Assembly: GCA_019096195.1 (NCBI GenBank)
Contig: JAGTXK010000076.1
Location: 124,001-188,000 of the forward strand
Source of the DNA: Boletus sp. NGJ
Taxonomy: Eukaryota; Basidiomycota; Agaricomycetes; Boletales; Boletaceae
Reading direction: 5' to 3'
Length of the DNA stretch: 64,000 nt
Shown: positions 1 through 64,000 of the stretch, piece after piece
How the letters are laid out: each line of letters starts with the position of its first letter
Numbering within the stretch: the first letter of the stretch is position 1
Made by a program: the position numbers and the translations under genes
Notes under the pieces: generated by a model
Told to the model about the DNA's origin: nothing
The model's database searches: none
Seen by the model: the letters and a program-made list of their open reading frames with translations, nothing else

Positions 1-790
1 GGCTGTACGTGGCTCCGTTGAAACATGTTTGGCATCGTAGATGGGACACAGAGGATTTTCGGCCATATGTCTGCTAAACGCCTCGTTGATTTGGCCGTGT
101 AGTGTAAGGAAAATCAGGATTCAGTGACGGCCCGATTCCGACTGACTCAGCGGGCGCTATTGTCGGTCTCAATTGTTGGAGCTTGATTACCGTATATGGT
201 CATTATGGCTTACTTAATCACGTTCCGACTCTACTTGCTTCGTCTCTTCCGACGCACCTCAGTTGCTTGTCATAGTCAACTGAGGTAAGACATCCTTTCT
301 ACACAGACTTATAGACTTTACTTACGTTCCTGTAGTCTTACACTTGCTACATCAATCACTGTCACTCAAGTCACCCAGATCCTCCAGTCAAACATCATTG
401 TTTGACTTAATTATCTTGTTCACTCGGCCATTATCATCTTGCATCATCTTGTACCAGTCCATTTGGATCCACTCGAATCTCACTTCGCTTATGTCACGCG
501 TTATGAGGAAGTTCCGAGTCAGTTGAGCAGGGATAGCATCGGGAGTTCATCAATTGGATTCGTGACTGGTAGACATCTCAAACATGTTTTATTGGTCACA
601 GGTGCACGGGGCACAGAACAGAACGTGTTGGTACTTAGGAAACCATCTTAATCCCCAAGGAGAACATACCTGTCAATGACTTTTCATGAGAATATCAGGG
701 TGCGTACCGAGCGTATAAAGGTTGCAGGGTGCTCTCTCTGTATCCCAGGCTCTCGTTGTATCGACGTTTCACAGCTCCATCATTCCCACC
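1..790. other. No gene seen; upstream of the eqolisin-like gene
   Basis: I find no convincing coding exon here. The reading frames are short and have no recognisable domain. The stretch just before 791 presumably holds the promoter and 5' leader of the following secreted-protein gene, but I see no single motif strong enough to name. Confidence 0.5.
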
Positions 791-1689
791 ATGATCTTCA
801 AGTTCGTTCATCTCAGCAACCTTTTCCTCGCCTTTGTTGCTCTGGCTCCCTCCCAGCTGGGGGCTCGTGGCGAAGATCTCCAGTCACAATCCTCCCACCA
901 ACCTCGGTCACCCGTTGGTGTTACCTTCTACACTACGTACAATTTTGACAGGGCTGGTGCTGTGTGCGTTGCTCAGCCTGGAGTTCGTATTATCCCCATG
1001 GTCCACAATCATGTTCGATCTCACTTCTTTTCCGACAGATTAATTTCGATATTATCACTGGTACCTTTAGGGTCCCCACCTTCACACCCGCTGTTATCAC
1101 TGGTGCCTTTGTTTGGGTTGGTATCGGCCATGAGGAATGCGGCCCTGTCCTCAGTGCTGGTATGAAGTTCAACATCGTTGGTAACACAGTCATATACTAT
1201 GGTAAGAGATGCCAAAATTCTAGTCCGGATTGGCTTTCATCATTCGTGCATTGAATAGCTGCGTTCGTGTTGACTACTGCCACAATCGAGTATGAGCTTA
1301 TCTACTACCCTATCTTCCCTGGTGACGAAATCAGGCTCACCGCTCATGCTGGCAACGTGCTTGGAGGTATTATGGTCGTTGAGAATCGCACCCCGGGCCG
1401 TGTCTGGGCGTTCTCGCGGAGATACAGCACTTTTAATCCTATTTGCGATACGACTGCTCAGTGGGCCGTCCAAAGCAGTCTGGCTGACTCGGTAAACGGT
1501 CCAGTATATGCTTCTTTGGCAAATTTTGACACCATAACCTTCTATGACACTGTTGCCTCTGGCCCCAACTCCGTCCCCTGCGTCCCGAGTGAGGATAACC
1601 TCCTCGACATTATGCGGGGTGACATACATCTCACGGAGACCTTGGTCCAGGGAAATACCCTCAGCGCCCGTTACCTCTCGAGCGGGTGA
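791..1689 (+). CDS. Eqolisin-like (peptidase G1) secreted protein, probably inactive
   Basis: Three exons (791-982, 1039-1201, 1259-1689) join in phase to about 261 codons. The N-terminus is a hydrophobic signal peptide starting MIFKFVHLSNLFLAF. The rest follows the glutamic-peptidase fold in order: AGAV, ITGTFRVPTF, WVGI, the IEYELIYYP strand (AWYEWYP in scytalidoglutamic peptidase), VVENRTPG, the ANFDTITF strand and a final LTETLVQGNTLSARY strand. In active members the catalytic Gln lies in an LQTG-like motif and the catalytic Glu in EWIVE. Here these read LSAG and QWAVQ, so both residues are replaced. I infer a secreted protein that keeps the beta-sandwich but not peptidase activity. The residue assignment is from remembered family sequence, without an alignment run. 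Confidence 0.75.
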
Positions 1690-1944
1690 CGCCAAGTGGT
1701 GGTTGCTTTTTGTAGGGAAAACCAACAAGGAATCATTACCAATAGCGTTGTTTGTGGATTTTCTAGGAAGATATCTTGACAGAAAGACATACGTACTATC
1801 ACTGCGATGCAAGCTGTATATTGCCAGGAAGCGGTAGTAACCTTAGCTGCTGGATATCGAAACTCGGACACACAATTGCCGCATCTGGTCATCTACTGTG
1901 TCGAAGAGTAAATACTGATCCGTTATCTTTGATTTCTTTGCCGA

Positions 1945-2600
1945 CAGGGAACTTTGACACTGTCATTGGTATATACCTTCACCGGGCCTTCGGGCAGCAG
2001 TAACAGTGGTTTCACTATTCCGCTTGGTATCGACGGCTTCACCTGCCCGAACGACTTCCAGGCTGGTATCGACTCTATTGGGGGCAACTTCTTTGATGGA
2101 GTGCCCTCGCGATGGTACAGTGGTGAGACATGCTGGATTTTTTAGTCCGAATTGGTTTTCATCATTCGTGCATCAAACAACTTGGCGCTGGCGTCACCAT
2201 CAAATTTCAATGGTGGTGACGTTATCATTGTAGTTGCTCCCTTTACGAATTTTGGCATAGTGGTCATTGACAATCGGACCACTGGCCATTTTCAATGTCA
2301 GGAAGTACTGCATGGACCTTTTCAGAATCCTCTTTGCAGAACGATACCGAGTGATTCGTCACAGTAGTCTTCGAGGGGAAGGATAGCGTTGAAACCCTTC
2401 CCCTCACGAATTTGAACAGCGTGACCTTCACTGACCCCAGTATCACTGGTGATAGCGACTTGCAACAACCCGCTTAGTGCCACTCTGCCATCTTTGACAT
2501 TTATTGTGTGGCAGGACAAGACAACTCTCAGTGCTCACGTCCGTCAACCACAGCGTAGATGGCCTCCTCGTCCAGTACCTCTCAGGCTAACCAAGTGATG
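1945..2600 (+). pseudogene. Decayed second eqolisin-like gene
   Basis: Downstream of the first eqolisin-like gene are pieces of a relative on the same strand. At 2005-2120 there is a GIDGFTCPNDFQAGIDS stretch, matching the WVGIDG...LQTGVDF region and keeping the Gln. At 2200-2345 there is a GGDVIIVV...VVIDNRTTGHF stretch, and at about 2364-2440 a VVFEGKDSVETLPLTNLNSVTF stretch. The last two lie in different frames with a stop between them, and no plausible intron of normal size joins them. I see no signal peptide of its own. It may be a broken tandem duplicate or the badly spliced 3' part of one longer locus. Confidence 0.5.
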
Positions 2601-2822
2601 GCGGGCGGTCATCTTTTAATTTGTGGGGAAAACCAGCAAGTTGTGATCATTTATACCAATAACCTGAGTGCTAGACAGAATACATATTTCGAAAGTAAGG
2701 ACCCCGATTACCATCTGCCTCAACTAAACCGAGGACCCCGGGACATTACACGTTAACATCCATCCCGTGTTTCGCCATCCCACAGGTTGACGTTTAACTC
2801 GCACTCGAACGCCCGACTCACG

Positions 2823-4495
2823 ATGGCTGATCCTACCAAAGCAGAGTCAGAAAAAGTATTCAACGTGCTCAGAGCACAGAAAGGGAACAAGGCTGGTCAA
2901 CTTCTAATCTCATAGTCCCACCTTCATGATCACCAACAGACATGCTTCGACTGTCAAGCCCGGAACCCAACCTGGTCAAGTGTCACTTTTGGTGTTTATA
3001 TATGCCTGGACTGCTCTAGCATACATCGGAATATGGGCGTGCATATCAGTTTCGTGCGGTCGGTGCAATATCTTCCTCTTCCATATGTCCTCAAACCTCC
3101 AGGGTAAACAGCTCGACGAATCTAGACAGTTGGCAACTGAACCAACTACGGACTATGAAAGTCGGTGGAAACGCATCCGCAACAGAATTCTTCACCCGTC
3201 ATGGCGGCGCCTCCCTCTTGAGTGACACCGACCCGAAGAACAAGTATTCGAGCAGAACTGCGGAGCTCTACAAGGAGGAGCTTGCTAAGCGTGTCAAGGA
3301 AGACTCCATCAAGTATGTACTACTGAATCCTGCACTTTCAAAAACGCTTATTCCAGTCGCTAGATTTCCGGCCCGGGTCGCTGTCGATGGAATTGACTTG
3401 TCCCAATTAACTGATTCCACACCGCAGGCGGAAGATGACTTCTTTTCCTCTTGGGACAAATCTGCTCCGGTTAAACCCTTGCCTCCCTCCACTACGACCA
3501 CAGCCCCGCCCGTCGTTGGTCGCCCTGTTTCCCGAATGGTAACATCAGCCTCTTTGCGGTCTACTTCATCCACAGTCAACAGCTCCGCGAAACTGGGTTC
3601 CTCACGTCTGAACTCTTCGGGGCCGGCTACTACTACCTCTACTAATGCCTCAGCCGCTGCGAAGAAGAGTAAGCTTGGAGGTCTTGGAGCGAAGAAGGCC
3701 GCCGCACCGATTGATTTTGCCGAGGCAGAACGCAAAGCTGCGGAGGAAGCTGAACGCATTAAGCAGCTTGGATACGATCGGCAGCGCGAGGGGGAAGAAG
3801 AACGTGCTAGACAGGCTGAGCAGGCTGCCCGAGCGGACGCGACAGCCAAACTTGCCAACACCAGCCTAACGACGACTGCGGTACCCGGCAGAGTGGATGT
3901 TCAGAGAGGAAATACCCAGGATCTTGAGAGGTTGGGAATGGGTTTCCGCAAGTTAGGCTTTGGTGGTGTTCCCGCTGCATCCCAGACGGTGTCCAGCGCG
4001 AGGTCTACGTGTGTATCCAACCATTACATCCTGGACCCCTCGGCTGAGAATATTCGTTACCTATAGCCCACCAGCGGAGGACTCACCCACGACGGCTCGG
4101 GAAAAGTTTGGAACTCAGAAGGCCATTTCTTCGGATATGTTTTTCGGACGAAATGATTACGATCCTACTTTCGTTGCCGAGTCGAAACAACGGCTGTCTA
4201 ACTTCCAAGGGGCAACCTCAATCTCTTCCAGTCAATACTTTGGTCGCGAAGAGGAAGAGGAACTCGAGCGCGGCGGGTCTGAGGGGCTTTTGGGTGACGG
4301 TAGCCTTGCGAATCTAGAGGTTGCTGCGAGAGATGCTATCGCCCGAGTGATGGCTAATCCTGAAGTTCAAAACGTGGGTGAGAGCATCCGAACGGGTGCA
4401 TTGAAGGTATGTACACTATCCTCCCGGTGTTTTGAATTTCCTTGACATGAACTACATAGCTTTCTGACTATTTGGCTCAAATGTCTCAACACTGA
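2823..4495 (+). CDS. Glo3-type ARF GTPase-activating protein
   Basis: ArfGAPs of the Glo3/ArfGAP2-3 class stimulate GTP hydrolysis on Arf1 during COPI vesicle uncoating at the Golgi. The N-terminal domain has the C4 zinc finger (CFDC near 2943, CLDC near 2995) and the arginine-finger motif [13 protein letters not shown]. It continues [19 protein letters not shown] over an intron at 3059-3111. The middle is Ser/Thr/Ala-rich with a charged helix. After an intron (4009-4066) comes the ISSDMFFGR motif typical of the Glo3 C-terminus. The last exon is 4460-4495. With exon 1 ending at 2891 the product is about 486 aa. That junction reads AAG|GC...CAG, so it is either a GC-AG intron or a one-base discrepancy, because the nearby GT donor at 2896 does not keep phase. 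Confidence 0.88.
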
Positions 4496-5455
4496 GTATT
4501 AAGTCTACAGCCGACCACACTGGATGCCGCTATACGATCTTGCATTGGAGACTTGATGGTGATATGTTCATTCTGGTATTGTTTAATAGGTGGATCGAAT
4601 AACGTTTTCCGGAAGTGCCTAAATGCCTTGCTTTTCGTGATAGATTTATTTAATTGGACACTTCTTCGACCGAGACATAAACTAGTGATGGGCAGGCGTT
4701 ATTCTGGTCTAGATATACAAGGGACAGGCCACCTGAGATATCGACTGAGAAACAAACGAAGCCTACGACTCGGTGCGACCAAGTACTGAGGTTGATATCA
4801 TCCTTGTCCACCAGCGTTAGCCTATTCGAACACGCTGAGAGCAAACACTGAGGTCCTCTCGCGCTTGCTCACGAAACATCGCGTCCATGGTGGCATAGGA
4901 GAGAAGAGTGCATATGATTTAGTTGTTCCGAGCTTGTTCGGCCTATTGGTACTGAGTACTGAACGTACTGAACAACCAACTCAGTACACTGCAATGGGGA
5001 AAGCGCGCGGCGGCATCATGGCGGCCCAGAATTGGCACCCCCCAAGCCGCTGACACATGGCTTGTACTTAATTGTCATCATCATGGCTTTTCCCAGCTTT
5101 CCCGGCTTCTCGCAAGTTTCGGATGGCCCTGGGTGTCGCAATGTTGAACGGTAGGTTCAAAATCATCATTGAATAGTGAGCGCCGCAATGCAACGCCATT
5201 GACTTGTCTGCGATTCGGCCCCTCCAGTTGTATGACAATCATGATATCAGTGAATCATGCCTGGGACATGATGCATGAAGGTAGGTTTCTGGCATTCCCC
5301 GGTCAGTGGATTACTTAATAAGCCCTGCTGAAATGTGCTTCAACATTAATTTTACACAATGTATTACGTGGACCAGTGCCGACACACCCTGTTCTCCCCG
5401 CGCCGCAGCTGGATAGCTGATTTACGCGCCCATGCAGTAGACTCGTTTCTCTATC
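4496..5455. other. Intergenic, no gene supported
   Basis: No frame here shows a domain or a convincing exon chain. Around 4950-4985 there is a small inverted repeat, GTACTGAG ... CTCAGTAC, with a loop of about 25 nt. The end of the stretch is the presumed promoter of the transporter gene. Confidence 0.5.
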
Positions 5456-7396
5456 ATGTCTTCCCAGAACCAAGCGACGTCCGAAACTGTCCCTTTACTG
5501 GGAGACTCTCGACCAGCTGGCCAGTCGAGCCGGAGTTTACCGAGGGTACGATTCAGATTTACACCGGAGATACTCCTTATTCCAGTCGCACTCGCAACAC
5601 GGCTGGCGGCTCTGATGCCGTCAACCACAATTCTCGAACTTGTACGACAAGCTGCCTGCAGGTTCTGGAACATATCACACGGTAATCCTGTCACTCTCCC
5701 AGCGGGTGGCCCGATCCCCCCTGAACTCTGCGATGCGCCCGAGGTAGAGCGGTATTTTGCGACCATTATCACAATACTTGGCGCGATAGAAGGCGTGTTA
5801 GGTGTGTTTATACCGCTTTCGACTGCTGCGGTTGCTCACAGGCATTCCAGTGATGGCTGGGTGTGGCATCATAAGTCGTATTTCATCCCACTACGGGAGG
5901 AAACCCGCCCTCTTACTCGTACTTATCGTCGGGATCATTGGGAGTTGCTTGATAGCCGGGTCACAGTATATGCCAAGTTGGCTCGCTGTCTGGGTCTTCC
6001 TTGTGGGGATACTATCAGGAATGTTCTCCAGCACGTCGATTTATGGTTATCTTGTCAACATGTACATTGTCGACGTATGCATGCCGGAAGATAGGTATGT
6101 TTCAAACTCACCTTCCTTGACGAGTCTTATTCCACCTTCAAGAACTACCGCGCTGAGTAAGATAGGAGGCTGGGGTGCGCTAGGTCCGGATCTCATGTGA
6201 AAAATTTGTGCCTCTTCACAGATAGTCTCTTTCAGGCACTTGTATATCATTTGCTCTTGGAGGATCCATTACAACGAAAACTGGCAACCCTCTAATCGTG
6301 TTCTACATGGCAGCTGCAATACTTGTTGCTACATTCACTTACGTTATTTCTGTCCTACCCGAATCTTTTCCGGAGGAAAAAAGAAACGCACTTTCCCTCA
6401 TGCGTCCGGAACCTTCTGTTGAGAGGCTCTCTACAGCACCCTTATACATTTTCAAACCACTGAAGATGTTCATACCAACTCGCAAATTGGACGGAACTCG
6501 CAATTGGCGACTCGTTTGGTGCGCTGTACACACTTTCGTGTTCGTGGTCGCCAATGCCTACTCTCCGGCCGCCTGGTTAATACTTTTCACGTCAAAATAC
6601 CACCTCACTCCTGCAGATGTGAGCATTAGCGTCGACCTGTCGCACTACAAGTTGATCTTATTTACTCTAGACTGGTCTTTTCCTCACTATCATCGCTGTC
6701 AGCGGCACGATCGTAATGATGCTGATTCTCCCAGCGCTCGTTCACCTTTTGCGCCCATACTACAGCCGACGAATCATACGTTCCCTCCCTACAGAAGAAG
6801 ATACCGGCAACGGCGAAGAACCAGAATTGGAGACCTCTGATCGTTTGGATGTACACTTGGCCTTTGTGGCATGTGTCGTCGCGGCAATCTTTGCCTTGAG
6901 TGCAGCCGCATCGAGAACGAGCCAAGCGTTGATCCTTTGTAAGCATTCGGTCACGATCAGTTCTTTTTCGTCTCCTCACAGGTACGATATAGCCGGCATT
7001 TGCTATGGATTTGCCTCCATACATATTCCTGCGATCCGCAGCCTAGTCGCTGGATCAGTTTCTCCACTGAAGCAAGGTGATATTTTGATATCACCTTGTA
7101 TGCGAGATTGGTACTGATTCCAGGGCCCCCTAGGAGAAGCATTGGCAGCTATCGAGATAGTCTCCAATGCAGGCGGTGCCCTCTCGCCGGTCATCATGGG
7201 TAGTATTTTCACCGCAACGATCAACACCACCCCTCTCCTCCTGTTCTATATCCACCTGGTAGGACCGCCGAACGCTCGAATCTGCTTGGCTCTCCGCTGA
7301 TTCCTTTTGTACATATAGGTCGTTGTCTTGATCAGTAGTGCGCTGCTATTCCTCGTTAGAGACGCGGATAGGTACCGGAAACCACATGAAGCGTAA
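5456..7396 (+). CDS. Major facilitator superfamily transporter
   Basis: Eight exons (5456-5801, 5842-6094, 6143-6183, 6236-6618, 6671-6938, 6993-7076, 7134-7258, 7319-7396) sum to 1578 nt, an exact 525-aa frame. The product is a multi-pass membrane protein with a cytoplasmic N-terminus. A loop rich in Pro/Gly follows the first membrane helix (around HGNPVTLPAGGPIPPELC). The MFS signature between helices 2 and 3 is SRISSHYGRKPALL, and CMPEDR lies near helix 4. The arrangement, a long first extracellular loop and the GxxSxxxGRK signature, recalls SLC46/TetA-like carriers; substrate and direction are unknown. A 41-nt exon (6143-6183) is needed to keep the frame. It is convergent with the ThDP-enzyme gene that ends at 7765. 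Confidence 0.85.
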
Positions 7397-7764
7397 CGCC
7401 AATCGCCGACCCGTGTAGCAGTGAACGTTTGTGAGACTCATTGAATGAGACTCGTTGGTGTACTATGCCTATGGGTTGGTGCTGAAAATTGTTGGACTTG
7501 TACAGTCTTGGCTCAAAAATCACTGATGGTACTCCAAATCAAGCTTCCACACTTCAAGAAGCTCTCATGCCCTATGTCCGACACATCATTGGCCAGGACA
7601 TGCGACTTTGGGCAGGTTCAATCGAGGTAGGATGTGTCGGCAGAAAAAGCATATTTCAACATCAACGTATTGGCAGGTCTGGACTCCAATGATCACAGTA
7701 ATATTACTTACAACAAAAATACTGGTTCTCTTTTCCCACTAGCACGTCACCTTCCACGCGCACA
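7397..7764. other. Intergenic between two convergent genes
   Basis: This is the 3' flank of both the MFS gene and the ThDP-enzyme gene. I see no coding signal in it. Confidence 0.5.
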
Positions 7765-9907
7765 TTAAATATTCTCCAACACGCAGTCCACCACCGCACA
7801 CCGTTGGTCCTCGACGACCACTCGCACCGCTTCCGCAATTGTCTCCTGCAACAACACCTGCGCGCTCTTCCCCTCCGTCGCAAGATTGACACTGATCTTC
7901 CGTCCCCATGCCCATCCATTCGATGCCGCCACCGCAATCTGAGAATAATCGGGACAATCCGGACCAAACCCAACTGTAAGCTGGTCTCCGACCGCGTTGG
8001 CGCCATGTCCCCTAGGGTGAACCCCAAGCATGGACAACTTGGGCGACTTCCAACCGCCATTGTTGAGCACGATGGTTAGGAAAGGCTACGTCACGTCAAA
8101 TAGCATCAACGACGGGCGCGACGCACACGAAGTCGAGACGGGCTTACCGTCTGATACCGTCTCGCCATCCAATATGCACTCGCTGGGACACCGAATAAAA
8201 AGGTGCCGTCGCCCACGATGGCTGCGACGAGCTCGTATCCCGTAACTTCCTTTCCTTTCTTTGTCACGCGCCCACCTAGGATAGATCCAATCCCTGCCCC
8301 AAGCGCCCAACCGAGCGAAGAACCACCAGAAGCAATGATTTCTCCAGGGATTTCAGGTTGCATGTGAGACCAAATCAGCGGATAGTTGGATATGCTTTCG
8401 TTCAGGATGAGCGTGTTCTCGCGAGCAATCCCTCTTGTTGTGATCACCTTGCGAAGCGTGCTCACAATCTGCGGTGTCGTATACGGTGTGAGACCACCTG
8501 AACTCGACGGTGCAGTTGGAAAAGACTCTGCAGCACGAAGTTGTGCCTTCCATTCGCGATGTAATTTTTGAATCCGTTCCGTCCGCTCGGACCAATCATT
8601 GGCGGGTTGGGTGCCAATAGCTTCCCGAAGTTGCGTGAGCGCAACGGCGGCGTCGGCGTGACAAACGAGGTCCGCTTCGTAGTGGTGCATACCAGTAGCT
8701 CGTTTAAGCGGGTCACCACTATCGATGACGTATACCTGCGCTGTCTCATTCGGTCGCTCGTATGCACCGTCCTTGTCTTTGTTCATCGGGATCCAAGCCA
8801 CCTCGGCGTCGACGACGAGGACCACATCCGCTGATTTCAGAAGTGGCGTCTGAGTCCCCGGCGCCAGATAAGAGAACCCAACGAGAAAGGGATGTGATGT
8901 GGGCAAGTTGGTCGCTGACAGACAGGTCAGGAAAACCGGGAGTGCAAGAATGCGCGATAGCGTGACGAGTGTGGGGAACGCCTGATGGTTTCGTCCAAGA
9001 TAGGACGTAATCAAAAGGGGTGCTGTTGCACCCAAGAGGGCGTCCGCAATCTGTCGCACCGCTAGAGACAGACCAAGTCGGTACCAGATATAATTGAGAA
9101 CGGGAGACACCGTACCTGAGTTCGGAAGTGCAGCTGGCTCAACAGATGGCCATTTGGTCAGTGTGATGCGCCTATCGAGTAATGACGAGTCTATTTCCTG
9201 CTCCATCGTTTCTCTCCGTCCCCAGAGGTACACAGGGCCCTTTGGCTCGCTCATTGCACTATAACATTCAGGTGAGCAAGACCCACGTGTGTCACGGAGC
9301 ACGGTGCGTACATCTGAAGTGCCCGTCGGACTTGGTGAGGTACACTCGCCGGAGAGCCGATTTGAGCTGCATAACGCATGTACTGGCGCACGATAGTTGG
9401 TTGATCGTGTACGTCTATAAACCCTTGCATCAGTACACCCGCGAAGCAGATGAGCCAAACGACGAGTACCCTTGTATCCAATGAATCCATTCATTGCGCG
9501 ACCCCGGGAGTTCACCCTCGCTGGTGAGCGGCGATGCGCCGGCATAAATCAAGATAGGCACTCGACCCCTATCTGCATTGTGAACAGCCCCCGCCAGGGC
9601 CTATGACGCCAAACATAAAAATGGCCACACGAGATATAAAGATGAGCCTCACCTGCGTCCCGACGTCTACGTGGACAATGACGGCAGCTGGCTTGCCAGT
9701 CACCTGTGCGTACCCTTGTGCAGCGCTCAATGCGACCATCTCATTGGGAGATGTCACGATTGTGAGTGCGTGGGTCCCGTTCGTCGCTCGCTGGCGCTCG
9801 AGCTCTTCCAGCATGGCCGGGTGGTCGGACCCCCAGTTGACAAAGACATGATCAATGCCCACCTGTGCCAGAGTGTGCAAGAAGAGGGAGGAGGTAGTTA
9901 GTACCAT
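7765..9907 (-). CDS. Thiamine-diphosphate-dependent decarboxylase/synthase-like enzyme
   Basis: The protein has the three-domain layout of the acetolactate synthase/benzoylformate decarboxylase superfamily. The N-terminal PYR domain (from 9907) carries the activating Glu in SPNEMVALSAAQGYAQ. The middle domain contains LLGATAPLLITSYLGRN. The C-terminal PP domain has ASGGSSLGWALGAGIG and the ThDP/Mg motif GDGTFLFG ... LNNGG. Exons read from 9907-9653, 9600-9471, about 9423-9312, about 9265-9122, about 9066-8107 and about 8087-7765. The substrate cannot be told. The junction after exon 2 is odd: the GGG run at 9469-9471 puts the only GT donor one base out of phase with the next exon, as if one G were extra (real frameshift or sequencing error). 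It is divergent from KTI12. Confidence 0.78.
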
Positions 9908-10515
9908 GATCTGGACCGTGTGACAGCTTGAAACAAACCCGAGAGCGCGGACGGATTTTCTACTTTCCGGGCATAGTATACACTGCATGTGGCATCTTGG
10001 GATCCGTACAGCATCATGGGTCGAATCTGACCATGGGAGCAAATACCATCATATGGTCTGCAGAGCTCTTGCTGACTAATGCGTGCCTTGTGCGACTATG
10101 TATGGGTCTAATAATATTTTCTTGTGAGTAGTTACTACCTCTACAGTTCGGTGCCGACAGCGAAAAGTTGTGCGTACCTCTCTCAAAGTTTTGATCCCGA
10201 GAAGAACGGGCGACGTCGTTCCCGACGCGGTTGAAAGACAATCTAGAGCCATGCTAGTCATTTTGTTGGACAGCGAACATACGCCGAATAGATGATTGGC
10301 ATAGTAAAATGGTACCAGTTAATCAGATGGGTCTACAGGCTGCTTTGTGGCTTCGAAAACGAATATGTGAGGCATAAAAGGCATTTGGGGTTGGAAGTAC
10401 GGGTTGATAGAAGAATTATAGAAAGACTCATAAGACCCCTGACAGCGTAGCCGACGTCCGCAACTAGTTTCATTAACTTTAACCATCGTCACCCGCCATC
10501 TTGATTCTTGATGGA
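9908..10515. other. Divergent intergenic region
   Basis: This lies between the ThDP-enzyme gene (minus strand) and KTI12 (plus strand) and so contains both promoters. I see no coding exon or clear regulatory motif. Confidence 0.5.
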
Positions 10516-11752
10516 ATGGCACTCATCACAATATCCGGGTATCCGTGCGCGGGCAAGTCCCATCGCGCGACGCAGATCAAAGACCATCTCGAACAGCGTC
10601 TCGCGGATCCCTTCTATACTGGCCCGTCGCTCACGGTGACCATCCTTTCTGACGACACGCTCAACATCCCACGCTCAGCGTACGACGGTGAGCCATTCGC
10701 TGATCGTGTGTGGGGCGGCCAACAAAACGAAGATGCATGACGACATGAATACAAATTCTCGAATACGTGAAGATAGTTCATCGGAAAAGCCAGCACGCGG
10801 GACGCTATTCACTGCTTTCCAGCGACATTTAGACAGCGACCGTATCGTCATCGTCGACTCGCTCAATTACATCAAGGGGTTCCGGTATCAGATGTACTGC
10901 GCTGCCAGGGAGGCCAAGGTCCGCGTGTGTACGGTACGTGGCTGGACACCATCCGCCGTTCCTTGCTTCTCGTTTCCCTCTTCCTTTTCGCTCCGTGGTT
11001 GAATCATGTCGGTCTTCTGACTGACAGAGAAGTAGGTCTATGTAATCGCACCACCTGAACAATGTCGCGAATGGAACAAGCTGCGGGAAGATGGACGATT
11101 GTATGCTCCTGGAACGTGAGCTCTTTTGGCACTTCGCTGTCGATCGAATGCTTGACCCCCTTCCGTTAGCTTGGATAACCTCATCCAACGATACGAGGAG
11201 CCATCCTCGATGGTTCGGTGGGACTCGCCGCTTTTTACCGTACCCTGGACAGACCCTGATGTGCCCGGCGACGACATCTGGCGCGCAGTCACACAGGGCC
11301 TCGTCAAGCCTCCAAATACGGGGACACAAGCGGTACGTGGCACATCCGTTTACTTATCGTTCATGGGACATCTTCCATTGCTCATTCTCGGACATGTTCA
11401 CATACAGGTCGCCAAAGCACCGACAGACGCGCTTCACACGCTCGAAAGCACCACCACCGCGCTCGTCGCTGCCATCGTCGCCGCCCAATCGGCCTCCTCT
11501 TCGGCCGGGGGCACCATCTCGCTCGACATCCCCACATCCGCGCCGTCGACCCCGCTCACACCCCGCATCACCCTCCCACCGCGCTACCTCACCTTCTCGG
11601 AACTCCAACGTCTCAAGCGCCAATTCGTCACAATTCATAAACGTGCTATTACGCTCGGGACCACAGAAAAAGGCAAGGTAGATTGGAGCGAAGAGAGCGT
11701 GGCGCGAAAGTTTGTGGTGTATCTTGAGGAGAACGTTTGCTTGAAGCTTTGA
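10516..11752 (+). CDS. KTI12: KTI12, Elongator-associated P-loop protein
   Basis: KTI12 is a PSTK-like P-loop ATPase that regulates Elongator, the complex that modifies wobble uridines of tRNA. Five exons (10516-10687, 10773-10933, 11036-11115, 11170-11332, 11408-11752) give an exact 306-aa frame. The Walker A motif is at the N-terminus, ISGYPCAGKS. The family block IVIVDSLNYIKGFRYQMYC follows, then APPEQCREWN, and LIQRYEEPSSMVRWDSPLF. The C-terminal helix begins LQRLKRQFVTIHKR. All of these match yeast Kti12 in order and spacing. The ATG at 10516 is the first one in frame; an earlier ATG at 10511 is out of frame. The Ala/Ser/Pro-rich insert near 11470-11560 is longer than in yeast. Confidence 0.92.
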
Positions 11753-12774
11753 TTTTTCCGGAGTCTATTTTTGATGTGCACACGTGTACGTATCAATGAT
11801 ACTGTATCCGCTTCCCTTCGTATACTTACACTCGAGGCCCACCGATCGATCGACCCGCGATTCAAACACATACCCGATAGTGACCGCCGTTCAGGTTTCC
11901 AACAACCGATTCGTTTGATCATCACACGTAAAGTTAGATGGCCTACTGGGTCACTCGAACACCGCACGCCAAGCATCCAGGACTTGCAGCGCCGCGGATA
12001 CAAGTCACAGTACTATTCGGAACGCGATACGTGATACGTGTTTCACGCGGACGTTGGGACCTATGCACATGATCGCCGCATCAGTGATACTGGCCCGTTC
12101 TTCGTGATGCGGCGGGCAGTGCAAAACCCCAACCTGAGACGTGATAGGAAACGCCAAGCCACTTGCATTGCAGAATACCGGTCCATGCAAGTATGTATGT
12201 TGGAAGAGGTGAAATGGTACCAAGGGGCTCATGACCAGGGACGACGCGCGAGTTGACTTGGCGCTGTCAACCCACTGTCAGCATCACGATGAGTCTCAAG
12301 TGTACTAACGTTATTTGACGACCGTTTCCGAGGAAATACGGTCCCGCCGGAAACTCCTTGTGTTGGACACCACCGATGTCATTCTGTTGACTGGGCCGCA
12401 CCATGACGCAAACCGTCGATAACTTGTCACCAGACAAAGTTACAGATTTCGTATTTGTCGTCTCGCAATTCCTTCAGAATCGACGATAAATAACTGTACA
12501 TATGTACATGTCCATGCCTCACGTACGTACAGCACAGGAGCGTGAGGCTGGGCAGTAAAACAGCTTTTAGATAGGAAAGATAGAGGCTTGGAGCATACAA
12601 CTGTGTCAGATAACCAAATATCATACCTCAAAGCAAAAACGGTCAAACCAAACTGGATACGAGTCGAGTGGATATCAAATTTCTAACTTGGAATTAGAAT
12701 GGGTAACAGATGAAAATGAAAGCAAAGGGAATATATGACGTAGTAGTGCACCTATACCTTGTTCCTGATGCGGC
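11753..12774. other. Intergenic, no gene supported
   Basis: This is the 3' flank of KTI12 and of the membrane-protein gene on the opposite strand. No reading frame shows a domain. Confidence 0.5.
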
Positions 12775-13971
12775 TCATCGGCGTCTTGGCAGCTCGTCAT
12801 ATTCGACCTGCTGATTGACGGTTACATGAACACCGACAGCCGAGACCGCTTTGTCGGATGAGGTGTCCTCACTCACGATCGGAAGCACCACCTTGGCATC
12901 ACGGCTGGGCGCGGTATCGACGTGGTCCTTGTCGACGTCCCATGTACCCTCTTCCTTGGCACCACGAGCGGCTCCGACGCTTTTGCTCTGACTATGAATA
13001 TCACCGATGGTGTATGTCGGTGCAGCGCGCCCGCGTGCGACACCCACGCCAGTGCCGCTGAGGCTGGCACTCGCACCGCTCGAAGAGCCTGACCCGCTAG
13101 CGCTAAAGGTACCGCCGTTCTCGAGTGAACCTCTGACGCCGAGAACAATGCGCATGCTCATCGTTGCAGTGAGAACACCCGCCATGCTGGTGACGATCGT
13201 CTTGATGGGGTCGTCGTAACCGGTCGGGGTCATGATGAAGTAAAAGAGGACGTTGACGAGGTTAACGAGGAGGATGGCACCGTAGAGGTTGAGGTTATCG
13301 CGAAGCATGAGCCGCCAAGGGGTGAGAGGCTTGGCTTCGAGGGTCTGAAGGGACCGCATGACAGCGAGAGAAAAAGTGGTCGCGTAAAGGACCGTGGGGG
13401 AGAGCCAGTAGATACCAACCCAGCTCTGGTTATTCAGAGGTCCAGCAATGCAACCCTGGCCATCGAGAAGATGGACGGAGCGGTAGAAACCACAGCAGAT
13501 AGCGGTGACGACTCCCTGGACAAACAAAAGAGCGAGGAGCAGTGAACGAATGCGGGAATTGTGGCCGTAGATGGCAGTGACACGTATGACATGCACGGTG
13601 GAAGCTGCAAAGAGAAGGATAGCAGTGCAGATAGGCTCATAGGGCCAGAACCGCCGACAATCTGGGTCCTGTACTGCGGACGTGGAGAAGAACATGACGC
13701 CTAAATAACGCTGTGAGCTGGGGATAAGCGCTAGGACGGAAAACACACCTGCCACGACGAAATCGACGAGGACCCATAGCTGCAAAAAGTAGTAGAGCGC
13801 CTTGAGTGCAGGCCAGGCTTTTGTGCGGCCGAGTCGGTACGATCTTGGTGTGAGGACAAGGGTATCCCAAGCGAGGACGGTGAGTGTACAGACGTAGAAA
13901 TACTTCTGTGCTGATAAATGTGGGGAGAGGTTGAGGAAGTTCGGAAGGTTAACTGTGGTGGTGTTGGACAT
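12775..13971 (-). CDS. DUF6533-like multi-pass membrane protein
   Basis: A single open exon of 398 aa. The first two thirds hold about seven hydrophobic helices. The N-terminal part (QKYFYVCTLTVLAWDTLVL ... ALYYFLQLWVLVDFVVAG) resembles the DUF6533 region that begins a large family of 7-TM proteins in Agaricomycetes. A Cys-containing loop (VQDPDCRRFWPYEPIC) follows helix 3, and FYFIMTPTGYDDP precedes the last helix. The C-terminal tail is Ser/Gly-rich and hydrophilic (SGSGSSSGASASLSG), probably cytoplasmic. Function is unknown; the fold recalls GPCR-like receptors but nothing in the sequence proves signalling. It is divergent from the gene at 14329 with about 360 bp between the starts. Confidence 0.75.
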   Translation of the reverse strand: MSNTTTVNLPNFLNLSPHLSAQKYFYVCTLTVLAWDTLVLTPRSYRLGRTKAWPALKALYYFLQLWVLVDFVVAGVFSVLALIPSSQRYLGVMFFSTSAVQDPDCRRFWPYEPICTAILLFAASTVHVIRVTAIYGHNSRIRSLLLALLFVQGVVTAICCGFYRSVHLLDGQGCIAGPLNNQSWVGIYWLSPTVLYATTFSLAVMRSLQTLEAKPLTPWRLMLRDNLNLYGAILLVNLVNVLFYFIMTPTGYDDPIKTIVTSMAGVLTATMSMRIVLGVRGSLENGGTFSASGSGSSSGASASLSGTGVGVARGRAAPTYTIGDIHSQSKSVGAARGAKEEGTWDVDKDHVDTAPSRDAKVVLPIVSEDTSSDKAVSAVGVHVTVNQQVEYDELPRRR

Positions 13972-14328
13972 GACGGTGGGGAGAGTTCAAGGGGATCGTT
14001 GCAACAGACGCTCCGTTTTATTTTCGCATGGGCGACACAGCAAACGCTACATCAATCAGATCATTACGTAATACGACCCTATTCACTGCCCCAGCCGTCG
14101 TCGTCGTCGCCGTCGTGCAGCTCGACTTCTTGCCCATCGTCGGCCATGTCGACCAGCAGTCCAAGCGTTACCTTTACAGGCAAAAATCCCAGCGCGAGTG
14201 CGCCGACCGCGACATCCTCGCAGTCAGAGTCAGACACCGCAACACTATATCTGTACGTGGTTCTCCCGCACCGCCTCAGGCCCTGTCGTTCATATTGACC
14301 CCATCTTTGTTCACCCCTTCCCATCATC

Positions 14329-15232
14329 ATGGACTCGGCCAGCTTCACATTCCTCGCCACAATCCTTATCCTTGTTTTGCTCTCAGCATCACTCGTTCTC
14401 AGATCCTATATTCTCCGCAGGCGATACAGGCAGCGCTTCCAACAAGCTCTCGCTGATGGCCTGTTTGTCGACCTTGACCGTAGCACCTTCAATGGCGAAG
14501 GTCCATTTGATCCCCTGGGCGAATTGCGTCGTTCTACTCGACGACCAGGTCCGAAACCTGCGCTATGGGACAACTGGATACACCCTGCGGAGAAAGACAA
14601 CACCTGGTCCTCCATTACGGTAAGCTCCCCTGCTTGTTCTGTGTATCCTGTAAAAATGGGCTTGACAAAACGTTACCGAACTTTTTCCGTAGCCTGTTGC
14701 TCTCTGGCGCACCTCCTCGCAGTCGCCGTCGAAATTGATATCGTCGGCTATACTGACTACCCCACCGCCCGACTCTCCATCCTTACTCCAAGCCCAACCC
14801 CGTTCCTCACTCTTATCTCAACTACGTCTCCAAAGCCCATTTTCTCTCTCCTCCCCTCGCTCTTCCTCGCTGCCCAGACAGGCACACACTCCCATCGAAT
14901 CACCCACTGTTGCCAGCCCCCGATTACCAGCTGCGCAGCCGGGACCGTCCGGTCCGAGCGCCCACACCGAAAAGGACGCTGCTATCCTTGTCGTCTGCGT
15001 GCTCGTCGCCATGCCAGATGCATCTGCACCAGTAAATCTACCCGTGCCCGGTGCGAAGGGTAAAGGCGTGGACCCACTCGAGTCTCAGGCACAACAACAG
15101 AGTGGTGATGCAGATCCCCTCCTGCAATCGTCTCTACACCGATCGGGTCTCCGCATACCTGACTTCGCCGTGGACGAAGAGGGACTTCCGTTACTCGAGT
15201 TTGGCGTCGTCGAGGTGAGGACGGGGGAATGA
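14329..15232 (+). CDS. Single-pass membrane protein, uncharacterised
   Basis: Two exons (14329-14619 and 14693-15232) join in phase to 276 aa. The N-terminus is one strong membrane segment, FTFLATILILVLLSASLVL, followed at once by RSYILRRRYRQR, which suggests that the bulk of the protein is cytoplasmic. A conserved-looking block, PKPALWDNWIHP, precedes the intron. The second exon is rich in Ser, Pro and Gln and looks disordered, ending with a short ordered stretch near PDFAVDEEGLPLLEFGVVEV. I do not recognise the family. The canonical splice sites and the stop support it as a real gene. Confidence 0.65.
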
Positions 15233-16871
15233 GAACCTGAACAGCATGACAGCCACGAGAGATACACGGCATTAATTACTTACATATCTTCTCAGTTATT
15301 GACGCTTACCTTAGTGTGTATGTTGCGGTTGTTTGAAATACGTTAGCATCGGAGCACCTGCTTGTTTTATTCGTGGTACATTACGGTAGCATGTGCATGA
15401 GCGCGCCTCTCCTACCATTTAGCATTCAGCTCTCTTGTAATAACGACACCTTAGGCTGATATATCAACCTGGTCCACCACGAACCACTGGCTTCTCTTCC
15501 CGCGCGCGGCTCGCTGGTTACATTGAGCACTGTGTGTCCTCGCAGACGCGGTCCGGTCGTTTGCACATCCAGAGCGGGCGAAATATCCTCCGGTGGTGAC
15601 ATCCTGGCATCCCTCGTTCCCTCATGTGCAGTGCGTCCACACCCGTGAAGCTCTTCGACGATTCACTCCAAAGACGTACCGCCTGGCCCAGAGCACCTGA
15701 ATGTAGACCGACTCGGCCGTCACGAGCACCTAAATGGTCCTCGTGCACGTCATGCGGTACACGACCGCACGAGGCGATACAATCAAGATAAGAGCAACGG
15801 ATCTGAGGGCGGCGCTCTGTCTGCCCATCTGGTCTTTCGTGGCAGCCGTCAGGTGCCTAGGAACGTGGTGGATCCAAATCCGAAACGTCGACGCCAGGGT
15901 TAGAGAGAATGTAGATAATGTCGATCATGAAGGCGATAGTACCAGATACACACCGTAAAGGTCAGGTTCAGATCCCACTGGTTCACATGGATCTAGGCTA
16001 CCTTGACCTCGTCGCCTCTAGGAGATATCCTATCTTAGGTGGTTCGTGCGCGAGGCACCAATCACCGTGGATTGTGACGTTCCAAATACCACGTCGTGTC
16101 GGCGAAATCCCGGCGTTGACACAATGCGTGAACTTGTCCAGTCTCTCGATCCCAACTCGGCGTCGGACCGCTGAAGGCACCTTCATCATGTGCGACCTCT
16201 AAATACGCCATACGACCTACGACCTCGAGGGTCACACCCACCACCGCCCGACTGCGTGCGCGTTTTGCCCCGACTCCCAATGACCGGTAACTGCCCCGCT
16301 CGAAGAGGGCGCGATCGAGGTGTGAGATCTTGAGAGGTCAGCGCGAGCTCGTTGTATCCCGGGCGGCCGCCAAGGCAGGGCGAGATAGAATCGTGGCCGT
16401 ACAAGACACACTTCTCTTTACTTATCAATAACGTCGGCAAGGAGGTCCAACGTATGAATTTAATTTAATTTTTTTTAGTTTCATGTATGATTTTGTATTT
16501 CGCTTATTCCCGATACCTAGACGGCGGTGCAAGAAAACGGTATTGTTTGCGATACTGCGACAGAGCTATCTACCATGTGCGTACACTCTGGAAAACACGC
16601 ATGAACAAATCGGACCCACGAATTGAGCCTCGCTCTTATCCTGGACCGCCTGGAATCGGTTCGGAAAGCGACCGCAGCACTGCACGAGCAAAGTCTAACC
16701 CCGAACCGTGCTTTTTCTTCGATCCGTCGAGCAGATACTAGTACTGTCAGTGTATGTCTGATGTAAGTGCGGCATGTCGTAAAGAAGGCAATGACTCTGA
16801 AACAGGCACGCTCTCCGCAGCTTGTTCGTTGACGCTCTCCATTGTTCAGCCAAGTCGTGACGACGTCAACA
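15233..16871. other. Intergenic, 1.6 kb, no gene supported
   Basis: Several short frames exist on both strands, but none has a domain, a signal peptide or a consistent exon chain. The stretch 15930-16440 is GC-rich and could be a decayed gene, without any family I can name. A T-rich patch lies at 16455-16485. Confidence 0.4.
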
Positions 16872-19800
16872 ATGACCGGTGTGTACTGACACGCGTGGAG
16901 TTGGGTTGATGCTGACAGATGAACAAGACCCGCTCATCGAAATCGACGGAGAGGACCGATTGTCGGCACTGACATACTCTGCGAACGGCGAGTATCTCGT
17001 TGGCGGCGGTAAAGCTGGGGTTCGAGTGTGGCGAGTAGAAGACGGGACGCAAGTGGCAAAAATGGCGACGGTGGGGAATGTCGTGTCTCTCGCTGTCTCC
17101 AGGGATGGCAGATGGATCGCAGCGGGGACAGACTGGGGAGAAGTTTTTGGCTGGAACGGAGAGACGCACGAAACCCGTTTCTCGCACAGGCAGAACTACC
17201 TCATCTGCGGGGTCGATTTCTCCCCGGACTCGACTCGACTCGTCACTGCATCACAAGACCGCACAGCCACCGTCTGGGATGCAGCGACTGGCAGACGACT
17301 GCTCCGTCCACTCCGCCACGAGAGTTGGGTGATAGCAGCCAAATACTCGCCGCAAGGCGATCGACTCGCGACAGCCACTCTCAACTCCGTTCGCGTCTAC
17401 GACAGCAACATTGATGCTTGCTTGCTTGTGGACGTCAAAATAAAAGTAACACCGTTCTTCAACACTGGCCTCCTGTGGTCAAATGACCAGCTTTTCATCG
17501 TGTCCGACCGTAAAATCAAGCAAATAGAACCATACACCGGCTCAGCAGTCTTGGAATGGTCTGTTCCTGACAGCGACTACTTGTCGTGCATTGTCCTACC
17601 AGAGCATAAGGATTTCATCGCATACTCTGCAAAGCGTACCGTCTCGTTCTGGGACACGCCGACACACACCCAGTTTAATCTCCTCAGACACGCTCAAGAC
17701 ATACGTTCAATCGCACTGTCTCCAGACGACCGGTTTCTCGCAATTAGTGAAGAGGACGGGAAAATCACCATAAAAAATGTGTCCCGCATCACTGTAAGTA
17801 TTGGTAAATTACGGCGATTGGTTTACTGCCAACTCATCATGCTTCCTCGTAGGAAACAATCCCATTGTCTTGTCTACACCCAACATTCCAGGAACCAGAG
17901 ATTCATATTGACGATGTTGTAATCGAGTCGTGGAGCAACGATTGCCTCGAGTATGCTGACGTATTGCTGACGCGAGCGATCGCTGATTCCCGAAATCCGA
18001 GCCAATACATATTTGCTAGTCGAGCCCTCGTCAGAGCTCGTTTGGGAAAATGGGACGCAGCGATCGATGACGCCAAAAAGGTGTTTAATGCCCTCTACTC
18101 CCACATGCCGGCCCTGACGCTCATTCACATCAAGTCCATCAACATCCAGTCTTCCGTCATTGGCTACATTGCAAAGAGTGTAGCCCTTGTCGGCAAGGGG
18201 AAAAGACATGAGGGGTACCGGGCGTGCGACATCGCGTTCGAGCATTACCATTCAACTCATGTTACCTTTCTCCTTCTCATCAAGGTGTGTATTACATGCA
18301 CTCGAACTTGGTTGCCTCCCACTTGCTCATATTCCTTAGGCTGTCATCGTGTTTATGGCCGGAGAGCGCGACGATGCAATATCCCGCTTGGATGACCTCA
18401 TCGCCACAGTTCCCTGCAACTCAGTATGCTGTGTGGTGCAGGCATGTAGATGACGTGCTAACATACGGCAAACTCACCACTGATTTTCCCTACAGGCGTA
18501 CATGTATCTTCTCCTTGGGAGCTCGCGCATGAAGAGCAGAAACTACGAGGATGCGATCCAATCGTTTGAGCGTGCACGAACCCAAATGCGACACCACGAA
18601 AGCCGACAACTTCTGGTGATCTCATTGGTAAGCTTCGTTCCGACGATCGTGAGATAGGTCACCATCTTTCACAGATATCTGGGTGGAGGTTCAATGATCT
18701 TGAAATCACAATTCGACAACATCTCTGCGAATCCCTATATGCCTCAGGCCGCGCCAGGGATGGAGGCGAATCTCTTCTCAGCATGATAAATACCTTTGAT
18801 GGTGTCGTCTATATGAGTGAATCCATCACCAAGTGGGTTTCTGGTCAGTTTATGCCCTGCCAGTTGATTGCTGTGCATTCGATAATTCCCTGCAGATTTT
18901 GCCCACCAATGTCTCTCCACTCCTGAAAGCAACGGTGACACAGCCTCGATGGCAGGTCCATGCGATGAAGCGACGATACTCCATGCAAACCTCAATTCAA
19001 CGACCCCCGCACCACTCTTGAGAGAGTGGGCAAAGTCAACATTGGCGAGTGGCGAGTGGAAAGACGCCTTGATTGCTGCTGACAGTGTACGTATCTCTTT
19101 TTGCGCTGGTATTCTTGGTGGGCCTGACATTCCCTGTTCTGGAGTTCACGGTTCCGAGATTCACAATTTATCGGGCCATATGTGAACATCTCGAGTCGAT
19201 CAACCGCATAACGGATACTAGCGAGTGTTTCCGCCAAATGGTGGATGAATTCGCAGAGCAGACACACGCACATCACGAACAGGCAGAATGGGTCCTTGGT
19301 AAGTGGCCTCGCGTACCACGTAAGTGTTAGACTTGCAATGTCGTTGCTCAGGGAAACTAGAAGACCTCGGGGATACTGCAATGGGTGCTCAACGACATGA
19401 TGATGCCATCTCCCACTATACAGCCATCCTGTCCCTCACTCCGGCCGTACCACATGGGTTCTTCATCAAGCGAAGCAAGGCGTACTTGGCCAGGGATCTG
19501 TGTCAGGATGCGTTGAATGATGCAAACAAGGTGCGTCGTCTGTCTCGTGCAAGTTAGTTTCGTTGATGGCATCACCACTAGGCTATCATGCTTGATCCAT
19601 CATCTCCGTGGGGTTACGAGAGGAAGCACGCAGCTTTACACGAGGCAGGAGATTATGATAATGCGATAGATGCATTCGAGGCAATGCTCTCGAAGATGTC
19701 GCAGTCACCTGATCCAGCTATTCGTGGTGAGGATGACGAGATTGTCGTGGTGTTTATTCACTGATCATGTATCTTAGAGCATCATCGCCAATACATAAAT

Positions 19801-21498
19801 CCAAGAGTGACGAAAGCGGCGATCCGCAGCGCGGTTCAGGATACCATCCGTGAATCGCCACGCGTGCTCATCAACACCTTCTCTGGCCGCCTTCTCGACA
19901 AATCACAACAAGCTGCCGTATTCGAATCGCTCACAGTCTTCAAACAGTTGGTGTCCTCCATGACGACTCGAATCGACCATGCCCGCATCGCGCATGACGT
20001 TACCCAATACTATCGTTATGCGATGTTTTCCCACAAATGGGAAGACGACGAACCCCTCTTTGAAAATGTCGTTCGTATTGTTGTATATGATCTTGGTGAA
20101 TCTCCCACCCATGATAAGGTGCAAATGTTTTGCAGGATTGTGCGGGACGCTGGGTTGCACTGGGCATGGAGTGATACATGCTGTATCAATAAAGCAGATC
20201 ATGTCGTGCTTCAAGAAGCCCTGGTCGCCATGTTCAAGTGGTATCAGGGTTCTGCCGTGACGATCGTGTTCCTCCGTGGCGTTCGCTCTCCGTGGTGGCG
20301 CGGTGATCTTGTGAACAGCATTTGGAATACTCGGGCCTGGACATTCCAGGAATATCATGCCTCCAAGGTGGTCCAATTCTACACTGAGGACTGGACTCCA
20401 TACATGAACATCAATGTTTTCAACCACAAGGAGTCGCCAGAGATCATCTCGGAGATGGAGGAGGCAACTGGCATCTCGGCTCGAGCCTTGAGGGCACTCC
20501 GACCAGGCTTATACGACATACGGGAAAAGCTGTGTCTAGCTTCAGGACGACAGACAACCCTTGTCGAGGATGCAGCATACTCGTTACTTGGGATATTTTC
20601 CGTTTCCATGTCGATCGTATATGGTGACGGGGATCAGGCACTCGGGAAATTGTTGGCACAGCTACTCACAAGCTCGGGAGACACGAGCATCCTTGCATGG
20701 ACAGGGAGATCTGGCAGCTTCAACAGCTGCCTCCCTGCCAATATCAAAGTGTTCAGCCAGTTGCCGACGACACACATTCCACTAGCCATTGACGTGAGCA
20801 CTGCCGGATTGCGTGCTTCACTCAGTCTGACGTTGGTCATGAAGTTCTATGATCGACTCAATGAGCTCCCCGTACCATCATTCTTAGGACAACGCATGAA
20901 GCTTCCGTGCCTCACTTTCAAACTTGGGCGTGTATCGTCGCTCGGACCTGTGTTTCGGGCAAGGACGGACTCCCTCGGGATTGTGGAGATCAGGACCACA
21001 GAAGATCTCTCTCGATTGGATTCTCTGATTCTCGTTCATCCTTGGATCGACTTTTTGCTCAACCGACACCCTGTTGGAAGTATCGCGGAGATGATTCCTG
21101 AAGAGAACTCAAACGATCAACCTTCTTCTTTGCTAGGCGATTCTCCATCGCTCTCCAGCCCTACCAGTATCGCATCGGCGACCAAGCCATTACGCGCATT
21201 GCGCTTCGTTGCTCGCTTCAGTCGGCCGTTTGGCGCACGCCTCGCCACACCTCGAGATGCAGCGTCCCTTTTATCGCCTTTACCTGTATCGCTGGTAGAC
21301 AAGCAGACACAAGCACTCGGACTCATCGCTCGACTGAGACACCCGTTCGGTGCGCTGTTGTTCACGCCGACACGCCAAAACGTGGCAGAATACAGGCGAG
21401 TCGCTGCGGAGAGTGTTATCACTGTCCAAGTCGAGGAGATCACGCCGATCATATTGACGAATTTGGTAGAGGGCGTACGCTTGCTGGACGTGCTTTGA
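16872..21498 (+). CDS. WD40-TPR-HET fusion protein
   Basis: A large gene of about a dozen exons, product roughly 1,250-1,350 aa. The preferred start is a 7-nt first exon (ATGACCG, 16872-16878), then an intron to 16918, giving MTDEQDPLIEIDGED; the alternative is ATG 16909. The N-terminal 290 residues form about seven WD40 blades (for example VDFSPDSTRLVTASQDRTATVWD). TPR-like helices follow from about 17853 to 19740 (LGKWDAAIDDAKK, RNYEDAIQSFERA, GDYDNAIDAFEAM). The last exon carries a HET domain: YRYAMFSHKWEDDEPLFENV, WAWSDTCCINKADHVVLQEA and NTRAWTFQEYHASK, then VEDAAYSLLGIFSVSMSIVYGDGDQALGKL. HET domains trigger cell death on recognition of non-self in fungal heterokaryon incompatibility. 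I see no NACHT or NB-ARC P-loop. The order, repeats first and HET last, is the reverse of HET-E/HET-D. Confidence 0.8.
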
Positions 21499-21504
21499 AC
21501 AATG

Positions 21505-21527
21505 TTTTTTTTTTTTTTTTTTTTTTT
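21505..21527. repeat. Poly-T tract
   Basis: A run of about 23 T residues directly after the stop of the WD40-TPR-HET gene. It could be a simple microsatellite, or the A-tail of an ancient minus-strand retroposed insert, but nothing beside it supports the second idea. Confidence 0.7.
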
Positions 21528-22329
21528 CATCGATGACAAGAGACCTCGCTTCTAGAACGTCTTCTAGGGTTTGCTTTGATTTGGACATGGGATGCACAGT
21601 GTTGTCGTAGCTCGAGAGATAGTTCCTTTTTCTCAAATGCTTTTCAGCCAGGAAAATGACAGATTCCTTTTTCGTCCTTGGTCATGCTTGGATCCTCGGC
21701 CTCGGTTTTGACATCGATAAATTTGATTTGGTGGTTGTCTATGGCATTGTTACCATAGCTTGTCCTTTTTACAGATGCCGTAGTCGGCTGTCTATGTGTG
21801 TTCCTGTGGTTACGAGGTCCTGTCTCTCACTCTAAAACCCTATTTTGATTCTGTATACAAGTACGTGTAATATTTGAGCCCAGCCAAATTGAATATCTTT
21901 TTTGGAATATGTGATAAAAGAAGTATCTATATCTGAGTAAACGAACATGCTGTGCCGTTTGTCGCGTTTGTTAGGTCTCTCGAAGAATCCCGGGGTCGCT
22001 CTCGGTTACCGTATATGGCAAGTGCACTCACGTGACGACGTGCTCGCGCCGGATGCTCGACGAGCGGGTCAGTTAGAGTGGATGGCAATACTATTGGTCT
22101 ATACATACGGTGTCACAGGGATCTTCCGTGCATGGCGATGTCGCTCGCCAATTTCTTTTGCCAGGTAAGTCCAACTCCGACTTGGTCAATAGCGCCAAAC
22201 GTAAATTCACAAGTGAGCCAATCAATGGCCCGGGAGAGACGAACAAAATAAACAGGTTCAGCCAATCAGAGCGTCACAAACACTGTTGGTTTATCGTTGT
22301 AAAGTGTTTTACACACTTTACACCACTTA
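21528..22329. other. Intergenic, no gene supported
   Basis: I see no coding exon. The right part leads into the segmental duplication that contains the first chitinase gene. Confidence 0.45.
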
Positions 22330-25202
22330 TCCGATCGCGTCTGAGGTGTCATCGTGCTACCGCATGGGTTTTATGATTGGAACGTAAGCAACAACTCAAA
22401 TCGCTCTCACTCTTTGGTGATCACACACACCCGTGACATGGTGTCAGGATAGGATCCCCGTTTTTTATTAGTTCGCCGAGCTGCCCAGATTCGCATAAAT
22501 CCCAATCTGGCCCAATATCTCCATTTCTTCCTCACCTGATTTTCCAGCAGTCGAGCGCACGGATGTTCGTGTGGACCCCTGTTCAAGCCGCCTCAACCGA
22601 ATCATCCTGATGAAGGAATATTCTGCGCTCCATCGTCACACCCCTTCTACCACATGGCAGCAGTGTCTTCTGACCCATTGCTGTGAGGTATCGTTGCGTT
22701 GTCGTCGACTAATGGGTATGTCCAGCTCCACAGGGCGATCGCACCTAGTCCCAGAAGGGGTCTTGTCGGATGGTCTCCATACCTCATCTCCACATCGTCC
22801 TCGGTCTCCATGAGATGGACGGACCGATATCGGCTCGGATTGTGGTATTTAATGCCCCGCGAGGAGCATCTATCCTTGCAGCTCATTTGCGCATTTACCT
22901 TTCTCTTCTTTCGGTGCCATGTACTCCATTCGCTCTGGAGTGACCACATTTGTGGCTTTCTTTTCCTTGTTTGGATCGCTCTATGCTGTTCCGTTGGCGG
23001 AAAAACTCGACCGTCTCAGTCCCTCTGCTCGTGATCTCTTAAAGAGGTCTACACCAGCCGCACCTCACTTTTTGGCCTACAATGACAAGTGGCTCAACCC
23101 GTTTCCCAGCTCATCAGAGCTCAGTGTAAGCGAGAACCGTCCGTTTCCCTGCCGACTTTCGTGACCGCTGATGGTCACTCAAGGGATTCAATGTTTTGCA
23201 AGTATCTATCGGGTAACGTTGTGTAGCACGACTAACGTATTTGCAGTGCCGTCGCCTTTTTGATGGCCTCTGGTGCAGTTGACCAGGCTCAGAATTGGGA
23301 GGGGCTGACGTCCAGCCAGCGTTCCACTTACCTGTCAGAGTATAACGCCGCTGGAATCTCGCTGATCGTTTCTGCCTTTGGATCCACCGAGACGCCGACC
23401 TCGTCTGGGTACGATCCTGTGACGACAGCGAACACTATGGCTGCCTGGGTGATCCAATATGGTTTGCAGGGTATTGACGTCGACTATGAGGTGCTGCCTG
23501 TGTACTTTTTTTTTGGCGATGTGACGGTAACTTACGAGGACGCCGGGAATTAGGACTTTGCTGCGTTTGACATTGGAAACGGGTCTGCGGAGACGTGGCT
23601 CATTAGCTTCACTCAGCAGCTTCGCACGCAGCTTCCCCAGGGAAATTATATTCTGACTCATGCCCGTGAGTCTTTTTTAAAAAAAATCTCGTGCGCCAAT
23701 GGTCTGACGTGTACCTCGTAGCCGTCGCACCATGGTGAGTGTAATCTCAACGATTTAAATAATAACTTGAATTGAAACCAGGTTCTCGCCCAATGTGTGG
23801 AGCGGAGGAGGATACCTGGCGGTCCACAAAAGCGTGGGATCTATGATAGACTGGGTGAGTAAACGTAATTTGATATCCTGTGGGTATCGATTGATCAGTT
23901 GTTCAGTACAATGTCCAAGTAAGTTCATTCATTCACTTCATGGACGATCATTGACTGATCGATCAAATCATCCAGTTCTACAATCGTAAGCGATCAAGCT
24001 AAACGATCCTGATTTCGACATGCTGAAAGCCACTTATACTCGGTCGACAGAGGGATCCACGGAGTATACGACATGCGCTGGCTTGTTGACGGCCTCTTCG
24101 TCTACCTGGCCGGAAACTGCCCTGTTCCAGATCTCCGCCAACGGTGTCACTCTCGATCAACTCGTGATCGGAAAACCAGCCACGAGTTCGGACGCAAGCA
24201 ACGGATACATAGACCCCTCGACGCTTGCAACGTGTGTCTCCGAGGCTGCTGGCAACGGCTGGTGTAAGTCCCTCTCGTTCTCATCCAAAATGAGCCGCAA
24301 ACTCAAAGGCGGGGATGTGTTAGATGCCGGTGTGATGGTGTGGCAGGTACGTCTTGTGTGATGTATCCCTTTTTCTCGAAGCGAGCTTTTGGGTGCGTGT
24401 GCGTAGTATCCTGATGCAACATCATCGTGGATTGCGACCGTTCGAGGGACCCTGTGGCCTGTCTCGAGGAAGAGGACCGCGTCGTCGTCGGGGAGCTGTG
24501 CTGACGTCTCTGCATGGGACAACGTTGTTGTAAGTCGCTCCATTCGACCTATTCGCATACCAGGCTTGTCATGTACTCAATTCGTATCTTTCCATCCTAT
24601 ATAGCATGTCAGCGGGGACGATGTCACCTACAAGTGAGTCAACATACCCCATACCCCCATCTCGGCAACAGGTAGGATGGATTGGGTCGGATGTTGATAC
24701 AACCTTTTTCTTCCAGTAGCGAAATGGACTGCGAACAAGTGGAACGAGGCTGAGATACCGGGAGGTAAGCCGCGTTTGATTTCAGTCTCGCTGAGCTGTG
24801 ATGAACCTCACGTGCACACGTGCTGTGACACTCAAGGATCCTCTGGTACCTGGACCTTGGACGATACGTGTTAGAAGATCTCCTCTACAGTTGTATACGC
24901 ATTTGGATGGATGAATTCAAGATGATGAGTACCGGTCGGTGTGCGATTACTTGGTACTATAAGATTCGCGTTCTTTGATCTTACGGTGGCTAGTTGTGTC
25001 TGTTTTTATGAATGTACGTTATCGATGGGGGAATCAGGGGGATTATATGTGGCCGCCGCGAAAAAAAAAATTGCCATCGCGCCTTGAAGCTTTGAAGCCT
25101 GAGGCCCGCCCGGGGGCTCCCCTTCGAACTCGCAATAACAAGTCGTGCGTCCGAATCTGCAGTCGACTCCCCGCTTCGTCGGTCCAGGTATGTATGCAGC
25201 TC
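22330..25202 (+). repeat. Segmental duplication, copy A (contains chitinase A)
   Basis: This stretch matches 28238-31460 almost throughout, starting at the shared text ATCGTGCTACCGCATGGG and ending at CGTCGGTCCAGGTATGTA. Identity is high in exons and introns alike, with small indels. The copies lie about 6 kb apart in direct orientation, so this is a local tandem-type duplication. Copy B carries extra sequence near 28725-28785 and 31077-31300 that is absent here, and it lacks the insertion found at the right edge of copy A. Confidence 0.85.
22919..24874 (+). CDS. GH18 chitinase, paralogue A
   Basis: A secreted family-18 chitinase. The signal peptide begins MYSIRSGVTTFVAFFSLFG and a KR site follows (LLKRSTPAAPHFLAYND). 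The active-site motif LQGIDVDYE at about 23465-23490 keeps the D-x-E pair of DxxDxDxE but has Gln at its first position. YNVQFYNQG and MVWQYP complete the barrel. Exons 1-11 read in perfect phase: 22919-23125, 23184-23212, 23247-23490, 23554-23665, 23722-23734, 23782-23854, 23907-23918, 23976-23985, 24051-24263, 24324-24346 and 24407-24529. Four of them are very small (29, 13, 12 and 10 nt). The C-terminal exons (24605 to TAG at 24874) look like a CBM5/12-type chitin-binding tail (TANKWNEAE ... GTWTLDD), but one junction there does not keep phase in my reading. A TATA-like TATTTAA lies near 22845. Confidence 0.85.
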
Positions 25203-25560
25203 AGATTTGAAGTCTGACCAGACTAAAAGACACCTTCGGCAACCTCACCCCCCCAAAGGACAAGGACGACCGCTAAAAGGCACACCGCCTAAGCGCAGTC
25301 TCACACCGACCTCTCCGACCTCTCGAGGCTACTTTACACCCACTCACGTCTTGTCCTTACTCCACATGCCCAGCTGCAACCTAACTGTCTATCACTCTTA
25401 CTGTACCAGCAATGAAATCCCCACACTCCCATAGATAATTACAGAACCCCCTGCGTAGACACTACCCCACTGCTCCCCGCACGTACTGTCCAACAAGAGG
25501 CTGCCGCCTCATTGGACAATAAACAAGGATTTTTTTATTTTATTTTAATGTATGCAGCTC
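25192..25560. mobile_element. 0.35 kb insertion flanked by an 11-bp target repeat
   Basis: The 11 bases GTATGCAGCTC occur at 25192-25202 and again at 25550-25560. In duplication copy B the corresponding place (31446-31465) has the motif once, followed by the same CTCCC(T/C)(T/C)GCT, so copy B serves as the empty site. The 347 bp between the repeats are pyrimidine-rich, have no coding frame, and end in a T-rich run (TTTTTTTATTTTATTTTAAT). Size, target repeat and A/T tail fit a SINE-like or other short non-autonomous insert. I see no clear tRNA-like A and B boxes. Confidence 0.55.
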
Positions 25561-26207
25561 TCCCTTGCTTTGCATGCCACTCACACCACATTAACACCTA
25601 AAAAGCATGGCCCACCCTACAGATGCCGCGGGACCTTCGGAAATGAAAGCCCCTTCAATGAATGGATCATTTTGTTGAAATCAGGCAAGCACGCGCGCAG
25701 CCGCGCGGTGGAACGTCACCATGTCACCTGCACGTCAACCGGGAGCACGGAAAGTGTCTGAGGCACTGCGCGACCGCGCGATATACATTTCTGCTACATA
25801 ATTCTTCATTCCCTATGCTCCGTCGCGTCCATTTGCCGACTCGATGCCATATGATACTTCTCTTTTATTGTTCTTACCCTTCGTATATAAACTCGATGTA
25901 TCCAGAACTACACCTCAGTCTGTCTGCCTGAAGCGCAATGACTGAGGTGAGCAGTTACCATTTGATACCTACATAAACCATATCTAATCACTATGTACAT
26001 AGACCTTATTGCACAGGTAAATACATAGTCCGTCTGCCCGAAGCACAACGACTGAGACCTTATTGCACAGACGCGCCCGGAGTGCGCGGTGTCCTGACCT
26101 TGCTCGAATTCATTACATTTCTCCAATGGGAATTCTAGTGTGCCTTATTCACCGTCGAACTCGTTTCATCACTTTGCTTGCCAAGGTCTCCCAACATTGG
26201 CTTCATG
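25561..26207. other. Intergenic, no gene supported
   Basis: No coding signal. Near 25918-25940 and 26026-26060 two similar stretches (CTGCC(T/C)GAAGC(G/A)CAA ... GACTGAG) form a short direct repeat, the second followed by a repeated CTTATTGCACAG. Confidence 0.45.
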
Positions 26208-26437
26208 CATCAGTAAAATTACATGCATCTTAATCTGTCTTATTCAGCTTATTGACTTGCACAACATTTCCAAATCTGACACAGAAGCAAATTCTAAGCT
26301 TCATTTTGTTGATATAGCCCTAGTTGATGTTTCTGATGTTCTGGAACACATGATCATGGTATTGAATATATTTTGCAATTTGACAAGCAGAATTAGCTAA
26401 AATAAGCCAGATTAAGACATGTGTAATTTTACTGATG
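26208..26437. mobile_element. MITE copy 1, 230 bp with terminal inverted repeats
   Basis: The ends are inverted repeats: the left begins CATCAGTAAAATTACATG and the right ends CATGTGTAATTTTACTGATG. Imperfect pairing continues inward (CTTAATCTGTCTTATT against AATAAGCCAGATTAAG). A second, similar copy lies at 39938-40181. The body contains no CpG dinucleotide and no coding frame. It is a non-autonomous DNA transposon of unknown superfamily; the flanks show at most a 2-bp repeat (TG/TG), which could be chance. Confidence 0.8.
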
Positions 26438-26785
26438 TGCAAAACGTCTACATGTACAAATAGAAAATTGATTAATTAATTGTTAGTTTGGTGTGTAAAC
26501 TGTGCGTTTTCCGATAGAAATTCTTGCTCAAGCGATGTAAATTCATATCCCGTTAAGTCTGAGTCGCGTACTATTTAGAATGGGTCCGTTGTTTTGTACG
26601 TGTATGCTTACATTCGATGGTTGCTAACAGTCCGAATGAATGAATATTTTGAGTCCCTCTAAACGGTAACTTTACTAAACGTATTGTGGAACAGAGACAA
26701 GCACGTGTCTCGAGCAAGTTCTTCGCCGGCCGCTTGTGTCCATTCGAGCATGGAATTGCCGGTGACTTGCACAGCAAGACGCGCA
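26438..26785. other. Intergenic, AT-rich
   Basis: This is AT-rich sequence between the MITE and the partial HET copy. The stretch 26686-26780 is open in the frame that enters the HET copy and contains KFFAGRL, faintly like NTFSGRL of the full gene. Confidence 0.4.
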
Positions 26786-27200
26786 GCGCGGTTCAGGATA
26801 CCATCCGTGAATCACAACAAGCTGCCGTATTCGATTTGCTCACAGTCTTCAAACAGTTGGTGTCCTCCATGACGACTCGAATCGGCCATGCCCGCATCGC
26901 GCATGACGTTACCCAACACTATCGTTATGCGATGTTTTCCCACAAATGGGAAGACGACGAACCCCTCTTTGAAAATGTCGTTCGTATTGGTGTATATGAT
27001 CTCGGTGAATCTCCCCATGACAAAATGCAAATGTTGTTTTGCAGGATTGTGCGGAACGCTGGGTTGCCCTTGGCATGGAGTGATACGTGCTGCATCAATA
27101 AAGCAGATCATGTCGTGCTTCAAGAAGCCCTGGTCGCCATGTTCAAGTGGTATCAGGGTTCTGCCGTGACGATCGTGTTCCTCCGTGGCGTTCGCTCTCG
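26786..27200 (+). pseudogene. Truncated second copy of the HET segment
   Basis: This stretch is a near copy of 19830-20288 in the WD40-TPR-HET gene, shorter than its source. It spans from RSAVQDTIRES to FLRGVRS and includes YRYAMFSHKWEDD and WSDTCCINKADHVVL. Homology ends abruptly at both sides, so the WD40, the TPRs and the second half of the HET domain are missing. It is a partial duplicate and looks like a fossil. Its place, before the second chitinase, mirrors the HET-then-chitinase order of the first unit, so it was probably copied in the same event. Confidence 0.8.
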
Positions 27201-28237
27201 CACTTGTGCCATGTGGTCGGTCCCTCGACGTGACTGGCGTAGTACTGGTCACCACTGTGCTTTGATGCGGCTGGGAGGTCCAGTAAACTTTGTTGACCGC
27301 CTTTGTGATAGCACGGTGACGTCGTCACTTTTGTGTCCCCCCGGATGCGCGGCCCCTCTAAGTAGCCTCCAGTCACAGGTTCTTTGATAACCATGAGGTA
27401 TGGGGAGCAGAGCGGTTCTAAATGTCGACTCGCATGATGCGGTTGACCTGCTTCCTCGATAACGCGGATCATTACCGATCTCTCGGAAGCACTTCGGCTC
27501 CGTCCCACTATGATCAGTTCTTTGATGAAAACGCTGCAATACGCGCACTTTTTGTGCGCATCCAGAATACAGCCCTTTACATCAATACTCCAAACCAAAG
27601 TACTAGTTCATCATGGATCATGACGACCGTGGATTACCCTTCCAGATAAGTACGATGTATTTGACCCGTTCACAGTCATGCTTCGGTTGACCAAAGTGTC
27701 GCTGCCTGTGCGTATGGATATTAGATGCACGCTCGGGATCTGACCACTACCAACACCCCACAAGACAATACGAGCCCACAAGGTCCGGCTTCAATTATGA
27801 CAATCAAGCTTACCAGCTTAAGAGGTCCATTTGAGGAGCTGGATCGAGACGGAACGCTTGTACAGGGTCCGCAAGTTGAGTTCTCATCGACCACATAAAG
27901 GACATCAACAGATGGATCTCGATTCGCCATGGAAAGAAGACCCTCAAAAGTGATCATGTCCCAGTGACTGAATGGACCAAGGTTCCCTCTGAAGTCACTA
28001 TCGTAGGCAGCAGTTCATTACGCTGTACACGTGTTCATTTCTTATCATAGTATTGATACCGAGAGGGCAACAAAGAATTCCTGCAAGCGGGTTTTAACGC
28101 TGGTTCGCCAACGTATGCGCACTTCTCGGGCGAGAGCCTGGCAAGTATCTGTGGAGGACTTCACGTTATCGAATGAATTGAGTGCCATGCGCACATATCG
28201 TATCGGTGAATCACAATTTTCCGACTCTATCTATACT
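27201..28237. other. Rearranged intergenic sequence
   Basis: After the break in HET homology the sequence is unrelated to the full gene. Short frames occur (for example 27422-27649 with HYDQFFDENAAIRALFVRIQNTALYI), which could be a piece of another gene, but no start, domain or exon chain can be shown. Confidence 0.4.
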
Positions 28238-31200
28238 CATCGTGCTACCGCATGGGTTTTATTGATTGCCACCTAGGTATGCCGTTTATGGACCGCGAAT
28301 TATGTAAACGGATGATTGGAATGTAGCAGTAACTTTATGGTTCGTAAGCAACCATCCAAATCGCTCTCACTCTTTGGTGTTGCTCACATATCGCGGTTTA
28401 GCGTCGCACACACCCGTGACATGTTGTCAGGATAGGATTCCCGTTTTCCATTAGCTCGCCGAGCTGCCCGTGTCTCCAGGCTGGCATCAGTCCTAATGTG
28501 GCCCATCTTTTGAGTCTACCCATTTCTTCCTCACCTGATTTTGCAGCAGTCGAGCGCATGGATGTTCGTGTGGACCCCCCTCCAAGCTGCCTCACCGAAT
28601 CATCCTGATGAAGGAACATTCTGCACTCCATCGTCACACCCCTTCCTACCATATGGCATCAGTGTCTTCTGACTCATTGCTGTGAGGTATCATTGCATTG
28701 TTGTCGACTAATCGGTATGTCCAGCTATACAGTGGCCTGCTTCTGTGACCGTATTCTCTTGATGTATTCACTTTGCCAGCATCGTCCCGAGGCGATCGCA
28801 CCTAGTTCCAGAAGGGGTCTTGTGGGATGGTCTCCATACCTCATCTTCACACCGTCCTCGGTCTCTATGAGGTGGACGGACCGATATCGGCTCGGGGTGT
28901 GATATTTAACGCCCCGCGAGGAGCAACTATCCTTGCAGCTCATTTGCGCATTTACCTTTCTCTTCTTTCGGTGCCATGGTCTCCATTCGCTCTGGGGTGA
29001 CCACATTTGTGGCTTTCTTTTCCTTGTTTGGATCGCTCTATGCTGTTCCGTTGGCGGAAAAACTCGACCGTCTCAGTCCCTCTGCTCGTGATCTCTTAAA
29101 GAGGTCTACACCAGCCGCACCTCACTTTTTGGCCTACAATGACCAGTGGCTCAGCCCGTTTCCCAGCTCATCAGAGCTCAGTGTAAGCGAGAACCGTCCG
29201 TTTCCCCGTCGACTTTCGTGATCGCTGATGGTCACTCACTCAAGGGATTCAATGTTTTGCAAGTATCTATCGGGTAACGTTTTGTAGCACGACTAACGTA
29301 TTTGCAGTGCCGTCACCTTTTTGATGGCCTCTGGTGCAGTTGACCAGGCTCAGAATTGGGAGGGGCTGACGTCCAGCCAGCGTTCCACTTACCTGTCAGA
29401 GTATAAAGCCGCTGGAATATCGCTGATCGTTTCTGCATTTGGGTCCACCGAGACGCCGACCTCGTCTGGGTACGATCCTGTGACGACAGCGAACACCATG
29501 GCTTCCTGGGTGATTGAATACGGATTTCAGGGTATTGACGTCGACTATGAGGTGCTGCCTGTGTACTTTTTTTTTGGCGATGTGACGGTAATTTACGAGG
29601 ACGCCGGGAATTAGGACTTTACTGCGTTTGACATTGGAAACGGCTCTGCGGAGACATGGCTCATTAATTTCACCAAACAACTTCGCACGAAACTTGCCCA
29701 GGGAAATTATATTCTGACTCATGCCCGTGAGTCGTGTAAAAAAAAATCTCGTGCGCCAATTGTCTGACGTGTACCTTGTAGCCGTCGCACCATGGTGAGT
29801 GTAATCTCAACGATTTAAATAATAACTTGAATTGAAACCAGGTTCTCGCCCAATATGTGGAGCGGAGGAGGATACCTGGCGGTCCACAAAAGCGTGGGAT
29901 CTATGATAGACTGGGTGAGTAAACGTAATTTGATATCCTGTGGGTATCGATTGATCAGTTGTTCAGTACAATGTCCAAGTAAGTTCAATCATTCACTTCA
30001 TGGACGATCATTGACTGATCAATCAAATCATCCAGTTCTACAATCGTAAGCGATCGAGCTAAATAATCTTGAACTCGACATGCTGAAAGCCACTTATACT
30101 CGATCGACAGAGGGATCCACGGAGTACTCTACATGCGCTGGCTTGTTGACGGCCTCTTCGTCTACCTGGCCGGAAACTGCCCTGTTCCAGATCTCCGCCA
30201 ACGGTGTCACTCTCGATAAACTCGTGATCGGAAAACCAGCCACGAGTTCGGACGCAAGCAACGGATACATAGACCCCTCGACGCTTGCAACGTGTGTCTC
30301 CGAGGCTGCTGGCAAGGGATGGGGTAAGTCCCTCTCATTCTCATCCAAAATGAGCCGCAAACTCACAGGTAGGGATGTGTTAGATGCCGGTGTGATGGTG
30401 TGGCAGGTGCGTCTTGTGTGATGTGTCCCTTCGAGATGTTCTGGAGATGAGCTTTTGGATGCGTGTGCGTAGTATCCTCATGCAACATCGTCATGGATTG
30501 AGACCGTCCGAGGGACCAAGTGGCCCGTCTCGAGGAAGAGGACCACTTCGTCGTCGGGGAGCTGTGCTGGCGTCTCTGCATGGGACAGCATTGTTGTAAG
30601 TCGCTCTATTCGACCTATTTGCATACCAGGCTCGTCATGTACTCCATCCTATATAGCACGTCAGCGGGGAAGATGTCACCTACAAGTGAGTCAACATACC
30701 CCATGCCCCTATCTCGGCAACAGGTAGGATGGATTGGATCGGATGTTGATACAACCTTTTTCTTCCAGTGGCGAAACGGATTGCGAGCCAGTGGAACGAG
30801 GCTGAAACACCGAGGTAAGCCGCGTTTGATTTCAGTCTCGCTGAGCTGTGATGATCCTCACGTGCTGTGACACTCAAGGATCCTCTGGTACCTGGACCTT
30901 GGACGGTACAGGTTAGAAGATCTCGTCTATGGCCGTCTCCCTGCTGGGTATACGGATGAGTTCAAGATGATGAGTGCTGGTGTACGATTACTTGGTATGA
31001 GATTCGCGTTCTTTGATATTATAGTGGCTAGTTGTGTCTGTCTTTATGAATGTACGTTATCGATGGGAGATTATATGTATCGTGGAAGAATCTGTTCTGT
31101 CTCTCATAGCGTCGAAATGATGATGGGAATACATTTATATACATTTACCCTCTGCGAGTCCAGACGGAATAACAGAGGGAGAGGTGCGAAAGTCGCTCCT

Positions 31201-31460
31201 AATTAGATCGTTGATCGATCAACGGCACGGATATTGCGCGACCCCACGGATTTGAACTTTCCGCGTGAGACGATTCTTGAACGCTGTGTCTATGTTTCAA
31301 TATGTGGCCGCCGCGAAAAAAGATTTTGCCATCGGGCCTTGAAGCTTTGAACCCTGAGGCCCGCCCGGGGCGCCCTTCAAACTAGCAATAACAAGTCGTG
31401 CGTCCGAATCTGCAGTCGACTCCCCGCTTCGTCGGTCCAGGTATGTAGTATGCAGCTCTC
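28238..31460 (+). repeat. Segmental duplication, copy B (contains chitinase B)
   Basis: Direct-repeat partner of 22330-25202. Compared with copy A it carries about 60 extra bases near 28725-28785 and about 220 extra bases at 31077-31300. The latter lie between ATATG words and contain the perfect palindrome CGTTGATCGATCAACG (about 31206-31221). Confidence 0.82.
28976..30916 (+). CDS. GH18 chitinase, paralogue B
   Basis: This paralogue of the chitinase at 22919 differs by a few percent. It has the same signal peptide (MVSIRSGVTTFVAFF), KR site, FQGIDVDYE active-site motif and exon pattern. The microexons are conserved exactly in size: 13 nt at 29782-29794, 12 nt at 29967-29978 and 10 nt at 30036-30045. 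Where copy A reads GWYAGVMVWQ across the intron at 30323, copy B reads GWDAGVMVWQ. Near the 3' end the donor context differs from copy A by two bases (CACCGAG|GTAAG against TACCGGGAG|GTAAG), so the last exon would be read in another phase. The stop equivalent to that of copy A (TAG, 30914-30916) may not be used, and the C-terminus is uncertain. Confidence 0.8.
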
Positions 31461-32299
31461 CCTCGCTCGGTGGGCAGTGCCTTTAAGCATGTGTCACGTA
31501 ACTCACCGAGCCACTGGCACTCCAACTTCGCTCTAGCCATTTGCAGTTTGCAAAGCTTTGCTCAATGTCATCACGGTGCGTGCAGAGGTCAATGGAGAGC
31601 ATCCTGTGTCGTTCTTCACCAAAACAACTCCTTCGTCGCCCCACAAGGTAAGCGCCCTGTTCGCTAGCTGAACTAGTCTGCATTCTCTCCATGTCTTCCA
31701 TCGGAAATGCTAAACCTTCCATGGTTACAAAGTCCCGACTATACGGAATTGATATAGGTATGTATTGGTTCCTCCTATTCGATCATCTGTACATGGTGGT
31801 TGTACAAGCCAATGTTGAGCCGCAGCGGCTTGGGATGTTCTTGTCGCTCAGAAAGGCCTGGTTTCATAAACAACGAATCTATGCAGCAATTCGAGAACCT
31901 CGGGATGCGCATATTCACTCGACGATGTACTCATCAACTCGCTCAAACTCACGGACAGGTCAACCAGAGAGTGCGTTCCAACCGTGCTCCGGAGGTGGCA
32001 AGCCTTTAACCATGTTGCTGACGATTGTTTCAAACCTTGTCGAGGAACCTCAGTTACAAGAGACTGGTAGCAAAGTTTGATGGAAATGAAAGAGCACTTG
32101 GTTCTAGGTCTATCAAGGCAATTGTAAGTGAGTAGAGTCGACGTCCTGCGACAACACCGAGTATCGTAAGTCTCTAGAAGGTAGGTTCAATCTAAGAAGG
32201 GAAAGGTATTAGATCTAGGCTTTCTAAACGTTCTCTATCGCTGTTAATTCGTGCACTCAGCACGCAGCGATGGACAGAACAGCGCCTATTCTCCGCATT
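31461..32299 (+). other. Possible gene fragment, unrecognised
   Basis: Three pieces look faintly exon-like on the plus strand. One near 31560-31650 reads VRAEVNGEHPVSFFTKT and ends at a GTAAGC donor. One at 31690-31760 ends at a GTATGT donor. One at 31805-31990 contains LGMFLSLRKAWFHKQRIYAAI. I cannot join them into a gene with a start and a domain. They may be remains of a gene cut by the duplication boundary just upstream. Confidence 0.25.
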
Positions 32300-33873
32300 T
32301 TAGTACGATCCCAAGATGTTCTGGACCGCTCTCCACTCCTGTTCCCGGTCTCTACGTTCGATTTCCACCAGGCAAGGCATGACCGATTTAAAGCAGGAGG
32401 CTATGACGTTTATAGTCGCATCCCCGATCGGCGAATAGCCAACGCGGAGCTTGGTAAGACATCTATTGGATGCACCCCATCCCTGACACCCCGGCTCTCC
32501 CAGGGGTGCCGGGGGTGGAATCGACCCATCAAACACGATGTGGAATGTCTCAAGGTGTTTACAATATGTCAACACCGAGATTACCGCCCCAATGCTTGCC
32601 GCTGGCCATGGCCGCATGATGGATGGGTTCGCAGTACCGAGCTTTAGACTCCGGAGGTGTATCAACGACCCTGCCATGCGCGCATAGTCCGCATCGGACA
32701 TCTGCGCTGTACAAAGGAGATCCAGGTCCAGCTCGCGCAATGCTGTAAACTCGACCAGCGCGGAGATGAGCGGCTCTCGGAGCCTCAGGGTATGCCACAA
32801 GGGTATGCCTATGATGCTTGATCGTGGTCGGATCGTGAGCGATAGTAAACGGGATGTGTCGAGGCGGCGGGGCAGAAGGTGGAACATTTCCTCTGTGTCT
32901 GGCTCCTCTTGTCCTTCATTCATACCGATCAGCAGGCGAAATCTGGTAGGGCTCGCGTATACGGTCTCGAGAAAACGAGTACACAACGAGGGACTGTCTG
33001 CACCAAGCGAGAGCTTGCGGACCGTATCTGGGATCCTACCGTTGTAGATAGGTGAGGACCTGTGGTAATCGATACTGAGGGTGTCAAGTGCTCGTCGGGT
33101 GAACAACTGGTCCATCACGGGTTGTGTAATGGCGCATGTCTGCAGTTTTCGCAGTTTTGGCCACTGAGTCACCATCCTACCTACTTCTCGAGAAGGTTCG
33201 TAGTCCCACGAAAAGCTGAGGATGACGGTGAAAGAAGTGACATTGGGACAGAGTCTGGGTAGATCCGCGAATACGGCTAGTTCAGCGGAAGAATGAGCTA
33301 GCCAGCGCACGAGGGAGATAGTGACTGTGGTCACTGCGGGACCTGCAAAATATCTCAATAATGAGATACCGGAATCCTCGATGGCCGACAATGAGTGCTC
33401 GCTCCACTCCAGCTCGGTGACATTGGGAAGGAGAGGCAGATAGGTTTTCGGGCAGTGTTGAAGGGAGGAGACAATTTCTTGTTTGAACCGCACAGGAACT
33501 CGCGCCTCACGTCCATGGAGAGTCTTGATACGTTTCGCGTACTTGCGAAAAGTCAACCACTGCGTGTCATCCACACAGTATGTGGCCTACATTTAGTAGA
33601 TCAGCGCAATTCGACCGGACACAGCGAATGACGAGGACGAACAACCGGTAAAATTTTGAGCAGAGGATCAAAGCTGTATAGATCGTGCCATAGGATATCT
33701 AATGCAGGTGGACTGAACAAATGACATGTTCTGGCCAAAGAAGCGAGCGTCTTCTTGCCCACTTGAGGTTCTCGCTGACACTGGTCATCCCAGTATCTAA
33801 CGGACTCGAAGATGAGGCCCAGAACTTCAGAGATGTATAGACAGTGGTGCATGGTCGTCAGGAGGACAACCAC
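32300..33873 (-). CDS. F-box/LRR-like protein, paralogue 1
   Basis: Two exons on the minus strand: about 33873 (or ATG 33852) to about 33613, then about 33592-32300. The first exon holds a divergent F-box (YISEVLGLIFESVRYW ... TLASLARTCHLFSPPALDILWHDLYSFDPLL). The second, about 420 aa, has irregular leucine-rich repeats (NVTSFTVILSFSWDYEP, LRELDLDLLCTAQM, LTKLRVGYSPIGDATI). Such proteins are abundant in Agaricomycetes and are thought to be substrate adaptors of SCF ubiquitin ligases; the target is unknown. It is clearly paralogous to the gene at 55112-56898, with the same exon split and many shared blocks (RYFAGPAVTT / KYFAGPAVTT). Confidence 0.8.
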
Positions 33874-34249
33874 GCTCCTACGATGCGCATGAGAACGTGC
33901 AGGGGTATTACTTAATACTTCTTTTAGTAAACGACATCAGGACTCCACTCACCCAAACAAAAATTGGCTTGGTCTGAAAAATATGAAGCATTTTCAGAGC
34001 GGCGTGGTGGAAACGACAGAGAGCGCTAGATGGAATGGAACGCGTGACATGAAGTTGTACGTGTCATCCCGTTAGTAACGCCATTTGGTGCACCTCCTGT
34101 GGCGACTGACGGGATGGGAATGTCGAGATCTCATAAGTTCATTCATGTATCTTTGCTATGTATAGAGTTGCAGCCTAGCTTTCAGCCTTTCCTACAAACT
34201 CTGCAAGATACATGTGGATAACAATAATGATTGGAGTCAAAAACAATCG
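33874..34249. other. Intergenic, promoter side of the F-box gene
   Basis: I see no coding exon. It contains the presumed promoter of the minus-strand F-box gene. Confidence 0.45.
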
Positions 34250-34258
34250 AAAAAAAAA
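34250..34258 (-). terminator. RNA polymerase III terminator of tRNA-iMet
   Basis: Nine consecutive A on the plus strand, hence nine T in the direction of the tRNA, begin one base after its 3' discriminator. This is the expected pol III stop signal. Confidence 0.9.
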
Positions 34259-34259
34259 T

Positions 34260-34331
34260 TAGCATCAACTTGTTTCGATCAAGTGACCTCAGGGTTATGA
34301 GCCCTGCGCGCTTCCTCTGCGCCATGATGCT
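34260..34331 (-). tRNA. Initiator tRNA-Met (CAU)
   Basis: Reading the minus strand from 34331, the 72 nt fold into a perfect cloverleaf without an intron: acceptor AGCATCA/TGATGCT, D stem GCGC/GCGC, anticodon stem CAGGG/CCCTG around CTCATAA (anticodon CAT), T stem ACTTG/CAAGT, discriminator A. Marks of eukaryotic initiators are present: the A1-U72 pair, three G-C pairs at the base of the anticodon stem, and the T loop ATCGAAA. The D and anticodon arms are nearly identical to yeast initiator tRNA. Confidence 0.97.
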
Positions 34332-34597
34332 GTTGTTTCTCGGTCAAGCAGAGATGCATCATAATCATTCTAGCCTGCCAAAACCGAGATATACCTGGGG
34401 ACGCGTTGAAAGATCAAACCATCGCGACCTTTCTTGATCAATTTGGCCCGCATCTTGCACAATTGCCCCAGCACGCGTGTTATACCATACTTCGGTAGCA
34501 AATAAATCCCCGTTTTCTGAAGCTCGTCAGTACCCACTCCGTTAGCTTCTCTCCCCGACTCTGCACTCACGCCGCATGAACCAGTAGTCCTTGAAGA

Positions 34598-36343
34598 ATG
34601 GGAATCACGCAGGCCCAGCAAACTAGGGAAGACCACCGCGTACTCCTCCCAAACAACCCTTTCGTTCCTCCGAGCGGTAACGTCTGCTTCATCAACAACC
34701 TTCCTCCCGAGCTCCTTTCACGCATATTCGAGGTCGGTACCGCGGATAATGATATTAAGGACGAAGGCGACATGGCAGCTTACTTGGATTACGTCCACTA
34801 CTACCGTCTCGACGCAAAGGACGCCGATGATAGCGATATCCCTCATGATGTCAAAATGACCGAAGAGCTTGCAGATGACGATAGAGAAGGAGATGAGGAA
34901 GAGGCTGATGACGAGGAAGATTCTTCGGATGCCACCGGATCCTCTGATATGCCTGCCTCATGGCCTCCGTTCCAGGTCGTCGTTTCCCATGTCTGCCACC
35001 ACTGGCGCATTATAGCATTCTCGACCCCATCTCTCTGGACGACTATTGTAGTCAGTCCAGAGGCCCGTCCACCGTACCACTACGTATCGATGCGGTTGGA
35101 GCGGAGTAAAGACCTGCCCATAGATATCTACATCGAGTGTGAACGTCAGGAACCCACTAAACCTGACGCAACAGATGGCGGCATCCCTTTCGACGTCGAT
35201 CGCAAATTCTTATATTCTCTGCTCATTCCCCACATCCATCGCTGGCGCACCATCGAAGTCTCGGTCTCGGAGTACCGCCACATGCATGCATTTCTCAGCG
35301 CGGTCTCTGATCCCTCCATTTCCGCCGCTCCTCAGCTCACGACGCTTGAATTATATCACCGCGAAGAGATGGAAGAATTCGACAACTTCGGGTATCCCAG
35401 CATGTCAAAGCATTTCATCCTTTTTGGTGGTTCGGCGCCTTGCCTTACCAGCGTCGTCCTTTGGGGAGTGCATGTTGATTGGAATCAGCCATGGATCACT
35501 TCCGCGTCCAAACTTACATATCTCGAACTCGCATTTCATCCAGAAGACGTTCGTCCCTCTTGGGCTCAATTTGCCACCATCTTGCGTGGTGCTCCAGCCC
35601 TCGAGAAACTCGGTATACGTCTGTCAGGACCCTCTGGAGATCCCCCAGCGTGGTTTATCGAGCCGACCCCTGGAAGTCCCATAGATCTCAATGCTCCTAT
35701 CCAACTCCCCAAGGTGACAGATTTCATCTTCGCATTCCATTCGCCTATACGTTCCATCGGGCTACTCCGCAAATTCTATCTCCCCGCACTCAAAAATCTG
35801 GTTCTAGACTTCGACAATGGCGAATATACCGAACTCGTCCATGAACTCGTCGGACCAGCTACGTCCTCATCTCTGCCTTCTGCCCTAGAACAGCCGCGCA
35901 GCTTGCTGAAGAGCCTTGTAAGTCTCAAAATAGCTGGACTTCCTTGCTACTCAGGATGCGTCGAGACGCTCTATGGCGAGCTCCAGAACCTTACGTCGCT
36001 CAACATTTCGTTGACGTACCTTCCTCCACTGTTCCTGGACATTCTTGCCACACCCTGCATGTCGGTCGGGCGTGGTGACACCTGGTTGCCTCGACTTGCG
36101 ACACTGTACGTCTCTGGGACATCCGGGGATGTTCTTCGTGAGCTAGTTCAAAAAAGAAGGGACATGGGAGCACCTCTCGATTCGCTGTACGTGGAGGCAT
36201 CGTGTGACTTGGATGACGACGATACGGAGTGGTTGAAGGAGAATGTGAAGACGTTTGATTTTTTCGAGGGAAGTGACGACGAGGATGATATAGATTTCGA
36301 GGATTTGGACGAGGAAGTTGATGAGTGGTCGGATATGGATTAG
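34598..36343 (+). CDS. F-box protein with acidic segments
   Basis: A single open exon of 581 aa. After a short leader comes an F-box start, VCFINNLPPELLSRIFEVG, interrupted by a long acidic insert (EELADDDREGDEEEADDEED), then the second half VVVSHVCHHWRIIAFSTPSLWTTIVV. This split F-box with VCxxWRxIAxxTPxLWxxI is typical of Agaricomycete F-box proteins. The remaining 400 residues hold irregular leucine-rich repeats (LTTLELYHREE, LVSLKIAGLPCYSG, LTSLNISLTYLPP). The C-terminus is very acidic (EGSDDEDDIDFEDLDEEVDE). The likely role is an SCF ubiquitin-ligase adaptor, by family. It is not a close paralogue of the other two F-box genes in the window. The enoyl-CoA hydratase gene converges on it 145 bp downstream. 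Confidence 0.82.
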   Translation: MGITQAQQTREDHRVLLPNNPFVPPSGNVCFINNLPPELLSRIFEVGTADNDIKDEGDMAAYLDYVHYYRLDAKDADDSDIPHDVKMTEELADDDREGDEEEADDEEDSSDATGSSDMPASWPPFQVVVSHVCHHWRIIAFSTPSLWTTIVVSPEARPPYHYVSMRLERSKDLPIDIYIECERQEPTKPDATDGGIPFDVDRKFLYSLLIPHIHRWRTIEVSVSEYRHMHAFLSAVSDPSISAAPQLTTLELYHREEMEEFDNFGYPSMSKHFILFGGSAPCLTSVVLWGVHVDWNQPWITSASKLTYLELAFHPEDVRPSWAQFATILRGAPALEKLGIRLSGPSGDPPAWFIEPTPGSPIDLNAPIQLPKVTDFIFAFHSPIRSIGLLRKFYLPALKNLVLDFDNGEYTELVHELVGPATSSSLPSALEQPRSLLKSLVSLKIAGLPCYSGCVETLYGELQNLTSLNISLTYLPPLFLDILATPCMSVGRGDTWLPRLATLYVSGTSGDVLRELVQKRRDMGAPLDSLYVEASCDLDDDDTEWLKENVKTFDFFEGSDDEDDIDFEDLDEEVDEWSDMD

Positions 36344-36488
36344 TGTGCGTTTTCCTAGGACCTAAGGGCATACGTTCACATGTTCATGGTTTACTCAGAA
36401 AAGTGAACGTCCACTTGGAATTCGCTCGATCGACCACCTCAAGACAGACACCAATTGGATATTTTATTGTAATATACTTACACGCACT

Positions 36489-37502
<1,014 letters not shown>

Positions 37503-37641
37503 ATTTTCTTGTTCCAGACACTTGAACGGGAGCTCAAACCAGTCGATGGTCGAGTCTGAGAGAGTTCACGAGGTCGGTGTAATCTAATACCAGAGTTCGG
37601 AGTCCCGGGCCGCTGTCGAACTGTTGGGAAACAAGCAATGC

Positions 37642-39214
37642 ATGATTCTCCGCGTTCAGGTTTCGATGTTTTCACTAAGCGCCCCGCCCGAAAATCTATC
37701 TGTGCAACATCACCAGACGGCACGCGACAAGGCTGTATCGACATGTTGGCTTCGTGCGGGCACGGTCATCCTCTCGGTTCGATCGCTCACAGGCATGCTC
37801 CTCCCAAGAGAAAAGGGCCATAGATGTGACTTCTGTTATTCTCTTCCTCCTCAAGACCGAGGTCGCCTCCAAAGGTGCGCGGGATGCGCCTCGTACTGGT
37901 ATTGCGATTCCAAATGTACGCACGATCCGAACGTGACGTTGAGTACTACCCGACGACCGATCCATCTCATCCTCAAGGTCAAACATTGCATTGGCGTACC
38001 CACAAGAAGTACTGCAAGAATATCAATACGTTCTGCGCGTCGCACCAATTCAACCAACTTGAATCTCACGAAAGGGAAGATGCCCTTCTCCTCACTCACT
38101 TGCTCGCCGAGTGCTCGACCAAAGGCACAGAGATACAGGAAGGAGGCGACCCGGGTTTGTCGATATTCATGACCTTGCTGCCAGGTCCGGTCGAAGGGAA
38201 GGATGCGCCGCCTACGTGTCCATTACTGACCCGTCAGCGCCCTATGCAAACGGCCAGTGAGCTGTTTTCGCGTTGCGGGAACAACAACTTTTCGATCCAC
38301 AGTCACCTGACTACCATTGCCCATGGCGTCTTTCCTTTGGCAAGCCGGTTGTTCAATCATTCCTGTGTTCCGAACGCTGTTGCAAAGTATAGGATTGCCC
38401 CAGCAAAGGAGGTAGTGATGGACATTGTCGCCATTCAAGACGTTGCCCCAGGCGAAGAGGTGCGTATTATTTATGAAAAGCCATGTATACTCAAACAGGT
38501 CTACTAGATATGCATCCCTTATGTTGACCCCGCCCTTGTCGAGACACGTCAGCAGATGTTCCGGTTCACATACGGTTTCACGTGCACGTGTCCATCTTGT
38601 ACAGCTTTCAAGCTATTGGATTCGTCTTGGCCTGTGCCGGATGAGGAAGAGCTTGGATCTCTCGGAACTTCCCTTCGCAAATTCGTGTTTCCAGATCAAT
38701 GCCCTGACGCGATCAAACTCCCAAGTTCGCCTGTGAACCTCGAGACGATGCCTCTTGAGATCTTCCGCATCTTCCGCGAATCTTGCCTCGCAAGCTTATG
38801 CGAATCGTTCAGCACCTTTTCGCACGATGGACCATTTGAATCTGCCCTTGAAGCTGGTCTGATCATCCTCGCTTTCTACGTCGTCATCTACCCACCTAAT
38901 TACCCTCAAATTGGTATGTGTCCTGATTTTCTCCCTCGAGTCCAGATCACTTCAAGATGAATTAATTCCTTTATTAATCAGGGACACACTTGCTGGAAAT
39001 GGCAAAGACAGCATGGAATGCCTTCATTACCATGGATGGTACAGATCCCTCGACACAGCCTGTGGGATTAAAATTGTTGGCACAAGTTCGAGTGTATCTT
39101 CGACTGAGCAACCAAGTCTGGACGGTGATTGGGCCGGAGGGAGATTCTGATGGAGGTCCTTTGGCGGAGATTCAGGTCTTGGGATGTCTATTGAGTGAAC
39201 AAGGGTTGTTGTGA
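37642..39214 (+). CDS. SET and MYND domain protein (SMYD-like)
   Basis: SMYD-class proteins are candidate lysine methyltransferases with a SET domain split by a MYND zinc finger. The ATG at 37642 is the first in frame. The N-terminal SET half is followed by the MYND finger: CDFC ... CAGCASYWYCDSKC, then across an intron QTLHWRTHKKYC. The SET core is LASRLFNHSCVPNAVAKY, containing the NHSCxPN substrate/cofactor motif. After an intron (donor near 38459) comes IPYVDP, then the post-SET cysteines CTCPSC. The C-terminal half is helical and TPR-like (AKTAWNAFITMDGTD ...). The spacing agrees with fungal SET-MYND proteins. The substrate is unknown. Its 3' end borders the CpG-free block. Confidence 0.83.
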
Positions 39215-40515
39215 TTGATCTGCATTGCACTTGTACAATATTCTAGCCATTGGTAGGATAGGGGCTTTCCACTAAAAATGGTGATGTAACTGACTCAACA
39301 GCACTGCATGGTAGCTCAAAAACCTTGGGATAGGGGATTTCTGGCACAGTCTTTGAAACCACCTGCAATATATTCCAGTCCAACACAATATGATGAACAT
39401 GGACTCCTTTGCTACTTTACATCCTTACCTGCTTTCCTCTGTCTCTGAGTCTGAAAAGCCCACAAAACCACCCAAGTCCCACATGCAGATACTACTCAGC
39501 AATCATACACCCCTGATATCTTTTGCCTGATTTTGCATCCTGCAACAACAGGACCCTGAAGAACAATATATTGTCACAGAAATCTCCCTTTACAAGGAGC
39601 AGTCTGTGTTCCCAGGACTGCACCATGAATTTGTCCTGCTTGTACAGTAACTCAACCCCACCCAAGCCAGACCACAGGTGAAGCCCCTGTTGTGATCAGG
39701 GTTTCCTGGACCAACACACTCCTTGCAAGACTTGGCCTGTGGGGTATACTGTAGCTAATGGCATGATCACTGTCCTTGGTGATCTTGGCACCACTCAAAT
39801 CAAGCACAACTGCCTCTATCACTTTATGTGGGAGCCTCAAACAGGCACCCACATTGCTACAAATGTCCCATCTAATTGCAACAATCTCCAACTACATCCA
39901 GTATCACCACAAAATGCATCATGCCACAAGTCAGCTTCATCAGTAAATTTACATGCATCTTATTCAGTCTTATTCAGCTTATTGACTTGCACAACATTTC
40001 CAAATCTGACATAGAGATAAATTCTAACCCTCATTTTGTTGAAAAATAGATCAGCTTGGTTGTTGTTGATGTTTCTATAATGTTCTGAAATGCATTATCA
40101 TGGTAACGAATATATTTTGTAATTTGACAAGCAGAATTAGCTAGAATAAGCCAGATTAAGATGCATGTAAATTTACTGATGTTAAGAGTGGATATTAGAT
40201 ACTCCCTACTAAGCCTGAATTTTTCTTCCATCAATTAACTCTCATGGACACTCCAGACAACCACAAAATGTTGGTTTGAATCAGGGGCCACATCAGTAAA
40301 TCTTCACTTTACTTAGTCAGTCACATCAGGCAGCCAAACATTCTCATAAGCAATTTAGTGTATAAGTAATAAATCTTCAATGGCCCCCATTCCAATGAGT
40401 CCATCCTTAGTCTGCCCTGCTGAGAACACAACACTAGATGACAAGCTTCTCCAAGTTGTCTTTGCTCCAGATGACAAACAGGTCTGACAGTCTTGAAACT
40501 CCCCACAATCCGACC
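39215..40515. other. CpG-free block, probable methylated transposon remnant
   Basis: By eye this 1.3 kb holds only one CG dinucleotide (in GTAACGAATA near 40105), whereas the neighbouring sequence has CG every 10-20 bases. TG and CA are correspondingly frequent. This is the footprint of long-term cytosine methylation and deamination, as seen at silenced repeats of basidiomycetes. No coding frame survives. A 244-bp MITE is nested inside. The boundaries are sharp: the block begins right after the SET-MYND stop and ends where CCGACCAGCG appears at 40517. Confidence 0.7.
39938..40181. mobile_element. MITE copy 2, 244 bp with terminal inverted repeats
   Basis: Second copy of the family at 26208-26437. 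Its outer 25 bp are a perfect inverted repeat, starting CATCAGTAAATTTACATG and ending CATGTAAATTTACTGATG. Inner sequence is shared with copy 1, including CTTATTGACTTGCACAACAT and TTTGACAAGCAGAATTAGCT. It contains no transposase. The better-preserved ends suggest that it is younger than copy 1 or has changed less. Confidence 0.85.
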
Positions 40516-41453
40516 AGCGATGTACCCCATCATTAACTTTCTGTCTATCATCTGTGCATGGTCGAGCACCAGCTAAAGAAGCCATGGGGACCAGAGCGAC
40601 TGATTTCTTCATCCAGAATGACTCCACGAATAACGAATCCTCCTTAGTGATGGTTGACGTAGGGTCAGCATCATACCAGAGTTCCACCGCAGCGGTGATG
40701 ATTCGGAGCAAAGTAAATGCTCCATATTCTTCGCCAGCGTACTGCTCTCCGCAAGCTCCGGTGCCCAAGGTTTGTGCTCACGGTGAGTCCACAAGTACCT
40801 GGTCAAACGGATGCTCTCGCAGTGAGATTCAAGGTGCCACACTCCAGTGCGGCGACCAAGGATGGAGGACTCTCTGAGTATGCTTTCCAGAGCCTGGGTA
40901 AAGTCAAACCCAAAGATGACAAACGACATTCACATCAACAGGTCGGCAATGTTGACAGTTTGGAGGCGTGGCGCATCGAAAGCAATTGCATTCAATACCT
41001 TGAATTCGGTAATACTAAATTTTGAGGGACTTACTGTCGATAGCTGTTGCGCAGCAGGTCGCAACTCATTTCATTTCAGACCAGAGCACTGGATGTCGCA
41101 ATATACATATCTCCCCTTCAAGAGCTCCGTCAACGGCTCAAACAGCATATTAAAAACCTACGGAACCAAAACATATGACGTTCCAAAGCAGGGGCAAAGA
41201 AAGGTTTACCTGGTGGACGGTGCGGTAATCGTTTTCCCAGATTCATCAGGGCCGAGGAAGAGATCCCCGGAATCTTTATCTACGTGGTCAGTACAATTAA
41301 GACGTGATCATAATTGGACGAGATGGCGGCCAATTCGTGAGCACGTTGGGTGTAGCTCTGGGTGGCCCGGTCGGTGCCGAGGTCAAACGGAACATGGTGG
41401 ACATCCGCCGTGGGGATAGTAATCACGGATGCCGCTATGGATAATATCGGCAT
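40360..41453 (-). CDS. Uncharacterised gene, 3' part possibly disrupted
   Basis: A chain of exon-like pieces runs on the minus strand from ATG 41453: MPILSIAASV...DVHHVPFDLGTDRATQSYTQ, then GDLFLGPDESGKTITAPST, NMLFEPLTELLKGRYVYCDI, VLNAIAFDAPRLQTVNIADL, ALESILRESSILGRRTGVWH and EEYGAFTLLRIITAAVELWY. The pieces are separated by spans with GT/AG ends. I do not recognise the family. One junction (around 41300) has a stop without a good intron. The last recognisable coding part, near 40520-40560, runs into the CpG-free block, so the natural 3' end may have been replaced by the repeat. It could be a live gene with a novel tail or a decaying one. Confidence 0.4.
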
Positions 41454-41533
41454 GGAAGTGGGATGAGATGGAGTAGAGGTTCAGATGAAGGAATAGGAGT
41501 CTAGGAGACAGGATAATGCCGCGCGTTAAATTT

Positions 41534-42036
41534 TCAAAACCACGAGGACTTGCAAAATGGTTTGGAGGACCGGCATTCTTCCCCTTGTACAGCCCTGCAT
41601 TTGATTCTTAATACAAGGGCAGGAAAAGAAGATAGGAGATAGGAAACACCCAGGTAAGGTGCGCAGCTTCCGTTGCGCTGATGGAGGAGCCAGTGACAGG
41701 CGACACATTGGAAGGCCACTGCCTCGTCGCTGATGGCATTCCTGTGGTCTTCGTGTACGTGTAGACATTCGGCACACATCGAACGCGGGCAGTCGCTACA
41801 TTCATACAGCACCCCACCGTCCTAGCACAAAAAGCGAAACTAAGCCTAGTCAGAAAGTAACTGTTTGGATGTTGGGTAGTGCTCACCGACAAAATTGTCG
41901 TCTGCTCCTCAGATGTAGATCCAGTTGTTCGTTTGACCAAACGTTGAGCGCGCCGTCCAGAGGGTTTCAGCGAGCCTAGGCGAACTCGAATTGCTCCACC
42001 AGTTGACAAGCCTGTGGTTTGTTTGATACGGGCCAT
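41534..42036 (-). CDS. Small protein with histone H3-like N-terminus and Cys-rich finger
   Basis: Exon 1 starts at ATG 42036 and reads MARIKQTTGLSTGGAIRVRL. Histone H3 begins MARTKQTARKSTGGKAPR, so R2, K4, Q5, T6, S10, T11, G12 and G13 are kept, while K9 is Leu and K14 is Ala. A basic stretch (GRRAQRLVKR) follows, then a GTGAGC...TAG intron. Exon 2 encodes a PHD/ZZ-like half-finger: DGGVLYECSDCPRSMCAECL ... FQCVACHWLLH. The first cysteine pair of a normal PHD finger is not visible. The frame stops at 41534, about 130 aa in all. An extra intron from the GTGTTT near 41656 is possible, which would change the tail. I infer a chromatin-related protein or H3-tail mimic; nothing proves function. Confidence 0.6.
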
Positions 42037-42301
42037 GGTGTAGGGATTCAATTAGGGCAGAGGACGGTTTGAGCGATAGAACCTGCCAGTGGTCGTCGCG
42101 GAAAACGGTCCGGGTGTGCTGAGCCGAATGCGCTGCTCTGCCGGAAAGCGCCGGAATTCCCATGTCACTAACATCCTCCAATATCTCAGCCCGACGTGGC
42201 CATTTACTCTTCAGAGCATCGCACCAAGCCAGCTGCTTGATTCATTTCACCTCTTCATTTCTAATCCGACATACAGGAGGCTTGGGCTCGTCGGGCAAAA
42301 C

Positions 42302-43232
42302 ATGGAGGCATGGGTAATGCAGGTTCCACCCATCACACGTGCGTGGTTAGCGCTCTCGGTAGCAACTAGCCTGGCGGTCGTACGTCCAGCGGTACTCCAC
42401 AACCGTGCATAAAGAACTGATCACGTATTTGATGTCATACAGCAATGTCAGGTCGTCACTCCACTGCAGCTGTACTTTTCTTTCAAGTCTGCGTTCACAA
42501 ACGCACAGGTCAGCCTTTTATGTCTTGTTCGTGCTGGTAACAAGCTCATGTAGATGGGTTGGGAAGCCGTGGCGGATGCTTACCACCTTCTTTTATTTTG
42601 GCCCACTCTCGCTAGACTTTATATTCCATCTTTTCTTCTTGTGAGTGTGTTCTGTATACTTTAGATTGGGTTGGTCAACTAACGTGTTCACCTTCGACTA
42701 CCCAGTATGCGATACAGTCGTATGTTGGAGGAATCATCGTTTGCGAATAGAAGGGCAGATTACCTCTGGTTGCTTTTGCTTTCATCGCTGATGCTTCTCG
42801 TACGTCCGGACCTATGAAGTCCTAGCATCATCAGCTGACCTAGTTCTTCAGGCACTGTCGCCATTAGTTAACCTTCCGTTTCTTTCGTCTTCCCTGGCCT
42901 TTGTTCCGATCTATATATGGTCCAGACGACACCCATCCACGCCTATAGCACTCTTTGGCATCTTCACGATATCCGCACCCTATCTGCCATTGGCACTCGT
43001 TGGGCTTTCATGGATCATTAGTGGTACATGGAAGGCTGCCGCAGGTGACTTGATCGGATGTGCTGTGGGCCATATCGGCTGGTTCTTGAGGGATGTGTGG
43101 GCTAGGGAGATGATCGGGGGGTATACTCCCCTCAGCGAAGCTCCAGAAATTCTGTGAGTCGTGTTTCTGATTGCCTTGTCACGCTGGCGTGCTGACTGCA
43201 CATGTAGCAAGCGTCTGTTCGGAGATGTTTGA
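42302..43232 (+). CDS. Derlin family protein (DER1-like)
   Basis: Derlins are rhomboid-like pseudoproteases of the ER membrane that help move misfolded proteins to the cytosol in ERAD. From ATG 42302: MEAWVMQVPPITRAWLALSV, then QCQVVTPLQLYFSFKSAF and, across an intron, PWRMLTTFFYFGPLSLDFIFHLFF, MRYSRMLEESSF, LSPLVNLPFL, APYLPLALVGLSW, and GDLIGCAVGHIGWFLRDVW with the GxxxG element. Exons 42302-42379, 42443-42508 and 42567-42640 keep phase, using the AAG acceptor at 42564-42566. The last exon is KRLFGDV and the stop is 43230-43232. It has four to six hydrophobic segments. It is divergent from the H3-like gene with 265 bp between starts. Confidence 0.9.
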
Positions 43233-44786
43233 CAACTGGCATCCGTAGCATTGTATAACAGTACCGCAACATGTCGATTCCCTTACCAAAACGAGAGTTG
43301 TCATCGATTAAAATATTGGGAGCTACCTTCTTGGTTGTCATCCTGCGTTATTAATTTACAATTTGGCCTGCTTGAACTACGCGCCAGCTAGCAGTGGGGA
43401 CCACGTTACGTTGACATTAATGTGGACATCAAGAACATGGTATTTCTGCAAGTGGCCATGATAGCGGTTTGAATGGCGCGTTTTATGAAGTCACGTCTCT
43501 TTGAGCTCGCCTTGTAGCTCAACTGTCTCCGCGAGGTTGGTTTAAACATTCAAGTTTCCACATGACAGAGCGCTACTACTGTTGTTCAATGTTCAATGTG
43601 AGGGGCACGTAAAGTCTATTGGACGATGGGACTGTGACTCCGCAAAGATGTATATCACCTTGCTTGCAAAGCAAGGTCCATGCATGGTCACCTATTCTGC
43701 AGATTTGCTACAAGAACAAACATTGATATATTTGAAAAAGGATTTGTGAATCTTGTGCCAGGTCACGAATCTTTCGCTGTATTTAGCATCTTGGATTTCT
43801 AAGATTCGCTACATGAACAAATAATGATATATTTGGAAACAGATTCGTAAATCTTTTGATGGGTCGTGAGCCCTTCGCTGTATTTGGCATCTCGGATTCC
43901 CAGTAGCACATGTCGGCATTGCAACTTGCAAGCAAGGTCCTAATCGTCAACGACGACGCCTAGTATCCAAGAGCAGGAGCTGGACTGCCAAAAAGTGGTA
44001 ATGGCGCAAACAAATTACAACTGCTGTATGGGACTCTAAGACCGTCGCCGTAATGAAGTTGAGGTGATTTTAGCGAAGAGGAATGAACGGATGGATCAGA
44101 GATCGTGTCAAGAAAGGTGCAGACATGCATGTCGATAGTATGCCCAATGACATGTCGATGGCTCGCCAACGATGCTCAGGCGGAAGTAACACAGCGTAGA
44201 ACTCGGGAGTGGGTCTTGGAAGGTTTGTGTAACTTCAGGCTCCAGAAGGAGGTGAAATCACACGAGACCAATGACCGCTCAGCGAGTCTGTCCGAGTCGG
44301 AATCAGTGCGTGAACGTCCTGCGTTCCCATACTTTTCATTCACCGGCTGACTTTGAGCGAACTACAATTAATAAGTCTAGACCGAGAGTGCGGTACCGCA
44401 TTCATGACCGTTCGACCGTGCGTAATGGCGGGACCGAACGCAGTCTTCCAAGGCTATAAGCCTCAGCTTGACATTCCAACACTTGCAAGAGAGGTCCAGC
44501 AAGTGCTTATCATGAGCTTTCGCTGACACTGGGTGTCCGAGGTCTGTTATCAACGGATGCAATTGCCATGTTGTCTCAGGGCAGATTCAGAGTCAAACCA
44601 CACAAACTCTGTTGATTTAACTGACTCGCGCCAGTGTCCTCGAGGCCTATCGCTACTTTTCTTTCTTTTTGGTTTCTTTTTTCTTCTATCCAGTAGCTAT
44701 CCTTTGCTGTGTATATTTCACCAATCTGCTTTACTTTCCCTCTTGGTGAATAAGCCCCCATTTGGCGCCAGGCCGGTTATACCCAT
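43233..44786. other. Intergenic, 1.5 kb, no gene supported
   Basis: No domain-bearing frame was found. It contains the tandem repeat at 43701-43901. Two similar words (CTTGCTTGCAAAGCAAGGTCC near 43660 and CTTGCAAGCAAGGTCC near 43925) flank that repeat. Confidence 0.45.
43701..43901. repeat. Two-unit tandem repeat of about 101 bp
   Basis: Unit 1 (43701-43801) and unit 2 (43802-43901) share AGATT(T/C)GCTACA(A/T)GAACAAA, TGATATATTTG, ATTCGTAAATCTT-like and TTCGCTGTATTT(A/G)GCATCT blocks, with perhaps 80% identity by eye. No coding sense was found. Confidence 0.75.
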
Positions 44787-46842
44787 ATGTCTGCGTCTCT
44801 GCAGTCCCCGCCTCCTGTAGATCATTCGGACTTGTACGATGACCACGGACATACTCCGAATGCGCTTCTCCAGCCCCAAGATTTGGGTCATCTTCACCCG
44901 TCACCCTCTCTGTCGACCTTGACGCGCACTGTCGCAATCATCAAGACACACGCTTTGGAACAGCGCCTCGAAATCGAGCCCCGTATTCTCGAGGCCAACT
45001 TTGAAGTAAGTGTCCAATTTCGGATGTTTCCAGTCAAGACAATGTACTTCTAAACTTGTTGCCCGCTGATGGTGCGGCAACGTGTACTCCCCCTGGCGGA
45101 TCCGCTATCAATGACTGACATGGGGACTTACTAAATCTATTCACAGATTGTCAAGGAACGACAGATGGAGTTCGACACCGAAACGGATCCGGAGACGTTC
45201 TACGAGTTGTTCGGCGACGATGCTCAATTTCTCGGCGAGTGAGTTTCCGCACTTGGTGTCCCGCTTCCCGGCTTTACTCACGACATCTATTACTCGAACG
45301 CTTTCATCAGCGGTCCCGTTTGGGTATACGTCCTTGAGCGTCGGCGTGCCGTCCCCGTCCTCTTGTCTCTCCTTCCCTCCCTCAACGGCGCCGTCATTGG
45401 AGCAAAAAGCGAGGCGCAAGCCGAGATGCTGATTTCAGCACTCTTCGTCTCCAGTCCTCCATTTCCCCTCTCCGATCTCCCACATGTCGCAGGCGACGGT
45501 GAATTCGATCGTGGGTCGATCCGTTCTGTCGATTCTGCGGTGCTCGAGGCATTCCAGCTCGGTCTTGAGACACCCATTGGGTCCATGCATGTGCTCTCTC
45601 CCTCACCTGGTTCCTCGGATGCACGTGGGCCTGGATTTTCCAGTACTCCACGTAGCCTCACCGGGTCCAATTCCTCGTCTGGAAAAGGTCAGTTTCGCGC
45701 ACGTCCGCTCCCCAAGACACACATAGCCCCCGATATCGCGCCGCGTCTCACCAAAGCCGCGCTCCTCCGGCAGGGCCTCTCCGCGGACGGCAAGCCCCGC
45801 ACTGAAGTCAAGACGCGCATGTCGTTGGCGAGCACTGGGCGTATTCCTCTGCCACGTAAGGTCAATGGAAATGAGGCGGCGGAGAAGGAGAGGGAGAAGG
45901 AGCGAGCAAAGAAGACGTTTTCGGGCGTTCCAGGCCATAAGCGTGCAGAGACAATCAGTGTGGCGTCGACGGCACCGCCGGCGATCGCACCGAGGTTGAC
46001 AAAAGCAGCGGCGTTACGGTTGGGGCTTGAGCAACCTGCGACCCCGCCGGGGAAGAAGCGCATGTCTATATCTGGGCCGCTGCTCAAAGTTGTTGGACAA
46101 GGAGGGAGCATGAACTGTGGTGTTAAGCCTGCCAGTCCGGCCACCCCCCAGAAGTGTTCAGCGACGAGTGCAAACGAAGCCGATGGCGAAGAAACAGAGA
46201 CGGAGGCCACGAAGAAGAAGAATACCTTTGAGGGTGTGCCTGGTCACAAACGTCGTGAGAGCATTGCAGTTGCGAGCACGAAGTCGCCGACTATCACTCC
46301 CCGCCTCAACAAAAGTGCCACCCTGAGAAAGGAAGGTGGTCCTCCACCGAGTAGTTTCATGTGTAGGTGACTTTCTTGAAGTCTTGCTCATATTACTGAG
46401 ATGTTTGGTAGTCCGTTTGCCTACTGAACCAAAGACGCCTGGCTCGGGGGTGAATTCTCGTAGTTCCTCTGCGCTGAGTGGATATCGCGACAACGGCGAT
46501 TCGTCGTGGTGGCGTCCCAGGTCTGCAGTACCTCCCCGTTCGGCCTCCCGTACTTCCAATGTCGGAGCTCGCATCCTTCAGAAGACCACCAGCTACTCGT
46601 CCCAGACTTCGAGCAGCGGTACTGGCACCGGCCCACTCAGTACGGCAAGCACGACATCCAATGAAAGCGAGGAGGCGCTGAACGGTGTCACATCCCCAAC
46701 AAGGAAATTACGTCGTCCTAGCAGTTTACAAGCACCCACGATTGCGCCTCGGGCAAACAAGAGTGCGTTACTACGTGCGCAGAAGCAAGCGACGGACGCC
46801 GCGAAGCCGAAGAGTCTCTGGGCGAATGCATCCAAGCGTTGA
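44787..46842 (+). CDS. NDK-like domain protein with repeated linear motifs
   Basis: Exons 44787-45005, 45147-45238, 45311 to about 46363 and about 46412-46842 keep phase, product about 600 aa. The first 170 residues follow the nucleoside diphosphate kinase fold: TRTVAIIKTHALEQRL, NFEIVKERQMEF, ETFYELFGDDAQFLGD, GPVWVYVLERRRAVPV. The expected NAVHGSD active site reads NGAVIGAKS before EAQAEMLISALF, so the phosphorylated His is Ile; kinase activity is not expected. The long basic, Ser/Pro-rich tail has four copies of an (A/T)PR(L/A)(T/N)K(A/S)A.LR motif and two of TF(S/E)GVPGHKR.E.I.VAST. These look like docking or modification motifs on a disordered tail. The ligand is unknown. Confidence 0.7.
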
Positions 46843-47306
46843 CAACCGATTTCGATTGACACAAACAAGAATGTGGTTTTCTTTTTTCCTTCATATGTAT
46901 GCTTTATCTACTAGCAGGTCGACCGTCAGCCCGCCTTGAATCCCCTTAAAACGCGATTCCGATCGTTTAAACACATTATACCTTATGCGATTTCTGGGTG
47001 GCAAAGAACATATTTTTTTTTCTCGGGTGATTACATCTATGCAGATATCTCTTCCTCCGTATATCCTTTTTTTTCTTCTGCTTCTGTTGCGGATTTATAC
47101 CGTAGAGGAAGTGTAAGAACTCCGCTGGGTACGGGTCTATTAATGTTCATACGACATGTACACATCGCCTAAATCATTTACACTTTTCGTACTGCTATTT
47201 TGGTCACGTGCGCAGCACTGTAAGCACATGCCCACCTTCGTCGACGTTCTTGACGTTGCCCTCATTGCCACTGTCATTGCCGAGACACATCTGCTCATCG
47301 CTCGGC
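46843..47306. other. Intergenic, no gene supported
   Basis: This is the 3' flank of the NDK-like gene and the promoter of TAM41. T-rich runs occur near 47012-47080. Confidence 0.5.
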
Positions 47307-48705
47307 ATGATGCTCGAGAGCATCCGCCCTACTTCCCGCCGTCTTCCGTTCCTCATACGTTCGCTCACCACCGACTCGGTCCCTCACACGTCCAATGTCC
47401 CACCACCGCCGCCCATCTTGGACGGCGCCAAGCCTCGTCCGTCCCGTCTCCATCCGCGCCCCCGCCCTGCTGCTAGAAGCCAGCGCCAGGTTCTACCTGA
47501 CCTCCCACCCTCGTTTGGACGGAACCAGCTACTTCCTGTCCCGAACTCGACCCGGGCGCTTCTGGAAGACATAGTGCACTCGTTCGAAGCCCCCATTCGC
47601 TACGCATTTGCATACGGCTCGGGCGTCTTCGAGCAAGCCGGTTACGACAAGCCCGCGGATGGAAAGCCAAGGGGAACCGATGGTCCCATGCTGGATTTCG
47701 TGTTTGCGGTGACCCATCCGGATCATTGGCATTCGATCAATATGCATCAGTACCCTGGTCATTATCCGTTACATGCACGTGCGCTTGGGTCGAGTTTCGT
47801 GTCCAATGTGCAGGCGCTTGGTCCTGGGCTGTGGTTCAATACGTATGTGCCCATGCGTGGGGTGGTGAGTAAGGGCACGTGCCTGATTGGTCTCGTCGAT
47901 GGATGCGTTTTATTGACGGTCGTGCGTGTCAGACGATCAAGTATGGCGTGACGACAGTCGATACGCTATGCGCTGACTTACTGAATTGGCGTACGCTTTA
48001 TCTTGCTGGGCGGATGCACAAGCCGATCCGGATCATCAGAGACGACGCACGGGTTCGGTTGACGCAGCAAGTCAACTTGACCTCTGCTCTTCGCACTGCC
48101 CTTTTGACGCTCCCCGCTCAGTTCACGCAACGTGACCTCTTTACCGCGCTCGCCAGCATTAGTTACTCCGGGGATCCCCGAATGCTGCTCCCGGCTGAGA
48201 ACCGGAACAAGGTGGCGAACATGGTGGACAGACAGGAGGCGCAGTTCCGCGAGCTTTATTGGCGACTCGCACAAGGGTTACCTGGGGTACGTTGGCGCGT
48301 GGACTCGCAGATGATCGAACAAGATACGAGTGCGCATGCGCGCGCTGCCCATCTGAAGAAATTGCCCGAGGAGTTGTTGACGCGGGTACATTCACGCGCC
48401 CAAGGGCGTGGGCCTCCGAGAGAGGCTGACGAGTCCGCTTATTGGTTGCGTGTCGCCGGCGACACGGCGTTGCCGTCGATATTGCGTTCAGGTGCGTTTG
48501 TTTTGTACATATTGATCACCTTACCTTGACGATATGGCAATGCCACGACGTAGAGATGAGCAATATTGTGCGATACCCGGCTACTGTGCAGTCGCTCAAG
48601 GGCGTCGTGAGCGCAGGACTGATGAAGAGCGCGTACTATACCGCGGCCAAGGTTCGGAAGTACTGGAAGGGATCGGCGACGAAAGCCCCAGGCGAGTCCT
48701 CGTAA
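47307..48705 (+). CDS. TAM41: TAM41, mitochondrial CDP-diacylglycerol synthase
   Basis: TAM41 makes CDP-diacylglycerol from phosphatidic acid in the inner mitochondrial membrane, the first step towards cardiolipin. Exons 47307-47864, 47933-48491 and 48554-48705 give an exact 422-aa frame. The N-terminus MMLESIRPTSRRLPFLIRSL is a good mitochondrial presequence. The nucleotidyltransferase-like core has FAYGSGVFEQAGYD and MLDFVFAVTHPDHWHSINM with the conserved acidic and His residues. YGVTTVDTLCADLLNWRTLYLAGRMHKPI follows over the intron. The C-terminus SLKGVVSAGLMKSAYYTAAKVRKYW is the family tail. All blocks are in the usual order and the length is normal. Confidence 0.93.
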
Positions 48706-49171
48706 TCTCTGGATACCACTCGGTCCCGTGCCTTGGTCAATTTACCCCGCTGCCATACGCGCATGTTGGCATCCCCCCACTCCTTGCATCATCGAGATAA
48801 ATCCCTGTCTTTCGCTCCCGACTCGCAACTATTACTACATCACACCAGTTGTAGCACTATGGTATTGACCAAGTATATTGAATCCGGGTGTAATCTATTC
48901 CACGTACGTGCCGCGGACGCGTCTCCAACAAAGGACAATGCAAGTCATGGGACCTACGCGTCCATGTGTAACAAGTCTTGCCTTGCTTTGTTTTTTTATA
49001 CAGCTTGGCTTGGACCACATCGTTTGCGACGAACAAACAACGCGTTCAAGACCCAGCCTCACATCTGAATCTTATATCTTCTTTTTATCGCCGCCATTGC
49101 AATTGTGGTTCAAACGTTCACTCTCCAACCTCATCGATCACATCTACAACATCTGAACAACCCCCTCCACG
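48706..49171. other. Intergenic, no gene supported
   Basis: 3' flank of TAM41 and promoter of the kinase-like gene. No exon was seen. Confidence 0.5.
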
Positions 49172-51754
49172 ATGAAACGTGGATTTTTGAACACGCCCAG
49201 GGCAAAAAGGGTGATCGAGGAGGCGCACGCCGCTCACACTCCTCCTGGGCCCGAGCCATTGCCTCGAGAGAAACCCTCTCCTCGTCACCCTACGCAAGAC
49301 GGGGGCAAGGAAGCTGTAGTTACTGAAGATGCGATGAACGTGGAAATGACGGCGGTTGGGGATCCGTACGTTCTACCACGCGCTCCTGCGATCGCATTCG
49401 CCGTCAGAGATTCTAATGATGTCGCTGGTGTAGGTCCAACGCAGGGGATCGCGTCATCGATGAGTACATCGCGCCCTACTTGAACCGTATATAAACTCGA
49501 TCCTCATACGCTTTTTTGTGACAGTACCAACGCTGAGCTACCCTCACAAGCTCCCAAGGGAAAGGAAAAGGAGATATCAGTGGATACGGATGAGGAACCT
49601 GACTCGTACGATTATATCGAGTACGTTATACCCCATCGTGTGCAACTATACACCCTTCTCATTTCCCCCCGCTTCAGATCTATTAGTATTCTTCCGCCCA
49701 GGCCATCCCCTTGGCGCCCGGGTTGGGGCCGTCATCCTGACGAGGAGGTTCTCCACACAGTCCCTGAATCGCATGCTGACCTTAACACCACACGCGCCGT
49801 GTTCCGCCTATGGCCGCGCGACCCGAACGGCAAATGTCTCATGCCAAGCGAGCAGCCCAGGGGCACGCTGTCGCCCGATGGTTATCCCTGGGGTGCTACG
49901 CTGTACGATCTCTACGTTGTCCAGAGAATTCCAATGTTCCCTAACGCAGTGTCGACTATGACTGGGAGCGGGATATGGGAAGCGATGAAGGAACTAGGAG
50001 AGTTGGATGTAGCTGTGTCCGAAATCGAATGGGCAAAGTCGGAGGGCAAGCCAAGAGTGGAGGGTGTCGCGAATACCGGGGTGTTGATTGAGTGTATGGA
50101 GAGGAGGTTGAATCTGAGGGATGTCTTCGGCATTGGAGATGTATTCGAGCCGGATCCAGAAGACAAAAATGCGGAACAGAAGGGGGAACATGACGGGGAA
50201 CACAACAAGGTAGACGTCGTTGAACAGGCTCCAGAAGACGACAGCCATCCCCACCCTAAACCACGGCCTCTCATCCCCTTTGAACACCCTTTCTCGATTC
50301 TCCTCCAAGAGCGCATCCCATTATATCTATTTCCGCAAACATTGTATGTCCATGATCCATTCAACGTACTCCCTGCCCAAGAAATATGCCTCCCAAACAT
50401 CTCGTGGTCGTCCAGACCCGACGTCATACTAACGTACAATCTCAAGCTTTCTGAATCTATACGCAAGGAGGTCGAACAAGCAAGACGAGAAGCTGAAGAG
50501 GTGGAAGAGTTCAGAGCTCGCACACTGGTCATCATGAGATACGAACGGACGAAGGAGCAAATCAAGAACTACGAGCCTGTAATCGAGGTCCCGCTCCCTC
50601 CTTATCCACGTCGTATGACGAAAGTCGAGGACAGTCACTTGTACCTCTCTCCCGCCGCCAAGGTCGGAGACGGGCACCACTCTGTCGTATACAAAGGCGA
50701 ATGGGAGCTGCCCCGCGATATCTTCACAAGACCAAAACTTTGTCAACGGTGCTTCGAGGAAAGCGCGGACAAGGAAAAACAGCGATTAAAAGATACAGGA
50801 CGATGGGAAAGGTTGTTGAGAGCGGGTTCATGGGGCCCGACGGGTTTTACAGGGCGTCTACCAACGCAAGCAGAACAAGACGAAGCCAGTGACCCGATTA
50901 ACCTTGAAAGAAATGGCGAGATCATTGAACGGGAAATCACTTTCGTCGTTCCGCCCAATACGGCTCCATCGTACATCTTTGACATGATCGAGGAAGGCAA
51001 CATAATGGATGTGTTCATGAAACAGAAGAGGAATACGAGAACGCTACGTGTCGATCTTACTGGGGACAGGAATTCGGGCGACCCAGCGAAAGACGCCTAT
51101 GTCACCATCATTCGCCTCCACTCCCCATTCTCGTACGAAAGCCAAGAGGCTTGCACCCACGGTTCGCGGGGTTCTGCTATCCCGCACACGGCCAGGTTCA
51201 CTGTCGTCGCGAAGCTCTCTATTGAGGATGATACCCATCTTGCGAGGGAGGCGAGCAACTATCAACGTTTCCCCGAACGCTTTTTTCATCATTACAATGG
51301 ATATACCATCATGGCCCAACTGCACACCATCGTGCCCGTCCATGCCGTCGTACCACAATTTTACGGCTACTACACGCCAGAGGATGGAGCGACGCAGCAA
51401 ACAGAGGAACCATACCTCAGTCCGATTCTCCTGCTCGAACACTGTGGTGAGCCTATTGAACCCGAGAAGCTCTCCATCGAAGATCAGGATGAGTGCGCGA
51501 GTCTGTTGTTACGTTTCCAACGCGCCGGATGGCTCCACGAGTCCGTCGCGCCGCGCAACTTTCTCGTCCAATACGGGAAACCGACCGAGTTCCCGCTCAT
51601 GAGGGGATTACATCCCAAGCTGAGTTTCCGACTGATCGATTTTGGGCGGTCGAGAAAGTTTGAGACAGCGGAATCGAAGCGGGTGGAAGAGGCGGAGGCG
51701 TTGCGTATGTTCAAGAAATTGTACGGAAAAATGAACGTCACGTTGTCGTTGTGA
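49172..51754 (+). CDS. Kinase-like protein lacking the catalytic Asp
   Basis: The first exon starts at ATG 49172 (MKRGFLNTPRAKRVIEEAH). It joins, by an intron whose donor I could not fix in phase, a 2.2 kb exon beginning near 49525. The N-terminal 350 residues have no named domain (WRPGWGRHPDEEVLHTVPES, YPWGATLYDLYVVQ). The C-terminal third has kinase landmarks: the glycine loop KVGDGHHSVVYKGEW, a long insert of about 170 residues, the Lys strand TVVAKLSIEDD, LLEHCGEPIE, and a DFG equivalent RLIDFGRS. The catalytic loop reads LHESVAPRNFLV, where the usual H-x-D is H-E-S. I infer a pseudokinase or an atypical kinase of the family common in Agaricomycetes. Substrates are unknown. Confidence 0.72.
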
Positions 51755-52799
51755 TGGGGTAGTCACCAGGCAGGGTTGGCTGCTTTTGCATGCAGGAGCT
51801 TTGATTGGCACGGAGAAGGATTGTGTACGCTTAACAGTTTCTTGGATGCTTTTGTGTACTAAATGCAAGCACGTATCTCGCATGACGAGTACGAGTCATG
51901 AACGAAATCATTCCAGGGTATAAAGAGTAGGAGAGGAGAATGCGGCGGTGAAAACAAGAGGAGATGAGTATCAGGAAACATTGTCTAGCATTACGTTGCG
52001 ATTGAGTGTGGAGAGGGTGGCATGCACTCAGGGCCGTACCTTCAAGTTCTCTGTGCTCAATGCTAAGTCAATTGTTCAAAGGGACTGCTCCTGCTCGCAC
52101 TCAAATTCATCTCAACATCGCTGGCATTAACATCCTTTAGCAGTGCATGACACTGGCAGTAGTACAGACGGAGCAACATCCGTAACTATTTGTACATCAA
52201 GCGACGACAAGAGAACTGTCCAACAAGCAGCTGGAAGCGGAAATCGAGTGCATCGGGAGGAGTGTCAAGGACTGTCCGAACTTGAAGCAGGATAAGAGCT
52301 TGAAGAGTCGTCAAGCGAAGAAACTTGCGGTTTGCGAGCGTCCGAGTGGATCCAGAACTTGAATCTAGGGTTCAATGACGTCGAAATAGAGAGAATTGAG
52401 TATGATAGGTAGAAAACTTGCTGATCGATGTCTCAGGCAGTTGGACTACTCGGCTGGACCATCTTTGAGTCGAGTCGAACGACAGATTTTTCGACCCTGC
52501 ATCACAATCTGCTTGTATGCGACAGACGATACAATAGAACCATGTCAGTGGATATGTAAAGACCCTGCAATTACGCACTGGTACAGATGGTCCAGCCTGA
52601 CGCGAGTCCCTCAATGCTTTGGAAATGCTTGCAGAACCTGGGTCCACGCCAACCTAGAGTGGAGCTGTTCAGTGGGACGAGCATCATATCAATGGCATGA
52701 GCGGTCGTGGCCAAAACACTCACCTTGCTGGGATCGATGCCTTTCTCTAAACTACTGGATTCGCTATGTGGCTGTGGAGGGCGATGGACAAGCCGTGGC
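51755..52799. other. Intergenic, no gene supported
   Basis: I find no convincing exon in this 1 kb. It lies between the 3' ends of the kinase-like gene and of the acidic-protein gene. Confidence 0.4.
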
Positions 52800-54474
52800 T
52801 TAGGACGAAGCTTTGATGACTTGATGAGCGGATGGATGATCAACCACGCCACATAGTAGTATAGGATGCACATCACTAATAGTAAGTTCAGGTTTGTAAT
52901 GTTGGAGGGAAAGCCAAACCTTTGCAGCGACATCCAGTTCTTCCTTCTCTTGGAACGAGACCCCTTTTAGTGCGATTGTTGTTCTGCGTTTGATAATATC
53001 AAGCTCGGTGTCGTCGTCGAGCTCCGGTTTGATAAATTCCCCTATGTCGTTACTTGCCATCATGACATTGTAAGCATTCATCGTCGAGAATACGTTCAAG
53101 TCTTGGGTGATGGGCCGGGCGGTGACGTGCGGGACGAGAGAGTAAGGTAGTCGCCCTTTCGGTTTAGATAGCTTCTTGTTAGAGCGGGGTGACTAGATCA
53201 GGTGAGTGACCGTGAGTCGTTGGCACTGAGTGATGATGACACTACCTCTGCTTCGTCGTCCTTACGAGTCGGTTTGATATCAACACGTCGTCTTTTTGAT
53301 TTAGAAGCTTCTCATTAGAATGGGGTGACTAGATCAGGTAAGTCCATTAGCACCGAATAATGATGAATTTACCTCTGCTTCATCGTCCTCCAAGTCAACA
53401 AACTTGTCTTTTCGATTTCGGAAGCTTCTCGTTAGACTGGGGCAATCTATTCTTTGAACTTGAATGGCGTGCTGTCATCTTGTTGTCACGGCTTCTGGCG
53501 AGCACCCAATCACCACCGACTGTAGAATTTTTCTTAATGTGATCTTCTTCACTGTCGGACTCGCTGTCGGTGTTGTCAGATTTCCCGCCGTCCAAGTTCT
53601 TGTCTGATCCAGTGGTCTCTGAGTCCGAGTCCGAGCTACTGTCCGATCCATCATTTTCATTGTCACCTTCATCCGAACTTGTTGAACCACTAGCATCTGA
53701 GTCGGACTTAGGCTTTGAGTCATCTAAATCTGTGTCGTCGCTATCAGATATCTTGTCTGCCTTTCGTTTGCCCTTCCTGTGCTGTAGCGAGTGAGTAAAA
53801 TGTCAAAGGTATACGGGTGGTTTGTTTGTTATATTACCACTGGCACGATCTTCCAGAGTTCTCGTTTCTCCCGCTGGGAGCTATTGCGTAGGTATTGAGC
53901 CAGCATATCCCGCACACGCCAACCGCCTTCAAACTTCATTCATAACTTATTTTTGAGTTGTGCCTATAAAGAAATTCAGTGCATATATGCACCCTAATGA
54001 TCGAACTTGACTTCGTGAATGACTTTTTCAACAAGTAGTTTGTCCTTTTGCTCGGACAATGTGCATGTCGTGTCGAGGTACTTGATGGCAAGCTTCCGAA
54101 CTGTTCGCTATTCTCACAATACATTAGTATAAGAAAGCTCGGAATAAATTAGACAAACGGTGAGATAATTGTAGTATTCTGGTTTATCTGCAAGACCAAT
54201 GGCGCTTTTGAGGTGGTAGCCTTTCCCCTCGCTTCGTCCTGGTCTGCCTTTTGGTCTAGCAATCAAGCGAGCTTTCTTGGAGACACTACGGTGATGTCGA
54301 GATTTCTTTTGACTGTGTTCCTTCGCACGTTGATATCCTGGGTATGCGAGATGAATTGCTTCCAGTGAAATTGACAATTTACTCACGAGCAATAGAATCA
54401 ACCAGTTCTTGCAATTCTGAGAGGATTTTTTCTACCACTGAGAACTTGGACTGTTTCTTTGAGTATTTCGGCAT
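52800..54474 (-). CDS. Acidic Ser/Asp-rich protein of an Agaricomycete-specific type
   Basis: Exon pieces on the minus strand from ATG 54474: MPKYSKKQSKFSVVEKILSEL, then KSRHHRSVSKKARLIARPKG, RKLAIKYLDTTCTLSEQKDK, FEGGWRVRDMLAQYLRNSSQ, then a long Ser/Asp/Glu stretch (DASGSTSSDEGDNENDGSDS ...), and finally NVMMASNDIGEFIKPELDDD near 53040. The pairing of a KYLD...EQ helix with an FEGxWxxRDxLxQYLRNSS helix is one I associate with expanded, uncharacterised families in mushroom-forming fungi. The role is unknown. Exon limits are approximate. A tandem exon-intron repeat lies in the 3' half. The last part could be a separate gene. Confidence 0.5.
53159..53447. repeat. Tandem exon-intron repeat, 2.3 units
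   Basis: Units at about 53159-53292, 53293-53410 and a partial one at 53411-53447 share AGAAGCTTCTC(A/G)TTAGA.TGGGG-like text, GGTGACTAGATCAGGT and ACCTCTGCTTC(G/A)TCGTCC. On the minus strand each full unit comprises a small exon ending ...GACGAAGCAGAG before a GT donor and an intron ending CTGATCTAG, so a whole exon plus intron appears duplicated. Confidence 0.65.
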
Positions 54475-55111
54475 GATTGTGATTGAACGTGATGGAGGAC
54501 CGATGGGCTTGCGTAGGAATGCCGAGAGCGTGCGCGAGGGAAGGGAAGGAAGGAAAAGGAGCTCAAGAGGGACCTGCCAGCGACAGGCTTATATGCCGGA
54601 CATAGATAGGTGACGAGCTCTGAGAGAAGCGCGGCACGTGATGAACGGTGTGATGCTCTTGCCAAATGAAACTGTCACGAAGGCACACTGTTCTGCAACC
54701 TGCGCTCAATGGTGTTCGAAGGCCGGCCATGCCTGCAAATAATTTAAAGGACACCAACGGCGGAATCACCCAGACGCAAAACGAAAACTGTCTCGATTTT
54801 CACGACTCAAGCCTAGGTGGGGTTCGAGAAGGGCGGGACGACGATCTCTGGGGTAACATACAAGGAATTCACCTCGATACCTCTAAATTTAAATGCGACC
54901 ACCTTGGACGCCTGTTAGCCGAGATGGGGGCGTTGAGAATGGTTGTGACTAGTACTCGATGTATCGTCCTTGGCAGCAGCATCTCGAAAGCACCTAGCCA
55001 CGTGTCCGTTCTAGCTGCCACCAGCTTTCTAAGTACAGCGTATAGGGTGGTGAACAAGGGAACAAACGAACCGAGACAACCCCACAAGGAATGACCGATG
55101 ACAGCCCTACA
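54475..55111. other. Intergenic, one unproven small frame
   Basis: The first part is the promoter of the acidic-protein gene. An uninterrupted plus-strand frame of 142 aa (54666-55094, with GVREGRDDDLWGNIQGIHLD) is present, but it has no domain, no clear promoter and no homology that I recognise. Confidence 0.35.
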
Positions 55112-56898
55112 TCAACTCGTCAATAGGTGTTGAACTGCATCCCATCTCTTGTCCAGGTCGTGATGTTGAATTTGCTTCAGATCGGGCATTAGGGATTTCA
55201 GACACGATGCCAAGACGCCAATAGTAGCATCTGCAATGGGTGAATTCCCAACATGCAACTTTGTGATGCGTTTGTTTGGCATACCCCATCCCTCCACCAC
55301 ATCTCCCAAGCACGGTACCGTACTCGATCCCCCAGGTTCGTGGTCTCCCGACCATTCCTGACGCAGCTCGCCAGAACTAAAGGGGGCTTGTGTGAGCGAT
55401 GAGGGAGGCATAATCCTTCCATCGAACGGAATACAAAGTGTCTCCAAGTGTGGACAATATGTCACCACGGCGATCACTGCGAATACGGTGGCCACTGGAC
55501 AGGGCCTGATCACTGACGACAGCTTTGCTGTGCCGATCTTCAAGCGACGCAAGTGCAATAACGACTTTGCCATCCGCGCGTACTCGGTATCGTCCAATTG
55601 TGACGTACAAAATACGTCCACGTCCAGCTCGCGTAACGACGAAAATTGGACGAGTGGTGGAATGAAGGCTGTCCTGAACTTCGGTATCTCCGACAAACGC
55701 GTTCTAACGAAGACAGATCTCGGTTGAATTGTAAGATGTTCCAAACGCGACGTGTCGAGACAGAGAGGAAGAAGTTGGAACAATGTTTCGATCTCCGCTT
55801 CATCGACATGGTGCATACCAATGAAGAGACGACAAATGGTAGGACTCCCATGAACATTTTGCAGGTAGCGCGTGCAGAGAGTAGTGTCCCATGGGCTGAG
55901 CAACAGTTCCTGAACCGTATCGGGGACCCTGCCGACATATACTGGTGAGGAAGTTGTGATTTCGATCCCGAGGGTTTGAAGTGTGCGTTGAGAAGCCAGT
56001 TTGTCCATGTCAGACTGTGAAATGGCGCATGATCGTAGACTCCGTAGCCTCTTCCATCGGCTGGCCATTTCACCCACTTGTCCAGAAGGATCATAGTTCC
56101 AGGTATAGCTGAAGAAAACGGTAAATGAAGTGACGTTTGGACAGAGATTGGGTAGGTCAGAGAGTATGGCCAATTCAGAAGCGGGGGGAACTTGCACACG
56201 GATGCAAGAGAGCGCAATGGTAGTCACTGCAGGACCAGCGAAATATTTAAACAGTGGAACGCCGGAATCATGGAGACTCATAAATGCTGTCTCTCTCCAG
56301 TCGAACTCGGTGAGGTTGGGAAAGATGACAAGACGATCTCTAGGATAGCGTTCGAGGGAAGCGGTAAATGTTTGTTTTACCAAAGCGGGTATTCGTGCCT
56401 CGCGTCCCCGTATCTGGATGGACCGGACACGTTCTGCGTACTTGCGGAACGACAACCAATCTGTCTCATCCATGGAGACCTGAGGAATCGAAACGACTAG
56501 ACTTCAGTGGACTCAGGTACGGTGGAGAAACAACGAACCTCGGGCTTCGGACAGATCGTGAGCAACGGGTCGAGACTGTTGAGAACCTGCCAAAGAACAT
56601 CCAACGCCACCATACTGAACGACCGACACGTTCTGACGAGCGATGCTAGTGTTTTCTTGCCGTCATTGCCCCGACGCATGTCCGCATCTGGGTCAACTGT
56701 GTCTTCATCTGCGTGCCCTCTACCCGAGTCCTCGTCCCACAGCCAGATAAACTCGAAGATGAGGCGCAGAATTTCGGAAACGAAGAGGCAACGATGTATC
56801 GGAGTGGTAGGGTACTGTGCGGCAGCATCGTGATGGGTCTGATTTGCCTCGAGACACTTCGGAGACGGCATGGAAGTTAAGTTCAACAGAGTTGCCAT
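55112..56898 (-). CDS. F-box/LRR-like protein, paralogue 2
   Basis: Exon 1 runs from ATG 56898 to about 56525 and exon 2 from about 56483 to 55112; the intron GTACCTGAG...CTCAG is about 41 nt and keeps phase. The F-box region reads FVSEILRLIFEFIWLW, then after a charged loop TLASLVRTCRSFSMVALDVLWQVLNSLDPLL. Exon 2 has the same irregular leucine-rich repeats as paralogue 1 at 32300-33873: LFKYFAGPAVTTIALS, LCPNVTSFTVFFSYTWNYDP, LRELDVDVFCTSQLDDTEYA, ITKLHVGNSPIADATI. The likely role is an SCF adaptor, by family only. It is divergent from RPN13, starts 265 bp apart. Confidence 0.82.
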
Positions 56899-57163
56899 CC
56901 TTGCAGGCTAAATTTTGATTCGTGCTCGCTTATGCGCACAAGGCTGGATTTTCACGCCCGTACGTGGCTTGATAATGGTTAGCGATGTTTGGGGAAAGCC
57001 AGACTAAGCGCACCATTAGCCTACTGGTTGACAGCGCTTATCATTTGAAAGATTGCACTCCATTTCCATTTGCCTGTTGTGTGGTTTAGCCCAGTCATTT
57101 GAAACTCCGACGGGCATACGCGTCCTGCTCATCGTCTGCATCGCCGATCAACTCACATCCACC

Positions 57164-58334
57164 ATGTCTGTCACCCTCACTGACAGCCAAACCCTCCTCG
57201 CCTTCAAAGCTGGACGGTCTTTTAGACGCGTCGGGACCAACTTTGTTGACGCTAACCCTACCAAAGGCGCGATCGTGCTCTCTAACAGCGACGACGGTTT
57301 CTTGCGCTTCATGTGGAAAGAACGCGCGACGGGGAGTCTCGGTGAAGACTTGATCCTCCTCCCTGGCGATGCGACGTTTCAAAAGGTGACGCAGGCTCCG
57401 GATGAGAGAACGTATGTCCTCCGGTTCGAGAGTTCGGGCCAAAGCCACTTTGTGAGTCGTCCTGACCCCGACTCGATGCATACTTGACGAGGACCTAGTT
57501 CTGGATGCAGGTGATGCCACTTCAGCGATGCGCGCGTGATGGTGAAGGCAACGAGTGATCTGACGGCTCTCTCAGGATGTATCGTCTCGTCGGGACGACG
57601 AGTTCGTCCACAATCTCAATGGACTGCTCGCCGATCCAAATATCATTCCTGTTTGGGACTCAAGGACGGCCGAGTCCCAGGCGTCCACGTCGACGCATGG
57701 CGCATCTACCTCCCAGACACCCGCTGCGTCGTACGTTGTGCACTACCCTTAGCCAGCTCACGTGATCTCATTCCCTTTCTCTGTAGGTCTGGCAACACGC
57801 CAGCGTCACTCCCTCCAGGGACGACGCCCGAACAGCTTGCGCGCCTTCGAGCGCTCGTTAACTCCATGGGAGCCAGCGCCGCCCCCAACCCAGGTCCGTT
57901 GCTTTATCTCTCTACCCCTCTCACCTCGGCTCACCACACCCCCAATACTAGATGACGAAATCTCCCTGACAGACATTCTTACACCCTCCAATCTCCTCCC
58001 GCTCTTCACTACCCATCCCGAACTCCTGTCCTCCCTTTTCCCCCACCTCCCTCCAGACTTGTTACCCTCTGGAAACGCACCGTTGACACCCCACCAAACA
58101 GCCCAACTCACCGAAAGTCTCCAGCGCACGATAAACTCACCTCCGTTCCGCGCGGCAGTCGCTCAGCTCGACAGGGCACTCAGAACGGGCGCGTTGGGGG
58201 GGTTCGTCAGGAGTCTTGGTTTACCAGAGAGGGCAGGTGCGGGGGTTGACGCGTTTTTGAGAGCGATTGGGGAGCAAGCTAGGAGGGAAGGACAGGGGGG
58301 AAGCGGGCAAGAGGATAGAATGGAAGAGGACTAG
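57164..58334 (+). CDS. RPN13: RPN13/ADRM1, proteasomal ubiquitin receptor
   Basis: RPN13 binds ubiquitin chains at the 19S cap of the proteasome and recruits the deubiquitinase UCH37. Five exons (57164-57451, 57499-57510, 57576-57730, 57787-57893, 57952-58334) give an exact 314-aa frame. The N-terminal Pru domain reads LLAFKAGRSFRRVGTNFV, GFLRFMWKER and DLILLPGDATFQKV, and ends HFFWMQDVSSRRDDEFV. The FWMQ is encoded entirely by a 12-nt microexon. A linker rich in Ser/Thr follows. The C-terminal DEUBAD-type domain contains ISLTDILTPSNLLPLF, LLSSLFPHLPPD and TINSPPFRAAVAQLDRALRT. Yeast Rpn13 lacks this second domain, so the protein resembles the animal form. Confidence 0.93.
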
Positions 58335-58577
58335 ATGTCTTTTGCCAATTTCGGGCGCCATTCTACATGTATGCATACCTTGGTGGAATAATTTGCTACA
58401 GCGGGAAACAAAAAACTATAGATTATTAGCGAAAATGATGAGTGTACAAGTAGAGGGAATATATGTGGCAAGGCAGAACGGTAGGATGTGACGTCAACCA
58501 CCGCGGAAATTATATCGGGTGGTCGCATTTTACCGCAGAACGCGAGATGTTGAGTTCCCCGACATATGTCGCAAATG

Positions 58578-59795
58578 TTAGTGACCGCGCTCTGTCAACC
58601 AGCGGAGTACAATGTCCCTGAACAAGTCGGATCAGTCACATCCACCACCCACATTGAGCTGGAGCTCACAGATTGTGCTGGCTTCGCATCGAGCACTGAT
58701 GAACGCTGGTGAGTGTCGTTTAATTCAAGCGTGAGCGGGTTCGCGTACAGAATAACACTGAATAGGTTCGGGTAAACCCCAAGATCACCCATGGAGAGTT
58801 ACAAGCACTCACCGAAACAGGACGGTTCTGGATTTTATCTAGTTGGCTATACGCAAGTGAGCCAGCGCAAAAAGCTCTCCAGTCCTAAAAGTGCACTTAC
58901 AGCTCGCGGATGAGATCTTTTACAGTTGCATGATCCGGGAGATCATTTTTATTCCCAAGCTGGAAAGGTCGAATGATGTGCGCCAGTAAAGGTGAGTCAG
59001 TATGACCTGTAAACGGGTACGGACGAGACAGAATTGGACAATGGATACGCACGACGAGTAGTGGGACGCCAGTGAGACTGGGCTGTGAAAGTAATTGGTG
59101 AAGCTCGAAGCGAACCGTGTGGAATTTGTCTTTCTACACGTTCGCAGCGTCAGCCAATTATCACTTGGATTTTCCATTGCACCTGGGTACGTACGTCTGC
59201 AGAATCTACGACGAATCTTCACCGGCGATGAGTTTGCCTTTCCATGACACAGAGAACGAAGGGGATTGGGTTCCAGAACCAGAACAAACGAGACACGAGA
59301 TGTGAGGGGATGAGAACGTACACAACTGCATCAACGCCATTACAATACCTCTCCCACATGGAACGGAATTTTGGTTGACCTGCGACGTCCCAAATCTTGA
59401 GTGTCACCGCGCCTTTGCGAACTTTGCGATAATTGAAGGCGACGGTCGGCACGACATCCTCCGACCACTGTCGTTCATTATCATAATTAGTCCGATTCAG
59501 AGATGGCGAACGGCAGCGACAGACGCAACTTGTCCGGACCCTATGACGTTCACAAACGATGTCTTTCCCGATGCCTACATGCATTTAAAAAACCGTTCGG
59601 TCGCTTCTACACCTCTATCTACACAGAGACGTACCTGTAAGCCCACCACCGAAATCTCGGCCGACTTGGCAAAGAAGATACTAGGGACAGCATCTCCGTC
59701 AGTATACCGCCTACCATAATACGTCGATTGTTGATCATCTGGTACATGGGTGCTCACCTGCTGAACCAAAGGAGAACGGAGGAGAAGAACGGCAT
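58578..59795 (-). CDS. ARL8: ARL8-type small GTPase
   Basis: ARL8 is an Arf-like GTPase of lysosomes/vacuoles that links them to transport. From ATG 59795 the exons read [18 protein letters not shown], an amphipathic N-terminus without the usual Gly2, then AEISVVGLQ, the P-loop [35 protein letters not shown] with the switch I Thr, and [20 protein letters not shown] as switch II. After further introns come [17 protein letters not shown] (NKxD) and [20 protein letters not shown] before TAA at 58578. At least seven small introns are needed. Phase was verified at several junctions, not all. The usual N of GLQNSGKT is Ala here. It is convergent with RPN13. Confidence 0.88.
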
Positions 59796-60326
59796 CGTTC
59801 GTGGTCGTCCACGCGCTCAACGGTGACGGTATAGTTCACAGGGACAAGATGCCGACGGCATCTGTGGAATGTTGAAAGTCGCCGCGGAGATCCAAAGTGT
59901 GCTCCTTGGTCCTCGTGTGAGTCGTGTCTCGCATCATCGTGCATGGCTCATCAGCAAACTAACCTTGAATCATTGATGCCATCCTAAACGTCTGTGTGGT
60001 CTGTACAAGTCTACAGAAATCTGTAATACTGGGTACCTCTCAATAAAATTTCTGTAAGCTCTGTGTAAGGATGAATTTGCTGATGGTAATGTTTTAGCCT
60101 ACTATCAGTTCTCTTCCTCTGTGCAGCGTGAGGGACTGTCTGAAGGAAAACAAAGTGAACAATTCGGTTACAGCGCTATTTTACCGGCATTTGATTAAAA
60201 AAATGTTTGAATATGCATACCTCGATAGGACAGGGGTCAATTGACCAAGTATATCGACTGGTTTGATCCCACGTGACATGCTCGAGAAAATGCAGAAATT
60301 GACGTGACAGGTTGACCACAGCAAAA
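59796..60326. other. Divergent intergenic region
   Basis: Shared upstream region of ARL8 (minus) and the ERG26-type gene (plus). I see no coding exon or named motif. Confidence 0.5.
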
Positions 60327-61851
60327 ATGTCGACCCAACGCAGCGACGTCTACCTCGTCATCGGTGGGAGTGGTTTTGTCGGCAGACACATTGTCGAAAA
60401 ACTCGTTGCTCGTGCCGACGTCGTCTCTGTCTTTGACCTCGTCCAGAGACACCATGACGTGCCCTTTTATTCTGGCGATATCACGAACGAGCAGAACGTC
60501 CTCGACGCTATTCGCAAGGTGAGTTTTTTTTGGTACTACTTGAGTGTAATGAGGGTATGAAAAAGAGCTACCCACGTAGTCCGGCACGACCTGCATTATA
60601 CACACCGCCGCGCCTCAGCACGGTGCCAAAGACCCCTCGATTTACTACAAAGTCATCGTCGATGGCACCCAGGCGGTGATAAATGCAGCTATTGCCGCTG
60701 GTGTCCGGAAATTGGTTTACACCAGCTCAGCAGGTGTTGTGTTTGACGGGAATGACATTGTCCACCTCGACGAACGTGCACCCTTCCCGGAAAAACCGTT
60801 CGATACTTACAACGATTGTAAAGCGAAAGGCGAGGCGCTCGTCCTCGAGGCCAATGGCAAAGGTGGCCTTCTGACCGTCGCACTGCGACCCGCTGGCATT
60901 TTCGGGTAAGTATTCTTTTCACCTCCCTATCTCCATCGATTGCTCATGTAAAACACTACTCATTTCCAGCCCTGGAGATCGTCAGATGATGGTGGGTATC
61001 TACCAAGCCTATCAGCGCGGCCAGACTCATTACCAAGTCGGAGGCAACAACAATCTCTTTGACTACACCTACGTTGGTAACCTTGCCCAAGCACATCTCC
61101 TCGCAGCCGACAAACTTGTCGACCCGGCCTACTCGGACAGTGTCTCGGCCAAATCTGCCTCCTCAGACACCACTCTCGTCGACTCGGCCCTTCGTTCGTC
61201 CCTTCACAAAGCACTTTCACCTGTTTCCGCCACAACCGGCTTCCGACGCGTCCCCACCTGCAAGGCCCGTCCCCTCGGTCCCTACCTTACCCCTCCTCCC
61301 AACGCTACCGCCATCGAAGCCGCCTTCAATGCACCCCACGACGCTTTTAAAACAACCCACGCCATCATCCGAAACCGCTTCGACCAATTCTCAGAAAATT
61401 CCCTCGACGTCGCCCCAACCAACCCCCTCCAAGTCGCCGGTCAAGTCTTTTTCATCACCAACGGTGAACCCATGTACTTTTGGGACTTTATGCGCGTTAT
61501 TTGGTCGGCGCTCGATCCGCCGACGGAAGAAGGGAGGAAGAGAGCGCAAAGGACACCATGGGTGTTTCCGAGGGCGTTTGCGATGGTATTGGGGTATTTT
61601 GCGGAGACGTGGGCCGGGTTAATTGGACAGGAAGCCGGGTTCACACAATATCGGGTGGGATATAGTTGTGCGACGCGTTATCACAACATTGAAAAGGCAC
61701 GACGGATACTTGGGTATGAGCCCGAGGTAGGGCTCGAGGAGGGTGTACGGCGGATGATCGAGGTACGCTTCGTATTCATGTGTGTTGGGTGTTATACTGA
61801 CGAACGGGTTGGGTTGTAGTGGTTCAAGGCGGACAATGGTCTTGCGTAGAT
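60327..61851 (+). CDS. ERG26: Sterol-4-alpha-carboxylate 3-dehydrogenase (ERG26-type SDR)
   Basis: ERG26 (NSDHL) oxidises and decarboxylates 4-alpha-carboxysterols in ergosterol synthesis at the ER. Exons 60327-60518, 60580-60905, 60970-61762 and 61822-61851 give an exact 446-aa frame. The Rossmann motif is VIGGSGFVGRHIVEKL. KLVYTSSAGVVFDG supplies the Ser, and the catalytic pair is YNDCK. LLTVALRPAGIFGPGDRQM and the family block NLFDYTYVGNLAQAHLLAADKL follow, then the C-terminal FFITNGEPMYFWDFMRVIW. A 90-residue, Ser/Thr/Pro-rich insert (about 61130-61400) between the last two blocks is longer than in yeast Erg26. Other sterol/steroid dehydrogenase-like SDRs share these motifs, so the exact substrate is inferred. 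Confidence 0.85.
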
Positions 61852-62477
61852 TCGGATGGGATGGGTCTCTTGTGGGCCATGTGCAACCGGAATTTACGGA
61901 ATTATATTCACCGTTACATATTTTATACCCCCGCACTCGTTTCATGTCTTGTCGTATCCGTAGTCCCCCTCACGCACAAAAAGGAGACAAGGTATTCAAA
62001 GCGGACTCGGTGCGCACCCTTTTCCGGGGACGGTTACTGGTGACCGACGTCCCCGCAGAGGTGTTGTACGAAATTCGCACCTTTTGCAAAACAGGATGAG
62101 TGTCACATGTCACGGATGATTTTTCATTAATGGTTCCTGCCAAGAGTTCGAGCATATCCAGCACCGTGTGAACTAGTACCTAGATGTATACTAGTACTTT
62201 TCTTTCGTAAGATAACTGACAGGAATTTCGCCCGGGTCCCCGTTCAAAGGGGTCTTTTGTCCTAACAACTGATTTCCCAGCTCAAAAAATATATGTACCA
62301 TCAACTACTTCATAGCAACATATATAGTTTTTGGATTTCTGAAGTCAGTTTGCATCCCTGATAACTCTCTCATGCCTATTACCTATCGAGGCCGGCCTAT
62401 CCCGAGAGGGGTGTGTTATATGATGGCATGTCCCTCAGATCAACATTTATTCCACCTATTTTGTTTTACAAATCAAG
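61852..62477. other. Intergenic, no gene supported
   Basis: This is the 3' flank of the ERG26-type gene. Short open frames have no domain. Confidence 0.5.
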
Positions 62478-62656
62478 TACAGTCGACTCTGTAATAACCC
62501 ATACCTCTCGGGACAGGCCCAGGGGTATGGCTTATGGAAGAGTATGGGTTTTGATTGAGGCTGGAAGCACTGAAAAAGAATTTTGGGAATGGAAAATTAT
62601 GTGTTTTCACAGAGTATGGGCTATACCCTGTATGGGTTATGACAGAGTCAACTGTA
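62478..62656. mobile_element. TA-flanked MITE, Tc1/mariner (pogo)-like ends
   Basis: A 179-bp element whose ends are inverted repeats of about 27 bp with two mismatches: it starts TACAGTCGACTCTGTAATAA and ends TTATGACAGAGTCAACTGTA. The CAGT terminus with TA on both sides matches the TA target of Tc1/mariner elements, and the CAGT(C/T)GACTCTGT ends look like pogo/Fot-type ends. There is no coding capacity. It is probably mobilised in trans by a related transposase that is not in this window. Confidence 0.82.
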
Positions 62657-63019
62657 AATGGACGCACCCACTGGCATCGACAGGGCCTGAAAACGTCGCA
62701 CCCCTATGCACAGTCAGGGCAACGCGCCACTCCATCAGAAAACGACTCCTCCTGTAACTCCAAACCTTCCTTCAACGTACTGGATCGATAGCATGCGACA
62801 AGCTAGCAAGTCTACAAAAAGACCTCTTCAGAGCGTCGAGGGTCAGCCGCATCTCATACAATTACAAATTACGCAGAGGGAATCCTCCCGACCGCACGGT
62901 ATGAACATCGCGATGCTTCCCAAGCGGCATCCAACCTTCTTCCTACATACACACGCACACACATGGTGTGCGGGCTTTTTGTCGCCGGACGCATTGATGT
63001 GGGGATAATGGATTCACTC
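62657..63019. other. Intergenic, no gene supported
   Basis: No exon with recognisable content. Confidence 0.45.
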
Positions 63020-64000
63020 GCAGTCCCCAACCACGAGACATGACCACGCGTTCGAAGCAGACAGATCTGGATGCGAACGCGTCGCGGTGACGTTGCGTCA
63101 GCTATCAACAGCAACGGAGCGCACACGCCGGTGCGCTCAGTTACACCTGCTCCGACAAGCTCTCCTTGTTCACCTCGCTGTCCGTCTGTAAGTGGGCCAG
63201 AAATAATAATGAGCCAGTTGTGCACATCCAATATTCCAGTAAGAAAAAAAAAAGGAACTGACCCGTGACTGCGATGATCCTGTGGACACCTGCGCGTACT
63301 CATTCTGCACCATAGCAAAAACTACGTCAACGAACGCGAATCAGAAAGGATAAAGAAAAAAAACGTACCCCTTGCTCATCTTGGTACATCTTCTTTGACT
63401 CTGTACCTTGACTCTGATTGTCGTTGTGTCCGGTGGTGAAAACGACGGATTGTGTCATCTACGGCCCACACCCAATACATCGCTTAACAGGCATGAAATG
63501 TCTCTACAGGTGAACGGACGCACGGCTTTCGCACTACTGACGTTCAATCGGACTGAGTTGGACAATTGCCCGTTAGGGGGGGCTCTGTGATCAGCATGGG
63601 GATCTTCTTCATTGAGACCCTGACCATGTTTCACATCGCGTGAGTTAAGACTGCGTTCGTCATGTCAGCGTTCGGACAGGCAAAAGGCACCAAGAACATA
63701 CCATCCAAGTAAGGTATTGACATAGACTAGAACGATCGTCAGTACCAATAGCCAGGCGCAACGAGATCACCTACGCTTGCTTGCGACCATTTGCATAGGT
63801 ATCCACAGTTGTCTCGATGGAGCTGCTATGAACTAAGAGGCTGTCAGAATTCAGCCCATCGAGAGCAGAACTAGTACACACAACGCAGAAGTATCCCGTT
63901 TGGGCAACACTGGTTTTCTCCGTGAGTGACTCAATATCAGGGTCACAAGGACACGCACGTAAATGCCAACCCCCGACAAACGAGGACTCTGACAACAGTC
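63020..64000 (-). other. Possible partial gene at the window edge
   Basis: The minus strand shows exon-like pieces with donor/acceptor signals: 63995-63771 (FVGGWHLRACPCDPDIESLT), about 63650-63520 (NSRDVKHGQGLNEEDPHADH), and about 63400-63270 (YQDEQG then VFAMVQNEYAQ). I recognise no domain, and the 5' part would lie beyond the window. Treat it as a hint only. Confidence 0.25.

Follow-up and report, generated by a model that had tools for sequence, protein, structure and literature searches.

A family of non-histone genes in the genome of Boletus sp. NGJ encodes proteins that begin with a copy of the histone H3 tail and continue into a Cys-rich finger of the PHD/ADD type, placing a ligand and its probable reader on one predicted protein at six loci. 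The member from which the analysis started lies in the window, the whole 64,000-nucleotide stretch of DNA analysed here. Its H3-tail look-alike is genuine and confirmed, and the copy itself is a decaying member of the family, with a zinc ligand lost, a stop after the orthologous splice acceptor and two frameshifts.

The window copy and its H3-like tail

Translation, family alignment and comparison with the intact sister gene on contig C9 gave the following parts of the window locus (C35), with the evidence for each in brackets:

41887–42036, minus strand: exon 1, H3-like tail MARIKQTTGLSTGG and basic, Ser/Thr linker, 50 codons (translation, chance control)
41822–41886, minus strand: intron 1, usable by the window copy, GTGAGC...TGCTAG, 65 nt (splice ends, C9 comparison)
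41650–41821, minus strand: exon 2, Cys-rich PHD/ADD-like finger, DGGVLYECSDCPRSMCAECL...FQCVACHW (family alignment and profile)
41595–41649, minus strand: probable intron 2, GTGTTT...ATGCAG, 55 nt (alignment to C9)
41218–41594, minus strand: exon 3 remains, C9 residues ~138–260, two frameshifts (alignment to C9)
40750–41004, minus strand: exon 4 remains, C9 residues ~316–402, internal stop, zinc-ribbon end lost (C35:106697–106951, E 1.3e-7)

Exon 1 is open throughout, begins MARIKQTTGLSTGGAIRVRLG and translates from 42036 to 41887 as MARIKQTTGLSTGGAIRVRLGSLKPSGRRAQRLVKRTTGSTSEEQTTILS. Its ATG stands in the context ACCATGG; an in-frame stop lies 18 nt before it, and no further in-frame ATG intervenes. 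The tail is identical to H3 residues 1–13 (ARTKQTARKSTGG) at 9 of 13 positions, namely A1, R2, K4, Q5, T6, S10, T11, G12 and G13; T3, A7, R8 and K9 are changed, with Ile in place of Thr3, and K14 is Ala. An earlier, sequence-only reading had described an H3-tail copy with K9 and K14 replaced on a protein that is otherwise not histone, and both statements hold. As an empirical control, all 2,366 ATGs of the window were scored: the tail start scored 9 and the other 2,365 scored 5 or less. A composition model gave P = 6.8e-9 per start. One result counts against the likeness: a 24-residue H3-tail query against the whole genome listed C9 and another contig, C134, and the window copy was absent from the best five candidates scored.

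A GT..AG intron (41886–41822) joins exon 1 to the Cys-rich exon (41821–41650). The acceptor orthologous to that of C9 lies at 41840, and its use yields FRFLC followed by the stop TAG at 41824–41822. Arg replaces the family's first zinc-ligand Cys in this copy, and decay of the first ligand pair at the splice site accounts for the "half" look of the finger. Downstream, the exon 3 remains retain VPFDLGTDRA..., VLIVLTT and HVDKDSGDLFLG, and homology to the sister gene extends to ~40750. The gene does not stop at 41534, as the sequence-only reading had it, one frame merely continuing there beyond the second intron, and the treatment of this decayed locus as a working gene is not supported. Despite the decay elsewhere, tail and linker are retained. 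Just downstream of the gene remains, the stretch ~39938–40182 recurs as an 84% repeat at 26208–26438 of the window.

A family with tail and finger at six loci

The contigs of the same genome were searched with the joined window exons; the best candidates were scored, so family counts are lower bounds. The finger was found at six further places: C50, C9, C10, C11, C40 and C6. C50 is 100% identical to the window region 38500–44500 (6,001 of 6,001 bases compared), and a 701-base probe ~36 kb away in the window (2000–2700) is also identical in C50, collinear at both stretches. C50 is either a recent duplication, a second haplotype or an assembly duplicate, and it was counted with C35 as one locus, giving at least six distinct loci (C35=C50, C9, C6, C10, C11 and C40).

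All six start with an H3-like tail, behind which lie the Cys-rich finger and a longer stretch of conserved sequence. The tail of C9, MVRTKQTAKKSTGG (peptide VRTKQTAKKSTGG), matches H3 at 11 of 13 positions; those of C6, C40 and C11 read MVHTKQTAKKTIGG, MTHTKQIAKKTTGG and MTCTKQMAKKTTGG, respectively, and that of C10 reads MTCTKQMA. The tail runs through GG at five of the six loci. The sequence-only reading had made its case depend on orthologues sharing the motif, and all five other distinct loci of this genome have it, C10 being cut short after KQM. Lys4 is kept in every copy and the residue after Met is always small (A, V or T), while four copies have His or Cys in place of the H3 Arg at position 2. 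The starts of C40 and C10 are less certain, since further in-frame ATGs lie upstream. We call the tail an H3 N-terminus mimic on three grounds: the likeness goes beyond chance, a small residue follows Met, and the tail is kept across copies.

C9 is the only intact copy. It encodes 477 aa beginning MVRTKQTAKKSTGGEAPR, in four exons predicted by eye from the genomic sequence and separated by introns of ~50–56 nt with GT and AG ends:

C9, 3123–2902, 2850–2662, 2606–2076 and 2019–1531 (plus split-codon bases), minus strand: exons 1 to 4, by-eye gene model

A stop interrupts the finger of C6. C10, C11 and C40 each contain several stops and belong to a dispersed repeat that is ~90% identical and 3.3 kb or more in length; three decayed copies within such a repeat indicate that the family gene is carried by a repeat.

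An H3 query retrieved C9 unprompted, with E 0.0059 for whole H3 and 0.0018 for the tail. It aligned to C9 residues 1–50 only, no histone fold followed the tail and no histone model was listed; a histone variant was rejected on account of this limited alignment. We also dropped C102:807084 (E 0.031, 35% identity), seemingly another Cys-rich chromatin gene with no such tail in the part seen, and set aside look-alikes beginning MARIKQREDG... at C1, C71 and C10:235610, which belong to a different repeat and lose their resemblance to H3 after KQ. No family relative was confirmed among two candidate stretches in viral contigs or eight in prokaryote genome contigs.

Constraint on the tail was assessed over codons 2–14 by comparing C9 with C6, C40, C11 and C35, as 13-codon counts rather than a formal test. 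Synonymous differences (pS) were 0.98, 0.55, 0.52 and 0.73, respectively, against nonsynonymous differences (pN) of 0.15, 0.19, 0.21 and 0.36, and in the linker (residues 19–42) only 1, 2, 2 and 2 of 24 residues were common to C9 and each copy. A low pN beside widely different synonymous sites and an unrecognisable linker argues, within the limits of 13-codon counts, that the tail is old and that selection on the protein preserved it as the linker drifted. C40 and C11, a recent pair, differ in the tail by three nonsynonymous and no synonymous changes, which shows no constraint and is the pattern expected of dead copies.

Two further non-histone genes start with H3-like tails. On the plus strand at C134:10193, a frame starts MARTKTTVRRSLGGTAPRVSL... 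and meets stops further along; its tail resembles that of C6 (44% over 1–43, E 0.031), and its body matches DUF6532 at E 1.4e-4 and 22.3 bits, just below the 24-bit cut-off. At other DUF6532-like places, read over the matched stretch alone, the match fell in the body. At C81:254369, also on the plus strand, a frame starts MPRTKQTARKTTGK and then departs from H3; its sequence MPRTKQTARKTTGKHLEF equals this genome's H3 at 11 of 13 tail positions, non-histone sequence follows a likely GTGAGT donor, and the gene has no Pfam match. These two tails are either parallel inventions or the product of a shuffled tail exon. Separately, C124:465541 holds a divergent H3 (53% identity), possibly the centromeric one, in which the tail is shortened to TARKSTGGGPP and RYRPGTLALREIRKYQ is present.

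The finger and the regions behind it

The zinc ligands of C9 are Cys 76, 79, 88, 91, 96, 99, 119 and 122. The eight-ligand spacing C-x2-C ... C-x2-C-x4-C/H-x2-C ... C-x2-C is present in C9, C6 and C10; in a five-row alignment that left out C40, the first ligand is absent from the window copy and C11. A finger profile built from five family members matched CHD4 (4.1e-7) and, over the whole finger, the ATRX ADD (1.4e-6) among PDB sequences, as well as CHD5, AIRE, SP140, PHF21A and NSD3; for CHD4 and AIRE, most of the aligned part lies in the finger's first half. Within E 0.01 the search listed 13 distinct PDB sequences, every one a PHD or ADD-type finger from a chromatin protein. With the whole C9 protein as query, AIRE (2.6e-4), CHD4, ATRX and the histone H3 tail (0.0023) were matched, and the DNMT3A-ADD/H3.1 fusion chain 3a1b aligned at E 0.0055 in a single stretch that covers both tail and finger (query 3–103).

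Pfam models were less decisive. PHD scored far under its cut-off on the C9 finger (E 0.31, 11.5 bits vs 24), the DNMT3 ADD model reached E 0.0042 in one of five finger members, and casein kinase II beta scored equal to or better than PHD in three of five (best 0.016, C9). Of the PHD/ZZ-like finger that the sequence-only reading proposed, the PHD kind stands on the profile matches and the ZZ type was rejected, no ZZ model being listed in the profile searches. A first guess, a KDZ/CxC2 transposon protein, found no Pfam support and was dropped. Structure prediction for the window finger by itself was uninformative (mean pLDDT 53.6).

The ATRX ADD and the CHD4 and AIRE PHD fingers share with the family finger the Cys spacing and a DGG/EGG-x-L strand, and have no known protein context in common with it. 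The fifth ligand of the family finger is Cys instead of the usual His, as in ADD; an ADD carries a further GATA-like zinc finger, which was not seen in the family protein. Most of the matched PHD and ADD fingers read the H3 N-terminus with unmodified K4. The family finger thus appears to be of a PHD/ADD type resembling H3 N-terminus readers, and a reader role is probable.

Behind the finger lies a middle region of ~180 residues, with strands that end ...LITLTSH-S and ...LFVMFAC-G. All four aligned rows share the His, and all three that reach the Cys share it; the two are 49 residues apart in C9. We take these contexts, by eye, to resemble the caspase (clan CD) motif, and the domain is perhaps caspase-like. 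Searches of Pfam, NCBIfam, PADLOC and PDB sequences gave no match of note for the middle region; Peptidase_C14 and CHAT family models gave no match there, nor were there any among PDB sequences. The C-terminal region contains a WAHRDFRPWG motif and CxxC pairs.

A proposed gated reader and its alternatives

The predicted protein plan consists of a free N-terminus with an H3(1–14)-like tail, a flexible linker of ~35–60 residues, a Cys8 PHD/ADD-type finger, the ~180-residue domain with its conserved His and Cys, and the WAHRDFRPWG/CxxC region. The initiator Met is removed when a small residue follows, and its removal here would expose A, V or T at residue 2. From the observed tail, the observed finger and their joint conservation, we infer that the tail may dock in the finger of the same or a partner molecule, standing in for unmodified H3. 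Modification of the mimic, or real H3 with unmethylated K4, would then shift the balance between tail and finger, and the shift would switch the downstream, perhaps caspase-like, domain, much as H3K4me0 releases ADD-locked DNMT3A. The reading we favour, tentatively, is that the tail sits in its own finger or in that of a partner and thereby gates the downstream domain; its likelihood falls a little short of even. The second idea of the sequence-only reading, binding of the tail by the protein's own finger, is strengthened by the finger's best matches being known H3 N-terminus readers. Weighing against the favoured reading are the Pfam scores of the finger, the changes at tail positions 2 and 3, the C40/C11 comparison, the survival of a single intact copy and the lack of a match for the middle region.

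Two published systems bear on this plan. Autoinhibition by the DNMT3A ADD is relieved by H3K4me0 (PMC13031684). In CHARM, an H3 tail fused to another protein binds the DNMT3A ADD; a tail of 12 residues is enough, K4 and a long linker (first-round length 40 aa) are required, and so, apparently, is a free N-terminus (PMC11875203). On paper the family suits such an arrangement, with Lys4 in 6/6 copies, a small residue after Met in 6/6 and a C9 linker of ~60 residues. Both CHARM and the family have H3(1–12 or longer) at a free N-terminus, K4, a long linker and an ADD-type target, putative in the family (PMC11875203), whereas CHARM is man-made and targets the ADD of another molecule, and the family is natural with the ADD-type finger in the same protein. 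The 3a1b crystal construct (DNMT3A ADD and histone H3.1) likewise joins an ADD finger to an H3 tail in a single chain, and is artificial, unlike the natural family protein.

The main rival is the lead of the sequence-only reading, namely display in trans: the tail would bait other H3 readers or modifiers (PHD, WD40, LSD1-type, BIR, Set1), bringing the protein to them or competing with H3, while the protein's own finger would read real nucleosomes. We regard this as rather unlikely. PAF15, which is not known to carry a reader finger, and C9 are both non-histone proteins that start V-R-T-K; the H3 similarity of PAF15 ends after K4, whereas C9 continues KQTAKKSTGG. The PAF15 VRTK N-terminus is read by the UHRF1 PHD (PMC12704277) and the H3-like AKER tail of Shugoshin 1 (Sgo1) is bound by the Survivin BIR domain (PMC9253516), natural precedents that act in trans. 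Sgo1 resembles the family in bearing an H3-like N-terminus on a non-histone protein and differs in that its mimicry spans four residues and works in trans. The unrelated C134 and C81 proteins also bear such tails, with no finger seen beside them. Against display in trans, it leaves the pairing of the tail with an H3-tail-reading type of finger at 6/6 loci unexplained.

Head-to-tail assembly, in which each molecule's tail binds its neighbour's finger and crowding activates the middle domain, would draw on the same ligand and probable reader on one chain and on the long linker (60 residues in C9); we consider it improbable. Still less probable is that the window copy is functional, making a short protein of tail and half finger that serves as a dominant decoy: its start context is good, exon 1 is open and the alternative acceptor keeps frame through exon 2, but the first zinc ligand and the zinc-ribbon end are lost, a stop stands behind the orthologous acceptor and two frameshifts follow. 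Chance likeness of a short basic N-terminus to H3 is disfavoured to the point of near dismissal: only 13 positions are compared, with 0.007 such starts expected over the ~1.02 million ATGs of the 32.8 Mb genome for the window copy alone and a composition figure of 0.2 for C6, C40 and C11 each taken singly, but the tail recurs at 6/6 distinct loci, reaches 11/13 in C9 and led an H3 query to C9 unprompted.

A bolder version of the gating by tail and finger, which we hold to be doubtful, would make the protein a self-gated chromatin sensor. Here the H3 pseudo-tail would lock or tether the ADD-like reader, K4-unmethylated nucleosomes would free a caspase-like protease, and the pseudo-tail exon would be portable, already shuffled onto a DUF6532 protein.

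In the open PMC literature (titles and abstract starts), none of the matches listed described a fungal H3-tail/PHD fusion. Two published natural mimics, PAF15 and Sgo1, are short motifs shown to readers on other proteins. An H3 mimic of 14–18 residues together with a matching reader-type finger in one protein would be a natural form of the engineered design of CHARM and 3a1b and would point to a route for fungi to couple H3K4 methylation state to another activity.
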